64,000 nucleotides of DNA. Source: Teichococcus aestuarii. GTDB taxonomy: Bacteria > Pseudomonadota > Alphaproteobacteria > Acetobacterales > Acetobacteraceae. The position numbers were made by a program, and so were the translations under genes. Below the pieces are notes generated by a model. The model had not been told where the DNA came from. It was given only the letters and a program-made list of their open reading frames with translations, and ran no database searches. Where the stretch lies: NCBI RefSeq assembly GCF_003116135.1, contig NZ_PDOA01000003.1, forward strand, positions 372,001-436,000. Direction: 5' to 3'. Positions 1 to 64,000 of this stretch are shown here, in pieces. Within the stretch, counting starts at the first letter, position 1; each line of letters starts with the position of its first letter.

Positions 1-51
1 CCGCGCTCCACCGCCTTGGCGCGCGGGCCGATCGGGTTCACCGTGGCGCCC

Positions 52-1848
52 ATGTCCTCCGATGCCGCGCCCGCCGATGCCGCCGCCCTGCTCGAGCGGC
101 TGCTCGCCACCCCCGCCGCCAGCGCCCCCACCCATGCCGGGGATGGCCGGCTCTACTTCCTGCACGACGCGGAAGGCTCCGCGCAGGTCTGGGAGATCCC
201 GGCCGGCGGCGGCGCGCCCCGGCCGCGCACCCGCCACCGCGACGCCGTCTCGCACGTCGCCGGCCTGCCGGATGGCGGCGCCGTGTTCGGCCGCGACGGC
301 GCCGGCGACGAGCGGGTGCAGCTGCACCACCTGCCGCCCGAGGGCGAGGCCCGCGCGCTGACCGAGGCGCCGGAGGTGATCCATGGCTGGGGCGCCGTCT
401 CGCCCGACGGCCGGCGCATCGCCTACACCGCCAATGCGCGCGACCCGGCGCACACCGATGCCTGGGTGATGGAGCTCGCCACCGGCGCGGCCCGCTGCGT
501 GGCCGAGGTGGAAGGCCCGCACGAACTGCCCGCCTGGGCGCCGGAGGGCGACGCGCTGCTGCTGGCCACCGCCCCCCGCACCTTCGAATCCAGCCTCGAC
601 CGCGTGGCCCTGGCCGATGGTGCCCGCACCCCCCTCACCCCGCATGAGGGCGACTGGCGCCACCAGGCGCCGCGCGGCAAGGCCGGTGGCGGCGGCTTCT
701 GGCTGCTGACCGACCGAGGGCAGGATTTCCTGGGCGTGGCCTTCCAGGAGCCCGGGGCGGCGCCGCGCTTCCTCTACGCCCCGCCGCATGACGTGGAGGT
801 GCTTCAGCTCTCGCCGGACGAGTCGCTGCTGGCGGTGGTGGTGAACGAGGGCGGCTACTCCCGCCTGCGCTTCCTGGATGCGGCCAGCGGCGCGGTGCGG
901 GCCGCGCCCTGGCACCCGCGCGGCGTCATCACCAAGGTCAGCTGGGCGCCGGATGGCAGCCATGTGGCCTTCGACCTGGCGGGATTCGCCTTTCCCGCCG
1001 GGCTGCACCGCGCCTGGCCGGACCGGGCGGAGAGCGAGCCGCTGTTCCCGGCCGACGTCCCGCGCGGGCTGCGGCAATGGGAAAGCATCACCTACCCCAC
1101 CCATGACGGGCGGGAGATTCCCGCCTTCCTGGCCCTGCCGGAAGGCGAAGCGCCGGCCTCCGGCTGGCCCATGCTGGTCTGGGTGCATGGCGGCCCGGCG
1201 GCGCAGGCGCTGCCCAATTGGCGGCCCGACCTGCAGGCGGTGCTGGCCATGGGCATCGGCGTCCTGGTGCCGAATGTGCGCGGCTCCACCGGCTATGGCC
1301 GCGACTACGCCGCGCTGGACGACCGGGAGAAGCGGCTGGACAGCGTGGCGGACCTCGCCGCCGCCCATGCCTTCCTCGCCGCCCGGCCAGGGGTGGATGG
1401 GGCGCGCATCGGCATCATGGGGCAGAGCTATGGCGGCTGGATGGTGCTGGCCGCCACCACCGAATACCCGGCGCTCTGGGCCTGCGGCGTGGATTTCTAC
1501 GGCATCGCCCGCTGGAAGACCTTTTTCGAGCGCACCGGCCCCTGGCGCATCGGCCACCGCGCCGCCGAATATGGCGACCCGGTGCGGGACGCCGAATTGC
1601 TGGAGCGCCTCTCGCCGCTGCTGCGGGCGGAGCGGATCGCCTGCCCGCTGCTGGTGGCGCAGGGGATGACCGACCCGCGCGTGCCGCCGCAGGAGAGCGC
1701 GCAGATCGTGGCGGCGCTGGAGCGGCGCGGCGTGCCGGTGGAATACCTCACCTTCCCCGATGAGGGGCACGGCTTCACCAAGCGCGACAACCGGCGGAGG
1801 GTCTATCGGGCCGTGCTGGCCTTCCTGGCGCGGCACCTGAAGGGCTGA
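52..1848 (+). CDS. S9 family peptidase (acylaminoacyl-peptidase-like serine hydrolase)
   Basis: A 598-residue protein with an N-terminal beta-propeller-like half and a C-terminal alpha/beta-hydrolase half, the layout of prolyl oligopeptidase (S9) enzymes, which cleave short peptides. The catalytic triad can be placed: Ser459 in the nucleophile elbow GQSYGGW, Asp541 in MTDPRVP and His573 in DEGHGF. An HGGP oxyanion-loop motif precedes the hydrolase core. I see no signal peptide, so the enzyme is probably cytoplasmic. An in-frame TTG 36 bases upstream is possible, but the ATG begins the first sensible residues and is preferred. The next gene follows after 8 bases and is probably co-transcribed. 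The subfamily is clear; the exact substrate is not. Confidence 0.9.
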   Translation: MSSDAAPADAAALLERLLATPAASAPTHAGDGRLYFLHDAEGSAQVWEIPAGGGAPRPRTRHRDAVSHVAGLPDGGAVFGRDGAGDERVQLHHLPPEGEARALTEAPEVIHGWGAVSPDGRRIAYTANARDPAHTDAWVMELATGAARCVAEVEGPHELPAWAPEGDALLLATAPRTFESSLDRVALADGARTPLTPHEGDWRHQAPRGKAGGGGFWLLTDRGQDFLGVAFQEPGAAPRFLYAPPHDVEVLQLSPDESLLAVVVNEGGYSRLRFLDAASGAVRAAPWHPRGVITKVSWAPDGSHVAFDLAGFAFPAGLHRAWPDRAESEPLFPADVPRGLRQWESITYPTHDGREIPAFLALPEGEAPASGWPMLVWVHGGPAAQALPNWRPDLQAVLAMGIGVLVPNVRGSTGYGRDYAALDDREKRLDSVADLAAAHAFLAARPGVDGARIGIMGQSYGGWMVLAATTEYPALWACGVDFYGIARWKTFFERTGPWRIGHRAAEYGDPVRDAELLERLSPLLRAERIACPLLVAQGMTDPRVPPQESAQIVAALERRGVPVEYLTFPDEGHGFTKRDNRRRVYRAVLAFLARHLKG

Positions 1849-1856
1849 GGGCGGGC

Positions 1857-2930
1857 ATGTACGATCTCTGGGTGAACTACCCCGCCATCCCGGCGCAGGA
1901 GGCGGCGGTCTCCGGCGCGCTGCGCGGCCTGCTGGAGGGCGGCGCTCCCCTGCCTGCCGCCTATGGCCCGCCCCAGGGGGCGGAGGCGGCACGCCGGGCC
2001 ATCGCGCCGCTGCTCGGGCTGGCGCCGGGGCAGGCGCTGGCGCTGACCTGCGGCGGGCAGTCGGCGCTGAGCGTGGCCTTCGCGGCGGCGCTGGCGGCGG
2101 CCGGGCCGGGGCGGCGGCGCATCGCCATGGAGGCGCACACCTTCCCCATGGCGCGGCACTTCCTGGCGCTGGAAGGCGTGCCGACCCTCGGCCTGCCGAT
2201 GGATGCCGAAGGCATGGACCTCGCCGCGCTGGAACAGGCCCTGGCCAGCCCCGAGCCACCCGGCGTGCTCTATGTGATGCCGGTGGTGCACAACCCGCTC
2301 GGCCTCACCTACAGCGCGGCGCGGCTGGCGGCGCTGGCCGCGATCGTGGCGCGGCACGACCTCTGGGTGGTGGAGGACGAGGCCTATGCCTTCCTCGCCG
2401 CGCCCGAGCTACGGCCGCCCAGCCTCGCCAGCCTGCTGCCGGAGCGGGTCTTCGGCATGTGGAGCCTGTCCAAGATGGTCTCGCTCTCGCTGCGGCTGGG
2501 GGCGGTGTCGGCGCCCGCGGCGCTGGCCGAGGTGGCGGCGGAGCAGATCCGCATCCGCGGCCTGACGGCCAACCCGGTGATCGCCGCCGCCACGGCGCGG
2601 CTGGCGGAGGACGGCACCGCCGCCCGGCTGGTGGCGGAGAAGCGCGCCGAGGGCGCCGCGCGCCGTGCCCTGGCGCGGGAGATTCTGGGCACGGCGCGCT
2701 TCGCCACCGAGCCCGGCGATTCCTGGCACATCTGGATGCACCGCCCCGCCGGCGAGGCGGAGGCGGATTTCCTGGCGCGGGCGCGGGCGGCGGAGGTCTC
2801 GCTCGCCCCCGCCACGCCCTTCCGCCATGCCGGGGGCGAGGCGCCCTTCTTCCGCCTCTCGCTGGGCGGCGAGGCGGAACGGGCAAGGCTGGCGGAGGGG
2901 CTGGGCCGGCTTGCCCGCGTACTCACTTAG
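1857..2930 (+). CDS. PLP-dependent aminotransferase, class I/II fold (MocR-domain-like)
   Basis: A 357-residue fold-type I aminotransferase. Visible landmarks are the NPLG segment after the central sheet, the VVEDEAY acidic motif that contacts the PLP pyridine nitrogen, and SLSKM with Lys206 as the Schiff-base lysine. It resembles the aminotransferase domain of MocR/GntR regulators but has no DNA-binding domain, so it should be a free-standing enzyme. A purine-rich stretch (GAGGGCGGG) just upstream can act as the ribosome-binding site. It lies directly behind the S9 peptidase, suggesting one transcript that handles peptides and then amino acids. That functional link is inference, and the amino donor is not predictable. 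Confidence 0.85.
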   Translation: MYDLWVNYPAIPAQEAAVSGALRGLLEGGAPLPAAYGPPQGAEAARRAIAPLLGLAPGQALALTCGGQSALSVAFAAALAAAGPGRRRIAMEAHTFPMARHFLALEGVPTLGLPMDAEGMDLAALEQALASPEPPGVLYVMPVVHNPLGLTYSAARLAALAAIVARHDLWVVEDEAYAFLAAPELRPPSLASLLPERVFGMWSLSKMVSLSLRLGAVSAPAALAEVAAEQIRIRGLTANPVIAAATARLAEDGTAARLVAEKRAEGAARRALAREILGTARFATEPGDSWHIWMHRPAGEAEADFLARARAAEVSLAPATPFRHAGGEAPFFRLSLGGEAERARLAEGLGRLARVLT

Positions 2931-2976
2931 CGGCCGCTGGCCGGGAGCGTGACGCCAAACCCGGAAAGTCTTTTTG

Positions 2977-3000
2977 CTTCTTTTTCTTCAGAAAAAGAAG
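2977..3000. terminator. AT-rich perfect hairpin between convergent genes
   Basis: A 10-bp perfect stem (CTTCTTTTTC paired with GAAAAAGAAG) around a TTCA loop lies between the convergent aminotransferase and ridA genes. It is flanked by T-runs on the left and A-rich sequence on the right. Its AT-richness is striking in so GC-rich a region. It could end transcripts from both sides, though the stem itself is weak. Confidence 0.45.
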
Positions 3001-3022
3001 GTTCCTCCCTCCAATCCTCCTC

Positions 3023-3487
3023 TCACGGCAGGATGCGGATGACGGCCTCGATCTCGACCGGCACGTTGGAGGGCAGCGAGCCCATGCCGACGGCCGAGCG
3101 GGCATGGTGGCCACGCTCGCCCAGCACGGCGGCGAGGAGCTGCGAGCAGGCGTCGATCACCTTGGGCTGCTCGCCGAATTCCGGCGTGGCGTTGACCATG
3201 CCGAACACCTTGAGGAACTCCACCCGCTCCAGCGAGCCCGCGGCCTCGCGCGCCACGGCCAGGAGATGCAGCGCGCAGAGCTCGGCCGCCCTGCGCGCCT
3301 CCTCCACCCCCATCTCGGCGCCCACCTTGCCCTGGATGACGGAGCCATCGGCCAGCCGGGGCACCTGCCCCGAGAGGTAGGCGACATCGCCCACGCGGCG
3401 GAACGGCACGTAGCTGAACAGCGGCTTGCCCACCTTCGGCAGGCTGTGCCCCAGCGCCTCCAGGCGTTGCTCGGCGGTCTCGGTCAT
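3023..3487 (-). CDS. RidA / YjgF family protein
   Basis: A 154-residue member of the RidA/YER057c/UK114 superfamily, whose founding members deaminate reactive enamine/imine intermediates released by PLP enzymes. Family features include a hydrophobic N-terminal strand ending in YLSGQVP, a VEFLKVFGMVN segment and the C-terminal stretch RSAVGMGSLPSNVPVEIEAV. The protein is longer than canonical RidA (about 130 residues) and belongs to the group with the SLPSNVPVEIE ending. Its reactive-site arginine is less certain than in canonical RidA, so calling it an enamine deaminase is inference. It sits downstream of a PLP enzyme gene on the same strand, separated by a hairpin. Confidence 0.88.
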   Translation of the reverse strand: MTETAEQRLEALGHSLPKVGKPLFSYVPFRRVGDVAYLSGQVPRLADGSVIQGKVGAEMGVEEARRAAELCALHLLAVAREAAGSLERVEFLKVFGMVNATPEFGEQPKVIDACSQLLAAVLGERGHHARSAVGMGSLPSNVPVEIEAVIRILP

Positions 3488-3528
3488 GCGTTGCTCCTTT
3501 GACTTGAAAGAAGAAAAGAAGAGGGGCT

Positions 3529-3552
3529 CCGGGGAGAATCCCTTCTCCCCGG
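3529..3552. terminator. Hairpin with GAATCCCTTC core; member of a repeated terminator family
   Basis: Two 10-base arms, CCGGGGAGAA and TTCTCCCCGG, enclose a TCCC loop. The left side is preceded by an A-rich purine tract and the right side is followed by TCTTTTC, so the reverse transcript from the D-threonine-aldolase-like gene meets a hairpin and then a pyrimidine tract. The core nearly matches hairpins near 30190 and 59786. Confidence 0.6.
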
Positions 3553-3683
3553 GGTCTTTTCAGTTGCGCCTGTGCTGACGCACAGCCGCCCTCAAACGCC
3601 GGCGCCGGCATCCGCCGGCTTGGCTCCGCCGCACAGGCGGCGGCGCCCGTTCGGGCGCTCGTCCCGCGCTGCGGGCCGCGCTC

Positions 3684-4763
3684 TCAAAGGGTCTTCCCCC
3701 GCGCCGCGACATCCTGGAACCCCAGGAACTCCCCCCCGCGCACGAAGGCGATCCGGTCGTGCAGGTTGCTGACGGGGCAGACATGGTTGGGCACCACGCG
3801 CAGCCGCTCGCCCAGCTCCGGCTTCCGGGCGCAGGCGGAGAGGTCGAGCATGCCGTGCTCCTCGCTCAGCCGCTCCAGCCGCGCCTCCGGGTAGTCGGGG
3901 AAGTAGCCGTGGCCGAGTTCCGCGCCCCCCGGCATCGGGTCGGCCGCGAAGCTCTTGGTGCCGGCGTCGATGATGCCCCGCTCCGCCGTGGGGCGGCTGA
4001 TGACCGTGACATGCAGGTGCAGGGCGCAATCGGCCCAGCCGGCATGGCCCGCCGCCACCATCATCCGGTCGTTGTAGATGTAGGTGCCGACGCGCAGCTC
4101 GTTGACCGGCGCCAGCTCATGGGTGCGGAAGGCATCTGGCGTGCCGCCGCCGGAGAGGATGGCGGGCTCCAGCCCCTCCGCCCGCAGCCGCGGCAGGATG
4201 GCCTCCAGGAACACGGCGCTGGCCGCGGAGACGGGGTAGGTCATCAGCCCGTCGAAGCGCAGGCCGGGGGTGGCGCGGGCGGCGCGGGCCAGCTCCAGCG
4301 CCGCCTCCACGCTGGTGACGCCGGTGCGCCGGGCGCCGCTGTCGAACTCCACCAGCACGCCGATCTCGGCCCCCGCGGCGGCGGCGGCCTCGGCGGCGTT
4401 GCGCAGGGCCAGCGGGTTGTCCACCGCCACGCGCATCCGCGCCCGGCCGGCCAGCGCGCCGAGGCGCGCGGCCTTGCCCTGCCCCAGCAGCGGGTAGGAG
4501 ATCAGGATGTCGTCCAGCCCGGCATCGGCCATCACCTCGGCCTCGCCCAGCTTCTGGCAGGTGATGCCGCGGGCGCCGAGCGCCACCTGCCGCTGGGCCA
4601 GGGCCGGGATCTTGTGCGTCTTGATGTGCGGCCGCAGGGCCAGGCCGTGGCGGTCGCAGTATTCCTGCATCCGCGCCAGGTTGGCCTCGACCACGGCGAG
4701 GTCGACGACGGGGACGGGGGTTTCGAGGGTGGCGAGATCCATCGGGGCTCCAGCGCGAGACAT
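3684..4763 (-). CDS. D-threonine aldolase / D-serine dehydratase-like PLP enzyme
   Basis: A 359-residue fold-type III PLP protein: an alanine-racemase-type N-terminal barrel followed by the D-serine-dehydratase-like C-terminal domain. The HIKTHK motif (residues 46-51) carries the PLP lysine, a phosphate-binding LSGGGTP loop lies in the middle, and NHVCP near the C-terminus supplies the His and Cys that bind the divalent metal in D-threonine aldolases and eukaryotic-type D-serine dehydratases. A second start 21 bases downstream (beginning MDLATLETP) has a GGAG at better spacing and may be the real one. A hairpin downstream separates it from ridA. The choice between aldolase and dehydratase cannot be made from sequence. 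Confidence 0.85.
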   Translation of the reverse strand: MSRAGAPMDLATLETPVPVVDLAVVEANLARMQEYCDRHGLALRPHIKTHKIPALAQRQVALGARGITCQKLGEAEVMADAGLDDILISYPLLGQGKAARLGALAGRARMRVAVDNPLALRNAAEAAAAAGAEIGVLVEFDSGARRTGVTSVEAALELARAARATPGLRFDGLMTYPVSAASAVFLEAILPRLRAEGLEPAILSGGGTPDAFRTHELAPVNELRVGTYIYNDRMMVAAGHAGWADCALHLHVTVISRPTAERGIIDAGTKSFAADPMPGGAELGHGYFPDYPEARLERLSEEHGMLDLSACARKPELGERLRVVPNHVCPVSNLHDRIAFVRGGEFLGFQDVAARGKTL

Positions 4764-4823
4764 ACCCGCCAGGAAACACCCGATCGGCGCCGCTGTCGCC
4801 CCCTCGCGCGGCTTCGCCGCCGT

Positions 4824-5945
4824 TCAGCGGCCCTGGAAGGCGCGGGCCAGGGCTTCCCACAACGCCTTGCGGCGCCATTCCGCGTCGAGCGGCAGGCCGC
4901 GATGGGTGCGGCCGTCGCGCAGCGCCACGGCGGGCTCGGTGGCCAGCCAGGAGTATTTGTCGGACAGGCCCCAGGTGAGGATGGTGCGCACCCCGCCCTC
5001 CAGCGCCGTGGCGACGAAGGCATGGGCACGCTCGGCCACCAGCGCGTCGCGCGCCCCCATGTCCTGTGGCGGGCTCGGCGCCTCCCGCACATCCAGCTCG
5101 GTGATCAGCACGGCCAGGCCCATCTGCCGCAGCTCGGCCAGGAAGGCGGCGAAGGGCGCCGGGCGGAAGGGGCGGACCATCTGCAGGTGCGCCTGGATGC
5201 CCACCGCATCCAGCGGCGTGCCCCGCGCCAGGAGGGAGCGCAGCAGCGCCAGCAGGCGGCGGCGCTTCTCGGTGGCGTCGGGCGTGTCCTCCTCGATGCC
5301 GTATTCGTTCAGCGTCAGCCGCAGGGTGGGGTCGCGCTCGCGCGCCATGCGGAAGGCGATGTCGATGTAGTTGGGCCCCAGCGCGCGCAGCCAGGGCGTG
5401 TCGCGCAGCTCGCCGGGGCCGGCCTGGGGCACGTCGCTGCCGGGCGGGTTGGCCACCGGCTCGTTGACCACATCCCAGTCGCGGATCTGGCCGCGGGCAT
5501 GGGACAGGACGCGGTCGAAATGCGCGGCCATCACGGCCAGGGCGCGGTCCCGCCCCTCGCCCAGCGCGGCGCGGGTCCAGTCCGGCAGGTCGTTGTGCCA
5601 GATCAGCGCATGGCCACGCACCGGGCGGGCGCGGGATTGCGCCCAGCGCAGGATGGAATCGAGCGGGGCGGTGTCGAAGCGGCCCTCCTGCGGCTGCAGG
5701 GCGGACCACTTGGCCTCCCATTCCGGCACCAGGATGGCGGCCTCGGTCTCGAAGGCGCGGTGGTAGTCCGGGTCGGTCTCCAGGAGCTGGCCCTGCACGG
5801 CGGCACCGAAGGTGAGGCCCTGGCTGCGCGCCAGGGCGCCCAGGCTGGGCTGGCCGGAGAGATCGGGCGCGGCCTGGGCCCGGCCCAGGGAGGGGGACAG
5901 CGTGCCGGCGGCCGTGGCGGCCAGCAGGGTGCGGCGGCGAAGCAT
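4824..5945 (-). CDS. Endo-1,4-beta-xylanase, glycoside hydrolase family 10, Tat-exported
   Basis: A 373-residue GH10 TIM-barrel enzyme that would cut xylan backbones outside the cytoplasm. The N-terminus MLRRRTLLAATAAG, followed by an alanine-rich stretch, is a twin-arginine-type signal sequence, and this decides the start over longer in-frame extensions. Family motifs are WHNDLPDW (substrate subsite), DVVNEP with acid/base Glu162, LNEYGIE, and ITELDV with nucleophile Glu283. No carbohydrate-binding module is present. The upstream ferritin-like gene ends 8 bases before the start, so the two probably share a transcript. No other xylan genes lie near it, so its physiological substrate is uncertain. 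Confidence 0.9.
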   Translation of the reverse strand: MLRRRTLLAATAAGTLSPSLGRAQAAPDLSGQPSLGALARSQGLTFGAAVQGQLLETDPDYHRAFETEAAILVPEWEAKWSALQPQEGRFDTAPLDSILRWAQSRARPVRGHALIWHNDLPDWTRAALGEGRDRALAVMAAHFDRVLSHARGQIRDWDVVNEPVANPPGSDVPQAGPGELRDTPWLRALGPNYIDIAFRMARERDPTLRLTLNEYGIEEDTPDATEKRRRLLALLRSLLARGTPLDAVGIQAHLQMVRPFRPAPFAAFLAELRQMGLAVLITELDVREAPSPPQDMGARDALVAERAHAFVATALEGGVRTILTWGLSDKYSWLATEPAVALRDGRTHRGLPLDAEWRRKALWEALARAFQGR

Positions 5946-5953
5946 GGCGATGC

Positions 5954-6823
5954 TCAAGCCGCGGCCGGGCTGCGTGCGGCGAGCTTCCCCTTGGTGGCAT
6001 CGGAGCGCGCCAGCCATTGCTGGTAGCGCCCGTGCCGCCAGCGCAGCAGCCGCCACGCCCCTTGCGCGGCGAGGCCCGCCAGGCGGCCCCGGGGCGTCAG
6101 CCCGATCGATTTGAAAACCATGCCCATGCCACGCTCGATATGCCGGTAGCGATAGTAGCCCATGGCACGCCCCATGTAGCCGGCGATACACCGTTCATGG
6201 TCGTAGGCCGCGCCTTCCGGCTCGTTGCCGCAGTGATAGGCATAGGCCAGCTCGTCATCCTCCGACTCGCCGATGCGGCCGGCGGCGACGCGCAGGCGCT
6301 GCGGAAAGGAGAGCCGTTCCCGCGCCAGGTAGCGCTTCATGTGGTCGTAGAAGAGCTTGAAGTGGCGGTACTCGTCCGCCGCGATGAGGCGGCAGATCTC
6401 CTTCAGCACCGGCTCCTCCGTCGCCTCGCCCAGGGCCGTGTAGTAGCTGGAGGTGCCTGTCTCCACCATGCAGCGGGCGATCAGCTCGCCGGTGCGGCTG
6501 CCGCGGATGGAGGCATCGGCGTTGACGTCGATCCGGTAGCCGTTGCGGTAGCGCTCGAAGGCGTCGTCGAAGCTCCAGCCGGGGTCGGCCAGCATGGCCC
6601 AGCGGCCCAGCGCGTCGCCATGCTGCACCTCCTCCACCGCCCAGTTGTCGGCGGCCTGGCGGAAATCCGGGTCGTCCTGGAAGACGCGGTTGAGATAGAG
6701 GGCGTAATCGACGCCGTTCTTCTCCACCATCGCCGCCGCCTTCACCAGAGGGATCAGTCCGGCGTCGAGCCGCGCCGGATCGAACCGGTTCCAGGCCACC
6801 TGCGCGATCTGCCAGTGCTTCAT
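5954..6823 (-). CDS. Ferritin-like diiron protein of unknown substrate
   Basis: A 289-residue, mostly helical protein with a complete set of candidate diiron ligands: Glu34, Glu65-x-x-His68, Glu121 and Glu151-x-x-His154. The two EXXH motifs and the paired single glutamates have the spacing of a four-helix ferritin-like oxygenase or oxidase. The ATG used here starts MKHWQIAQ; the 56 in-frame codons upstream look non-coding. No signal peptide or membrane segment is evident. It is followed almost immediately by the xylanase gene. The family's reaction is not known to me; it could be a hydroxylase, desaturase-like enzyme or iron-dependent oxidase. Confidence 0.8.
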   Translation of the reverse strand: MKHWQIAQVAWNRFDPARLDAGLIPLVKAAAMVEKNGVDYALYLNRVFQDDPDFRQAADNWAVEEVQHGDALGRWAMLADPGWSFDDAFERYRNGYRIDVNADASIRGSRTGELIARCMVETGTSSYYTALGEATEEPVLKEICRLIAADEYRHFKLFYDHMKRYLARERLSFPQRLRVAAGRIGESEDDELAYAYHCGNEPEGAAYDHERCIAGYMGRAMGYYRYRHIERGMGMVFKSIGLTPRGRLAGLAAQGAWRLLRWRHGRYQQWLARSDATKGKLAARSPAAA

Positions 6824-6867
6824 GCCGCTGCCCCCACCGCCCGGGGCACGCGCCAGCCCAGGGACAT

Positions 6868-6906
6868 AGAAAAACGCCGTCCGCAGGGATGATCTGCGAA
6901 CGGCGT
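6868..6906 (-). terminator. Intrinsic terminator of the atp operon
   Basis: Read leftward after atpC, ACGCCGT and a GCAG arm pair with CTGC and ACGGCGT across a small internal loop. The stem is followed directly by TTTTTC, a typical intrinsic terminator. It stands between atpC and the ferritin-like gene. Confidence 0.7.
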
Positions 6907-6950
6907 CGGGAATCAAGTCACAGCCCGGACAGGACCGGTGGCGCGGTGCC

Positions 6951-7361
6951 TCAAGCGGCCTCGGCCGCGGCGGCCATCTCGCGCGCGGCAAGCAGGCGGT
7001 CCATCGCCGCCTCGCGCGTCTCCGGCGTCTCGCTGCCGGCCGCGTCGTAGGCGGCCTCGGCCTCCTTCACGCGGGCGGCGGCGGCGGCGCGGGAGAGCGA
7101 GGCGACGGGCGTCGCCTCATCCGCCAGCACCGTGACGCGGGTCGGCGTGATCTCGGCGAAGCCGCCGAGCACGAACAGCCTCTCGGTGGTCTGCCCGTTC
7201 TCCTGCACGCGGATGACGCCGCCCTTGAGGGCCACGATCATCGGCGCCATGCCGGGGAGCACCCCCATCTCGCCCTCCGCCGCCGGGATGATGGCCATCT
7301 CGACGGGGCGGGAGAGAAGGAGCTTCTCCGGGCTCACCAGTTCCAGGTCGAAGGTCGCCAT
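6951..7361 (-). CDS. atpC: F1F0 ATP synthase subunit epsilon
   Basis: This 136-residue subunit is the central-stalk epsilon of F1, linking gamma to the c-ring and restraining ATP hydrolysis. The N-terminal beta-sandwich begins TFDLELVSPEKLLLS and includes the conserved GEMGVLPGMAP segment. The C-terminal part is a helical, alanine- and glutamate-rich hairpin of the expected length. It is the last gene of atpHAGDC and is followed by an intrinsic terminator. Only 22 bases separate it from atpD. Confidence 0.97.
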   Translation of the reverse strand: MATFDLELVSPEKLLLSRPVEMAIIPAAEGEMGVLPGMAPMIVALKGGVIRVQENGQTTERLFVLGGFAEITPTRVTVLADEATPVASLSRAAAAARVKEAEAAYDAAGSETPETREAAMDRLLAAREMAAAAEAA

Positions 7362-7383
7362 GGATCAGCTCCCCCTGCCCGGT

Positions 7384-9710
<2,327 letters not shown>

Positions 9711-9731
9711 GCTGTCTGCCCCGGCCCGATC

Positions 9732-11850
<2,119 letters not shown>

Positions 11851-11964
11851 GGAGGATCCCGTTCTCTGCTATCCCGGCGTCCCGCCGCGCGGTGCCCCGG
11901 AGGGCATTCCGGCGGTTGGACATGATTTCGACGCGCGCGGACATCGTCCGCCGCGGCGGCCCGG

Positions 11965-11993
11965 CATTAACACAAGGTATTGCGGCGCGGCAA
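11965..11993 (-). promoter_or_regulatory. Candidate promoter of the atpHAGDC operon
   Basis: Read leftward, TTGCCG and TTAATG are separated by exactly 17 bases in the gap between priA and atpH. This is a fair match to a housekeeping sigma-70-type promoter, but it rests on pattern alone. Confidence 0.3.
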
Positions 11994-12063
11994 CGGGGGG
12001 TGCGGCGGATTCGTTACCGGGTCTTCACCAGCCTGTCGCAATTTGTCGCTTTGCCGCGCCGCG

Positions 12064-14259
12064 TCACAGGAAGCTGACGGGGTCGATATCGACCTGCACT
12101 CGCACTCCGGCCGGCACCCCGGCGCGGGAGAGCCACTCCCGCAGCAGCGGCTGCACCGCCACATCCCGCCGCGCCTTCAGCAGCAGCCGCCGCCGGTGCC
12201 GCCCGCGCAGCAGGGCAAGCGGCGCCGGCGCCGGGCCCAGCACCTCCACCCCCTCCGCCTGCGGCGCGGTGAGCCCCAGGTCGCGCGCCGCGCGGTCCGC
12301 CTCCCGCTCGTCCTCGGCCGAGACGATCAGCGCGGCGAGCCGGCCGAAGGGGGGCCAATGGCCGGGGCGGCGGCTTTCCGCCTCGGCCTCCATGAAGGCG
12401 TCGAGGTCGCCCGAGACCAGCGCCTCCAGCACCGGGTGCTCGGGGCTCCAGCTCTGCAGCAGCACCCGCCCCGGCGCCTCGGCCCGGCCGGCGCGGCCGG
12501 CCACCTGGTGCAGCAGCTGCACCGTGCGCTCGGCGGCGCGCAGGTCGCCGCCCGCGAGGCCGAGATCGGCATCCACCACCCCCACCAGGGTCAGGTGCGG
12601 GAAGTGCCAGCCCTTGGCGACGATCTGCGTGCCGATGATGAGGTCCACCTCGCGCTCCTGGATGGCGCGCGCCGCCTCGGCCGCCGCGGCGGGGCCGGGG
12701 ATGGTGTCGGAGGCCATCACCAGCCGCCGCGCATCGGGGAAGAGCAGCGCCGCCTCCTCCTGCACCCGCTCCACGCCGGGGCCGAGCGGCGTCAGGCTGC
12801 CCTCGGCGGCGCATTCGGGGCAGGTCTCGGGAATCGGCTCGGCATGGCCGCAATGGTGGCATTGCAGGGTGCGGCGCACCCGGTGCTCCACCAGCCAGGC
12901 GGTGCAGTTGGGGCAGCGCATGCGGTGGCCGCAGCTGCGGCAGAGCGTCAGCGGCGCGTAGCCCCGCCGGTTGAGGAACAGCATGGCCTGCTGCCCCGCC
13001 GCCAGCGTCTCCCGCACCGCCTCGACGAGCGGCGGGCTGAGGAAGCGGCCGCGCTCGGGCGGCGTGCGCCGCTGGTCGATCACCGCCACCTCGGGCAGGC
13101 TGGCGCCGCCATGCCGCACCGGCAGGTGCAGCGCGGCGTAGCGGCCAGTCCCCGCATTGGTCAGCGTCTCCAGGCTGGGCGTGGCGGAGACCAGCACGCA
13201 GGCGGCGCCGGCGAGGCGTGCGCGCACCACCGCCATGTCCCGCGCGTGGTAGATGACGCCCTCCTCCTGCTTGAAGGCGGTCTCGTGCTCCTCGTCCACG
13301 ATGATCAGGCCGAGATCCGGGAAGGGCAGGAACAGGGCCGAGCGGGCGCCCACCAGCACCGGCGCCCGCCCCTCGGCCACGGCGCGCCAGGTGTCCCGCC
13401 GCAGCCGGCTGCCGAGCTCGGAGTGCCACAGGGCGGGCGGGCCGCCGAAGCGCCGCTCGAACCGCTCCAGCCACTGGGTGGAGAGGGCGATCTCGGGCAG
13501 CAGCACCAGCGCCTGCCGCCCCTGCTCCAGGCATTCCGCCACCGCCTCCAGATACACCTCCGTCTTGCCCGAACCGGTGACGCCGGTGAGCAGCGTGACA
13601 CCGAAGGCCCGCGCCGCGGTGGCCTCCCGCAGCGCCGCCGCCACCTGCCCCTGCTCGGTGCCGAGGGTGGGTCCGGGGTGGGCGGGGTTGGGGCGCGGGA
13701 ACTCGGCGCCGGCCGGCAGCAGGGCGGGCTCGAGCAGCCCGGCCCCGGCCATGCCGCGCACCACGCCGGCGGAGACGCCGGCCTCGGCGGCCAGGGTGGC
13801 GGCGGTGTAGACCTCGCCCGGCTCCATCGCGTCCAGCACGCGGCGGCGCGCCTCGGTCAGCCGCCCCTCCCCCTGGCCCTGCCCCTGGGCCGCGCGCCGC
13901 CCGGCGGCGGCGAGGCGCCAGCCGGCCTTCTGCGCCGGCGGCTCCAGCGCCGAGGGGCTGCTCATCGCCATGCGCAGCACCGCGCCGGGCGGGCTCAGCG
14001 TATAGGCCGCCACCCATTCGACGAAGCGGCGCAGGCTGGCCGTCATCGGCGGCACCGGCAGCACCTCCACGATGTCGCGCAGGCGGCGTTCCGGCAGGTC
14101 GGGATCGGCCTCGCCATCCCACACCACGCCGTAGAGCTGCCGGCCCGAGAGCGGCACCACCACGAAGCTGCCGGCCGGCGGCACGTCCCGGCCGGCCGGC
14201 ACCCGGTAGTCATAGGCCCCGGCCAGCGGCAGGGGCAGCAGCACACGCAGACGAGCCAT
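12064..14259 (-). CDS. priA: Primosomal protein N' (PriA helicase)
   Basis: A 731-residue replication-restart helicase that reloads the replisome at stalled forks. The N-terminal DNA-binding domain opens [21 protein letters not shown]. The helicase core has the Walker A motif GVTGSGKTE and the Walker B box VDEEHE. Cysteine pairs CRSC/CPNC and CHHC/CPEC form the inserted zinc module, and [13 protein letters not shown] is the usual C-terminal helicase motif. The start is set by homology; the open frame continues more than 500 codons upstream without protein-like sequence. It lies upstream of the atp operon on the same strand, a common alphaproteobacterial neighbourhood. Confidence 0.96.
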
Positions 14260-14403
14260 CGAGCCCCTTCTCCAAGACCTTCCCCGGGCGGCACGGCCTT
14301 TCGCCCGGCACCCGCCATCCGCTAGATAGGGTGACACGACCCCGGGACGCACCCCCTCCTCCTCGCAACCGGCGCATGTCGCCGCGCCACAGGAAACCGC
14401 CTC

Positions 14404-15060
14404 ATGAAGTTCTTCGTCGACACCGCCGAGGTGTCCGAGATCCGCGCGCTTGCCGAGCTCGGCATGGTCGACGGCGTCACCACCAACCCCTCGCTGATCG
14501 CCAAGTCCGGCCGCAACATGGCCGAGGTGATCGCCGAGATCTGCACCGTGACGCCCGGCCACGTCTCCGCCGAGGTGACGGCGACCGACTACGAGACCAT
14601 GCTGGCCGAGGGCCGCTTCCTGCGCGGCATCGCCTCGAACGTGGCGGTGAAGGTGCCGCTGACCGAGGCCGGGCTGCGCACCTGCCGCGCGCTCTCCGAC
14701 GAGGGCACGCCGGTCAACGTCACGCTGTGCTTCTCCCCCACCCAGGCGCTGCTGGCGGCCAAGGCGGGGGCCACCTACGTCTCGCCCTTCGTCGGCCGGC
14801 TGGACGACCTGGCGCAGGACGGCATGCAGCTGATCGCCGACATCGTGCAGATCTACCGCAACTACCCCGCGATCCGGACCGAGGTGCTGGTGGCCTCCAT
14901 CCGCCACCCGCTGCACCTGGCGCAGGCGGCCAAGCTCGGCGCCGGCGTGGCCACCCTGCCGCCCGCCGTGATCCGCCAGCTCATCAAGCACCCGCTGACC
15001 GACCGCGGCCTGGAGGCCTTCCTGGCCGACTGGAAGAAGACCGGCCAGAGCATCCTCTGA
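14404..15060 (+). CDS. fsa: Small transaldolase / fructose-6-phosphate aldolase family protein
   Basis: A 218-residue class I aldolase barrel of the TalC/FSA group, acting on sugar phosphates in the non-oxidative pentose phosphate pathway. It opens [13 protein letters not shown], has the [12 protein letters not shown] substrate loop, and Lys83 in VAVKVPLT is the Schiff-base lysine. At the position of the tyrosine that favours fructose-6-phosphate aldolase activity in the E. coli enzyme it has Phe129 ([10 protein letters not shown]), which points to transaldolase activity. The gene is divergent from priA and heads a run with DUF484 and xerC. The family name is used as the symbol; the real activity is probably transaldolase. 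Confidence 0.92.
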
Positions 15061-15086
15061 GCCGGGCGCGGGGCGCGGAGGGCGGC

Positions 15087-15682
15087 ATGACACCCGAGGA
15101 TGTGGCCGCCTGGCTGCGGGCCCATCCCGGCTTCCTGGCCGAGCAGCCCGAGCTGTACCGGCTGCTTGCGCCGCCGCGCCGCGTCCATGGCGAGGAGCTG
15201 GCCGACCACATGGCGGCGATGCTCTCCGCCGAGCGCGCCGCCAGCCGCGAGATGGCGGACGCGGCGCGCGAGGGGGCGGGCTTCGCCGCCCGCGCCCGCG
15301 CCGCCGTGCTGGCGCTGATCCCGAGCGCCGACCCGGCCGAGACGGTGAGCCAGGAATGGCCCGCCCTGCTCGGCCTCGAGCATTGCGCCCTGGCCGATGA
15401 GGGGATGCCCGCCGCGCACCGGCTGAGCCTGCCCGCCGGCACCGTGGCGCGGCTGCTGCCCGCCGGGCGCGACGCGCTGGTCCGCCCCGCCCCCACCGAC
15501 CTTCCCCTGCTGCACGCCGAGGCGGCCGGCCTGGTGCGGTGCGACGCGCTGGCCCGGCTGCCGCTGCCCGGCGCGCCCTGCATGCTGGTGCTGGGCGCGC
15601 GCGGCGCCACCGGCCTGCCGGCGCGCGGCGCCGGGCCGGACCTGCTGTTCCTGGCGCGCGCCCTGGCCGCGGCCCTGCTGCG

Positions 15683-15686
<4 letters not shown>
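15087..15686 (+). CDS. DUF484 family protein (GAF-like)
   Basis: A 199-residue protein whose N-terminus ([18 protein letters not shown]) carries the family hallmark of a helix ending in HPxF. A helical linker and a GAF-like domain follow. DUF484 proteins commonly sit next to xerC; their molecular role is not established. The start codon is preceded by a G-rich ribosome site and lies 26 bases after the transaldolase stop. Its stop codon overlaps the xerC start as ATGA, a sign of coupled translation. The alanine-rich C-terminal third is less conserved. Confidence 0.88.
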
Positions 15687-16612
<926 letters not shown>

Positions 16613-16627
16613 GCCGCGCCCCTCGCC

Positions 16628-16909
16628 TCAGCGCCGGCCGAGGCGGCGCATCATCCAGTCCGACCACGCGCCGCAGCGGCTCAGCATGCGGCCCTCCAGC
16701 GAGCCCAGCCCGTTCACCTGGGCCGGCCAGCGTGCCTGGCACCAGCCCAGCGCGCGCTGCGACCAGGCATGCTGCTCGCGCAGCACGAAGATGCCGAGCA
16801 GCAGGAAGACGGTGCCGTTCATCACCGGCAGGATCAGGCCGATCACGCCGAGCAGCAGCAGCAACCAGCCGGCCAGCTTGCGTTTCCAGGACGGGCGATA
16901 GACGAGCAT
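16628..16909 (-). CDS. Small two-helix membrane protein
   Basis: A 93-residue protein with a basic N-terminus (PSWKRKLAG), one long hydrophobic stretch that may span the membrane as a helical hairpin (about residues 14-42) and a charged, tryptophan-rich tail. The pattern of a glycine/proline break inside the hydrophobic segment recalls the small PGPGW/DUF454-type membrane proteins, but the signature is not exact. An earlier in-frame ATG exists 36 bases upstream. The start chosen begins MLVYRPSW. It converges with xerC and lies downstream of the DUF1275 gene. I cannot assign a function. Confidence 0.7.
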   Translation of the reverse strand: MLVYRPSWKRKLAGWLLLLLGVIGLILPVMNGTVFLLLGIFVLREQHAWSQRALGWCQARWPAQVNGLGSLEGRMLSRCGAWSDWMMRRLGRR

Positions 16910-16955
16910 GGCATGGCAGATGGCCCTGCCCCGGCCTCGGCTCAAGAAGCCTGCC

Positions 16956-17693
16956 TCATGGCTGGCGCATGGCCCCGGCCGTCAGCAGCAGCAGCGCCGC
17001 CACCGGCAGGCAGAAGGCGAAGCCCAGCACCAGGAAGCCCGCCGCCCCCGCCACCCCGCCCAGGAAGAAGCCGCCCAGCAATCCGAGCAGCAGGCGCAGC
17101 TTGGCGCGGTCCGCCCGCACGAAGGGGCGGCCCTCCAGCATTCCGGCGCGGTTCCAGTAGAGCAGCCTGCCCAGCTCCACGCCGATGTCGGTGACGATGC
17201 CGGTGACATGGGTGGTGCGCATCCGCGCGCCGGAGATCTTGGTGATGGTGGCGTTCTGCAGCCCCATCAGGAAGCAGAGCAGCGGCGTCGCCAGCGCCGC
17301 GGGCGGCAGCCCGCCCGATCGCTGCGCCACCAGCCAGCCGGCGCCGCCGCCGGCCAGCAGCAGCCCCGCCTCCAGCCGCAGCGGCGCCAGGTAGGGGTTG
17401 GGCCGCCCGCGCCGGCGGCCATGGTTGATCAGCATGGCCGAGGCCATGGCGCCGCCCGTGAAGGCCAGCAGCGCGAGCAGCCCCGCCAGCACCACGGGCA
17501 CGGCGCCGAGCACCAGATGGTCCGCCATGGCCGAGACGATGCCGGACATGTGCGAGGTGTAGGCGCCGGCCAGCAGGAAGCCGCCGGCATTGACCGCCCC
17601 CGCCACGGCGGCGAGGCAGAGGCTCAGCCCCGCCTCGCTCAATCCTGCGCGGGCGAGGCCGGCCAGGGGCGGGCGCGGGTGAAGCGAGCCCAC
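16956..17693 (-). CDS. DUF1275 (YoaK) family membrane protein
   Basis: A 245-residue polytopic inner-membrane protein of the YoaK/DUF1275 family, whose function is unknown. The first helix contains AGAVNAGGFLLAGAYTSHMSG, the glycine-rich family signature. A second hallmark, MGLQNATITKISGARMRTTHVTG, sits mid-protein, and four further hydrophobic segments follow. No ATG fits; the best start is a GTG 14 bases after the lpd stop, without a strong ribosome site. Close spacing suggests it is the tail of the lpd transcript. Confidence 0.82.
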   Translation of the reverse strand: MGSLHPRPPLAGLARAGLSEAGLSLCLAAVAGAVNAGGFLLAGAYTSHMSGIVSAMADHLVLGAVPVVLAGLLALLAFTGGAMASAMLINHGRRRGRPNPYLAPLRLEAGLLLAGGGAGWLVAQRSGGLPPAALATPLLCFLMGLQNATITKISGARMRTTHVTGIVTDIGVELGRLLYWNRAGMLEGRPFVRADRAKLRLLLGLLGGFFLGGVAGAAGFLVLGFAFCLPVAALLLLTAGAMRQP

Positions 17694-17707
17694 CCGCGCC
17701 GCGCCGC

Positions 17708-19099
<1,392 letters not shown>

Positions 19100-19360
19100 G
19101 GGGCAAAAGTCCTGCTTGGCAATGGAATGTGACGGGCAAACTGGCGCGGCCGGCGCCATCGGGCAAGGGGGCAGCGTGCCGGAGCCGGCCCCTGGCGGCG
19201 CGATCCTGCCCCTCCCGCCCCGCATGCGCCCTGGCCGCCACAGGGGCGGGCGTGGGGCCGGGCCCGCGCAGGGATGTTGCGCGCCATGCCCCGCCTCTGC
19301 CACGCTGCCCGCAATGGGAGGGGGCCAAAACGAAGCCTCCCCCGTGGAGGAATGACGAGA

Positions 19361-20356
19361 ATGCCCACCCGCTCCGACCGGGCGCTGCCGCGCCGCAACG
19401 TCCTGGCTCTCGCCGCCGGCGCTGCCGCCGCCGGCGCCCTGGCGCGCCCCGCCCTGGCACAGGGCTTCCCCGCCCGGCAGATCCGCCTGATGGTGCCCTG
19501 GCCCCCTGGCGGCTCGGCCGACGCGCAGCTCCGCTCGATGGCCGATCTCGCCACACGCAGCCTGGGCCACCCGGTGGTGATCGAGAACCGCTCCGGCGCG
19601 CGCGGGCTGCTGGCCGCCCAGGCGCTGCTGCAGGCGGCGCCCGATGGCTACACCCTGGCCCAGCACCACCTCTCGGTGATCCGCCATCCCTACATGACCA
19701 AGGCGAAGTCCTGGGACCCGGTGGAGGATTTCACCCCGGTCATCGGCCTCACCGGCTGGCTGTTCGGCGTGGTGGTGCGGACGGACAGCCCGATCAAGAG
19801 CTGGGCCGACTACGTGGCGGCGGTGAAGGCGCGCCCGGGGATGATGACCTATTCCACCAGCGGCATCGGCACCACCAACCACCTCGCCATGGAGGATATC
19901 TGCAACCGGCTGGGGATGCAGATGACGCATGTGCCCTTCCGCGGCAGCACGGAAGGGGTGACGGCGCTGCTCGGCGGGCAGATCGACAGCATCGCCGACA
20001 GCTCCGCCTGGGTGCCGCAGGTGGAGGCGGGGCAGTTCCGCCTGCTCAGCGTCTGGTCGCCCGAGCGGGCGAAGCGTTTCCCCGATGTGCCGACGCTGCG
20101 GGAGCTGGGCATCGACCTCGCCGTGACCTCGCCCTACGGCATCGCCGGGCCGAAGGGCATGGACCCGGGCGTGGTGCGCGTGCTGCACGACGCCTTCAAG
20201 GCCGCGCTGATGAGCCCCGAGAACACGGCGATCCGCGAGAAGTGGGATATGCCGCTGAACTACATGGACACCGAGGCCTATCGCGACTTCACGGTGCGCC
20301 GCGCGGCCTATGAGAAGGCGATGGTGGCGCGGCTCAACCTCAGCATCGACGGCTGA
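19361..20356 (+). CDS. Bug-family tripartite tricarboxylate transporter substrate-binding protein
   Basis: A 331-residue periplasmic receptor of the Bug/TctC family. The N-terminus ([18 protein letters not shown]) is a Tat-like signal ending near ALAQG. The first mature strand [16 protein letters not shown] and the later [25 protein letters not shown] region are typical of these receptors. Two ATGs lie 9 bases apart; this one is about 10 bases from the GGAGG site and the other nearly touches it, so this is chosen. No transporter membrane genes are nearby, so it is an orphan receptor, placed on the opposite strand inside the suc-lpd cluster. Confidence 0.9.
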
Positions 20357-20364
20357 AACGCGAA

Positions 20365-20391
20365 GCGGGGGCCGCTGCGCGCGGCCCCCGC
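20365..20391. terminator. GC-rich hairpin between convergent receptor gene and odhB
   Basis: Two 11-base arms, GCGGGGGCCGC and GCGGCCCCCGC, pair perfectly around a TGCGC loop between the receptor stop and the odhB stop. There is no long T-run on either side, so it may act with Rho or as a bidirectional barrier. Confidence 0.55.
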
Positions 20392-20422
20392 CCCTTCATC
20401 CCGGGCCCGGAAGGGCCGGGCC

Positions 20423-21673
20423 TCAGATGTCGAGCATCAGCCGGCGCGGGTCCTCGATGCTCTCCTTCACGCGCACCAGGAAGGACACCGCCTCCTTCCC
20501 GTCGACGATGCGGTGGTCGTAGGAGAGCGCCAGGTACATCATCGGGCGGATCTCGATCTTGCCGCCCACCACCATCGGGCGCTCCTGGATCTTGTGCATG
20601 CCCAGGATGCCGGACTGCGGCGGATTCAGGATCGGCGTCGACATCAGCGAGCCGTAGATGCCGCCATTGGTGATGGTGAAGCTGCCGCCCGAGAGCTCGT
20701 CGAGCTTGAGCTGGCCATCACGCGCCTTGCGGCCGAAGCCGGAGATGCTCTTCTCGATCTCGGCGAAGGACATCTGGTCGGCGTGCTTCAGCACCGGCAC
20801 GACGAGGCCGGACGGGCCGCCCACCGCGATGCCCATGTGCACGAAGTTCTTGTAGACCAGATCGTCGCCGTCGATCTCGGCGTTGACGGCCGGGAACTCC
20901 TTCAGCGCCGAGACGCAGGCCTTCACGAAGAAGGACATGAAGCCGAGCTTGGTGCCCTGCTTCTTCTCGAACACGTCCTTGTACTCGTTCCGCAGCGCCA
21001 TCACCGCGCCCATGTCCACCTCGTTGAAGGTGGTCAGCATGGCGGCGGTGTTCTGCGCCTCCTTCAGCCGGTTGGCGATGGTCTTGCGCAGGCGGGTCAT
21101 CTTCACCCGCTCCTCGCCGCCCTCCAGGGCGCGCGGGGCCTTCGGCGCGGCGGGCTTCGCCGCCTCGGGCGCCGGGCGGGCCAGGAAAGCCTGCACGTCG
21201 CCCTTGCTGATGCGGCCATCCTTCGCCGTGCCGGTGCCGACCTGCTCGGCCGACACCTTGTTCTCGGCCATCATCTTGGCGGCGGCGGGCAGCGGCGCGT
21301 GGCCGACGCCGGGGCGGCCGACCGGGCCGGTCTCGGCGCGCGGCGCCTCGACCTTCGGGCCGGCGGGGGCGGCGGCGGGCGCCGCGGGGGCGCTCGCGGC
21401 CTTGTCGGCGGCGGGCTTCGGCGCGGCGGCCTTGCCGTCGCCGGCGCCGATCACGCCGAGCACGGCGCCCGGCTCGACCTCGGCGCCCTCATCGGCGGTG
21501 ATCGACTCCAGCACGCCGGCGGAGGGCGCGTTGACCTCCACCGTGACCTTGTCGGTCTCCAGCTCCACCAGCGGCTCGTCGGCCGCAACCGCGTCACCGG
21601 CCTTCTTCATCCACTTGGCCACCGTCGCGGTGGACACGCTCTCGCCCAGTGTGGGCACCACAATTTCGGTCAT
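20423..21673 (-). CDS. odhB: 2-oxoglutarate dehydrogenase E2, dihydrolipoyllysine succinyltransferase
   Basis: The 416-residue E2 core of the 2-oxoglutarate dehydrogenase complex passes the succinyl group from lipoate to CoA. An N-terminal lipoyl domain ([12 protein letters not shown]...) has its modified Lys42 in ELETDKVTV. An Ala/Pro-rich linker and a peripheral-subunit-binding segment ([12 protein letters not shown]) follow. The C-terminal catalytic domain has the active-site motif [12 protein letters not shown]. There is one lipoyl domain, as expected for this enzyme. It starts 41 bases after the sucA stop and is almost certainly co-transcribed with it. Confidence 0.96.
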
Positions 21674-21714
21674 TCTGCCGTCGCCTTCTTGCCGGTGCGA
21701 TGCTCAGGAATGGG

Positions 21715-24600
21715 TCAGTCGAGGCCCAGCGCTTCGCGCACCAGGGCCTCCTGCTGTTGCTGATGGACCTTGGCCAGGCCGGTGGCCGGGCTCGCCGCCT
21801 CGGCGCGGCCCACATAGTCGGGCCGCTTGGCCTTGATATCGAGGTCCTTCAGCACCTTTTCGATGCGCCGGTCGACGAAGGTCCAGGCGCCCATGTTCTC
21901 GGGCTCCTCCTGGCACCAGACCACCTCGGCATTCTTGTACTCGGCGAGCGCCTTGGCGAGGCTGACGCGCGGGAAGGGATGGATCTGCTCCACCCGCACG
22001 ATGGCCACGTCCTGCACGCCCTTGTCGCGGCGCTCCTGCAGCAGGTCGTAATAGACCTTGCCGGTGCAGAGCACGACGCGCTTCACCTGCTCGGCGGGGG
22101 CGATGGCGTCCACCTCCGGGATCACGGTGCGGAAGGTGGAGCCGGGCGCGAACTCCGAGAGGCTGCTGATCGCCAGCTTGTGGCGCAGCAGGGACTTCGG
22201 CGTCATCACCACCAGCGGCTTGCGGTAGTTGCGCTTCAGCTGCCGGCGCAGGGCGTGGAAGTAGTTGGCCGGCGTGGTGAAGTTGCACACCGCCATGTTG
22301 CGCTCGGCGCAGAGCTGCAGGTAGCGCTCGAGGCGGGCGGAGGAGTGCTCCGGCCCCTGCCCCTCATAGCCGTGCGGCAGCAGCATCACGAGGCCGGACA
22401 TGCGCAGCCACTTGGTCTCGGCGCTGGCGATGAACTGGTCGATGATGACCTGCGCGCCATTGGCGAAGTCGCCGAACTGCGCCTCCCACAGCACCAGGGT
22501 CTGCGGGTCGGCCAGGGTGTAGCCGTAGTCGAAGCCCAGCACGCCCATCTCGGAGAGCAGCGAGTTGAAGGCCTCCATCCGCGCCTGTCCGTCGCGGATG
22601 TTGTTCAGCGGCATGTACTCCGCCTGGCTCTGCTGGTCGATCAGCACGCAATGGCGGTGGGAGAAGGTGCCGCGCTGCACGTCCTCGCCCGAGAGGCGGA
22701 CACGGTGGCCCTCCAGCAGCAGGGTGCCGAAGGCCAGCGCCTCGCCGGTCGCCCAGTCGATCCCCTCGCCCGTCTCGATGGCGTTCTTCTTGGCCTCGAG
22801 CTGGCGGACGATCTTGGAGTTGGCGTTGAAGCCCTCCGGCACGCGGGAGAGGGCGCCGCCCACCTCGCGCAGCGTGGCGAGGTCGACGGCGGTGCCGTCC
22901 TCCTTGTCCTCGTCATCCGAGCCGGCGGCCTTGAGGCCGGCCCAGTGGCCCTCCAGCCAGTCCGCCTTGTTCGGCTTGAAGGTCTGGGCGGCCTGGTAGG
23001 CCTCCTCCAGCCGGGCGTAGAAGGCGTCGAGCATCGCCTTGCCGTCCTCGGCCGGCACGGCGCCGGAGGCGGCGAGCGCCTCGGCGTACTTCGTGCGGGT
23101 CGTCTTCATCTCCTTGATCCGGCCATACATGGTCGGCTGGGTGAAGGCCGGCTCGTCCGTCTCGTTGTGGCCGTGGCGGCGGTAGCAGACGATGTCCAGC
23201 ACGATGTCCGCGCCGAACTGCATGCGGTACTCGGCGGCGAGGCGGGCGCAGAACACCACCGCCTCCGGCTGGTCGCCATTGACGTGCAGGATCGGCGCCT
23301 GGATCGACTTGGCGACATCCGTGCAATACAGGCCCGAATAGGCGTGCAGCGGCACGGTGGTGAAGCCGATCTGGTTGTTCACCACCACATGCACGGTGCC
23401 GCCGGTGCGGTAGCCGATGAGTTGGCTCATCGCCAGCGTCTCATAGACCAGGCCCTGGCCGGCGAAGGCGGCGTCGCCATGCAGCAGGATGCCCATGACG
23501 GAGCGGCGGGTGCGGGTGTCGCCCGCCATGTCCTGGCGCGCGCGCACCTTGCCCACCACCACCGGGTCCACCGCCTCGAGATGCGAGGGGTTGGGCTGCA
23601 GCGAGAGGTGCACCTGGCGGCCGTTGATCTCGACATCGGTCGAGGTGCCGAGGTGGTACTTCACGTCGCCCGAGCCCTGCACGTCGTCGGGGTGCGCCGG
23701 CGTGCCCTTGAACTCGGAGAAGACCTGGGTGAAGGGCTTCTTCACCACGTTGACCAGCGTGTTCAGCCGGCCGCGATGCGGCATGCCGATGGCGATCTCG
23801 TTGACGCCCTGCCCCGCCGCGGTCTCGATGATGGCCTGCAGCGCCGGGATGGTGACCTCGCCGCCCTCCAGCCCGAAGCGCTTGGTGCCGACATACTTGC
23901 GGGCACAGAAGGCCTCGAAGCCCTCGGCCTCGGTCAGCTGCTGCAGGATGGCGCGGCGGCCGTCATTGTCGAAGGCGCGCGTCCAGGGCGCGCCCTCGAT
24001 GCGCTGCTGGATCCAGGATTTCTGCTCCGGGTCCTGGATGTGCATGAACTCGACGCCGATCGGCCCGCAATAGGTCGCGCGCAGGATCTGCACGATCTCG
24101 CGCAGCGAGGCCGTCTCCTTGCCGAGAACGCGGTCGATGAAGATCGGCCGGTTCATGTCGGCGTCGGTGAAGCCGTAGGTCTTGGGGTCCAGCTCCGGGT
24201 GCGGCTTGGCCTGCTGCAGGCCGAGCGGGTCGAGCTGCGCCTCCAGATGGCCGCGCACGCGGTAGGCGCGGATTAGCATCAGGACGCGGATCGAATCCAG
24301 CACCTGCTGGCGCGAGGCGGCGGGGTCGGCCGCCACGGCGGGGGCCGGCTTGGCGCCCTTCTTCGGGTCGGCCTTCGGGGCCTCGGGCTCGGGCGCGAAG
24401 CCGCCGCGCGGGCGGGGCGACCAGGAAGCGCCGGTGGCGTCGTGCAGAACGGCGCGCGCATCGTCGTTCAGCGCCGCGAACAGCTCCTGGAACGAGGCGT
24501 CCACGCTGTCCGGATTCTCCACCCAGCGCGCATACAGGTCGGCGAGGAAGGTGGCGTTCGCCCCCGTCATCGCGCTTGCCAGGATATCGATACCGGCCAT
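21715..24600 (-). CDS. sucA: 2-oxoglutarate dehydrogenase E1 component
   Basis: The 961-residue thiamine-diphosphate enzyme that decarboxylates 2-oxoglutarate. The N-terminal segment (NATFLADLYARWVENP) binds E2. The mid region has the GMPHRGRLN motif and the ThDP/Mg-binding GDAAFAGQGLVYE with NNQIGFTT downstream. The C-terminal part has the LLPHGYEGQGPEHSSARLER segment. Two ATGs are adjacent after an AGGAGG site; the second is 5 bases from it and is preferred. About 200 bases, including a hairpin, separate it from sucD, so it may also have its own promoter. Confidence 0.96.
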   Translation of the reverse strand: MAGIDILASAMTGANATFLADLYARWVENPDSVDASFQELFAALNDDARAVLHDATGASWSPRPRGGFAPEPEAPKADPKKGAKPAPAVAADPAASRQQVLDSIRVLMLIRAYRVRGHLEAQLDPLGLQQAKPHPELDPKTYGFTDADMNRPIFIDRVLGKETASLREIVQILRATYCGPIGVEFMHIQDPEQKSWIQQRIEGAPWTRAFDNDGRRAILQQLTEAEGFEAFCARKYVGTKRFGLEGGEVTIPALQAIIETAAGQGVNEIAIGMPHRGRLNTLVNVVKKPFTQVFSEFKGTPAHPDDVQGSGDVKYHLGTSTDVEINGRQVHLSLQPNPSHLEAVDPVVVGKVRARQDMAGDTRTRRSVMGILLHGDAAFAGQGLVYETLAMSQLIGYRTGGTVHVVVNNQIGFTTVPLHAYSGLYCTDVAKSIQAPILHVNGDQPEAVVFCARLAAEYRMQFGADIVLDIVCYRRHGHNETDEPAFTQPTMYGRIKEMKTTRTKYAEALAASGAVPAEDGKAMLDAFYARLEEAYQAAQTFKPNKADWLEGHWAGLKAAGSDDEDKEDGTAVDLATLREVGGALSRVPEGFNANSKIVRQLEAKKNAIETGEGIDWATGEALAFGTLLLEGHRVRLSGEDVQRGTFSHRHCVLIDQQSQAEYMPLNNIRDGQARMEAFNSLLSEMGVLGFDYGYTLADPQTLVLWEAQFGDFANGAQVIIDQFIASAETKWLRMSGLVMLLPHGYEGQGPEHSSARLERYLQLCAERNMAVCNFTTPANYFHALRRQLKRNYRKPLVVMTPKSLLRHKLAISSLSEFAPGSTFRTVIPEVDAIAPAEQVKRVVLCTGKVYYDLLQERRDKGVQDVAIVRVEQIHPFPRVSLAKALAEYKNAEVVWCQEEPENMGAWTFVDRRIEKVLKDLDIKAKRPDYVGRAEAASPATGLAKVHQQQQEALVREALGLD

Positions 24601-24668
24601 CATCTCCTCCTCGCCCGCACCTCGTCGGGCGCGGCGGCATCCGTTCACTACCGGGCGTCACAAAACGC

Positions 24669-24697
24669 AGCGCCGTCCCCGATATAGGGACGGCGCT
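24669..24697 (-). terminator. Hairpin between sucD and sucA
   Basis: Arms AGCGCCGTCCC and GGGACGGCGCT (11 bp) enclose a 7-base loop. Read leftward the stem is followed by GCGTTTTG, a modest T-tract. It probably ends or thins transcripts from mdh-sucCD before sucA. Confidence 0.6.
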
Positions 24698-24802
24698 GAT
24701 TAACATAGAGGTTAAAGTCGCGGCATGGCAGCCAGCACTGACAGGCCTGCATGACAGACCCGCCCGGTTGGCCTTGCTCGCCTTGCCACGACGGGTCGGG
24801 CA

Positions 24803-25693
24803 TCAGCCGCGCAGCGCCTTCACCATGGTCGAGCCCAGCGCCGCCGGGCTCTCGGCGACATGGATGCCGGCCTCGCGCATGGCGTTCATCTTGGCCTCGG
24901 CCGTGTCCTTGCCGCCGGAGATGACGGCGCCGGCATGGCCCATGCGGCGGCCCGGAGGGGCGGTCGCACCGGCGATGAAGCCGACCACGGGCTTGTAGTT
25001 CTTGGAGCCCGGCTTGTTCTCGCGCCCCAGGAACTCGGCCGCCTGGATCTCCGACTGGCCGCCGATCTCGCCGATCATGATGATCGACTGGGTCTCGGGG
25101 TCGGCCAGGAACATCTCCAGCACCTCGGTGAAGTCGGTGCCCTTCACCGGGTCGCCGCCGATGCCGACGCAGGTGGACTGGCCGAGGCCGGCCGCCGTGG
25201 TCTGCGCCACCGCCTCATAGGTCAGCGTGCCCGAGCGGGACACGATGCCGACAGAGCCGCGCTTGTGGATGTGGCCCGGCATGATGCCGATCTTGCAGGC
25301 GTCCGGCGTGATCACGCCCGGGCAGTTCGGCCCGATCAGGCGGGACCTGGAGCCGGAGAGGGCGCGCTTCACCTTCACCATGTCCAGCACCGGGATGCCC
25401 TCGGTGATGCAGATGATGAGCGGCACCTCGGCGTCGATCGCCTCCAGGATGGAGTCGGCGGCAAACGGCGGCGGCACGTAGATGACGGAGGCGTTGGCGC
25501 CGGTGGCCTCCACGCATTCCGCCACGGTGTTGAACACCGGCAGGCCGAGATGCGTCTGGCCGCCCTTGCCCGGGGTCACGCCGCCCACATAGTTCGAGCC
25601 GTAGGCAATGCCCTGCTCGGCGTGGAAGGTGCCCTGGCTCCCGGTGAAGCCCTGGGTCATCACCTTGGTGTTCGCGTCGACGAGGATGGCCAT
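24803..25693 (-). CDS. sucD: Succinate-CoA ligase subunit alpha
   Basis: This 296-residue subunit binds CoA and carries the phosphohistidine of succinyl-CoA synthetase. Visible features are the N-terminal CoA-binding [16 protein letters not shown], the [13 protein letters not shown] region, [10 protein letters not shown], and the C-terminal [14 protein letters not shown] with the active-site histidine. Its start directly follows the sucC stop, so the two are made together in equal amounts. It ends upstream of a strong hairpin. Confidence 0.97.
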
Positions 25694-25694
25694 C

Positions 25695-26891
<1,197 letters not shown>

Positions 26892-26940
26892 CCGCTCACC
26901 CTTTGCTGGGCTGGACGGCCGGGGCGCGGCCGGATGGGGA

Positions 26941-26966
26941 GCGGCCGGGGCGACCGCCCCGGCCGC
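26941..26966 (-). terminator. GC-rich hairpin between mdh and sucC
   Basis: Arms GCGGCCGGGGC and GCCCCGGCCGC pair over 11 bases around GACC just after the mdh stop. No T-run follows, so it may act as an RNA-stabilising or attenuating element inside the operon rather than a full terminator. Confidence 0.45.
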
Positions 26967-26973
26967 GGGAGGC

Positions 26974-28032
<1,059 letters not shown>

Positions 28033-28071
28033 TCAGGACAATCGGAACGCCAGGGGCCGGAGGATTGCCGC

Positions 28072-28482
28072 TCAAAGCGGCATGCAGCGGATCACGTCAT
28101 CATGGCCGCGGGCCAGGGTGGCCAGGGTGCCCACCGGGCACTCACGCTGCGTGCCGGAGGCCAGCGGCAGGCCGGCCTGCCAGGAGGTGAGGCGCGCGCC
28201 GCCGGCCGGCGGGCGGGCGGCTGGCCGCACGGCGGTGCGCTGCGGCTGCATGGCGGGGCGGCGCAGCAGCTGGGTGCCCTTGGCGGCAGCCGGGCGGACC
28301 GCGCTGCGCTGCGGCTGCGCGGCCGGCCGGGCTGCCGTGCGGAGGACGCTGCCCGCCTTGGCGGATTTGGCGGAGACGGTGCGCCCCTCGCCGCGATTCG
28401 GCGCGGCTTCCGCGCCAGAGATCATGCCGGGGGCGATGGAGGCGGCCAGGAGGCCGAGCAGGCAGAGCGGGATCAGTCGCAT
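28072..28482 (-). CDS. Small exported protein, alanine/arginine-rich with repeats
   Basis: A 136-residue protein I do not recognise. The N-terminus (MRLIPLCLLGLLAASIAPG) is a clear signal peptide, probably cut near AEAAP. The middle is low-complexity, with two related units of the form QPQR(S/T)AVRPAA. The C-terminal 30 residues look folded and hold the only two mature cysteines, in RECPVGTLATLARGHDDVIR and the following CMPL, which could form a disulfide. A purine-rich site precedes the start. It lies between zapE and mdh, where most relatives have no gene, suggesting a lineage-specific insertion. Confidence 0.65.
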   Translation of the reverse strand: MRLIPLCLLGLLAASIAPGMISGAEAAPNRGEGRTVSAKSAKAGSVLRTAARPAAQPQRSAVRPAAAKGTQLLRRPAMQPQRTAVRPAARPPAGGARLTSWQAGLPLASGTQRECPVGTLATLARGHDDVIRCMPL

Positions 28483-28513
28483 GGCAACTCCTTTCCGGTG
28501 GCGGCCCCGCTCC

Positions 28514-29701
28514 TCAGGTGAGGTGCGGCAGGCCCAGATAGTCGTGGCTTTGCATTTCCATCAGGCGCGACGCGGTGCGCTGGAACATCGCCGCGTTCTC
28601 GCCCTGCTCGTAGAGCTGGTCCGGCAGGGCGGCGGCCGAGGCCACCAGCTTGCAGCGGTGCTCGTAGAGCGTGTCGATGAGGGTGATGAAGCGGCGGGCC
28701 TTGTCGAAATTGTCCGGCCCCAGCCGCGGCACGCCGTCCAGCACCAGCGTGTGGTAGTGGGTGGAGATGGCCAGGTAGTCGGCCGGCCCCAGCGGCTTGC
28801 CGCAGAGCGCGTCGAAATCCGCCCGCGCCACGCCGCCCGCCGCCTGCGGGATCTCGACCCGCCGGCCGAGCACCGAGATTACCTCCGGGGCACCGTGCGG
28901 CTTGCCGGTCAGCTCCCGGAAGGCGGCATCCAGCGCCCGCTCCGCCCGGCCATCGGCCGGCGCGTGCCAGGTCGGCAGGCCCTGGATGCGGTCACGCCGG
29001 TAGTCCTGCGCCGATTGCAGGTGCAGCACCGCCACGTTCCTGTTGATCAGCGCGATGAAGGGCAGGAAGGCGTCCCGCCCGGGGCGGCCCTTGAACAGAT
29101 CGTCCGGCGCCGTGTTGCTGGTGGCGACGATGACGGTGCCGCGCGCGAACAGCGCCTCGAACAGCCGTCCCAGGATCATCGCGTCGGCGATGTCGTGCAC
29201 CTGGAACTCGTCGAAGCAGAGCAGCGAGGCCTCGGCGAGGATCTGGTCGGCCAGCGGCGGGATCGGGTCCGCCGCGTCGCCATGCTGCTTCTTCCAGGCA
29301 TGGATGCGCTGGTGCGACTGCTGCATGAACTGGTGGAAGTGGATGCGCTTCTTCCGTGGCACGTCGGCGCAGAGGAAGAACAGGTCCATCAGCATGGACT
29401 TGCCGCGCCCCACCTCGCCCACGAGGTAGAGGCCCTGCGGCGCGTTGCCCGGCGCCTCCTCCACCGGCTTGCGGCGGAAGAAGCGGCTCATGAAGCCGCC
29501 GCCCTCGGCCGTGGGCTGCTCCTGCCGCGGCTCGTAGCCGCGGGTGCGGCGCCACAGATCCTGCAACGTCTCGGCGGCGAGCGCCTGGGCGGGGTCGGCG
29601 CGGAGCTCCCCCGCCGCCACCTTCGCACGGTAGGCCGGCAGAGGACCTTCAGCGGGGGACGGGGGGCTTGCGGCACCGCCCGGCTTTAAGGGGCCATCCA
29701 T
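28514..29701 (-). CDS. zapE: Cell division protein ZapE (AFG1-like ATPase)
   Basis: A 395-residue AAA-type P-loop ATPase of the ZapE/AFG1 family, which interacts with the Z-ring during constriction in E. coli. The Walker A motif is GEVGRGKSML and the Walker B motif LCFDEFQVHDIADA. The sensor segment VIVATSNTAPDDLF and the C-terminal ISTHYHTLVLDGVPRL region are family hallmarks. A 30-residue Pro/Gly-rich leader precedes the conserved start and may not all be translated. In alphaproteobacteria this gene commonly stands just upstream of mdh, as here. Confidence 0.92.
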   Translation of the reverse strand: MDGPLKPGGAASPPSPAEGPLPAYRAKVAAGELRADPAQALAAETLQDLWRRTRGYEPRQEQPTAEGGGFMSRFFRRKPVEEAPGNAPQGLYLVGEVGRGKSMLMDLFFLCADVPRKKRIHFHQFMQQSHQRIHAWKKQHGDAADPIPPLADQILAEASLLCFDEFQVHDIADAMILGRLFEALFARGTVIVATSNTAPDDLFKGRPGRDAFLPFIALINRNVAVLHLQSAQDYRRDRIQGLPTWHAPADGRAERALDAAFRELTGKPHGAPEVISVLGRRVEIPQAAGGVARADFDALCGKPLGPADYLAISTHYHTLVLDGVPRLGPDNFDKARRFITLIDTLYEHRCKLVASAAALPDQLYEQGENAAMFQRTASRLMEMQSHDYLGLPHLT

Positions 29702-29891
29702 CGCAATGCGGCATAGCCTGGGTGGCCGAAACCGGCAACCGCACTTTCACAACGTTCCACAACCTACGGAAAGGGTGGGTTTTTTAGATTTCGTGAAGTG
29801 ATGAAAGCAGCGTCATGTTCCGGCGGCGCATCCCCTGCCTGCATGGCTGCGTTTACAAATCAGGCGAAACAACAGAACGGAGCGACGCCCA

Positions 29892-30161
29892 ATGATCGAC
29901 AAGTCCACGATCACGGAACAGGCTGAAATCGTCGGCTCCTGTGGCAACCATCTCGGCACCGTCGACCATCTAGAGGGCGACTTCATCAAGCTGACGCGCA
30001 ACGATTCCACGGATGGTCAGCACAAATACCTGCCGATCTCGGCGGTGGCCTCGACCGAGCCGGGACGGGTGACCACGGTGGTCAATCACAAAGCCGCGCA
30101 GTCCCTCCTGCAGGACGCGCCGGAGCCCGGGATCGGGCCGAATTTCCAGGCCCAGTCCTGA
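29892..30161 (+). CDS. DUF2171 domain-containing protein
   Basis: An 89-residue protein with the DUF2171 pattern: EIVGSCGNHLGTVDHLEGDF, then KLTRNDS and a YLPISAV segment. This is a small beta-rich domain related to PRC-barrel folds. Members are short soluble proteins of unknown function. A GGAGCG site precedes the start. About 190 unusually AT-rich bases separate it from the divergent zapE and probably hold promoters for both. It ends in a strong terminator. It is monocistronic and unlinked to its neighbours. Confidence 0.85.
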   Translation: MIDKSTITEQAEIVGSCGNHLGTVDHLEGDFIKLTRNDSTDGQHKYLPISAVASTEPGRVTTVVNHKAAQSLLQDAPEPGIGPNFQAQS

Positions 30162-30179
30162 GGGCGAATCGGAATCGAA

Positions 30180-30211
30180 AAGGCCCGGGGGAATTCCTTC
30201 CCCCGGGCCTT
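30180..30211 (+). terminator. Strong intrinsic terminator with GAATTCCTTC core
   Basis: A 14-bp stem (AAGGCCCGGGGGAA with its complement) closes a TTCC loop and is followed by TTGTCTTGTT. It ends the DUF2171 gene and, read the other way, could end sdhB. The core matches the hairpin near 59786 closely. Confidence 0.8.
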
Positions 30212-30243
30212 TGTCTTGTTCCGGACAGTTCCGGTGAAGGGCG

Positions 30244-31026
30244 TCAGCCCTGGCGCTCGACCATCATCTGCTTGATCTTGCCGATGGCCTGGGCCGGGTT
30301 CAGCCCCTTCGGGCAGGTCGCGGCGCAGTTCATGATGGTGTGGCAGCGATACAGGCGGAACGGATCCTCGAGGTCGTCGAGGCGCTCGCCCGTGTGGTCG
30401 TCGCGCGAATCCGCGATCCAGCGATAGGCCTGCAGCAGCACGGCCGGGCCGAGATAGCGGTCGCCATTCCACCAGTAGGAGGGGCAGGCCGTGGAGCAGC
30501 AGAAGCACAGGATGCACTCCCACAGCCCGTCGAGCTTGGCGCGCTCGTCCTTCGACTGGCGGCGCTCCTCATCCGGCGGCGGCGGCGTGTCGGACTTCAG
30601 CCAGGGCTCGATGGAGCGCAGCTGCGCGTAGATATGCGTCAGGTCCGGCACCAGGTCCTTCACCACCGGCATGTGCGGAAGCGGCGTGATGCGCACGTCC
30701 TTCTTCACATCCTCGATCGGCTTCAGGCAGGCCAGCGTGTTCATCCCGTCGATGTTCATCGAGCAGGAGCCGCAGATGCCCTCGCGGCAGGAGCGCCGGA
30801 AGGTCAGCGTGGTGTCCACCTCGTTCTTGATCTTGATCAGCGCGTCCAGGACCATGGGGCCGCACTTGTCGAGATCGATCTCGTAGGTGTCGTAGCGCGG
30901 GTTCTCCCCCGTGTCGGGGTCGAACCGGTAGATCTTGAACGCCTTGACGTTCTTGGCGCCGGCCTCGGCCTTGTAGGTCTTGCCGGTGCCGATGGTGGAA
31001 TTCTTGGGCAGCGTGAAGGTGGCCAT
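30244..31026 (-). CDS. sdhB: Succinate dehydrogenase iron-sulfur subunit
   Basis: The 260-residue electron-transfer subunit of complex II carries electrons from FAD to ubiquinone. The 2Fe-2S ligands lie in [16 protein letters not shown] and the following TLAC. The 4Fe-4S and 3Fe-4S clusters are bound by [16 protein letters not shown] and the C-terminal [17 protein letters not shown]. Length and cysteine spacing are standard. It follows sdhA by 17 bases as the last gene of sdhCDAB and runs toward the hairpin before DUF2171. Confidence 0.97.
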
Positions 31027-31043
31027 GAGTCCCGCTCCTTCCC

Positions 31044-32852
31044 TCAGTAAACGCGCGGCTTGGGCGGGAAGACCTGAACCTCGTTGGTGAGGGTCCGCAT
31101 CTTCACGTCACGGTAGTCGAGGCTGATCTTGTACTTGTCGTCCATGCGGGCAAGGGTGTGCTTCATCCAGTTCGCGTCGTCGCGCTCCGGATAATCCTCA
31201 TGCGCATGGGCACCACGGCTCTCGTGCCGCGCCTCGGCGCCGACCACGGTGGTCAGCGCGTTGCCGATCAGGTTGTCCAGCTCCAGCGCCTCGACCAGGT
31301 CGCTGTTCCAGATCAGGCTGCGGTCGGCGATGCGGATGTCCGAATAGCCGGCGGCCACCTTCTCCATCTTCTCCACGCCTTCCTTCAGCAGGTCGGAGGT
31401 GCGGAAGACGGCGGCATGGGTCTGCATGGTGCGCTGCATCTGCAGGCGCAGATCGGCCACCGAGGTGCCGCCCTTGGCGTGGCGGACGCGGTCCAGCCGG
31501 TCCAGCGCGGCCTCGCCGGCCTTGGGCGGCAGCGGCGCCTGGGTGGCACCGGGCTTGATCGTCTCGGCGGCGCGCAGCGCGGCGGCGCGGCCGAACACCA
31601 CCAGGTCGAGCAGCGAGTTGGTGCCGAGGCGGTTGGCGCCGTGCACCGAGACGGAGGCCGCCTCGCCCACCGCCATCAGGCCGGGCACCACCCGGTCCTG
31701 GTCGGTGCCGGTCGCCGCCAGCACCTCGCAGTGGATGTTCGTCGGGATGCCGCCCATGTTGTAGTGGACGGTCGGGAGCATCGGGATCGGCTCCTTCGTC
31801 ACGTCCACGCCGGCGAAGATCTTCGCCGTCTCGGAGATGCCGGGCAGCCGCTCATGCAGCAGGTCGGCGCCGAGATGCTCGAGGTGCAGGTGGATGTGGT
31901 CCTTGTGCGGGCCGACGCCCCGCCCCTCGCGGATCTCCATCGACATGGCGCGGCTGACGACGTCGCGCGAGGCGAGGTCCTTCGCCGTCGGCGCGTAGCG
32001 CTCCATGAAGCGCTCGCCCTCGGAGTTGGTCAGGTAGCCGCCCTCGCCGCGGGCGCCCTCGGTGACGAGGCAGCCCGAGCCGTAGATGCCGGTGGGGTGG
32101 AACTGGACGAACTCATTGTCCTGCAGCGGCAGGCCGGCGCGCAGCACCATGCCGCCGCCATCGCCCGTGCAGGTGTGGGCGGAGGTGCAGGAGAAGTAGG
32201 CGCGGCCATAGCCGCCGGTGGCCAGCACCACGGTCTGGGCACGGAAGCGGTGGAGGCTGCCATCCTCCAGGTTCCAGGCCATGACGCCGCGGCAGGCGCC
32301 GTCCTCCATGATCAGGTCGAGCGCGAAATACTCGATGAAGAACTCGCATTGGTGCTTCAGCGACTGCTGGTAGAGCGTGTGCAGGATGGCATGGCCCGTG
32401 CGGTCGGCCGCGGCGCAGGCGCGCATGGCCGGGGTCTTGCCGTAGTTCTGCATGTGCCCGCCGAAGGGGCGCTGGTAGATGCGGCCATCCTCGGTGCGGC
32501 TGAAGGGCACGCCGAAGTGCTCCAGCTCGATGATGGCCGGCACCGCCTCGCGGCACATGTACTCGATGGCGTCCTGGTCTCCCAGCCAGTCCGACCCCTT
32601 GACGGTGTCGTACATGTGCCAGCGCCAGTCATCCTCGCCCATGTTGCCGAGGGCCGCGCCGACTCCGCCCTGCGCCGCCACGGTGTGGCTGCGGGTCGGG
32701 AAGACCTTGGTGATGCAGGCGGTTTTCAGCCCCGCCGCACCCATCCCGAAGGTGGCGCGCAGCCCGGCACCACCGGCGCCCACGACGACGACGTCGTAGG
32801 TGTGGTCCACCACGCGGTAGGCGCCCGAGGAGGGCATGGTGATCGCGTTCAT
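31044..32852 (-). CDS. sdhA: Succinate dehydrogenase flavoprotein subunit
   Basis: The 602-residue catalytic subunit oxidises succinate to fumarate. The FAD-binding GAGGAGLRA is near residue 25, and SHTVAAQGG contains the histidine that covalently binds [14 protein letters not shown] and the [10 protein letters not shown] loop form the active site, and the C-terminal domain begins [14 protein letters not shown]. The start [10 protein letters not shown] is chosen; the 21 codons upstream do not look coding. It lies between sdhD and sdhB. Confidence 0.97.
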
Positions 32853-32965
32853 CGTCCCGATCCGTCCGTCACTTGCGCAGCGGGCACAGGGAGCCGCCGC
32901 CTTTCCAGAAAGCACTCAGCGTGAAGATGGGCGGGAGTGGCGCCTTGCCACCCCCCGCCGCTGGC

Positions 32966-33361
32966 TCAGATCGCGATCTTCAGCACGGCCACGGCGGCCA
33001 GCACGCCGAACAGCGCGCAGGCGGCCTTCACCGCCAGGATCACCGCCATGCGCACCATCTCGCTGCGCGTGTAGTCCTCGATCACCACCTGCATGCCCGA
33101 GGCGGCGTGCTGGAAGGCGAGGCCGATGGACAGCAGCAGCAGCGTGGCGTTCAGCGGGTGGGCGATCCACGCCACAACCTCGGCGTATTCCTTGCCGCCC
33201 ATGGTGGCGACCGAGAGGATGAACCACAGCATCAGCGGCAGCAGCGCCACCGAGCTGACGCGCTGGATCCACCAATGGTGCGAGCCCTGCTTGGCGGAGC
33301 CGAGGCCACGGACGCGGCCGAGCGGCGACTGCAGGGGAACGCGGGTCGGGGTGTCGCTCAT
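32966..33361 (-). CDS. sdhD: Succinate dehydrogenase membrane anchor subunit
   Basis: A 131-residue inner-membrane anchor with three hydrophobic helices that, with SdhC, binds haem b and ubiquinone. The second helix ends FQHAASGMQVVIEDY, which has the haem-ligand histidine and the quinone-site Asp-Tyr pair of SdhD. It begins 10 bases after the sdhC stop. The first 20 residues, with RVRGLGSAKQGSHHWW, are the usual cytoplasmic lead. Confidence 0.94.
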   Translation of the reverse strand: MSDTPTRVPLQSPLGRVRGLGSAKQGSHHWWIQRVSSVALLPLMLWFILSVATMGGKEYAEVVAWIAHPLNATLLLLSIGLAFQHAASGMQVVIEDYTRSEMVRMAVILAVKAACALFGVLAAVAVLKIAI

Positions 33362-33371
33362 GTGCCGCTCC

Positions 33372-33818
33372 TCAGCCCCAGGCGATGATGACGATGAACC
33401 AGGTCAGCACCGTCAGCACCGCAGTGCCGATCAGCACGGCCCGGCCGGTGCGGTAGGTGGTCGGCAGGTCGTAGCCATAGCCCGCGTCCCACATCAGGTG
33501 ACGCACGCCGCCCAGGGTGTGGAACCACGCCACGGCCGTCATGCCGAACAGGATGAGGATGCCGAGGAAGGAGGAGAAGAACCACTGCGCCGTGGCGAAG
33601 GCCCGCGGGCCGGCCGCAGCCGCCACCAGCCACCACACCAGGAAGAGCAGGCCGACCGTCCAGGCGATGCCGGTCGCGCGGTTCGCGATCGACAGGCCGC
33701 TGGTGATCTGCATCATGTCATAGACCTGCAGGTGCGGGGACAGGGGGCGCCTCACCGGCGTCCCGTCCGTGCGGCGCCCCACCATGGTCGCCTCGCGCGC
33801 GTCTTTCGTACTGGCCAT
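33372..33818 (-). CDS. sdhC: Succinate dehydrogenase cytochrome b556 subunit
   Basis: A 148-residue three-helix membrane subunit of complex II. The RPLSPHLQVY motif before the first helix and the SGLSIANRATGIAW quinone-site serine and arginine are typical. The FHTLGGVRHLMWD segment supplies the haem-ligand histidine. The N-terminal 20 residues, rich in charged residues, vary within the family. It is the promoter-proximal gene of sdhCDAB and has a good promoter candidate about 80 bases upstream. Confidence 0.95.
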   Translation of the reverse strand: MASTKDAREATMVGRRTDGTPVRRPLSPHLQVYDMMQITSGLSIANRATGIAWTVGLLFLVWWLVAAAAGPRAFATAQWFFSSFLGILILFGMTAVAWFHTLGGVRHLMWDAGYGYDLPTTYRTGRAVLIGTAVLTVLTWFIVIIAWG

Positions 33819-33895
33819 GGACCGATCCCGCTCCGCCTATTCTGAAACGCTCCCGGCCCGGCCTGGGCAAGCGGCCGGGGGGAAGCGGTGGAACC

Positions 33896-33924
33896 TTTTA
33901 TGGTGCGCCGCCATGCAGCGTCAA
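33896..33924 (-). promoter_or_regulatory. Promoter candidate of sdhCDAB
   Basis: Read leftward, a near-consensus TTGACG -35 element and an ATAAAA -10 element are separated by exactly 17 bases, in an otherwise GC-rich stretch about 80 bases before the sdhC start. This is the best promoter match in the window. Confidence 0.55.
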
Positions 33925-34093
33925 CGCGCCCACCCCGCCCATGCCACGGTGCGGTAAAATTGCGGGTTAACGTTTTCGCCTTTTCATCCGCGATGCCCGG
34001 CCATGGCGGGGCTGGGCAAGACACGCCGGATAGCCACGGTCGTCTTTGTCCGACTCGGTGCCCAATGCGGGTGGCGGAAGGGCAGAAAAGGTC

Positions 34094-34118
34094 CGGCGGC
34101 TCCCGCAGGGAGCCGCCG
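34094..34118 (-). terminator. Intrinsic terminator of the glycine-rich lipoprotein gene
   Basis: Arms CGGCGGCTCCC and GGGAGCCGCCG form an 11-bp stem with a 3-base loop just after the stop codon. Read leftward it is followed by GACCTTTTCTG. Confidence 0.7.
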
Positions 34119-34126
34119 CGGCAGGG

Positions 34127-34405
34127 TCAGTAGCCGTAATAGCCGCCACGGGGCGGGCGGCGGTCATAATAGGGGTCGACCGGCCGCTCCGGCGTGGTCA
34201 CGGCGCCGCCCACGGCCCCCAGGGCGCCCCCGATCAGCGCGCCGGTGCCGGCATTGCCGCTCAGCGAGCCGATGCCCGCGCCGGCGCCGGCGCCCAGCGC
34301 GCCAGCGCCCAGGGCGCGCTGGCCCGGGCTGTAGGGGTCGGTGCAGGCCGCCAGACCAAGCGCCAGCCCGGCCGCCAGCCCGACGCGCATCAGGGTCTTC
34401 CGCAT
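34127..34405 (-). CDS. Glycine-zipper lipoprotein
   Basis: A 92-residue predicted lipoprotein. The signal peptide MRKTLMRVGLAAGLALGLAAC ends in a lipobox with Cys21 as the acylation site. The mature part is a glycine/alanine zipper (GAGALGAGAGAGIGSL and GALIGGALGAVGGAV) able to insert in or span a membrane. A Pro/Tyr/Arg-rich tail ends in PRGGYYGY. Similar proteins are associated with the outer membrane and envelope stress, but the exact role is unknown. An AGGAGG ribosome site sits upstream at good spacing, and a terminator follows, so it is a single-gene unit. Confidence 0.82.
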   Translation of the reverse strand: MRKTLMRVGLAAGLALGLAACTDPYSPGQRALGAGALGAGAGAGIGSLSGNAGTGALIGGALGAVGGAVTTPERPVDPYYDRRPPRGGYYGY

Positions 34406-34533
34406 GATGAATCCTCCTGGCTTGAACAACACCTGGAGGTTCCGCCCGGATGCCGGACAAAGATGCGGCGGCAACGTGGCCGTGCCGCCGCAATCCCATA
34501 CTTTCGCGTGATGCGCCCGGCGGGGGCGGCGCC

Positions 34534-35565
34534 TCAGGCCGCCTGCTTCTCCAGCAGGCCCTGGCGCACCAGCTCCTCGGCGATCTGCACGGCGTTCAGC
34601 GCCGCGCCCTTGCGCAGATTGTCGGCCACGCACCAGAAGGCCAGGCCGTTCGGCACGGTGGGATCGGCGCGCAGGCGGGAGACGAAGACCGGGTCCTCGC
34701 CGGCGATCTCCACCTGGGTGGCGTAGCCGCCATCCTCGCGGTGGTCGAGCACGGTGATGCCCGGCGCCTCGCGCAGCGCCGCCCAGGCCTGGTTCACCGT
34801 GATCGGCCGCTCGAACTCCACATGCACCGCCTCGCCATGGCCGATGAAGGCGGGCACGCGGACGCAGGTGGCCACCACCTGGATGTCGGGGTCGAGGATC
34901 TTGCGGGTCTCGACCGCCATCTTCCACTCCTCCTTGGTGGCCCCGTCGTCCATGAACTTGTCGATGTGCGGGATGCAGTTGAAGGCGATGGGCTTGGTGA
35001 ACACCTCGGGCGTGGCCGCGTCGTTGACGAAGACGCCGCGGGTCTGGGTGAACAGCTCGTCCATCGCCTCCTTCCCCGCGCCGGAAACCGACTGGTAGGT
35101 GGCCACGACCACGCGCCGCACCGTGGCGATCTCGTGCAGCGGCTTCAGCGCCACCACCATCTGGATGGTGGAGCAGTTGGGATTGGCGATGATGTTGCGC
35201 CGGCGGAAGCCTTTCAGCGCCTGCGGGTTCACCTCCGGCACCACCAGCGGCACGTCGTGGTCCATGCGGAACTGGCTGGTGTTGTCGATCACCACGCAGC
35301 CCGCCGCCGCCGCGCGCGGCGCATGGATGGCGGAGACCGAGGCGCCGGGCGAGAACAGGGCGATATCGGTGCCGGCGAAGTCGAACTTCTCCAGGTTCTG
35401 CACCTTCAGCACGCCCTTCTCGCCGAAGGACACCTCCTGGCCCGCCGAGCGGCCCGAGGCGAGGGCGATGACCTCGCTGACGGGGAAGTCCCGCTCCGCG
35501 AGGGTCTTGAGGATCTCGCGCCCCACATTGCCGGTGGCGCCGACGACCGCGACCCGGTAGCCCAT
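34534..35565 (-). CDS. asd: Aspartate-semialdehyde dehydrogenase
   Basis: A 343-residue NADPH enzyme that makes aspartate semialdehyde for lysine, threonine, methionine and diaminopimelate synthesis. Visible are GATGNVGREI (NADP site), IIANPNCSTIQ with the catalytic Cys131, YQSVSGAGKEAMDEL, and VPAFIGHGEAVHVEF with the active-site histidine. An ATG 9 bases upstream touches the AGGGGG ribosome site; the one chosen is at proper spacing and matches the family N-terminus. It is probably transcribed alone from the short gap shared with the chemoreceptor end. Confidence 0.96.
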   Translation of the reverse strand: MGYRVAVVGATGNVGREILKTLAERDFPVSEVIALASGRSAGQEVSFGEKGVLKVQNLEKFDFAGTDIALFSPGASVSAIHAPRAAAAGCVVIDNTSQFRMDHDVPLVVPEVNPQALKGFRRRNIIANPNCSTIQMVVALKPLHEIATVRRVVVATYQSVSGAGKEAMDELFTQTRGVFVNDAATPEVFTKPIAFNCIPHIDKFMDDGATKEEWKMAVETRKILDPDIQVVATCVRVPAFIGHGEAVHVEFERPITVNQAWAALREAPGITVLDHREDGGYATQVEIAGEDPVFVSRLRADPTVPNGLAFWCVADNLRKGAALNAVQIAEELVRQGLLEKQAA

Positions 35566-35692
35566 GGTGTCCATCCCCCTGAAATCGGTGCCCTGCAATC
35601 GTTCGCGGGCGAAAAAGCGGGCTGGCTTAGCGCCGGCGCGCGGGGCGGCGCAACTGTTTTGCACCCGCCTCCCCGCGCGCGCCCCGCCCCGC

Positions 35693-38002
35693 TCAGGCCC
35701 GCACCGCCTGCAGGAAGCTGTCGGAGCGGCTGCGCAGGGCGCTGGCCTGGCCGGACAGCTCGCGCGCCGCCTCCAGCACATGCCCGGCCGAGCCGCCGGT
35801 CTCCGCCGCCGCCATCCGCACGCTCCCGATGCGGGAGCTGACGGTGCCGGTGGCCTCCGCCACCTGCGCGGCGGCACGCGCGATCTCCTGCGTCGCCGCC
35901 CCCTGCTCCTCCACCGCGGCGGCAATGGCGGTGGCGATGCCGTTGGTCCGTTCCACCGTGCTGCCGATGCCGCGGATCGCCTCCACCGCGCGGCTGGTGG
36001 CGGCCTGCATCTCGGCGATCTGGCTGCTGATCTCCTCGGTGGCGCGGGCGGTCTGCCCGGCCAGGTTCTTCACCTCGGACGCCACCACGGCGAAGCCCTT
36101 GCCCGCCTCCCCCGCCCGCGCCGCCTCGATCGTGGCATTCAGCGCCAGCAGGTTGGTCTGCCCGGCGATGTCGCCGATCAGCTTCACCACGTCGCCGATG
36201 CGCGCCGCCGCCTCGGTCAGGCTGCGCATGGTGGCGTCGGTGGCCTGCGCCTCGGCCACCGCCTGCTGCGTTACCCCCGCCGCCTCGGAAACCCGCCGGG
36301 TGATCTCGACGATCGAGGCCGCCATCTCCTCCGCCGCCGCCGCCACCGCCTGAACGTCCGAGTTGGCGCGGCTGGCCGCGTCGGCCACGGTGCTGGCCTC
36401 CTCCTGCGACTGGCGGGCGGTGGCGGTGAGCCGGCCGGCCGCCTCCTGCATCTCCCCGGCCCGGGTGACGAAGGTCTCCACCACCGATTTGACGTCGGCC
36501 TCGAAGGTGTCGGCCAGCCGGGCCTGCTCGGTCACCATGGTCCAGACCAGCATCGGCCCGACATAGGCGCCGGAAGGGTCGCGGATGGCGCTGACATTGA
36601 GCTCCATCGTCTCGCCGCCCGCGGTGATGCGGGCGCGGTAGGGCAGGCGCGAGCCATCGGCCATCAGGGCGCGCTGGCGGGCCGGGTCGCGGTGGAAGAT
36701 GTCGAAGCTCTTGCCCAGCACCTCCTCCGGCCGGCAGGGCAGGAGGTGGGCGATGCGGTCCTTGAGCACCCCGCGCATCGCCGCGTTCATGTAGTTGATG
36801 CGGAAATCGTCGCGCGGATCGGCGGTGACGATGGCGATCGGCAGCTGCTCCATCATCTGCTTCTGGAGGTAGGATTGCCGCATGTGGACGCGCAGCGCCT
36901 CGGCCGCCGAGGCGATGGCGCCGATCTCGTCCCGCCGGTGCTGCTCCGGCACGGGCTGCGCCGCCTCCCCGGCGGTGATCCGCCCCAGCGCCGCCGCCAG
37001 CCGCCGCATCGGCGCCCCCACCAGCCGGCCCATCCCCCAGGCCGAGAGCAGAAGCACCAGCACCACGGCGCCGCCGGTCCACTGCCCGCCCTGCCGCAGC
37101 GACAGGAGATCCTCCTGCAGCGCCACCTCGGTGCGCCGCGCCGTGGCGGCCAGTGCCTCGCTCAGCCCGTCCATCTGGCGGTCGATCGAGACGCGCACCG
37201 CCACCGCCTCCTGCACCATGGCCTGCCGGCGCAGATTCAGCGCCGCCACATCCGCGGCCAGGGTTCCCATGCGCTCCGCCAGGCCGGAAAGCTGCCGCAG
37301 ATCCGCCGCCAGCCCCGCATCGCGCAGGCCGGGCAGGCTACGCTCAAGCCCTTGCCGGTGCGCCTCGATCTGCGCCACGGCCTGCCGCATCCGCTGCAGC
37401 GGCGCGTCCTCGTCGGTGATCAGGTGGTGCTGCACGGCGTTGCGCAGTTCGCCGGCCGCCATGTGGAGAGACTGCAGGCGGTCGCGCAGCGCGCCGCGCT
37501 CCTCCCCCGGCAGGGCCGCGTACTCGACCATGCCGAGGGCGGGCTCCAACTGCCTGCCATAGGCGCGGAAGGCGGGGAAAAGCTGCTGGTCGCGCGCCTC
37601 CAGCAGATCCCGGCGCAGCCGCGCCAGCTCCATGGCCAGGGTCCGGTAGCGCTCCAGCAGCATCTGCGCCTCGGCCCTCTTCGGGTCGCCCTGGCCGCCC
37701 TGGCCCAGCAGGCGGCGCGCCTCGGCGAGCCACTGCTCCAGCTCCCGCGTGGCCCCCTCCACGGCTGCGGGCGACTGCGCGGCGATGGCGCTGCGGGTGG
37801 CGATTCCCGCGCGCGCCAGCGCGAAACGCACCTCCCGCAACGCGGCATCGGCCTCGGCGGCGACTTTGAGCGTCTGGCTTTCCTGCGCCACGGCGGACAG
37901 CCCCGCATCACTGCGGGCCACCAGCAGCCCCAGCAGGCCAATCGCCAACAGAGCCGAAAGGAGCAGCTTCTGTGCGACGGGCAGGTTCAGCAGTATGCGC
38001 AT
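35693..38002 (-). CDS. Methyl-accepting chemotaxis protein with PAS domain
   Basis: A 769-residue chemoreceptor. Segment one (residues about 12-28) and segment two (about 310-330) are membrane helices bracketing a large helical periplasmic sensor. A HAMP linker follows, then a PAS-like domain (about 395-520, with [20 protein letters not shown]) and the cytoplasmic signalling coiled coil. The hairpin region contains [20 protein letters not shown] and [17 protein letters not shown]. It starts MRILLNLPV; more upstream codons look non-coding. No che genes lie near, so it is an orphan receptor feeding a pathway encoded elsewhere. Its ligand is unknown. Confidence 0.92.
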
Positions 38003-38119
38003 TGGCGGCCCTCCAGCGTCTGGTTCGGCCGCAGAATGCCCCGCCAGGCTTAAGGCCTTGTGAAACGCCACTGTTTCAGCCCGCCGCCCGCCCTCCCCCG
38101 CCGCGCCGTGCCGCCGCCC

Positions 38120-39115
38120 TCAGGCTGCCACGAGCTTGTCCGGCAGGTTGATGCCCTTCTCGCGGAAGTAGCGCGCCGCGCCGGGATGGAAGGGCAGGAA
38201 GCCGTTCTTGGCGGCATTGGCCGGCACCGTCTCGCGCGCCGCCGCGATCGCCTGCACCAGCTGCGCGTTGCCGTCCATCACCGCCTTGACGATGGCATAG
38301 ACCAGGCCCTCGTCCAGACTGCGATGCGCGATGGCGAAGTTGAACATGCCGACCACCCGCAGATCGCGCCCGGCGGTGCGGTAGGTGCTGGCCGGGATGG
38401 TGCCGGGGGAGAGCTCGGGCAGCGCCGCCGTCAGCTTCGCCACCTCCGCCTCGGTGAAGTCGAGGAACACCACATCGCCCTGCGTCTCGGCCTCGCTGAA
38501 GGAGGGCACGGGGATGCCGGAGGCGAAGAGGTAGGCATCCAGCAGCCCGTCCTGCAGCTGCCCCGCCATGTCGGAGCCGGAGCCGTAGCGCACCGCCCCC
38601 GGCTTGTAGCCCAGCGTGCTCATGATGATGGGGAAGTAGGTGCCGGGCGTGCCCCCGCGCGGGCCGACGCCGATGTTCTTGCCCTCCAGCTGCGCGAAGC
38701 GGGTGATGCCGCTGCGCTTCAGCGCGATGCCGTGGAAGGGCGTGTCATACATCGGGAACAGCGCGCGGATCTCGCGGAACTGCTTGCCCTGGGTCCAGTC
38801 GCCCTTGCCTTCCCAGGCCTGCAGCGCCACGCCCATGGTGGTCATGGCGATCTCCACCTCCTTGCGCTCCACCAGCAGGATGTTCTGGTTCGGCCCCTGG
38901 GTGGTCCGGTAGGAGATGGCGACCCCCGTCGCCGCCTGCGCCATCTGCCCCCAGGCCGGGCCGTAGAGCGCGTAGGTGCCGCCCGGCGCCGCCGTGCCCA
39001 TGGTGAGCGCGCGCGGCCAGCCGGCCTGCTTGGGCTGCGCCGCCGCCAGGCGTGGCGCCAGCACCGGCAGCGTGGCCGCCAGCGCGCCGGCGAAGAGCAT
39101 CTCGCGTCGTTGCAT
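38120..39115 (-). CDS. TAXI-family TRAP transporter solute-binding protein
   Basis: A 331-residue periplasmic receptor of the TAXI (TRAP-associated extracytoplasmic immunogenic) family. The Tat-like leader MQRREMLFAGALAATLPVLAP ends near AAAQP. The mature protein begins LTMGTAAPGGTYALYGPAWG, and GKNIGVGPRGGTPGTYF is the family's ligand-binding motif. No TRAP membrane component is encoded beside it, so its partner must be elsewhere. The ligand is not predictable; known family members bind organic acids or glutamate-like compounds. Confidence 0.9.
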   Translation of the reverse strand: MQRREMLFAGALAATLPVLAPRLAAAQPKQAGWPRALTMGTAAPGGTYALYGPAWGQMAQAATGVAISYRTTQGPNQNILLVERKEVEIAMTTMGVALQAWEGKGDWTQGKQFREIRALFPMYDTPFHGIALKRSGITRFAQLEGKNIGVGPRGGTPGTYFPIIMSTLGYKPGAVRYGSGSDMAGQLQDGLLDAYLFASGIPVPSFSEAETQGDVVFLDFTEAEVAKLTAALPELSPGTIPASTYRTAGRDLRVVGMFNFAIAHRSLDEGLVYAIVKAVMDGNAQLVQAIAAARETVPANAAKNGFLPFHPGAARYFREKGINLPDKLVAA

Positions 39116-39280
39116 CGGTCTTCCTTCCCTGTCCGCGGCGGCCGCGGCCGCCGTCCTGGCCCGGCCCCGATCATGCCGCCGGGTGTGGCCGGGGAGCAGC
39201 GTGCCGCAGCGCGCCACACAAAGGAAGCACCACGATCGCCCCCCCTTGCGGCGCGGCGCGGGGGGCGTAGATCAGGCGGC

Positions 39281-39712
39281 GTGCTGCACATCATCAAGCT
39301 CTGCGTCGGCCCGCGCGACGTGGCCTCCCTCCGCGCCGCGCAGGAGCGGCGCGCCCGCCTCGACCCGCCGCTCCGCCACCTCACCCGCATGCAGCCCAAG
39401 CGGGCGGAGGAGGTGCTGGCGGGCGGCTCGCTCTACTGGGTGGTGGCCGGCTTCGCCTGCGTCCGCCAGCGCATCCTCGACATCCGCACCGAGGCGGCGG
39501 AGGACGGCACGGCGTACGCCGCCCTGGTGCTGGACCCGGCGCTGGTGGCGGTGGCAGCACGGCCGGTGAAGGCCTTCCAGGGCTGGCGCTACCTGGCGCC
39601 CGAGGCCGCGCCGCCCGACATCGCCGCCCGCCCCGACGGCGCGGCGGATGACGGCATCGCCGCCCTGCCCGAGGCGCTGCGGCGCGAGTTGCAGCTGCTC
39701 TGCCTGCTCTGA
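39281..39712 (+). CDS. DUF1489 family protein
   Basis: A 143-residue alphaproteobacterial protein of unknown function. It opens (GTG start) LHIIKLCVGPRDVASLRAAQ, has the PLRHLTRMQPKRAEEVLAGG segment and SLYWVVAGF, and ends with a short leucine-rich helix, all typical of DUF1489. The start is GTG, preceded by an AGGCGG site, because no ATG fits the family N-terminus. It is divergent from the TAXI receptor gene, with about 165 bases of promoter space between. It is probably an RNA- or DNA-associated protein, but that is only a guess. Confidence 0.85.
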   Translation: MLHIIKLCVGPRDVASLRAAQERRARLDPPLRHLTRMQPKRAEEVLAGGSLYWVVAGFACVRQRILDIRTEAAEDGTAYAALVLDPALVAVAARPVKAFQGWRYLAPEAAPPDIAARPDGAADDGIAALPEALRRELQLLCLL

Positions 39713-39825
39713 AGGCAAACACTTCATTACGGTGAATTCAGCGCCGGCCCATCCTGGCGAGAGGCCAGCTTGCGCAGCCTGTTGGCTGAGGGGCGTGCTT
39801 CCCTCGCCATCAGGAATCCACCGCA

Positions 39826-40095
39826 ATGCTCCGCTCGTTCCGCCTCCTGCTCGCGGCCTTCGCCCTGGCCGCACCGCTGGCCCTGACCGCCCTTTCCGGC
39901 ACCGCCGAGGCCCGCGCCCCGCGTGGCCAGGCCGTCACGGCAGGTACCCAGGCACAGCCGGCGGCGGCGCGCCAGCACACCCGCCGCCACAGCGCGCGCA
40001 GCACCACCCGCCAGCGCCAGCACGCCAGCGCCGTCAAGCGCACCCAGCGCCAGCAGGCCGCCCGCGCCCGCCGCGCCGCCCGCACGGCCGGCTGA
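39826..40095 (+). CDS. Small basic exported protein
   Basis: An 89-residue protein with a signal peptide (MLRSFRLLLAAFALAAPLAL) and probable cleavage after AEARA. The 60-residue mature part is almost only Arg, Gln, Ala, His and Thr (for example RQHTRRHSARSTTRQRQ) and has no hydrophobic core, so it is likely intrinsically disordered, strongly positively charged and able to bind nucleic acid, phospholipid or cell-wall polymers. It is followed by a textbook terminator, so it is an independent transcription unit. I do not recognise a family. Confidence 0.6.
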   Translation: MLRSFRLLLAAFALAAPLALTALSGTAEARAPRGQAVTAGTQAQPAAARQHTRRHSARSTTRQRQHASAVKRTQRQQAARARRAARTAG

Positions 40096-40177
40096 GCAGG
40101 GCGCCCGGATTCGGCGGCGGCCTTATTTCCCGGCAGGCCGCCGTCCGATCAGCCAGCCCTTCCGGGGGCCGGCTGTT

Positions 40178-40212
40178 GGGCCGGCCGGCTCGTCCGGCCG
40201 GCCCATTTTTTC
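40178..40212 (+). terminator. Intrinsic terminator with T6 tract
   Basis: Arms GGGCCGGCCGG and CCGGCCGGCCC form an 11-bp stem around CTCGT, followed by ATTTTTTC. It ends the small basic gene and overlaps the last codons of the convergent hydrogenase-like operon. Confidence 0.85.
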
Positions 40213-40861
40213 AGGTGGGGTCCTGCTTCCAGGCAGGGTCCTGCGCCGGGTCCCTGGGCTGCGGCTGCGCCCAGTCCTCCAGGGAAGGCTCCACGGGCCG
40301 TGGCGGCAGCACCGGCGGCGGCGCCGAGACCTCCGCCTCCAGCAGCGCCAGCAGCCCCTCCAGCAGCAGGGTCGGGCTGGGCGGGCAGCCGGGGATCAGC
40401 AGGTCCACCGGCACGACCTGACCGACGCCGCCCTCCTCCACCGCCGGGCTGCCCTGGAACACGCCGCCATCCACCGCGCAGTCGCCCACCGCCACCACCC
40501 ATTTCGGGTCGGGCATGGCGGCATGGGTGCGCAGCAGGGCCTCGTTCATGTTGCGCGCGGCCGGCCCGGTGACGAGCAGCACATCGGCGTGGCGCGGCGA
40601 GGCGACGAAGCGCAGCCCGAACCGCTCCAGGTCGTAGGCCACGCCGGAGAGGGCGTTCACCTCCAGCTCGCAGCCATTGCAGGAGCCGGCATCGACATGG
40701 CGGATCGCCAGGCTGCGGCCGAGGCGGCCGCGCGCCATGGCGTCCAGCCGCTCCACCAGGGCGGCGACGATCTCGGGCGTGCTCTCCGGCGGCGGGTCGG
40801 TCAGCGGGCGGCGGAACACGGTGCGCGCCAGATCGGCGAGCAGCGGGCGGGGCCAGGGCAT
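40211..40861 (-). CDS. NuoB/HyfI-like Fe-S small subunit of the hydrogenase-related complex
   Basis: A 216-residue protein homologous to NuoB and to HycG/HyfI of membrane-bound hydrogenases. All four cluster ligands are present: Cys61 and Cys64 in SCNGCELEV, Cys128 in VGDCAVDGG and Cys159 in PGCPPSP. It should therefore bind the terminal 4Fe-4S cluster next to the large subunit. The C-terminal 40 residues are proline-rich and variable. It is the last gene of the operon, 26 bases after the large subunit. The complex probably has no hydrogenase activity because its partner lacks Ni-Fe ligands. Confidence 0.85.
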   Translation of the reverse strand: MPWPRPLLADLARTVFRRPLTDPPPESTPEIVAALVERLDAMARGRLGRSLAIRHVDAGSCNGCELEVNALSGVAYDLERFGLRFVASPRHADVLLVTGPAARNMNEALLRTHAAMPDPKWVVAVGDCAVDGGVFQGSPAVEEGGVGQVVPVDLLIPGCPPSPTLLLEGLLALLEAEVSAPPPVLPPRPVEPSLEDWAQPQPRDPAQDPAWKQDPT

Positions 40862-40887
40862 CTGTCAGTCTCCCTGCCGGGGCGGGG

Positions 40888-42393
40888 TCACAGGTCCACC
40901 CCGCTGTAGGAGGCGTTGAAGGATTTGTTGCAGAGCGGGAAGTCGGCCACGATGTCGCCCTCCACCGCCGCCTCCAGCAGCGGCCAGTGCAGCCAGGAGG
41001 GATCGCGCGGGAAGATGGCGCGGATCAGCCCCGCCTCGTCCAGCGCCATCCAGCACAGCACCTCGCCGCGGAAGCCCTCCACCACGCCGACCCCCTCCCC
41101 CGCCCGGGCGGGAATGGGCAGCAGCGTCTCGCCCGCCTCCAGCCGCGCCAGCAGGGCGGCCACCATGGCCAGGCTCTCGGCCAGCTCGTCGAGGCGGATC
41201 TGCAGCCGCGCCTCCACATCGCCCGCCTGGCGCAGCGGCACGGTGAAGCCGAGGCGGTCATAGGGCGCGTAGGGCATGTCCCGCCGTGCGTCGAAATCCC
41301 GCCCCGAGGCGCGGCCGACATAGCCGCCGGCGGCGAAGCCCGCCGCCAGGCCAGGGCGCAGCGTGCCGGTGCCGGCCAGCCGGTCCTGCAGGCTGGCATG
41401 GCCTTCGATCGCGCGGCGCAGCGCCGGCAGCCCGGCCACCACCGCCGCCAGCGCGGCCAGAATCGCCTCCGGCCCGCTCGGCGCGATGTCGATGGAGACG
41501 CCGCCCGGCACCACGCGGTCCATCATCAGCCGGTGGCCGAAGGCGGCGTCCGCCGCGCGCAGCACACGCTCGCGCAGCAGGCCGCAGCGGGCATGCGGCC
41601 AGGCGAAGGCGGCGTCGTTGCAGAGAAAGCCGATATCGTTGAGGTGGTTGGCGATGCGCTCCAGCTCCGCCATCACGCCGCGCAGCAGGGTGGCGCGTGG
41701 CGGCGGCGTGACGCCGGTGGCGGCCTCGGCGGCGGCGGCGAAGGCCCAGGCATGCGCCACGGTGGAATCGCCCGAGAGCCGCGCCGCCAGCCGCGCCGCC
41801 AGCCGGGGCGACTTGCCCCGCATCAGCCCCAGCACGCCCTTGTGCGCGTAGCCCAGACGCGTCTCCAGCCGGACGATGGTCTCGCCCTGCACATGGAAGC
41901 GGAAATGCCCCGGCTCGATCACGCCCGCATGCACGGGCCCGACCGGGATCTGGTGCACCCCCTCCCCCTCGGCGGGCAGGAAGGCGGGCTGCGGCAGCTC
42001 GCCCACCGGCGGGCTGGGCGACTTGCCGAGCGGGGCGTGGAGCGGCCACACGCCGTGGTCCAGCCAGGGGCGGGAATCCACCGCCCCCTCGGCGCGCAGC
42101 CCCCAGAGATCGGCCACCATGCGCTCGAAGCGGCTGGCGGCGGGGCGGGCGGGGGAGAGGGCGGCATAGCGGCCGCCCGTGGCATCGGCCGTGGCCAGCA
42201 GCGGCGGGCCGCCCCCGGCATGGCGGAAGGCGGCGTGCACCCGCTCGGCCTCGCCCCACAGGCCCAGGAATTCCAGCTCCGGCTCCTGCCGCAGCGCGGC
42301 GGGCAGCGCCGCCCAGCCGCCCTCGTCCAGCCGCCAGCGCAAGGGCGAACGGCGGGTGCCGGACTGGATCAGGCGGGTGGCGGGGCCATTCAT
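40888..42393 (-). CDS. NuoC/D-HyfG-like large subunit without Ni-Fe ligands
   Basis: A 501-residue fusion: an N-terminal NuoC-like part (to about residue 130) and a NuoD/[NiFe]-hydrogenase-like large subunit. The segment IPVGPVHAGVIEPGHFRFHV and the LARLEAGE region are family-typical. In true group 4 hydrogenases the first motif reads RxCGICGFAH; here the aligned sequence is RLSGDSTVAH (residues 205-214), with serines at both cysteine positions. The second CxxC is also missing: the C-terminus ends PLCNKSFNASYSGVDL with a lone Cys488. Nickel-iron cannot be bound in the usual way. The start MNGPATRLIQSG is set by homology. Confidence 0.85.
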   Translation of the reverse strand: MNGPATRLIQSGTRRSPLRWRLDEGGWAALPAALRQEPELEFLGLWGEAERVHAAFRHAGGGPPLLATADATGGRYAALSPARPAASRFERMVADLWGLRAEGAVDSRPWLDHGVWPLHAPLGKSPSPPVGELPQPAFLPAEGEGVHQIPVGPVHAGVIEPGHFRFHVQGETIVRLETRLGYAHKGVLGLMRGKSPRLAARLAARLSGDSTVAHAWAFAAAAEAATGVTPPPRATLLRGVMAELERIANHLNDIGFLCNDAAFAWPHARCGLLRERVLRAADAAFGHRLMMDRVVPGGVSIDIAPSGPEAILAALAAVVAGLPALRRAIEGHASLQDRLAGTGTLRPGLAAGFAAGGYVGRASGRDFDARRDMPYAPYDRLGFTVPLRQAGDVEARLQIRLDELAESLAMVAALLARLEAGETLLPIPARAGEGVGVVEGFRGEVLCWMALDEAGLIRAIFPRDPSWLHWPLLEAAVEGDIVADFPLCNKSFNASYSGVDL

Positions 42394-42412
42394 GGCGCGA
42401 ACCTCGCGGGGG

Positions 42413-43852
42413 TCATCCGGCGATCCTCGCGGCCTCGGCCAGCAGGGCGGCGAGCGGCGCGGGCAGCGCCATCCCCAGCGCCAGCGCCAGCAGCAGGTGG
42501 AGCTGCGCCGGGGCCAGCACCGCCCATTCGCCAAGCGCGGGCGGCGGGGCGCCGGGCGCGTCGGCCGTGGCCGGGCCGAAGCAGAGATCCTGCAGGGTGC
42601 GCAGCAGCGCCAGCGCCGCCACCAGCAGGCCGAGGCCGAGCGGCAGGGCCAGCCAGGGCAGCCGCGCCACGCTCTGCTGCGCCATCAGGAACTCGCTGGC
42701 GAAGAGGGAGAAGGGCGGCAGCCCGGCGGTGGCGAGGATGGCGAGCGCCAGCGTCCAGCCCAGCACCGGATGGGAGAGGTTCAGCCCGCCGATGGCGGCG
42801 AGGCGCTGCCCGCCCTTCAGCACGATGGCGCGGCCAAGGGCGAAGAACAGGGCGCTCTTGACCAGCGAATGGCCGAGCATGTGCAGCAGCCCCGCCATCG
42901 CCGCCGGCCCGCCCAGCCCGAAGGCGAAGGCGGCGAGGCCCATATGCTCGATGCTGCTCCAGGCGAAGAGGCGCCGCGCATCCCGCCGCCGCCACAGCGC
43001 GAAGGCGGCCAGCAGCAGCGAGGCGAGGCCCATCGCCACCATCAGCGCGCCGGGCGGCAGCGGCCCGGGGTTCAGCGCCACGATGGCCTTGGCGCGCAGG
43101 ATGGCGTGCAACGCCGCGTTCAGCAGCAGGCCGGAGAGCACGGCGGAGATCGCCATCGGCCCCTCGGCATGGGCATCGGGCAGCCAGGAATGCAGCGGCA
43201 CCAGCCCCGCCTTGGTGCCGTAGCCCACCAGCAGGAAGACGAAGGCGAGCGTCATCAGCGCCGGATCGGCCTCCCGCGCCACGCGGCCGAGGGCGGCAAT
43301 GGAGAGGGAGGCGGCACCACCCCCGGTGAGCGGCTGCGCCGCCAGCGCCAGCACGATGGTGCCGAACAGCGCCAGCCCGATGCCGACGCCGCACAGCATC
43401 AGGAACTTCCAGGCCGCCTCGATGGCGGCGGGGGTGCGGTGCAGCGCCACCATCAGCACGCTGGCCAGCGTGGCCAGCTCGATCGCCACCCACATCAGGC
43501 CGAGATTGTCGGCCAGCAGCGCCAGGTGGTTGGCGCCGAGGAAAAGCTGGAAGGCGGCGTGGTAGGCCCGCCCGGCGCGCGGGCCGAAGCCCTCCGCCGG
43601 CAGGGTGGCGGCCGAGAACACCGCCGTGGTGAGGCCGACCAGCCCCGAGAGCAGCAGCAGCGGCAGGTTCAGCGCGTCGAGATGCAGCAGCCCCTCGACC
43701 TCGCGCGGCAGGGCGAGCAGCGCCAGCGCCAGCAGGAAGCCGCCGGCCGAGAAGCCGATATTGGCCAGCGCCGCCACGGGCTGGCGGGGGATCGCGGCCA
43801 GCACCACCGCGCCCAGGAAGGGCAGCAGCACCAGGAGGGCGGGGTGCATCAT
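42413..43852 (-). CDS. Proton-pumping antiporter-like subunit (HyfF-like)
   Basis: A 479-residue polytopic protein of the NuoL/M/N and Mrp-antiporter superfamily. Landmarks are the conserved glutamate helix (WVAIELATLASVLMVA), the LVGYGTKAGLVPLHSWLPDAHAEGP channel motif with its key lysine, and the second lysine/histidine segment (FAWSSIEHMGLAAFAF and LGHSLVKSALFF). These are the proton-path residues of such subunits. Two adjacent ATGs overlap the previous stop, giving coupled translation. It should contribute one ion channel to the complex. Confidence 0.87.
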   Translation of the reverse strand: MMHPALLVLLPFLGAVVLAAIPRQPVAALANIGFSAGGFLLALALLALPREVEGLLHLDALNLPLLLLSGLVGLTTAVFSAATLPAEGFGPRAGRAYHAAFQLFLGANHLALLADNLGLMWVAIELATLASVLMVALHRTPAAIEAAWKFLMLCGVGIGLALFGTIVLALAAQPLTGGGAASLSIAALGRVAREADPALMTLAFVFLLVGYGTKAGLVPLHSWLPDAHAEGPMAISAVLSGLLLNAALHAILRAKAIVALNPGPLPPGALMVAMGLASLLLAAFALWRRRDARRLFAWSSIEHMGLAAFAFGLGGPAAMAGLLHMLGHSLVKSALFFALGRAIVLKGGQRLAAIGGLNLSHPVLGWTLALAILATAGLPPFSLFASEFLMAQQSVARLPWLALPLGLGLLVAALALLRTLQDLCFGPATADAPGAPPPALGEWAVLAPAQLHLLLALALGMALPAPLAALLAEAARIAG

Positions 43853-44529
43853 GCGCCCTCCCCCTCCCGCTCGCCGCGATGCGCGTGCAGGGCGGAGACG
43901 TCGAGGCTGGCGAGGCTCTCGCGCAGGCGGAAGACGAAGAAGCCGGCAACGGCGGCCAGCATCAGCACCAGCGCGGCGGTGGACAGCTCCAGCACCAGCG
44001 GCATGCCCCGCACGCCGGAGGCGGCCAGCACCAGCCCGTTCTCCAGGCTGAGCAGCCCCACCAGCTGGCTGATGGCGTTGTGCCGCGTGATCATCATCAG
44101 CATGCCGAGCAGCACCACGGAAAGGGCCAGCGCCAGATCCTCCCGCGCCTGAAGGCCGGCGCCGGCGGTGGCCGGCAGCACCACCATCAGCGCCAGCGCC
44201 ACCAGTGCGACGCCCGCCACCATGCTGGCGCCGATGCCGAGCGCCGGCTCCACCGCGCGCTGCACCGCGAGATGGCGGACAAGGCGGCGCAGCGCCAGCG
44301 GCAGCAGCACCGCCTGCGCCACCGCCGCCAGCAGCGCGGTGAGGTAGAGGCCCGGCGCCCCCTGCGCCCAGCCCTGCCACGCCACGGCCAGCGCCAGCAG
44401 CGCCCCCTGCGCGGCGAAGGCGGCGATGACGCCGGAAAGGCGCCGCTGGTAGAGCAGCACGAAGGAGAACAGCAGCACGCCGCCGCCCAGCAGGTGCGCC
44501 ATGTCGTAGGAAAGCTGGCCGAAGCCCAT
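43849..44529 (-). CDS. HyfE-like membrane subunit
   Basis: A 226-residue polytopic membrane protein homologous to HyfE of hydrogenase-4, which combines NuoK-like helices. A 4-base overlap joins it to the next gene. The MMITRHNAISQLVGLLSLENGL segment is strongly family-like, with the glutamate in LENG being the proton-path residue seen in NuoK. About seven hydrophobic helices are visible. The C-terminal 20 residues are charged (HAHRGEREGEGA) and cytoplasmic. Confidence 0.84.
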   Translation of the reverse strand: MGFGQLSYDMAHLLGGGVLLFSFVLLYQRRLSGVIAAFAAQGALLALAVAWQGWAQGAPGLYLTALLAAVAQAVLLPLALRRLVRHLAVQRAVEPALGIGASMVAGVALVALALMVVLPATAGAGLQAREDLALALSVVLLGMLMMITRHNAISQLVGLLSLENGLVLAASGVRGMPLVLELSTAALVLMLAAVAGFFVFRLRESLASLDVSALHAHRGEREGEGA

Positions 44530-44541
44530 GCCGCGCGCCCT

Positions 44542-45498
44542 TCAGGCCAGGCCGGTGGAGAGGAACAGGAGCACCACCCCGAGCAGCGCCAGCAGCAGCG
44601 CCGCGCCGAGGAACTCCGGCACGCGGAAGACGCGCATCTTGGCGATCGCCGTCTCGAACACCGCCAGCGCCACCGCCAGCAGGCCGAGCTTCAGCGCCCA
44701 GGCGGCGAGGCCCAGCAGCCAGCCGAGCGGCCCGGCCTCGGCCGGCGCCGTGCCGAAGGGCAGGAACACCGCCGCCAGCAGCGCCAGCCACAGGGCGAGG
44801 CGCAGCGCCCCCTGCATCTCCCACAGGGCGAGGTGGCGGCCGGAGGCCTCCAGCAGCATCGCCTCGTGCACCATGGTGAGTTCGAGGTGGGTGGCGGGGT
44901 TGTCCACCGGCAGGCGGCCATTCTCGGCCAGAGCCACGGCGAGCAGCGCCAGCAGCGCCAGGCCCAGCGAGACACGCAGCCCCACCGCCCCCTCCTGCAG
45001 CACGGCGCCGATGCCATCGAGGCTGGTGGTGCCGGCCAGCATGGCGAGCACCATCACCGCCAGCACGAAGGCCGGCTCGGCGAGACTGGCGAAACTCATC
45101 TCGCGCGCGGCGCCGAGGCCGCCGAAGGCGGTGCCGGCATCCATCCCCGCCAGGGCCAGGGCGAAGCGCGAGACCGCCAGCAGGCCGCCGATCAGGATCA
45201 GGTCGCCCATCGGCGCCAGCGCCATGCCGCGGGCGAAGCCGGGCACCATCAGCGCCGCCGCCAGCGTCGCCGCCAGCGCCACATAGGGCGCGGCGGCGGT
45301 GACGGGGGAGGCGCCCTCGGCCAGCACCGGCTGCTTGCGCAGCAGCTTCCGCAGGTCCCGCCAGGGCTGGAAGGGGTGCGCGCCGCGCCGGCCGAGCAGC
45401 CGCGCCTTGAGCCAGCGCACCACCCCCACCAGCAGCGGCGCCAGGGCCAGCAGCAGCGCCGCGTGCAGCAATTGCGTGACGATGGCGGGGAACAGCAT
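44542..45498 (-). CDS. HyfC/NuoH-like membrane subunit
   Basis: A 318-residue NuoH-type subunit that forms the chamber connecting the peripheral arm with the membrane. It has about eight helices. The RRGAHPFQPWRDLRKLLRKQ segment and GGLGAAREMSFASLAEPAFV, with their conserved arginine and glutamate, match HycD/HyfC. Translation begins MLFPAIVTQLL and its start overlaps the preceding gene's stop by one base. It lies between the two antiporter-like genes of the operon. Confidence 0.87.
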   Translation of the reverse strand: MLFPAIVTQLLHAALLLALAPLLVGVVRWLKARLLGRRGAHPFQPWRDLRKLLRKQPVLAEGASPVTAAAPYVALAATLAAALMVPGFARGMALAPMGDLILIGGLLAVSRFALALAGMDAGTAFGGLGAAREMSFASLAEPAFVLAVMVLAMLAGTTSLDGIGAVLQEGAVGLRVSLGLALLALLAVALAENGRLPVDNPATHLELTMVHEAMLLEASGRHLALWEMQGALRLALWLALLAAVFLPFGTAPAEAGPLGWLLGLAAWALKLGLLAVALAVFETAIAKMRVFRVPEFLGAALLLALLGVVLLFLSTGLA

Positions 45499-47540
45499 CA
45501 GCGCGCCCCCCCGCCCGGCAGCAGCGCCAGCAGCAGGAGCAGCAGCACCAGCGTGCCGAAGCCCAGCATCAGCAATCGCCGCAGGCTGAGGTCCCGCAGC
45601 CGCTCCGCCGCCACCGAGAGCCGCTCGCGCAGGGCCACCAGGGGGGCGAGCAGGCGTCCCGGCAGCGGGTCGTGGAAGCCGCTCTCCAGCCGGGCGGGGG
45701 CGGTGTCGCCGGGGGGCGGCCTGTGCACCGCCTCATGCGCCGCCAGCAGGCGGCCGCCCAGCATCCGCCGCAGCGGCTGGGCGAAGCCATCGGCGCCGGG
45801 CTGGGTGGCGGGGTCGCCGAAGGGTAGGTGCGGCGGCGGCGCCTGGAAGCCGCCATCCCAGGCCGGGCCGCGCCGCGCGGGCTGCGGCGAGAGGCGCCGG
45901 CAGAGCCACACCAGCCCCGCCCCCAGCAGGCCGAGCAGCACCGCCAGCGGCAGCGGCGCGTAGTCCGCACCCTGCACCGAGGGGCTGACCGAGAGCGGCG
46001 CCGCCTCCGGCAGGCCGGGATGGCCGCTGAGCGCGCCGATGGCCCCCGCCCCCAGCATCAGCAGCGGCCCGGGCAGCAGGCCGATCAGCACCGCCAGCCC
46101 GGCGAGGCCGGCCAGGGCGGCGCGCACCAGCGGCGGCGCATCCTGCGCGCCGAGGGTGCGGGGGCCGCGCGGGCGGCCGAGGAAGGCCAGCCCCCAGAAG
46201 CGCAGCATGGCCGCCGCGCCCAGCGCCGCCGCCAGCGCGGCGAGCGCGGTGCAGGCGGCCACCAGCACCTGGAAGCCCAGCTCCCCCACCCGCCAGGCGC
46301 CGAGCAGCGCCTGCAGCAGCAGCCACTCCCCCGCGAAGCCGGAGAGCGGCGGCAGCGCCGCGGCGGCAGCGGCGCCGACCAGCGCGCAGAGCGCCACCGC
46401 CGGCATGGCGTGGACCAGGGCGCCCAGGCTGTCGAGCCGGCGGGAGCCGGCGGCGTGCTGCACCTCGGCCGCCACCAGGAAGAGGAGGGTCTTGAACAGG
46501 CCATGCGCCAGGGCGTGCAGCAGCGCCGCCGCCGCCGCCAGCGCCGCCAGCGGACCGAGATCGGCCGCGCGCAGCGTGGCGGCGAGGCCGAGCCCCAGCG
46601 TGACCAGCCCGACATGCTCGATGGTGGAGCAGGCCAGCAGGACCTTGGTGTCCCGCTCCTGCCCGGCGCGCAGCGCGCCCAGCACGGCGGAGGCGGCGCC
46701 CATCACCATCAGCGGCACGCCCCACCAGAGCGGTTGGCCGAGCCCGCCGAGATCGAGCAGCAGCCGCGCCATGACATAGAGCGCCACCTTGGTCATCACG
46801 CCCGAGAGCAGCGCCGAGACCGGCCCCGGCGCCACCGGGTGGGCCAGCGGCAGCCAGCCATGCAGCGGCACCAGCCCCGCCTTGGCCCCCGCCCCGGCCA
46901 GCACCAGCGCCAGCACCGCCACCGCCGCCCAGCCCTGCGGCGGCGCGGCGCGCAGCCCGGCGAAGGAGAGGTCGCCCGCCAGCCCGCCCATCAGCCCCAC
47001 CGCCGGCACCAGGCAGGCGGCGGCGAACAGCGCGAAGCCCAGGTATTGCCGCGCCGCCGCGCGCGCCTCCGCATCGGCCGGGCTGGAGGCCACCAGCGCC
47101 CAGGAGGCGAGCGACATCAGCTCGAAGCCCAGCAGCAGGGTGAAGGCGTCGGCCGCCAGCAGGGTCAGCGCCATGCCGGCCAGGAACAGCGGCCAGGGCA
47201 GCAGCCGGCGCGGCGGCACCGCCACCTCGCGCTCCAGCGCGAACAGCCCGGCGGCCAGCCCGGCCAGGCCCAGCAGCAGCAGGAACCAGGCCGAGAGCGC
47301 GTCCAGCCCCAGGCTCAGCGGCGCCCAGGGCGGGCCGAAGGGCAGCAGCACCGGCGCCATGCCCCCCGTGGCCAGCGCCAGGATGGCGAGCAGCGCGAAG
47401 CCCGCCGAGACGGCGGCGCAGCCCCCATGCACCAGCCGGGCGATGGCAATGCCGAAGGGCGCCGGCCAGCGCCCGGCGAAGGCCCCGGCGGCAGCCAGCA
47501 GCAGCAGGAGGCAGAGGAGCAGTACGGGCGCCGCGGTCAC
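45498..47540 (-). CDS. HyfB-like antiporter subunit of the hydrogenase-related complex
   Basis: A 680-residue polytopic protein, the long member of the NuoL/M/N family that begins hyf operons. Family motifs are LLLGFELMSLASWALV with the helix glutamate, GAGAKAGLVPLHGWLPLAHPVAPGPVSAL, and the later AHGLFKTLLFLVAAEVQHAAGSRR segment with lysine and histidine. The C-terminal extra domain (about residues 560-680), with a PHLPFGDPATQPGADGF stretch, is as in HyfB. It is the first gene of the six-gene operon. A modest promoter region lies in the 117 bases after the aldo/keto reductase gene. Confidence 0.86.
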   Translation of the reverse strand: MTAAPVLLLCLLLLLAAAGAFAGRWPAPFGIAIARLVHGGCAAVSAGFALLAILALATGGMAPVLLPFGPPWAPLSLGLDALSAWFLLLLGLAGLAAGLFALEREVAVPPRRLLPWPLFLAGMALTLLAADAFTLLLGFELMSLASWALVASSPADAEARAAARQYLGFALFAAACLVPAVGLMGGLAGDLSFAGLRAAPPQGWAAVAVLALVLAGAGAKAGLVPLHGWLPLAHPVAPGPVSALLSGVMTKVALYVMARLLLDLGGLGQPLWWGVPLMVMGAASAVLGALRAGQERDTKVLLACSTIEHVGLVTLGLGLAATLRAADLGPLAALAAAAALLHALAHGLFKTLLFLVAAEVQHAAGSRRLDSLGALVHAMPAVALCALVGAAAAAALPPLSGFAGEWLLLQALLGAWRVGELGFQVLVAACTALAALAAALGAAAMLRFWGLAFLGRPRGPRTLGAQDAPPLVRAALAGLAGLAVLIGLLPGPLLMLGAGAIGALSGHPGLPEAAPLSVSPSVQGADYAPLPLAVLLGLLGAGLVWLCRRLSPQPARRGPAWDGGFQAPPPHLPFGDPATQPGADGFAQPLRRMLGGRLLAAHEAVHRPPPGDTAPARLESGFHDPLPGRLLAPLVALRERLSVAAERLRDLSLRRLLMLGFGTLVLLLLLLALLPGGGAR

Positions 47541-47657
47541 GGCGCGCGGATGTCAGGACATGTCACGCCGGCAGGATAGGCGCCGCCCCCCGGCGCCGGA
47601 AGCGACAAAGCGGTGTGCGCCGCCGCCGCCCGGCGCCGGGGCGGGCGCGGCGGCATC

Positions 47658-48488
47658 TCAGAGCATCTCCAGCGGCTGCTTGCGGCGGGGCGGCGGGAAG
47701 GCGCCGTCCAGCTCGGACAGGTCCTCCGGCGTCAGCACCACCTTCCAGACATCGGCGTTCTCGCGCAGATGCGCCTCCGAGGCGGCCTTGGGGATGCTGA
47801 TGACGCCCGGCTGGCGCAGCGTCCAGGCCAGTGCCACCTGGGCCGGGCTGATGCCCTGGCGCCGTGCCACCTTCTTCAGCGCCGGGTGGCCCAGCAGGTC
47901 GCCGCCCTGCCCCACGGGCGAATAGGCCATCACCGGCATCTTCAGCCGTGCCGCGTAGGGCAGCAGGTCGAACTCCACGCCGCGTGCCTCCAGATTGTAG
48001 AGCACCTGGTCCGTGGCGCATTCGGAGAGGGCGGGGCCCAGCTCCTCCAGGTCCGGGACGTCGAGGTTGGAGACGCCCCAGGCCCCGATCTTGCCCTGCT
48101 CGACCAGCCGGCGCATCGCCTCCACCGTCTCGGCCAGCGGCACGCCGCCGCGCCAGTGCAGCAGGTAGAGATCGATCCTGTCCGTGCCGAGCCGCTTCAG
48201 ACTGCGCTCGCAGGCCTGCGGCAGCCGGGCGCGGGAGGCGTTCTGCGGGTAGGCCTTGCTGACCAGGAACACCTCCTGCCGCCGGCCGGCGATGGCCTCG
48301 GCCACCACCTCCTCGGCGCCGCCCTCGGCATACATCTCGGCGGTGTCGACCAGCGTCAGGCCGAGGTCGAGGCCGAGGCGCAGCACCCGCGCCTCCGCCG
48401 CGCGGTCGGCGCCGCGCTCGCCCAGGCGCCAGGTGCCCTGGCCGAGCACGGGAATGCTGCGGCCATCCGGCAGGGTGATCGTATTCAT
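47658..48488 (-). CDS. Aldo/keto reductase
   Basis: A 276-residue NADPH-dependent TIM-barrel reductase. The catalytic tetrad is Asp48 (LVDTAEMY), Tyr53, Lys78 (LVSKAY) and His111 (YLLHWRG). The C-terminal cofactor segment GVISIPKAASEAHLREN is intact. It belongs to the broad bacterial group that reduces aldehydes and 2,5-diketo-gluconate-like ketones; the substrate is unknown. It is divergent from the IalB-like gene and lies just upstream of the hydrogenase-related operon on the same strand, though a separate promoter for that operon is likely. Confidence 0.92.
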   Translation of the reverse strand: MNTITLPDGRSIPVLGQGTWRLGERGADRAAEARVLRLGLDLGLTLVDTAEMYAEGGAEEVVAEAIAGRRQEVFLVSKAYPQNASRARLPQACERSLKRLGTDRIDLYLLHWRGGVPLAETVEAMRRLVEQGKIGAWGVSNLDVPDLEELGPALSECATDQVLYNLEARGVEFDLLPYAARLKMPVMAYSPVGQGGDLLGHPALKKVARRQGISPAQVALAWTLRQPGVISIPKAASEAHLRENADVWKVVLTPEDLSELDGAFPPPRRKQPLEML

Positions 48489-48511
48489 GGCAAGCTCCTC
48501 TCTGCATCCCT

Positions 48512-49156
48512 ATGTTGCGCGACATGCGCCCCATCGCCATCCTCCCCCCGCTCGCCCTGCTGCTGGCCGGCCTCGGGCCGCTCGCCGCCGCGCCCGCCCG
48601 CGCCGCCACGGACAGCTACGGTCCCTGGATCCTGGCCTGCGCGGCGGACCCGATGACCGACCGCGCCACCTGCCGCATGACCCACAACCAGCCCGTGGAG
48701 CCGGCCACCGAGAGCCAGGGCGCCCTGGCGCTGGAGGTGGCGCCGCGGCGCGGCCGGCTGGTGCCGGTGGTGACGGCGCGCGAGCTGGGGCTGGAGAGCG
48801 CCACACGCGGCCTGCTGGCGCTGACCGGCACGGTGCAGCTCCGCTTCCCGCCCAATGCCCTGTTCGAGATGCCCTGCGGGCTGGAAGGGCGTTCCGTGGT
48901 CTGCGCCCCGCGCCCGGAGGATGCAGCCCGCGCCGCCACCGAGCTGGCCGCGGCGGACCGCGTGCTGGTGCGGGTGCTGGGGCTGGGCAGCGCCACGGCA
49001 GAGAGCGAGCCGCGCGAGCTGCCGCTCTCCGAGACCCCGGCGGCGCTGGCCGCCTTCCGCGCCCAGGCTCCGGCCGAGCAGGCCGAGGAGCCGCCGCCGC
49101 CCTTCAACCTGCGGGACATGCTGCAGCGGCTGCAGCGCTTCTTCGCGCCGAACTAG
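48512..49156 (+). CDS. IalB-like exported protein
   Basis: A 214-residue periplasmic or outer-membrane-associated protein. The signal peptide ends near ARAATDSYG. The mature start YGPWILACAADPMTDRATC follows the pattern of invasion-associated locus B (IalB) proteins: a tryptophan then paired cysteines. Four cysteines (WILAC, ATCRM, MPCGL and VVCAP) can form two disulfides. A second in-frame ATG 12 bases later is equally possible. The C-terminal 40 residues are proline/glutamate-rich. IalB relatives are widespread in non-invasive alphaproteobacteria, so no virulence role is implied. Confidence 0.78.
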   Translation: MLRDMRPIAILPPLALLLAGLGPLAAAPARAATDSYGPWILACAADPMTDRATCRMTHNQPVEPATESQGALALEVAPRRGRLVPVVTARELGLESATRGLLALTGTVQLRFPPNALFEMPCGLEGRSVVCAPRPEDAARAATELAAADRVLVRVLGLGSATAESEPRELPLSETPAALAAFRAQAPAEQAEEPPPPFNLRDMLQRLQRFFAPN

Positions 49157-49359
49157 CGGACCTGCCCGCACCCGGGCGGCGCCTCAGCGGCGGGCAGGCG
49201 CCATGTCGGCCGGGGGCGGCGTGTGGCCGCGCCGGATGGCGCCTCGGCCTGGGTGGCCGCCCGGGGCGGCGTGGCGGGGGCCTCCGCGCCGGCCTGGCGC
49301 AGGAAGAGCCGCCGCGAGAGGAAGCCCGGCAGGCGCCGGCCGCTGGAACCCATGATCAT
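49153..49359 (-). CDS. Possible small protein, unknown
   Basis: A 68-codon frame opening MIMGSSGRRLPGFLSRRLFL, then alanine/proline-rich. Its only support is a good GGAGGG ribosome site 5 bases before the start and an absence of better candidates in the gap. The stop overlaps the IalB-like stop. It may be spurious. Confidence 0.28.
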   Translation of the reverse strand: MIMGSSGRRLPGFLSRRLFLRQAGAEAPATPPRAATQAEAPSGAATRRPRPTWRLPAAEAPPGCGQVR

Positions 49360-49446
49360 CGTCGCCCTCCATCCCCGCCGGGCTCCATCTGCCCGGCGAA
49401 GGAATGAACGGACAGAGCGGCGGCCGGGTTGCCCGGCGGGCGGCGC

Positions 49447-49566
49447 TCAGCCGGCGTTGGGCGCCCGGCGCTGGCCGAAGCGCGCCTCCTCGGCCTTGTA
49501 GAAATACTGGCTGGCCACCCGCCACCCCTTCAGCGGCCGCAGGGGCGGAATGCAGGTGAGCAGCAT
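49447..49566 (-). CDS. Possible 39-residue protein, unknown
   Basis: A short frame starting MLLTCIPPLRPLKGWRVASQ and rich in aromatic and charged residues (YFYKAEEARFG) at its C-terminus, with none of the low-complexity look of the shadow frames around it. No ribosome site is visible. The peptide could be a relic of a longer gene or a real microprotein. Confidence 0.25.
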   Translation of the reverse strand: MLLTCIPPLRPLKGWRVASQYFYKAEEARFGQRRAPNAG

Positions 49567-49569
49567 GAA

Positions 49570-49731
49570 GGAGGGCTGGCGCTGGTGCCGGGCGGCGCCT
49601 TCGGCGAGGGCGGGCGCGGGCTGCGCATCGCCCTCGGCGCGGCGCCGGACCGGGCACCGCTGGAGGAGAGGCTGCGCGCCCTGGCGGCGCTGCTGGCGCA
49701 GGGGCCGGGCGGGATGGCGGCCGTCGTCTGA
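49570..49731 (+). pseudogene. C-terminal remnant of a class I/II aminotransferase
   Basis: About 50 codons encode EGGLALVPGGAFGEGGRG and LRIALG followed by a leucine-rich helix. This is the end of a class I/II aminotransferase small domain (compare the family pattern VALVPGSAFGEGGEG-LRIS). The rest of the gene, including any PLP lysine, is missing upstream. It converges with a complete but different aminotransferase, so it looks like the scar of a deletion. Confidence 0.55.
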
Positions 49732-49741
49732 GGCGGCGCCT

Positions 49742-50905
49742 TCAGCGCCCCAGCCAGGCGCGCAGCCGCCCCGGCGCCTCGGCCATGGCATCCTCGGCGC
49801 CGCAATAGGAGAAGCGCAGGAAGCGGCCGCCGCGCGCCGGGTCGAAATCCACCCCCGGCGTGGCGGCGATGCCGGCCTCGGCCAGCATGCGGGCGGCGAA
49901 GGCCACGCTGTCATTGGTCAGGTGGCCGATATCGGCCCAGAGGTAGAAGGCGCCGTCCGCCGCCGCCAGCCGGTCGAACCCCGCCGCCGGCAGTCCGGCC
50001 AGCAGCCGGTCGCGGTTGCGGGCATAGGCGGCCTTGTTGCCCTCGAGCTCCTCCACCCCCTCGAAGGCGGCCTCCGCCGCCACCTGCGCCACATGCGGGG
50101 CACTGATGAACATGTTCTGCGCCAGGCACTCGACGGGGCGGATCAGGTCCTCGGGCAGCACCATCCAGCCGATGCGCCAGCCGGTCATCGAGAAGTACTT
50201 GGAGAAGCTGTTGATCACCACGGCGCTGTCGCTCAGCGCGGCGGCGGTGGTCTCGGCCATGCCGTAGGAGAGGCCGTGGTAGATCTCGTCCGAGATCAGC
50301 CGCACGCCGTTCTCGTGGCACCAGCGGGCGATGGCGCCAAGCTCCTCCGCCGAGAGCATGGTGCCCGCCGGGTTGCAGGGCGAGGCGACGATCAGCCCCT
50401 CGGGCCGCGGGTCCAGCGCCTCCAGCATGGCGATGCTGGGCTGGAAGCGGGTGGAGGCGTCGCAGGGCAGCAGCTGCGGCACCATGCCGAGGGCAGTGAG
50501 GATGTTGGCGTAGGGCGGGTAGAAGGGGGCGGCCATCGCCACCCTGTCGCCCGGGTCGAAGGCGGCGAGGAAGGCCAGCGGGAAGGCGCCCGAGGCCCCC
50601 ACCGTCACCGCCACGCGGCCGGGCGCCACGGTGACCTCGTACTTGTCCTCGTAGTGCCGGGCGATGCGCTCGCGCAGGCTGCGCAGGCCAAAGGCCTCCG
50701 TGTAGCCCATCGGCGCGCCGGCCGAGAGGGCGCGCTGGGCCGCCACGACCGCGATGCGCGGGGCGCCGGTGGAGGGCTGCCCCACCTCCATGCGCAGCAC
50801 CCCCGGCGCGCCCGGCGGCAGCGCGGCCGCGCGCGCATTGGCGGCGGCGATGACGTCCATCACCAGGAAGGGCGGCGCTTCCGCCCCGCGGCCCGTCTTC
50901 AACAT
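49742..50905 (-). CDS. Pyridoxal-phosphate-dependent aminotransferase (class I/II)
   Basis: A 387-residue fold-type I aminotransferase. Landmarks are the N-terminal VGQPSTGAP substrate loop, PFYPPYAN, SPCNPAGTM, ISDEIYHGL with the PLP-contacting Asp206, and SFSKYFSMTGWRIGW with Lys236 as the Schiff base and Arg244 as a phosphate contact. The C-terminal FLRFSYC supplies the carboxylate-binding arginine. It is related to the aspartate/aromatic group, but substrate specificity is open. An internal ATG at codon 16 is an alternative start. The remnant of another aminotransferase sits just beyond its 3' end. Confidence 0.92.
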   Translation of the reverse strand: MLKTGRGAEAPPFLVMDVIAAANARAAALPPGAPGVLRMEVGQPSTGAPRIAVVAAQRALSAGAPMGYTEAFGLRSLRERIARHYEDKYEVTVAPGRVAVTVGASGAFPLAFLAAFDPGDRVAMAAPFYPPYANILTALGMVPQLLPCDASTRFQPSIAMLEALDPRPEGLIVASPCNPAGTMLSAEELGAIARWCHENGVRLISDEIYHGLSYGMAETTAAALSDSAVVINSFSKYFSMTGWRIGWMVLPEDLIRPVECLAQNMFISAPHVAQVAAEAAFEGVEELEGNKAAYARNRDRLLAGLPAAGFDRLAAADGAFYLWADIGHLTNDSVAFAARMLAEAGIAATPGVDFDPARGGRFLRFSYCGAEDAMAEAPGRLRAWLGR

Positions 50906-50995
50906 TCCGTCTTCAACATCTGTCTCGATACTCCTGGCGCCGTCACCCCGGCGGGAGGGTGCCCGGGGAGGGCGGCACCCTCCCCGGCCTGGGCC

Positions 50996-52471
50996 TCAGA
51001 GCCCGCCGCCGATGGCCAGCCCCGCCCCGCGCGGGTCGGTGGCGGCGGCGCACTGGGCGGAATTGCCCGGCAGGTAGGCCGGGCAGCCGATGGCATTGGC
51101 CCGCCCCGGCTCCGGCACCCCGGCCACGGCGGCGTCGATGCCGGTGCGGTTCAGCAGGTGGCGGGCCGCCGGCAGCGCCAGCGCGATCGGCGCCGCCGCC
51201 TGCCCGGTGCCGGTGCCGGCGTAGCGGAAGGCGCGGAGATTGGCGTTGTGCGCCAGGGCGGCCGCCAGCAGCGGCGGCTCGACGCGCCCGACGCCGGGGG
51301 CGGCGGCCAGCAGGAAGCCCATCTGCGGCACCACGCGGCCGGTGCCGAACAGGTTGTTCAGCGTGAACACGCAGGAGACGGCGTTGCCGTCGCGGTCCAG
51401 CGTCATCAGCCCGGCCGAGGCCGGCAGCACCGGCGCGGCGCCGGGGAAGGCCGGCGGGCGCGCGAGCAGCGCGGCGGGGTCGGCCCCGCCCTGGCGCCAG
51501 GCATGGGAGACGGCGAGGCCGCGCTGCGAGGCGGCGTCCACCCCCTCGCCCGCCTGCAGCGCCTGGAAGGCGGCGGCGGCGGCCAGCCCGCCATCGGCCG
51601 GCGCCGGCAGGAAGGAGAGGATGTCGCTGCCCACGCTCACCTGCAGCGGCGCGGTGACGCTGGGCAGGGCCGGGCGGAGCTGCTCCACGGTCAGCGGGCC
51701 GCCGATGCCGGGGCTCGCCGCCTCCAGCCGGCGGGCCAGGGCGCCCTGGTGCAGGTCGCCCACGCCGGAGACGCGCAGCGCGCCCAGCGTGGCGCCGAGA
51801 TCGGCCTGGGTCATCCGCTCGCCCTCGGCCAGCGGCCGGCCGGCGGCGTCGGCGTAGAGGGCGCGGGCGCGCGGATCGGCGAAGAGCGGGCCGGAGACGG
51901 CGGCGAGGTCCTGCGCGAAGGCGCGCGAGACGGTGGCGCCGAAGCGGGCGAGCTGCTCGGCCGGCGCCATCAATTCCTCGAAAGGCCGGCGCGGGTTGCG
52001 GGTGTGCAGGGCGAACAGGCCGCGCGCCAGCATCGGCACCGCGGCCGGGCGGTCGCCGCCGGCGGCGGTGCCGGCGGGCGGCAGGAACAGCAGCGCCTCG
52101 GTGGTGTTGCGGCTGTGGGTGTAGACGAGGCAGGCGCCGCCGGCGCCGAGCCCGGTGCGCGAGGGCAGCGTGACGGCCATGGCGAAGCCCGCCGCCACCG
52201 CCGCATCCGCCGCCGTGCCGCCGACCGAGAGCACCTCGCGCGCCACCAGCGCGGCGCGCGGCTCATCGGCCACCGCGCCGCCGAGGAAGCCGCTGACATA
52301 GCCGGGCTGGCCGGGGGCCGGTCCGCCGCCGGTCAGGCCGCTCACCGCGTTGCTCACGGTGCCGCAGCCGGCCAGCGCCAGCAGGCCCAGGGCCGCCAGC
52401 GTGGCGGGGGCGCCCCGGCGGGGCTGCGGTGCTGGCCGCTCCCGGTCGGCTCGGGCTAGAATGGCCGGCAT
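50996..52471 (-). CDS. Gamma-glutamyltransferase-like lipoprotein, degenerate active site
   Basis: A 491-residue protein with the fold signatures of gamma-glutamyltransferase (SVGGTAADAAVAAGFAMAV, SRTGLGAGGACLVYTH, DGNAVSCVFTLNNLFGTG), which normally cleaves glutathione. It is an envelope lipoprotein: lipobox LALAGC with Cys36. Key catalytic features are altered. The autocleavage nucleophile motif TTH, expected just before the DGNAVS stretch, reads Ser352-Ala-Gly, and the family's late glycine-rich GSPGG-type motif is not seen. It is also shorter than usual. Its start nearly coincides with that of the divergent M48 gene, so regulation must be linked. It could be an inactive relative or an altered hydrolase. 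Confidence 0.82.
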   Translation of the reverse strand: MPAILARADRERPAPQPRRGAPATLAALGLLALAGCGTVSNAVSGLTGGGPAPGQPGYVSGFLGGAVADEPRAALVAREVLSVGGTAADAAVAAGFAMAVTLPSRTGLGAGGACLVYTHSRNTTEALLFLPPAGTAAGGDRPAAVPMLARGLFALHTRNPRRPFEELMAPAEQLARFGATVSRAFAQDLAAVSGPLFADPRARALYADAAGRPLAEGERMTQADLGATLGALRVSGVGDLHQGALARRLEAASPGIGGPLTVEQLRPALPSVTAPLQVSVGSDILSFLPAPADGGLAAAAAFQALQAGEGVDAASQRGLAVSHAWRQGGADPAALLARPPAFPGAAPVLPASAGLMTLDRDGNAVSCVFTLNNLFGTGRVVPQMGFLLAAAPGVGRVEPPLLAAALAHNANLRAFRYAGTGTGQAAAPIALALPAARHLLNRTGIDAAVAGVPEPGRANAIGCPAYLPGNSAQCAAATDPRGAGLAIGGGL

Positions 52472-53891
52472 GGGAAAGCTGCTGGCCCCGTTCCGCGCGC
52501 TGCTGCTCATGCTGGCGTTCTTCACTCCGGTGCTGGTTCCCGGGGCCGCTGCGGCCCAGGGCGGAAGAGAGGGCGGGCGGGGCGTGGTGGTGATCCGCGA
52601 CGCCGAGACCGAACGCATGGTCCGCGGCTTCGCCAACCCCCTGTTCCGCGCCGCCGGGATCGACCCTGGCCGGGTGGACATCACCCTCATCCAGAACCGC
52701 GCCATAAACGCCTTCGTCACCACCGGCAACCGCATGTTCATCCACACGGGGCTCATCCTGCAGGCCGGGTCGGCCGCCGAGCTGGCCGGGGTGCTGGCGC
52801 ACGAGACCGGCCACATCGCCGGCGGGCACCTCGCGCGGCTGCCGGAGGAGATGCGGATGGCGACGATCCGCTCCGTCGCCGCCATGCTGCTCGGCGCCGG
52901 GGCGGCGGTGGCCACCGGCCAGGGCGGCGCCTTCGGTGCCATCGCCCTGGGCGGGCAGAGCAGCGCCCTGGGCGGGCTCTTCGCCTTCACCCGCGGGCAG
53001 GAGCAGGCGGCCGACCAGGCCGGGCTGCACTACCTGGAGACGGTGGGCTGGTCCGCCGCGGGGCTGAAGCGCCTGCTGGAGCGGCTGCTGGACCAGGAGC
53101 TGCTCGCCGTCGGCCGGCAGGACCCGTATTTCCGCACCCACCCGCTCTCGCAGGACCGGCTGGAATTCGTGCGCGAGCAGATGCGCCGCAGCCGCAGCAC
53201 CCCGGCGCTGATGCCGGCGGCGCTGGAGGGTGCCTTCGCCATGGCGAAGGCCAAGCTGCACGGCTTCCTCGACCCGCCGCAACGGGTGCTGCGGCAATAC
53301 CCGGCGGAGGATTCGGGCGCGCCGGCGCGCTATGCCCGCGCCATCATGGCGTTCCGCGCGGGCCGCATCGCCGAGGCCGTGGCCGGGCTGGAGTCGCTGC
53401 TGGCCGCGCAGCCGGGCAATCCCTGGCTGCACGAGATGAAGGGGCAGGTGCTGTTCGAGGGCCACCGCGCCGCCGAGGCGCTGCCCGCCTACGCCGCCGC
53501 CGCCCGCCTCGCCCCCGCCGAGCCGCTGATCCGCACCGCCCATGCGCGGGTGATGATCGAGCTCGGCGACCCGGCCCTGCTGCCGCCCGCCGTGGCCGAG
53601 CTGGAGGCGAGTTTGGCGCTCGACCGCGACTCCGCCTTCACCTGGCGGCAGCTCGGCATCGCCCGCGGCCGGCTCGGCCAGATGCCGCTGGCCGACCTGG
53701 CCCTGGCGGAGGAGGCGATGCTGGAGGAGGATTTCCCCGCCGCCCGCTTCCTGGCCCGCCGCGCCGAGGAGGCGCTGCCCCCCAGCCCCGCCCGGCTGCG
53801 CGCCGCCGACCTGCGCAACGCCGCGCGGCGCGACAACCTGACCCCCGAGCAGCGCGCCGCCGAGCGCGAGAACGAACGACGGAGACGATAA
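52461..53891 (+). CDS. M48 family metalloprotease with TPR-like tail (BepA-like)
   Basis: A 476-residue periplasmic protease of the BepA/YfgC type that quality-controls outer-membrane proteins. After a signal peptide (LLLMLAFFTPVLVPGAAAA), the M48 zinc motif is His114-Glu115-x-x-His118 in LAHETGHIAGGH, and Glu181 in EQAADQAG is the third ligand. The C-terminal half, rich in alanine and paired helices, is TPR-like and fits substrate binding. A second ATG 9 bases later is possible. It is divergent from the GGT-like gene with no promoter gap, and its stop is followed 5 bases later by a DsbA-family gene, so these two are likely co-transcribed. Confidence 0.9.
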   Translation: MAGMGKLLAPFRALLLMLAFFTPVLVPGAAAAQGGREGGRGVVVIRDAETERMVRGFANPLFRAAGIDPGRVDITLIQNRAINAFVTTGNRMFIHTGLILQAGSAAELAGVLAHETGHIAGGHLARLPEEMRMATIRSVAAMLLGAGAAVATGQGGAFGAIALGGQSSALGGLFAFTRGQEQAADQAGLHYLETVGWSAAGLKRLLERLLDQELLAVGRQDPYFRTHPLSQDRLEFVREQMRRSRSTPALMPAALEGAFAMAKAKLHGFLDPPQRVLRQYPAEDSGAPARYARAIMAFRAGRIAEAVAGLESLLAAQPGNPWLHEMKGQVLFEGHRAAEALPAYAAAARLAPAEPLIRTAHARVMIELGDPALLPPAVAELEASLALDRDSAFTWRQLGIARGRLGQMPLADLALAEEAMLEEDFPAARFLARRAEEALPPSPARLRAADLRNAARRDNLTPEQRAAERENERRRR

Positions 53892-53896
53892 GCCGC

Positions 53897-54670
53897 GTGA
53901 CCCTGACGACCCGCCTCGCCCCCCGCCTCTCTCCCCGCCTCCTGGCCCTGGCCCTGTTGCCGGTCCTCATGGCGCCGCCCGCCCTGGCGCAGCCCCTCAC
54001 CCCCGAGCAGCGCGGCGAGGTGGTGGAGATCCTGCGCGAGGCGCTGAAGCGCGACCCCTCCATCCTGCGCGACGCCTTCGGGGCGCTGGAGCAGGCCGAG
54101 CAGCAGGACCGCGCCGGCGCCCAGCGCGAGGCCATCCGCGCCGAGGCCGCCGCCCTGCTGCGAGACCCGGCGGACCCGGTGAAGGGCAACCCGCAGGGCG
54201 ACCTCACCATCGTCGAGTTCTTCGACGCGCGCTGCGGCTACTGCAAGGCGCTGCACCCGACGATACAGGCCCTGCTGGCCGAGGACCGGCAGCTTCGCGT
54301 GGTGATGAAGGACCTGCCGATCCTCGGCCCGGCCAGCGTGGTGGCCAGCCGCGCCCTGCTGGCGGCGCAGCGCCAGGGCAAGTACGCCGCGCTGCAGGAC
54401 GCGCTGATGCGGCTGCGCGGCGAGCCCACCGAGGCGGCGCTGAAGGCGGAGGCCGAGAAGCTGGGCCTGGACTGGCCCCGGCTGAAGCGCGACATGGAGG
54501 ACCCCGCCATCCAGGCGCGGCTGCAGCGCAACGTGGCGCTGGCGCAGGCGCTCTCGATCCAGGGCACGCCGGCGCTGGTGATCGGCGATACGCTGGTGCC
54601 CGGCGCGGTGGACCTGCCGACGCTGCGCCAGCTGGTCGGCCAGGCGCGGCGGGAGGCCCGCCCCGGCTAG
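53897..54670 (+). CDS. DsbA-family thioredoxin-fold protein
   Basis: A 257-residue exported thiol-disulfide oxidoreductase (GTG start). A signal peptide ends near ALAQP, a helical extension follows (residues about 35-95), and a thioredoxin-like domain has the redox motif CGYC at residues 113-116 (FFDARCGYCKAL) and the cis-proline loop GTPALVIGD. This resembles the DsbA/ScsC-like (Com1) class with an N-terminal oligomerisation region. It follows the M48 protease gene closely, which suggests joint handling of outer-membrane or secreted proteins. Oxidase versus isomerase function is not resolved. Confidence 0.88.
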   Translation: MTLTTRLAPRLSPRLLALALLPVLMAPPALAQPLTPEQRGEVVEILREALKRDPSILRDAFGALEQAEQQDRAGAQREAIRAEAAALLRDPADPVKGNPQGDLTIVEFFDARCGYCKALHPTIQALLAEDRQLRVVMKDLPILGPASVVASRALLAAQRQGKYAALQDALMRLRGEPTEAALKAEAEKLGLDWPRLKRDMEDPAIQARLQRNVALAQALSIQGTPALVIGDTLVPGAVDLPTLRQLVGQARREARPG

Positions 54671-54856
54671 GGCGGCTCCCGGCCGGGCCGCCTCGCCGCA
54701 AGCGCCACGCCCCCGCCCGGTTGCCCATCCCGCACCTGCGTATAGAGTGCGTGCGGGAGACAGATTCAGGGGGACGAGGGTGCAAGCATCCATGCAGGCG
54801 CCGGGGCCGTGCCCTGGTTGGGAGGTCGCGCCGCCTGCCCCGCGGGGTGCCGCAGG

Positions 54857-55822
54857 GTGAGCGGCAGCGCGGACCGGCCCTTCCTGCCGCACTTCCCGGT
54901 GGAGCTGCCGGTCCCGGATCTGCGCCCCTGGCTGGCGGGCAACCTGCTGCCGGGGGTGTGGAGCTTCACCGCCGCCGAGCCCGGCCCGCATGTGGCGCTG
55001 GTCAGCCTGATCCACGGCAACGAGATCGCCGGCGCGCTGCTGCTGTCGCGCTGGCTGGCACGGGGGCTGCGGCCGGCGCGCGGGCGGCTCACCTTCGTCT
55101 TCGCCAACCTGCGCGCCTTCGCCCGCTTCGACCCCGCCGACCCCACCCTCAGCCGCTACATCGACGAGGACATGAACCGCGTCTGGTGCGGCCGCGTGCT
55201 GAACGGCCCGCGCCAGAGCGCCGAGCTGCAGCGCGCGCGGGAGCTGCTGCCACTGGTGGAGAGCGTCGATGTGCTGCTGGACCTGCACAGCATGCTCTGG
55301 CCTTCCGACCCGCTGATCCTCTGCGGCACCACGCCGCGCGGGCAGGTGCTGGGCCGGCGGCTCGGCGTGCCGCCGCTGGTGGTGGCCGACCAGGGCCACA
55401 ACACCGGCCTGCGGCTGATCGACCACAGCGGCTTCAGCACGCCGGAGGGGCAGCGCACCGCCCTGCTGGTGGAAGGCGGCCAGCACTGGGAGGCGGCGAC
55501 GCTGGCCACGCTGGAGGGCTGCGCCACCGCCCTGCTGCGCGAGACCGGCACGCTGGACCTGCCCCCCGCCCCGTCCGCCGCCCCGCCCCGCCTGGCGCGG
55601 GTGACGCGCACGGTCGTCGCCGGCACGCACAATTTCAGCTTCGTCGCGCCGTTCCGGGGCGGCGCCGTCATCCCCCACCGCAACACGCTGCTGGCGCTGG
55701 ATGGCGAGACCGAGATCCGCACGCCGCATGATGACTGCCTGCTGGTGATGCCAAGCCCGCGCACCATGCGCGGCCACACCGCCGTGCGCCTGGCGCGCTT
55801 CCTCGGCCCAGACGAGGCCTGA
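54857..55822 (+). CDS. Succinylglutamate desuccinylase / aspartoacylase family zinc enzyme
   Basis: A 321-residue M14-like zinc carboxypeptidase-fold protein. The zinc motif His53-x-x-Glu56 lies in SLIHGNEIAG; the third ligand histidine is in VLLDLHSML. A catalytic glutamate candidate sits in LLVEGGQHW. Members remove acyl groups from amino acids. The GTG chosen starts VSGSADRPF; a longer GTG form adds 16 unlikely residues. It is rightward, after the DsbA-family gene but with about 186 bases between, so it is probably a separate unit. Confidence 0.83.
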   Translation: MSGSADRPFLPHFPVELPVPDLRPWLAGNLLPGVWSFTAAEPGPHVALVSLIHGNEIAGALLLSRWLARGLRPARGRLTFVFANLRAFARFDPADPTLSRYIDEDMNRVWCGRVLNGPRQSAELQRARELLPLVESVDVLLDLHSMLWPSDPLILCGTTPRGQVLGRRLGVPPLVVADQGHNTGLRLIDHSGFSTPEGQRTALLVEGGQHWEAATLATLEGCATALLRETGTLDLPPAPSAAPPRLARVTRTVVAGTHNFSFVAPFRGGAVIPHRNTLLALDGETEIRTPHDDCLLVMPSPRTMRGHTAVRLARFLGPDEA

Positions 55823-55977
55823 AAGCCCCGCAAAGACCGGCACGCCGGACATCTGGCAAGCCGGTCATCGGATGAGTGGGGATTGCAGACAGTGAACAGC
55901 CCGTGCCACCCTGCCGGCCCGCTGGCAGGCCCCGCCCGCCCGCCCAAAGAGACACACCCCACCGGAGGACTTCCAGG

Positions 55978-56655
55978 ATGGCCATTGGCCTGCGCATCGC
56001 CGAGCAGTTCACCCGCGTCGCGCCCGCGCTGATCGACCGGGCGGCGAAGCTGCCCGTCGCCAATATCGGCGATGTCATGAACCGGATGCAGGCCATGCGC
56101 GGCGGCTTCAAGGCCTATGGCGGGCGCCGCGCCCTGGTCGGCCCGGCGCTGACCGTGCGCGTCCGCCCCGGCGACAACCTGCTGCTGCACCGCGCCATCG
56201 ACCTCGCCCAGCCGGGCGATGTCATCGTCTGCGACGGCGGCGGCGACCTCTCCATCGCCGTGGCCGGCGACCTGATGGCCAGCCACGCCGTCAGCCGCCG
56301 CGTCGGCGCGCTGGTGGTCGATGGCGCGGTGCGCGACATCAAGGAGCTGGCGCAGCTCGACCTCGGCGTCTGGGCGCTCGGCGCCACGCCGGCGGGGCCG
56401 CACAAGGAAGGGCCGGGCGAGATCGGCTACCCCATCGCCTGCGGCGGGCTGGTGGTCGCCCCCGGCGACCTGATCGCGGCCGACGAGGATGGCGTCGTCG
56501 TCGTGCCCCGCGAGGCGGCGGAGGCGGTGATCACGGCGGCCGAGGGCCATGCGGCGAAGGAGGCCGCCACCACCGCCGCCATCCGCGGCGCCGGCTGGGA
56601 CCGCGCCTGGGTGGAGCAGACCCTGGCCGCCAAGGGCTTCGCCATCACGCGCTGA
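55978..56655 (+). CDS. RraA-like / HMG aldolase family protein
   Basis: A 225-residue protein of the RraA / 4-hydroxy-4-methyl-2-oxoglutarate aldolase family. The pattern ANIGDVMNRM, the metal-site region GDLMASHAVSRRVGALVVDG and AVRDIKEL, with the conserved arginine and aspartate, fit class II pyruvate-type aldolases. The ATG has a GGAGGA site at good spacing. As the first gene of a catabolic cluster with an Ldh2-type dehydrogenase and a beta-hydroxyacid dehydrogenase, it more likely cleaves a hydroxy-oxo-acid than inhibits RNase E. Confidence 0.87.
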   Translation: MAIGLRIAEQFTRVAPALIDRAAKLPVANIGDVMNRMQAMRGGFKAYGGRRALVGPALTVRVRPGDNLLLHRAIDLAQPGDVIVCDGGGDLSIAVAGDLMASHAVSRRVGALVVDGAVRDIKELAQLDLGVWALGATPAGPHKEGPGEIGYPIACGGLVVAPGDLIAADEDGVVVVPREAAEAVITAAEGHAAKEAATTAAIRGAGWDRAWVEQTLAAKGFAITR

Positions 56656-56666
56656 GGACGGGGAGC

Positions 56667-57764
56667 ATGGCCACGCCCGTGGCGCAGGTGCCGGCGGAGC
56701 GCGTCCACCGGCAGATCCTGAACATCCTGCTGGCATGGGGCATGGACCCTGTGCTGGCCGCCACCACGGCCGAGGCCATGGTGGAGACCGACCTCATGGG
56801 CATCGACTCGCACGGCCTGTCGATGCTGATGATGTACGAGACCATGCGCAACGCCGGGCAGCTCGACCTCGCGGCGCGGCCGCGCGTGGTGCGGCGCAAC
56901 GCCGCCACCGCGCTGGTCGATGGCGGCGCCGGGCTCGGCCATCCCGTCGCCGTCATGGCGATGGAGCTGGCCGTGGAGCAGGCGCGGGCGGGCGGCATCG
57001 GCGCGGTGGGGGTGTTCAACTCGCACCATTTCGGCGCCGCCGGCTACTACGCGCGGCTGGCGGCGAAGCGCGGCGTCATCGGCCTGGTGATGACCACGGC
57101 GCGCAGCGTGCTGGTGGTGCCCACGCGCGGCGCGCAGCCGATGCTCGGCACCAACCCCATCGCCCTCGCCGCGCCGGCCGATGGCCGGCCGGCCTTCGTG
57201 CTGGACATGTCGAGCAGCACGGTGGCCGGCAACAAGGTCAAGGTCTACGACCTCAACGGCAAGCCGATGCCGGAAGGCTGGGTGGTGGATGGCGAGGGCC
57301 GCCCCGTCACCGACGCCGCCGAGGGCATGGCCTATCTCTTCAGGCGGGCCGAGGGCGGCCTGACCCCGCTCGGCGGCGACGAGGCCACCGGCGGCCACAA
57401 GGGCTATGGCCTGGGGCTGATGGTGCAGATCCTGGCCGGCACGCTGACCGGCGGCGCCCTCTCCGTGCTGCGCAACCGCACAGCGAAGCCGGGGGAGCCG
57501 GACAATATCGGCCATTTCTTCCTGGCCATCGACCCCGCCGCCTTTCGCCCGCCGGAGGAATTCGAGGCCGATCTCGGCACGCTGCTGGAGACGATGCGGG
57601 CGACGCCCCCTGCCCTCTCGGGCCGCCCCGTGCTGATCCCCGGCGAGCCGGAGGATGCCGAGCACGCCGCCCGCGGCGCCGCCGGCATCCCCGTGCCGGA
57701 GACGCTGGACCGCCATGTGCGGGAGATCTGCGCCCGCTGCGGCGCCGGTTACGTGCTGGCCTGA
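56667..57764 (+). CDS. Ldh2-family malate/L-lactate-type dehydrogenase
   Basis: A 365-residue NAD(P)-dependent oxidoreductase of the Ldh2/YlbC/ComC family, with the catalytic-histidine motif DSHGLSMLMM and the GLGHPVAVMAMELAVE cofactor region. LGTNPIALAAPADGRPAFVLDMSSSTVA is a typical stretch. Known members oxidise malate, sulfolactate, ureidoglycolate or hydroxy acids, so the substrate is open. It starts 11 bases after the aldolase gene. Together they could convert a hydroxy-acid to oxo-acids for cleavage. Confidence 0.9.
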   Translation: MATPVAQVPAERVHRQILNILLAWGMDPVLAATTAEAMVETDLMGIDSHGLSMLMMYETMRNAGQLDLAARPRVVRRNAATALVDGGAGLGHPVAVMAMELAVEQARAGGIGAVGVFNSHHFGAAGYYARLAAKRGVIGLVMTTARSVLVVPTRGAQPMLGTNPIALAAPADGRPAFVLDMSSSTVAGNKVKVYDLNGKPMPEGWVVDGEGRPVTDAAEGMAYLFRRAEGGLTPLGGDEATGGHKGYGLGLMVQILAGTLTGGALSVLRNRTAKPGEPDNIGHFFLAIDPAAFRPPEEFEADLGTLLETMRATPPALSGRPVLIPGEPEDAEHAARGAAGIPVPETLDRHVREICARCGAGYVLA

Positions 57765-57770
57765 CACTGC

Positions 57771-57798
57771 CGGGGCGCGGCACCGCCGCCGCGCCCCG
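57771..57798. terminator. Hairpin after the Ldh2-type gene
   Basis: Arms CGGGGCGCGGC and GCCGCGCCCCG pair over 11 bases around ACCGCC in the 90-base gap before the receptor gene. There is no T-run, so it may attenuate or stabilise rather than stop transcription. Confidence 0.4.
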
Positions 57799-57854
57799 CT
57801 GCGGACCGTGAAGACACGGCCGCCCTGCGCAAGAACCACCGGGAGAATGTCCAC

Positions 57855-58829
57855 ATGTCCAGGATGCCTCGCCGCGCCCTGATGGCCGGCCTGCTCGCCG
57901 CCCCCGCCCTGCTGCGCCCCCGCGCCGCCGCCGCCCAGGCCTCCGGCTGGCAGCCCACGCGCCCCGTGCAGCTCATCGCCGGCTTCGCGCCCGGCGGCGG
58001 CAGCGACATCATCGCCCGCACCATCGCCGAGGCCTGCGCGCCGCTCTACCCGCAGCCGCTGGTGGTGGTGAACCGCCCCGGCGCCGGCGGCGCGCTCGCC
58101 GCCGATTTCGTCGCCCGCGCGGCGCCGGACGGCCACACCCTGCTGCTGGCCGGCGGCAGCGAGAGCACCTCCATCCCCGCCCACCGCGAGGTGCCCTACG
58201 ACCCCAAGACATCCTTCCGCGCCGTCATCCGCCTGACGCGCAACGGGCATTTCATCTGCGTGCGCGGCAAGGGCGGCCGCTTCTCCGACATGCGGCAGGT
58301 GATGGCGGCGGCCAAGGCGGAGCCGGGGCGCATCACCCATGGCTCGGCCGGCGCCGGCACCCTCTCCCACTCGCTGTTCCTGCTGCTGGAGCGGCGCGCG
58401 GCGGTGGAGTTCCTGCACGTGCCCTATACCGGCGGCGGCCCGGTGGCGCAGGCCCTGCTCTCGGGCGAGATCGACCTCGGCGTGCAGGCGTCCGACGAGC
58501 TGGGCGGGCTCGCCGCCTCGGGCGACATCGTGCCGATCGCCCTCGCCTCCGCCGAGCGCTCCCCCGCCTGGCCCGATGTGCCGACGCTGCGCGAGCTGGG
58601 CTGGGACGTGCGGGCCGACAACCAGAAGGGCTGGATCGGCCCCGCCGGGCTGACCGACGCCATGGCGGCCTACCACCACGACCGCTTCCGCGAGGGCATG
58701 AAGGCGCCCGCCTGGATCCGCTTCATGGAGCGCATCCGCGAGGCGGACGGCTATGCCAGCGGCCCCGACTTCCAGCGCGCCATGGACACGCTGCTGGACG
58801 ACATCCGCGGCGCGCTGCGCCGAAGCTGA
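57855..58829 (+). CDS. Bug-family solute-binding protein
   Basis: A 324-residue Bug/TctC-type receptor. The signal MSRMPRRALMAGLLAAPALL has a twin-arginine-like start and ends near AAAQAS. Typical blocks are RPVQLIAGFAPGGGSD, VNRPGAGGALAADFVARAAPDGHTL and [12 protein letters not shown]. Inside a catabolic cluster it likely captures the cluster's substrate or a related carboxylic acid. No TctA/TctB membrane genes are nearby. It differs from the receptor near lpd. Confidence 0.9.
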   Translation: MSRMPRRALMAGLLAAPALLRPRAAAAQASGWQPTRPVQLIAGFAPGGGSDIIARTIAEACAPLYPQPLVVVNRPGAGGALAADFVARAAPDGHTLLLAGGSESTSIPAHREVPYDPKTSFRAVIRLTRNGHFICVRGKGGRFSDMRQVMAAAKAEPGRITHGSAGAGTLSHSLFLLLERRAAVEFLHVPYTGGGPVAQALLSGEIDLGVQASDELGGLAASGDIVPIALASAERSPAWPDVPTLRELGWDVRADNQKGWIGPAGLTDAMAAYHHDRFREGMKAPAWIRFMERIREADGYASGPDFQRAMDTLLDDIRGALRRS

Positions 58830-58846
58830 GCAAGGAGAACGCGCGA

Positions 58847-59755
58847 ATGACCCCGATCACCCCGCCCGCCCCGGTCGCCTTCATCGGGCTCGGCGTCATG
58901 GGGGCGGCGATGGCCACCAACCTGCGCCGCGCCGGCTTCGCCCTCACGGTGCACACCCGCAGCCGCGCCAAGGCGGCCACGCTGGAGGCGCAGGGCGCGG
59001 CCTGGGCGGAGAGTGCCGCCGGGGCGGCGCGCGGCGCCGCCTGCGTGGGCCTCTGCGTGCCCGACACGCCGGATGTGGAGGCCGTGCTGTTCGGCCCCGG
59101 CGGCGTGGCGGAGGGCATCGCCCCCGGCGCGGTGGTGATCGACTTCTCCTCGATCGCCGCCGCCCCCGCCGCCGGCTTTGCCGCGCGGCTGCTGGCCGAG
59201 CGCGGCGCGCACCTGCTGGACAGCCCGGTCTCCGGCGGCCCCGCCGGGGCGCGGGACGGCACCCTCACCTGCATGGTGGGCGGCGACCGCGCGGCCTTCG
59301 ACGCCGCCGCCGCCGTGTTCGGCGCGGTGGGGCGCAGCGCCACGCATCTCGGCCCGGCCGGTGCCGGGCAGGTGTGCAAGTCGGCCAACCAGCTCATCAT
59401 CACCGCCACCATGCAGGCGGTGTTCGAGGCGCTGGCGCTGGGCCGCAAGGCGGGGCTGGACCCGGAGGCGATGCGCCAGGCGCTGCTCGGCGGCTCCGCC
59501 CGTTCGGCGGTGCTGGAGGCGCATGCCAAGCGCTACCTCGATGGCGCGCTGCAGCCCGGCTTCCGCGCAGAGCTGATGCGCAAGGACATGCGCCTGGCGA
59601 TCGGCGCCGCGCGGGACCACGGGGTGTTCGCGCCTTCCACCGCGCTGGCCGCGCAGATGATGGAGGCGCTGGTCAACAGCGGGCGGGGGGGCATGGATTC
59701 GGCGGCGCTGGGGGAGCTGGTGGCCGAGCTTTCCGGCGTGGCCAAGCCTGACTGA
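58847..59755 (+). CDS. NAD(P)-dependent beta-hydroxyacid dehydrogenase (HIBADH/GarR family)
   Basis: A 302-residue enzyme of the 3-hydroxyisobutyrate/tartronate-semialdehyde reductase family. The Rossmann motif is FIGLGVMGAAMATNL, the substrate loop LLDSPVSGGPAGARDG, and Lys178 in AGQVCKSANQL is catalytic. It starts 17 bases after the receptor stop and ends the operon at a bidirectional hairpin. Possible substrates are 2- or 3-hydroxy acids such as tartronate semialdehyde; the neighbours do not settle this. Confidence 0.92.
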   Translation: MTPITPPAPVAFIGLGVMGAAMATNLRRAGFALTVHTRSRAKAATLEAQGAAWAESAAGAARGAACVGLCVPDTPDVEAVLFGPGGVAEGIAPGAVVIDFSSIAAAPAAGFAARLLAERGAHLLDSPVSGGPAGARDGTLTCMVGGDRAAFDAAAAVFGAVGRSATHLGPAGAGQVCKSANQLIITATMQAVFEALALGRKAGLDPEAMRQALLGGSARSAVLEAHAKRYLDGALQPGFRAELMRKDMRLAIGAARDHGVFAPSTALAAQMMEALVNSGRGGMDSAALGELVAELSGVAKPD

Positions 59756-59775
59756 CAAAAGAAAGAAAAGGGGTT

Positions 59776-59801
59776 CCAGGGGAGAATTCCTTCTCCCCTG
59801 G
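59776..59801. terminator. Bidirectional hairpin with GAATTCCTTC core
   Basis: An 11-bp stem (CCAGGGGAGAA with TTCTCCCCTGG) encloses TTCC between convergent genes. An outer AAAGG/CCTTT pairing extends it. The arms are preceded by an A-rich tract and followed by CCTTTCGTT. It is nearly the same core as two other hairpins in the window. Confidence 0.72.
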
Positions 59802-59809
59802 CCTTTCGT

Positions 59810-60574
59810 TCAGCGCGGCTCGCCCTGCACCGGCACGTAGCCCAGCTCGGTGATGAAGGTGGTGATCTCGCCCGTGGCGGCCTCCACCTCCGCGAGGTCG
59901 GTGCCCTTGGCCACCAGCGCCACGCCGTTCCCCTCCGGGCGGTAATACGGGTAGGAGCCGATATCGAGCTGGGGGTAGCGCGCCTGGATGGCGCCTAGCC
60001 CCTCGGCGATGGTGCCCTCCAGCATGCCGGCGGCGTGCACCGCGCGCGACTGCACCGGCACGCCGCCGGCCAGCTTCGGCGTCAGCCCCTCGAACATCGC
60101 CTGCATGATGCGCGGCACGCCCGCCATCACATGCACATTGCCGATGATGAAGCCGGGCGCGACGGAGACCGGGTTGTCGATCAGCGCGGCGCCGCGCGGC
60201 ATGGTGGCCATGCGCTGGCGCGCGGCGTTGAACTCGGCCGGCGGGTCCTGGCGCGCGTAATGCGCGGCCAGCCGTGCCCATGCCTCCGGGTGCGGCTCCC
60301 ACGGCACGCCGAAGGCGGCGGCGATGCATTCGGCGGTGATGTCGTCATGCGTCGGGCCGATGCCGCCCGTGGTGAAGACATAGGTGAACTTCGCCCGCAC
60401 CTCGTTCACCGTGCCGATGACCGTCTCCGGCACGTCGGGGATGACGCGCACCTCGCGCAGCGGGATGCCGATCTCGCCGAGCTTCGTGGCGATGAACTTC
60501 AGGTTGGCATCCTGGGTGCGGCCCGAGAGCACCTCGTTGCCGATGATGAGCAGGCAGGCGGTGGGGTTGGTCAT
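59810..60574 (-). CDS. CinA-like molybdopterin-binding domain protein
   Basis: A 254-residue protein with a MoaB/Mog-type domain (LLIIGNEVLSGRTQDANLKF, then FTTGGIGPTHDDIT), as in the N-terminal part of competence/damage-inducible protein CinA. The C-terminal nicotinamide-nucleotide deamidase domain of full-length CinA is missing, so it is the short form. Its own role is unclear; members act on ADP-ribose-type pyrophosphates or are uncharacterised. Its start is 50 bases after the GNAT-Nudix stop and it probably belongs to the same leftward transcript. Confidence 0.87.
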   Translation of the reverse strand: MTNPTACLLIIGNEVLSGRTQDANLKFIATKLGEIGIPLREVRVIPDVPETVIGTVNEVRAKFTYVFTTGGIGPTHDDITAECIAAAFGVPWEPHPEAWARLAAHYARQDPPAEFNAARQRMATMPRGAALIDNPVSVAPGFIIGNVHVMAGVPRIMQAMFEGLTPKLAGGVPVQSRAVHAAGMLEGTIAEGLGAIQARYPQLDIGSYPYYRPEGNGVALVAKGTDLAEVEAATGEITTFITELGYVPVQGEPR

Positions 60575-60624
60575 GTGCGAGTCCCAAGGGCGGCGTCGGG
60601 GGGGGAGTCTACCCCCCGCCCGCC

Positions 60625-61629
60625 TCACAGGAAATCGCGCAACAGCGCGACCAGCGGCCTGTCGGCCGGCGGCATGGCGTAGTCGGAGAGCTTCTGCGGC
60701 TTCACCCAGGCCAGCGCCTGCCCCTCCCGCGCGGTGACCGTGCCTTCCCAGCGGCGGCAGAGGTAGAGCGGCATCAGCAGGTGGAAGCGCCCGGCATCAT
60801 GGCTGGCGAAGGTGAAGGGCGCGAGGCAGGCGGCGGAGACGTCGATATCCAGCTCCTCCTTCAGCTCGCGGATCAGCGCCTGCTCCGGCGTCTCGCCGGG
60901 GTCCAGCTTGCCGCCGGGAAACTCCCACAGCCCCGCCATCGGCTTGCCTTCCGGCCGGCGGGCCAGCAGCACGCGGCCATCGGGGTCGACCAGCGCGCAG
61001 GCGGCCACCAGCAGCATGGGCTTGGCGTCCGGCGGCGGCGGCTCGGCCACGAAGGGCTCGGGCAGCGGCACGGGGGCGGTCAGGTCCTCCCGCCCGCCCT
61101 CGAACAGCGTCACCGGCAGGCGGGCGCCGCGCGCCAGGAACGGCACCTCGCCCTTGCCCGTCTCGCGCAGGCCGATGCGCCGCAGCACGGCGCCGGAGCG
61201 GCCATTCTCCTCCAGCGCATGGGCGAAGATGCTGTCCAGGTCGAGATTGGCGAGGCCCCAGCGGGCCAGCCGGCCAGCCGCCTCGGCGGCCACGCCATGG
61301 CCCCAGAAGCGGCGCCCGACCCAGTAGCCCAGCTCGGCGCGGCGGGTATCCGGCTCCCGCGTCAGGCCGACGCAGCCGACCAGCACCTCGGTGTCGCCAT
61401 CCTGGCCGACGATGGCCAGGTGCCAGGCGGAGCCCTCCGCCAGCCGCTTGTGGGTGGAGGCGATCCACTCATCGGCCAGCTCGCGGGAGTAGGGGAAGGG
61501 CACGCGGCTGAGCCAGCGCACCACCTCCCAGTCGTTGATCAGGCGGTGCAGCGCCGGGGCATCCTCGGCGCGCAGGGGCCGCAGCGTCAGCCGCTCGGTG
61601 CGGAGGGGGGCGAATTCGGGCTCGCTCAT
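60625..61629 (-). CDS. Bifunctional GNAT acetyltransferase / Nudix (MutT-type) hydrolase
   Basis: A 334-residue fusion. The N-terminal GNAT domain (about residues 10-170) has the RTERLTLRPLRAEDA start and the RRFWGHGVAAEAAGRLARW acetyl-CoA pyrophosphate loop. The C-terminal Nudix domain (about 200-334) has the complete Nudix box GX5EX7REUXEEXGU, starting GGKLDPGETPEQ and ending RELKEELDI. The latter is of MutT type, so it may hydrolyse oxidised nucleotides, while the former could acetylate a protein or small molecule. It is followed by the cinA-like gene and lies behind rne. Confidence 0.9.
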   Translation of the reverse strand: MSEPEFAPLRTERLTLRPLRAEDAPALHRLINDWEVVRWLSRVPFPYSRELADEWIASTHKRLAEGSAWHLAIVGQDGDTEVLVGCVGLTREPDTRRAELGYWVGRRFWGHGVAAEAAGRLARWGLANLDLDSIFAHALEENGRSGAVLRRIGLRETGKGEVPFLARGARLPVTLFEGGREDLTAPVPLPEPFVAEPPPPDAKPMLLVAACALVDPDGRVLLARRPEGKPMAGLWEFPGGKLDPGETPEQALIRELKEELDIDVSAACLAPFTFASHDAGRFHLLMPLYLCRRWEGTVTAREGQALAWVKPQKLSDYAMPPADRPLVALLRDFL

Positions 61630-61642
61630 GCGGGGAAGTCCA

Positions 61643-61671
61643 GGCCCCGTGGCGCAGGGCGCCACGGGGCC
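61643..61671 (-). terminator. GC-rich hairpin after rne
   Basis: A perfect 13-bp stem (GGCCCCGTGGCGC and its complement) with an AGG loop lies just after the rne stop and just before the GNAT-Nudix start. It has no long T-tract, so it may be a Rho-assisted terminator or an RNA-stabilising 3' end of rne. Confidence 0.5.
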
Positions 61672-61678
61672 ATGGGAT

Positions 61679-64000
61679 TTAGCGCTTCCACCAGCCGCGC
61701 TTCTTCGGCGCATCCGGCACGGCATCCACGAGCACGGGCTGCACCGGTGCGCCGGCTTCCGGCGTGGCGGCCGGCGCCGGCTCCACGGCCGGCGCGGGTT
61801 CGGCCACGGCCTCGCTGGCCGGGGCAGCCGCCGGCACTTCCACCGGCATCTCCACCGGCACCGCCTCCACGGTCTCCGGCGTGGCCGCGGCGGCCTTGGC
61901 CGGAGCCTTGCGCGTGCGGCGCGGCTTGGCCGGCGCAGCCTCCACCGGCTCTTCCGCCGGCGCGGCTTCCACCGCCTCCGGCGCGGCCGCGGCGGCCTTG
62001 GCCGGAGCCTTGCGCGTGCGGCGCGGCTTGGCCGGCGCGGCTTCCGCCTCCACAGGCACCTCCACCGGCGCGGCTTCCACCGCCTCCGGCGCGGCCACGG
62101 CGGCCTTGGCCGGCGCCTTGCGCGTGCGGCGCGGCTTGGCCGGCGCAGCCTCCACCGGCGCTTCCACCGCTGCTTCCACAGGAGCCTCGACCACGGGCGC
62201 GGGCTCGGTCAGCGGCAGGGGCGCGGGCTCCGGCAGGGCGGCGCTTTCCACGACAGGCTGCGGCGCGGCCTGCATCTCCGGCACCGGCGGTTGCGGCAGC
62301 GAGTCGATGGCGGCGACCGGCGCCACCTCCGGCGTCACCGGCGGCAGCGTGCCGGGCTTCGGCGCCAGCGGCTGCTGCGCGGCTTCCTCGGCCGCCGCCA
62401 TGGCGTCGAAGATGTCGTCCAGCGTGCCGGCGAAGGGGTCGGCGGGCGTCGGGCCGGCATAACGCGGGCGCGGCGGCTCCGTTCCCTCGCCGAAGCGGCG
62501 GCGGCCACGGCGGCCGCGGCGACCACGGCGCTGCTCCTCCTCGCTGTCGAAGGCGGCGCCATCGGCCGCCGGCCCCTCGGGCACCGGCGTGGCGGAGGCG
62601 GGCGCGGCTTCGGGCACCGCCTCGTCCGGGGTCATGCCCTCGGACTCGGCCTCGGCCTCGTCGCCCTCGCTGTCGCCCTCGCTGTCGTCCGGCCCGGCGA
62701 GATCGCCGGCCTGCATCGGCGCGCCATCCTCGCGGCGGCCCCCACGGCGGCGGCGACGGCGGCGGCGGCGGCGGTTCTCGCCATTGCCACGGTCCTCGGC
62801 ACCGGCCTCGGCGGGCGGAACCTCGGCGCCGGCCGGCACGGCCACGGCCTCATCCTCGGCGGCGGCGGCAGGCATGGGCGCAGGCGCGGCCGTGGCGGCG
62901 GGCGCCTCCGGCACGGCCACCGGCGCGGCCTCCTCCACCTCGGGGGCGTAGTCCATGCGCAGCGCGGCGGGGGCGCTGGGCGGCTCGGCCACGGTCTGCG
63001 CGCGGGTGCGCTCGATGCGGATGGCCGGCGGCAGCAGCTTGGCGTCCGGCTCGAACAGCACGGCCATGCCGTAGCGCGCCTCGATCTCCGCCAGACGCTC
63101 GCGCCGGCGGTTGAGGATGTGCAGGGCCAGTTCCGGCGCGATGGAGACGACGATCTCGGCGGCGCGGCGGCGGGCGCCCTCCTCCTCGATCTGGCGCAGC
63201 ACCTGCAGTGCGCTGCTCTCCGGCGTGCGGACGATGCCGAGGCCCTGGCAGTGCGGGCAGGTGGCGAAGGAATGCTCGGTGAGGCTGGGGCGCAGCCGCT
63301 GGCGGCTCATCTCCAGCAGGCCGAAATGGCTGATGCGGCCGACCTGGATGCGGGCGCGGTCCTGCTTCAGCGCCTCCTTCAGGCGGCGCTCCACCTGCGC
63401 GTCGTTGCGCGAGGACTCCATGTCGATGAAGTCGATGACGATGAGGCCGGCCAGGTCGCGCAGGCGCAGCTGGCGCGCCACCTCGTCGGCGGCCTCCAGG
63501 TTGGTGCGCAGCGCGGTGTCCTCGATGTGCCGGTCGCGCGTGGCGCGGCCCGAGTTCACGTCGATGGCGACCAGCGCCTCGGTCTGGTTGATGACGATGT
63601 AGCCGCCCGACTTCAGCTGCACGGTGGGCGACATCATCGCGTCGAGCTGCTGGTCCACGCCGTGGCGCGCGAAGAGCGGCACCGAGTGGTCCTTGTAGAG
63701 GCGGATCTTGCGGTCGTTCTGCGGCATCAGCATCCGCATGAAGTCGCGCGCCTGGCGGTAGGCGCCCTCGCCCTCCACCTGGATCTCCTCGATGTCGCGG
63801 CCGAACACGTCGCGGATCGAGCGCTTGATGAGGTCGGCTTCCTCATAGACCAGCGTCGGCGCGGTGGATTCCAGCGTGCGCTCGCGGATGTCGTCCCACA
63901 GACGCAGCAGGTACTCGCAGTCGCGGCGGATCTCGGGCTTCGGCCGGCCGGCGCCGGCGGTGCGGACGATCATGCTCATGCCGCGCGGCATGCTCAGCTC
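61679..64000 (-). CDS. rne: Ribonuclease E/G, 3' part (cut by window edge)
   Basis: The last 774 residues of an RNase E/G endoribonuclease, which starts mRNA decay and processes rRNA and tRNA; the S1 domain lies outside the window. The catalytic metal-binding Asp residues are in AIDVNSGR and VIDFIDMESSRN. CPHC in SFATCPHCQGLG is the zinc-link pair. Beyond about residue 350 comes a long, low-complexity tail with a poly-Arg stretch, acidic segments and three tandem repeats rich in Pro/Ala/Lys/Arg, ending KKRGWWKR. This tail would be the degradosome scaffold and RNA-binding region. Confidence 0.95.
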   Translation of the reverse strand, partial: ELSMPRGMSMIVRTAGAGRPKPEIRRDCEYLLRLWDDIRERTLESTAPTLVYEEADLIKRSIRDVFGRDIEEIQVEGEGAYRQARDFMRMLMPQNDRKIRLYKDHSVPLFARHGVDQQLDAMMSPTVQLKSGGYIVINQTEALVAIDVNSGRATRDRHIEDTALRTNLEAADEVARQLRLRDLAGLIVIDFIDMESSRNDAQVERRLKEALKQDRARIQVGRISHFGLLEMSRQRLRPSLTEHSFATCPHCQGLGIVRTPESSALQVLRQIEEEGARRRAAEIVVSIAPELALHILNRRRERLAEIEARYGMAVLFEPDAKLLPPAIRIERTRAQTVAEPPSAPAALRMDYAPEVEEAAPVAVPEAPAATAAPAPMPAAAAEDEAVAVPAGAEVPPAEAGAEDRGNGENRRRRRRRRRRGGRREDGAPMQAGDLAGPDDSEGDSEGDEAEAESEGMTPDEAVPEAAPASATPVPEGPAADGAAFDSEEEQRRGRRGRRGRRRFGEGTEPPRPRYAGPTPADPFAGTLDDIFDAMAAAEEAAQQPLAPKPGTLPPVTPEVAPVAAIDSLPQPPVPEMQAAPQPVVESAALPEPAPLPLTEPAPVVEAPVEAAVEAPVEAAPAKPRRTRKAPAKAAVAAPEAVEAAPVEVPVEAEAAPAKPRRTRKAPAKAAAAAPEAVEAAPAEEPVEAAPAKPRRTRKAPAKAAAATPETVEAVPVEMPVEVPAAAPASEAVAEPAPAVEPAPAATPEAGAPVQPVLVDAVPDAPKKRGWWKR
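61891..62150 (-). repeat. Tandem coding repeats in the RNase E tail
   Basis: Three imperfect copies of a unit begin at 61891, 61993 and 62101, giving periods of 102 and 108 bases. Each encodes APAKPRRTRKAPAKAA plus an Ala/Glu/Val/Pro-rich spacer. All periods are multiples of three, so the frame is kept. The basic part of each copy could bind RNA. Confidence 0.85.

Follow-up and report, generated by a model that had tools for sequence, protein, structure and literature searches.

A Hyq/Ehr complex in Teichococcus aestuarii and the joint loss of pocket and pump residues among its relatives

A six-gene operon without nickel-iron ligands

Six co-directional, intact genes in the order hyfB-C-E-F-G-I lie at 40211-47540 on the minus strand of the Teichococcus aestuarii window, that is, the whole stretch of 64,000 nucleotides analysed. 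A preliminary description had proposed a complete membrane arm with a peripheral module at this place. We confirmed this: the frames are open, a codon-usage gene caller chooses the identical six adjacent genes, and the Pfam/NCBIfam matches comprise a NuoB-like protein, a NuoD-like protein with a weak NiFe match, two Proton_antipo_M proteins, a NuoH-like protein, and a HyfE-like protein. Equivalents of all six subunits by which Ehr/Hyq membership is judged (hyfB, C, E, F, G, and I) are present.

The membrane arm is encoded by hyfB-like (45498..47540; NuoL/MrpA-type antiporter-like subunit, 680 aa), hyfC-like (44542..45498; NuoH-type, 318 aa), hyfE-like (43849..44529; small membrane subunit, 226 aa), and hyfF-like (42413..43852; NuoM/N-type antiporter-like subunit, 479 aa) genes. 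HyfB retains E140, K220, K251, K299, E308, K350, and E405; HyfC retains E133, E141, E192, E206, E212, and E217 together with the DNPATHLELTMVHE loop; HyfE retains E163 and E181; and HyfF retains E125, E145, K214, E302, K332, and E387. With 21/21 key membrane charges and 29 of the 31 family-invariant membrane Glu/Lys residues, the window copy is classed as pump-intact.

The hyfG/hyqG-like large subunit (40888..42393; numbered from the ATG at 42393) is a fused NuoC-NuoD-type protein of 501 aa. When it is aligned with E. coli HycE (PDB 7z0s_E, 152 bits), RVCGICGFAH becomes RLSGDSTVAH (residues 205-214, 41752..41781) and DPCYSCTD becomes NASYSGVD, the C-terminal CxxC being replaced in the stretch CNKSFNASYSGVDL (residues 488-501, 40891..40932), which contains N489, K490, and Y496. 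Serines in the first motif and the absence of the second had been noticed before, and the alignment bears this out: both CxxC motifs are gone, and S207, S210, S495, and G498 stand in for all four Ni-Fe cysteines, which makes an ordinary nickel-iron hydrogenase impossible. The conserved residues that replace or flank the ligands (S207, G208, D209, D260, N489, K490, N493, and Y496) are here called the pocket, a name given by homology and not from a structure. In 186 large subunits (128 from pump-intact and 58 from pump-less copies), cysteine never occupies more than one of the four positions; it does so once each in two pump-less ones, from loci L151 and L211, and also in L080, which lies outside this set.

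As the preliminary description had it, the hyfI/hyqI-like small subunit (40211..40861; 216 aa) keeps C61, C64, C128, and C159. These align with the cysteines of HyfI/HycG, occur in 74/74 sequences examined, and form a single predicted [4Fe-4S] site (CxxC, C, C), as expected of Ehr/Hyq proteins.

To look for a redox partner, 1297 predicted proteins from 81 loci were clustered. The six subunits aside, a single XRE regulator family recurs, in 30 loci, and no other neighbour family occurs in more than 12. The family found in 12 loci resembles ABC-transporter ATPases by eye.

Relationship to Hyq and the hydrogen question

In a large-subunit tree of 28 rows, four of them Ni-Fe enzymes and three NuoD, and with long branches, the window protein shares a clade with the other Ehr/Hyq proteins (100/100), apart from NuoD and adjoining HycE/HyfG. 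This clade also holds (100/100) L114 and L077, the Hyq proteins from bacteria that have been named as carriers of hyq. The earlier assignment to Ehr is upheld by this placement, as well as by the missing Ni-Fe ligands, the kept cluster ligands, the complete membrane arm, and the absence of a HypD match. The complex is thus no new kind: it belongs to Ehr and, within Ehr, to the Hyq module known from Azorhizobium caulinodans. Ehr are described in PMC6349859 and PMC10284858 as group-4-like complexes without Ni-Fe ligands, and PMC7894505 uses the term Ech-hydrogenase-related. The absence of CxxC motifs from HyqG was already reported by Sprecher et al. 2012.

For A. caulinodans, Hyq has been proposed to be a real hydrogenase (an ‘endo-hydrogenase’) with an unconventional H2 site. 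According to PMC3357923 and PMC2930871, diazotrophic cultures evolved more H2 once hyqRBCEFGI was deleted, whereas microaerobic H2 output fell; H2 was also given off by nodules formed by the hup hyq double mutant. As the deletion strongly alters H2 evolution, a non-hydrogenase must account for the effect indirectly. However, supplying 20% H2 did not relieve the growth deficit, and the 2012 Hyq paper itself doubts a Ni-Fe site. The sequences also speak against a hydrogenase. The CxxC pair is found in none of the 186 large subunits, and the three HyqG cysteines that the 2012 A. caulinodans paper calls completely conserved are kept in only part of the pump-intact copies (C258 in 108/128, C488 in 112/128, and C494 in 104/128), the window having Ala at position 494. 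No tie between these cysteines and nitrogen fixation was seen, nif-less genomes mostly retaining them too. Finally, HypD was not found in 69/102 Hyq genomes, including the window organism's own (99.95% complete), which has no NifD match either and in which both CxxC motifs and HypD, the marks of a group 4 Ni-Fe hydrogenase, are missing. We therefore regard a hydrogenase with an unconventional site as improbable.

One published reading of Ehr/Hyq, that of an aerobic hydrogenase recycling the H2 made by nitrogenase, is at odds with the sequences. Since 65 of the 102 Hyq-bearing genomes tested have neither NifD nor HypD, nitrogenase-H2 recycling is rejected as a general role of Hyq.

Pocket, pump, and cluster in related loci

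In many copies of the window's family, most buried Glu/Lys residues of all four membrane subunits are lost. This includes the nearest relative, L139, which is pump-less and has a large subunit 87% identical to that of the window. The number of K and E in hydrophobic segments of pump-less copies declines two- to four-fold, not to zero, and L148-L153 and L155 have lost further invariant residues besides Glu/Lys. By contrast, in the canonical NuoL/M/N of 12 such genomes the residues equivalent to E125 and K214 are present in 36/36 subunits. Membrane genes score well against the family profiles in only 23 of the 58 pump-less loci, so that the main claim rests on those 23, among which L272-L274 show partial loss with 5-7 charges kept (hyfB being uncalled in L273 and miscalled in L274). 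In the remaining loci, membrane genes were called by position and size, and single-locus residue scores are unreliable; when six groups were compared profile against profile, hyfB was supported in four (L202, already counted among the 23, belongs to one of them), hyfC in five, and hyfF and hyfE in one each, the comparison failing elsewhere. L152 and L167, also pump-less, stand outside the 58. Unscorable loci amount to 10/129 in the family/class set and 13/80 in the named set, and automatic calls are wrong for one subunit in some loci (L220, L236, L237, and L239).

Pocket and pump residues go together: N489, K/R490, and Y496 are kept together in 126/128 pump-intact versus 0/58 pump-less copies. 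The tree requires 5-7 switches of pump state, of which at least 4-5 are well supported; without L272-L274, 5 changes are needed, 4 of them forced by well-supported branches. This tree leaves aside L145, L163, L242, and L252, as well as L219 and L220, in which the pump is kept (hyfC, E, F) and the pocket altered. In independent tree pairs, pocket and pump are linked the same way in 4-5 of 6 and the opposite way in none (sign test, p = 0.06-0.125, short of the 0.05 level).

The cluster ligands have mostly stayed. All four cysteines are present in 49/54 pump-less small subunits (C61 in 50, C64 in 54, C128 in 52, and C159 in 51), as counted without requiring the GC[PR] motif, a requirement that conceals losses. 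One cysteine is missing in each of L149, L150, and L201, and three of four in L197 and L198, which belong to one genus and where a complex-I-like assembly would have no redox centre. The small subunit was not found in four pump-less loci (L159, L165, L230, and L231): the gene called ‘S’ is another protein in L159 and L230, and must be so in L231, which resembles L230. The similarity of the membrane arm to Mrp antiporter subunits might suggest an ion transporter without redox function, whose peripheral arm is vestigial. Evolution has mostly run in the opposite direction, with cluster cysteines and peripheral residues staying and pump charges disappearing, and we give this possibility very little weight.

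An eroding relic kept for no function would account for the sister lineages that lost pocket and pump, some of them also cluster ligands, for the many amino-acid changes on the L139 branch (37 synonymous to 37 nonsynonymous in hyfB, versus 28 to 8 on the window branch), and for the dN/dS values of 0.3-0.7 in several pump-less pairs. However, the window copy retains all key residues, and after charge loss frames remain open with dN/dS below 1, falling to 0.04-0.27 per compared gene in the pump-less pairs L146-L167, L152-L153, L227-L228, and L161-L214. Pump-intact pairs themselves span 0.13-0.63, so that pump-less copies are not clearly more relaxed, and operons have been retained in genomes as small as about 2-2.7 Mb. 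Taken together, a relic seems unlikely. We see about an even chance that Hyq was converted at least four times independently in the window's family from an energy converter to a pump-less, pocket-less membrane complex under purifying selection, with the remodelled Ni-Fe pocket as coupling site. If this is true, such selection would hold even in genomes of about 2 Mb, and the paired loss would mark the pocket as the Ehr/Hyq coupling site.

A literature search, with most subscription journals outside it, gave no published account of pump-less complexes or of the window's family, and no later HyqG work on the subject. What appears new here is the NifD/HypD census, the repeated loss of membrane charges, and the retention of the pocket only alongside the pump while Fe-S ligands mostly stay. 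Many proton-path residues of four subunits vanish together and the peripheral arm stays, so that sister pairs such as the window and its nearest relative form a natural experiment on how complex-I-like machines couple over long distances, and a ready comparison for finding coupling site and substrate.

Proposed coupling and known systems

We lean, if only somewhat, towards the intact Hyq/Ehr complex being an energy converter of six subunits that resembles complex I and does not act as a hydrogenase in this organism, with coupling between pocket and pump. This reading draws on the absence of Ni-Fe ligands and HypD, the one [4Fe-4S] ligand set, and the full proton-path charges. A soluble one-electron carrier of the ferredoxin or flavodoxin type, proposed because the module has no NuoI/HyfH/HyfA gene, would exchange electrons with the HyfI cluster. 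Pocket chemistry, whose substrate is most likely a quinone or a comparable two-electron partner, would drive, or be driven by, proton movement in HyfB/C/E/F. We infer that the pocket drives the pump; that the window complex pumps is supported only indirectly. Where pocket chemistry was lost, the pump charges would have been lost too, and the peripheral fold and, in most copies, the cluster ligands might be kept to serve elsewhere, for instance in electron transfer or sensing. The quinone-site His/Tyr of complex I (T. thermophilus NuoD H38 and Y87) align to I159 and G208 of the window, so any quinone site would have to differ.

The core of respiratory complex I (NuoB, CD, H, L, M) and its proton-path residues are homologous to those of the window, which differs in its pocket, its separate clade, and the lack of NuoE/F/G/I, absent both from the operon and from the eight annotated window genes outside it. 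The Hyq core could borrow NuoEFG and NuoI from canonical complex I to form an alternative NADH:acceptor pump; the genome has canonical NuoD and NuoL/M/N-like genes and the module has no NuoI-like subunit of its own, yet we think such borrowing improbable. Subunits homologous to those of the window also make up hydrogenase-4 (Hyf) and formate hydrogenlyase (Hyc) of E. coli, and hyf has the same relative order B-C-E-F-G-I. Unlike these, the window lacks the Ni-Fe cysteines and its operon has no counterparts of hyfA, D, H, and J; no formate dehydrogenase was found among the eight annotated genes outside the operon. Ehr (energy-converting (Ech) hydrogenase-related) complexes, those of Geobacter, Nitrospira, and Margulisbacteria included, are likewise described as lacking Ni-Fe ligands. 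The closest counterpart is the A. caulinodans Hyq module. The window differs from it in that neither NifD nor HypD has a match, an XRE gene is missing from the place directly upstream, and Ala stands for one of the three ‘conserved’ HyqG cysteines. By the published description, hyqRBCEFGI agrees with the window in all six structural genes and in their order, with HyqG devoid of CxxC motifs and HyqI bearing four cysteines. R. leguminosarum, which that description names as carrying hyq, is represented among the loci by L114 (R. johnstonii 3841 pRL11), and its layout is the same.

The operon and its former Ni-Fe site

The preliminary description had proposed a hydrogenase-4-like membrane complex encoded in the order hyfB-C-E-F-G-I, and both the coordinates and the Pfam and NCBIfam matches bear this order out. 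On the minus strand, hyfB-like (45498-47540), hyfC-like (44542-45498), hyfE-like (43849-44529), hyfF-like (42413-43852), large-subunit hyfG-like (40888-42393) and small-subunit hyfI-like (40211-40861) genes lie in succession, no gap or overlap between neighbours exceeding 26 bases. Both databases support the assignments, the hyfE-like gene having a HyfE-type NCBIfam match and no Pfam match. An aldo/keto reductase gene (47658-48488) lies upstream of the operon and a DUF1489 gene (39281-39712), on the opposite strand, downstream. The best named matches are Roseomonas-like bacteria, members of the Acetobacteraceae. The genome itself (G000; 5.2 Mb, 99.95% complete) contains more antiporter-like genes beyond complex I and this operon (contigs C52 and C96).

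Aligning the large subunit to E. coli HycE (7z0s_E) confirmed the serines that had been reported in place of Ni-Fe cysteines and showed all four ligands to be replaced, giving S207, S210, S495 and G498. Across 79 related large subunits, position 207 is Ser in 78, position 209 is Asp in all 79 and position 495 is Ser in 77, so the loss of the Ni-Fe ligands is a property of the family and not a local accident. In the widest set, 186 large subunits (128 from pump-intact and 58 from pump-less loci, that is, with or without the conserved buried Glu/Lys of the membrane subunits), no sequence carries cysteine at more than one of the four positions; two pump-less sequences carry it at one. The four cluster cysteines that the small subunit was said to retain are present there and in 74/74 small subunits. 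In a 28-row large-subunit tree, in which the program flagged long branches, the sequences of the Ehr (energy-converting hydrogenase-related) and Hyq complexes form a single clade (100/100) that is separate from NuoD and adjoins HycE/HyfG (96/92). With this placement, the gene set, the missing Ni-Fe ligands and the retained cluster ligands, the original observation and its cautious Ehr-type reading hold.

The six subunits recur as a closed module across 81 loci, namely the window and 80 named loci. A small XRE-type regulator recurs too; in 28 of the 63 loci with a full hyfB, its gene sits immediately upstream of hyfB and on the same strand. Examples are L065, L071 and L072; it was not seen in the window. 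Many of these proteins start with MIT, and because a published primer at the hyqR start codon reads like an MIT start, the regulator is probably HyqR. Every other protein family is confined to 12 loci or fewer of the 81.

Neither HypD nor NifD gave a match in the window's own genome, which, from the HypD result, is without the means of making a Ni-Fe enzyme. HypD matches were found in 3 of 58 genomes searched (2 over the cut-off) and NifD matches in 5 of 56. Among 50 named genomes, NifD was over the cut-off in 24 (29 at E <= 0.001) and HypD was found in 24 of the same 50; HypD was also found in 8/30 class genomes. The combined census covered 102 genomes that carry a Hyq large subunit and were searched for both proteins: 65 had neither protein and 25 had both, while HypD alone occurred in 8 and NifD alone in 4, so that 73 showed no NifD; here sub-cut-off matches (a partial NifD in G463, a weak HypD in G033) were scored absent, and absence of a match counts for less in a draft than in a complete genome. 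The census left out G011, whose gene is split over contigs, and genomes with diverged or other matches (G010, G017, G024, G029, G054, G059, G186, G191 and G367); of the 80 named loci, 30 fell outside it.

Dismantling of the membrane arm in close relatives

The window's nearest relative, L139, belongs to the same genus and has a large subunit 87% identical, yet most of the conserved buried charges in its membrane arm are gone, the flanking residues being largely as before. The replacements are E140G, K220M, K251P, K299G, E308G, K350T and E405G in hyfB; E133A and E192G in hyfC; E181G in hyfE; and E125G, E145G, K214Q, E302G, K332A and E387L in hyfF. Polarised against L140 and L141, all fall on the L139 branch save K332A, which was not resolved. 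L146, L148-L153, L155 and L167 show the same charge loss with other replacement residues, and in several of these pump-less loci the HyfC loop DNPATHLELTMVHE is altered or deleted.

Family-invariant membrane Glu/Lys number 31: 29 are present in the window, 12 each in L139 and L146, 9 each in L148 and L152, 8 each in L149 and L150, and 6 in L151; L155 keeps 5/28. Invariant Arg/Asp are kept at 29/31 in L139, 30/31 in L146, and 15/29 to 25/31 in L148, L149, L150, L151, L152 and L155. Eight loci (L139, L146, L148-L152 and L155) were picked for having lost charges, and in each of them the loss of Glu/Lys exceeds that of Arg/Asp (Fisher p 1e-6 to 0.012) and that of other invariant residues (p 0.0006 to 0.022). 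Canonical complex I keeps the E125/K214 equivalents in 36/36 NuoL/M/N subunits from 12 genomes, of which ten have a pump-less Hyq; this makes the charge loss specific to the Hyq complex.

Of the 299 genomes in the window's family, 242 have a large-subunit profile match at E <= 1e-47, and 100 further regions, chosen for coverage of genera and not at random, were fetched. Scored on 21 key charges, 169 loci with four called membrane genes fell at 0-7 (51 loci, a class that includes deep lineages with genes called by position only), 13-14 (5) or 19-21 (113). Family and class loci comprised 61 intact and 58 pump-less, and named loci 67 intact and none pump-less; membrane genes match the family profiles well in 23 of the 58. 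In a carefully built tree of 88 large subunits including these 23, the state changes seven times on the best tree, 6-7 times in bootstraps and at least five times as forced by well-supported branches; leaving out the partial losses L272-L274 lowers these numbers to 5, 4-5 and 4. These counts fit loss or gain alike, but it is implausible that a whole set of charges was regained. Genome G522 has both an intact copy (L275) and a partly dismantled one (L274).

Other arrangements were also seen. L145 (G027:C1, 8459-10710) has hyfG and hyfI with an intact pocket motif, and hyfB, C, E and F were not found within its 18-kb stretch; by eye, the neighbours of the window's operon sit upstream instead. 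L160 (G029) and L161 (G059) are six-gene operons that have diverged strongly, in genomes of 2.5-2.7 Mb from the same family, with membrane genes recognisable mainly by position. Both adjoin a gene that, by eye, resembles phosphatidylserine synthase; L160, like the window, also has an upstream aldo/keto reductase.

Selection and the fate of the pocket

By a simple Nei-Gojobori estimate, uncorrected for codon bias and with several dS values at or near saturation, dN/dS between the pump-less neighbours L146 and L167 is 0.16 (hyfB), 0.04 (hyfC), 0.13 (hyfE) and 0.23 (hyfF). Other pump-less pairs gave 0.15-0.27 (L152-L153), 0.35-0.44 (L149-L150), 0.20-0.43 (L190-L191), 0.23-0.45 (L184-L185) and 0.12-0.51 (L197-L198), and more distant ones up to 0.58 (L150-L151) and 0.71 (L149-L152). 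Pump-intact pairs span 0.13-0.63. In deep lineages with positional gene calls, values were 0.07-0.15 (L227-L228), 0.07-0.12 (L161-L214), 0.04-0.11 (L230-L231, with a miscalled small-subunit gene), up to 0.63 (L202-L203) and, for one L222-L223 gene, 0.81.

The large-subunit pocket, defined by homology as the residues replacing or flanking the Ni-Fe ligands, follows the pump. N489, K/R490 and Y496 occur together in 126/128 intact and 0/58 pump-less copies, and D260 is kept in 126/128 and 1/58, respectively; the intact exceptions to the motif, L219 and L220, come from one genome. As pocket and pump losses are paired, a tie between the pocket and ion translocation is supported. R205 is kept in 58/58 pump-less copies, and all four small-subunit cysteines in 49 of the 54 with a small subunit found. 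C61 is Ser in L149 and L150, from the window's genus, and C159 is Ser in L201. In L197 (G601) and L198 (G546), two species of one genus, C61 and C128 are Gly and C159 is Ser; the operon frames are open and the small subunit scores 137 bits. These two may be complex-I-like assemblies without any redox centre, which suggests that the cluster itself can become dispensable.

Proposed working and comparison with Hyq and Ehr

Judged by alignment, the window complex has six subunits; it lacks Ni-Fe ligands and retains those for one cluster, along with the full set of proton-path charges. A soluble carrier would exchange electrons with HyfI, and a small two-electron partner, perhaps a quinone, would do so at the pocket; electrons could flow in either direction. 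In pump-less copies, the remainder must serve a role needing no proton movement, the simplest conjectures being electron transfer or sensing.

The module is the same as that named Hyq in Azorhizobium caulinodans. According to work on that organism (PMC2650096, PMC3357923, PMC2930871), the hyq operon is under NifA control, and deleting it lengthens diazotrophic doubling time from 7.2 to 8.8 h and leaves growth on ammonium almost normal; 20% H2 leaves the deficit in place, and H2 evolution is altered in the mutants. In nitrogen fixers, the pump may drive a supply of low-potential electrons, which would explain a growth deficit cured by ammonium and not by H2. The 2009 paper among these ascribes a Ni-Fe centre to HyqG; the 2012 paper reports that its CxxC motifs are missing, doubts a Ni-Fe site and calls three HyqG cysteines completely conserved. 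These three (C258, C488 and C494) are kept in 108/128, 112/128 and 104/128 pump-intact copies, and the third is Ala in the window. The name Ehr is used in PMC6349859, PMC7894505 and PMC10284858. The window complex belongs to a kind that is already known but poorly understood; what is new is that the Hyq complex occurs without NifD or HypD and that its pump has been dismantled repeatedly in the window's close relatives.
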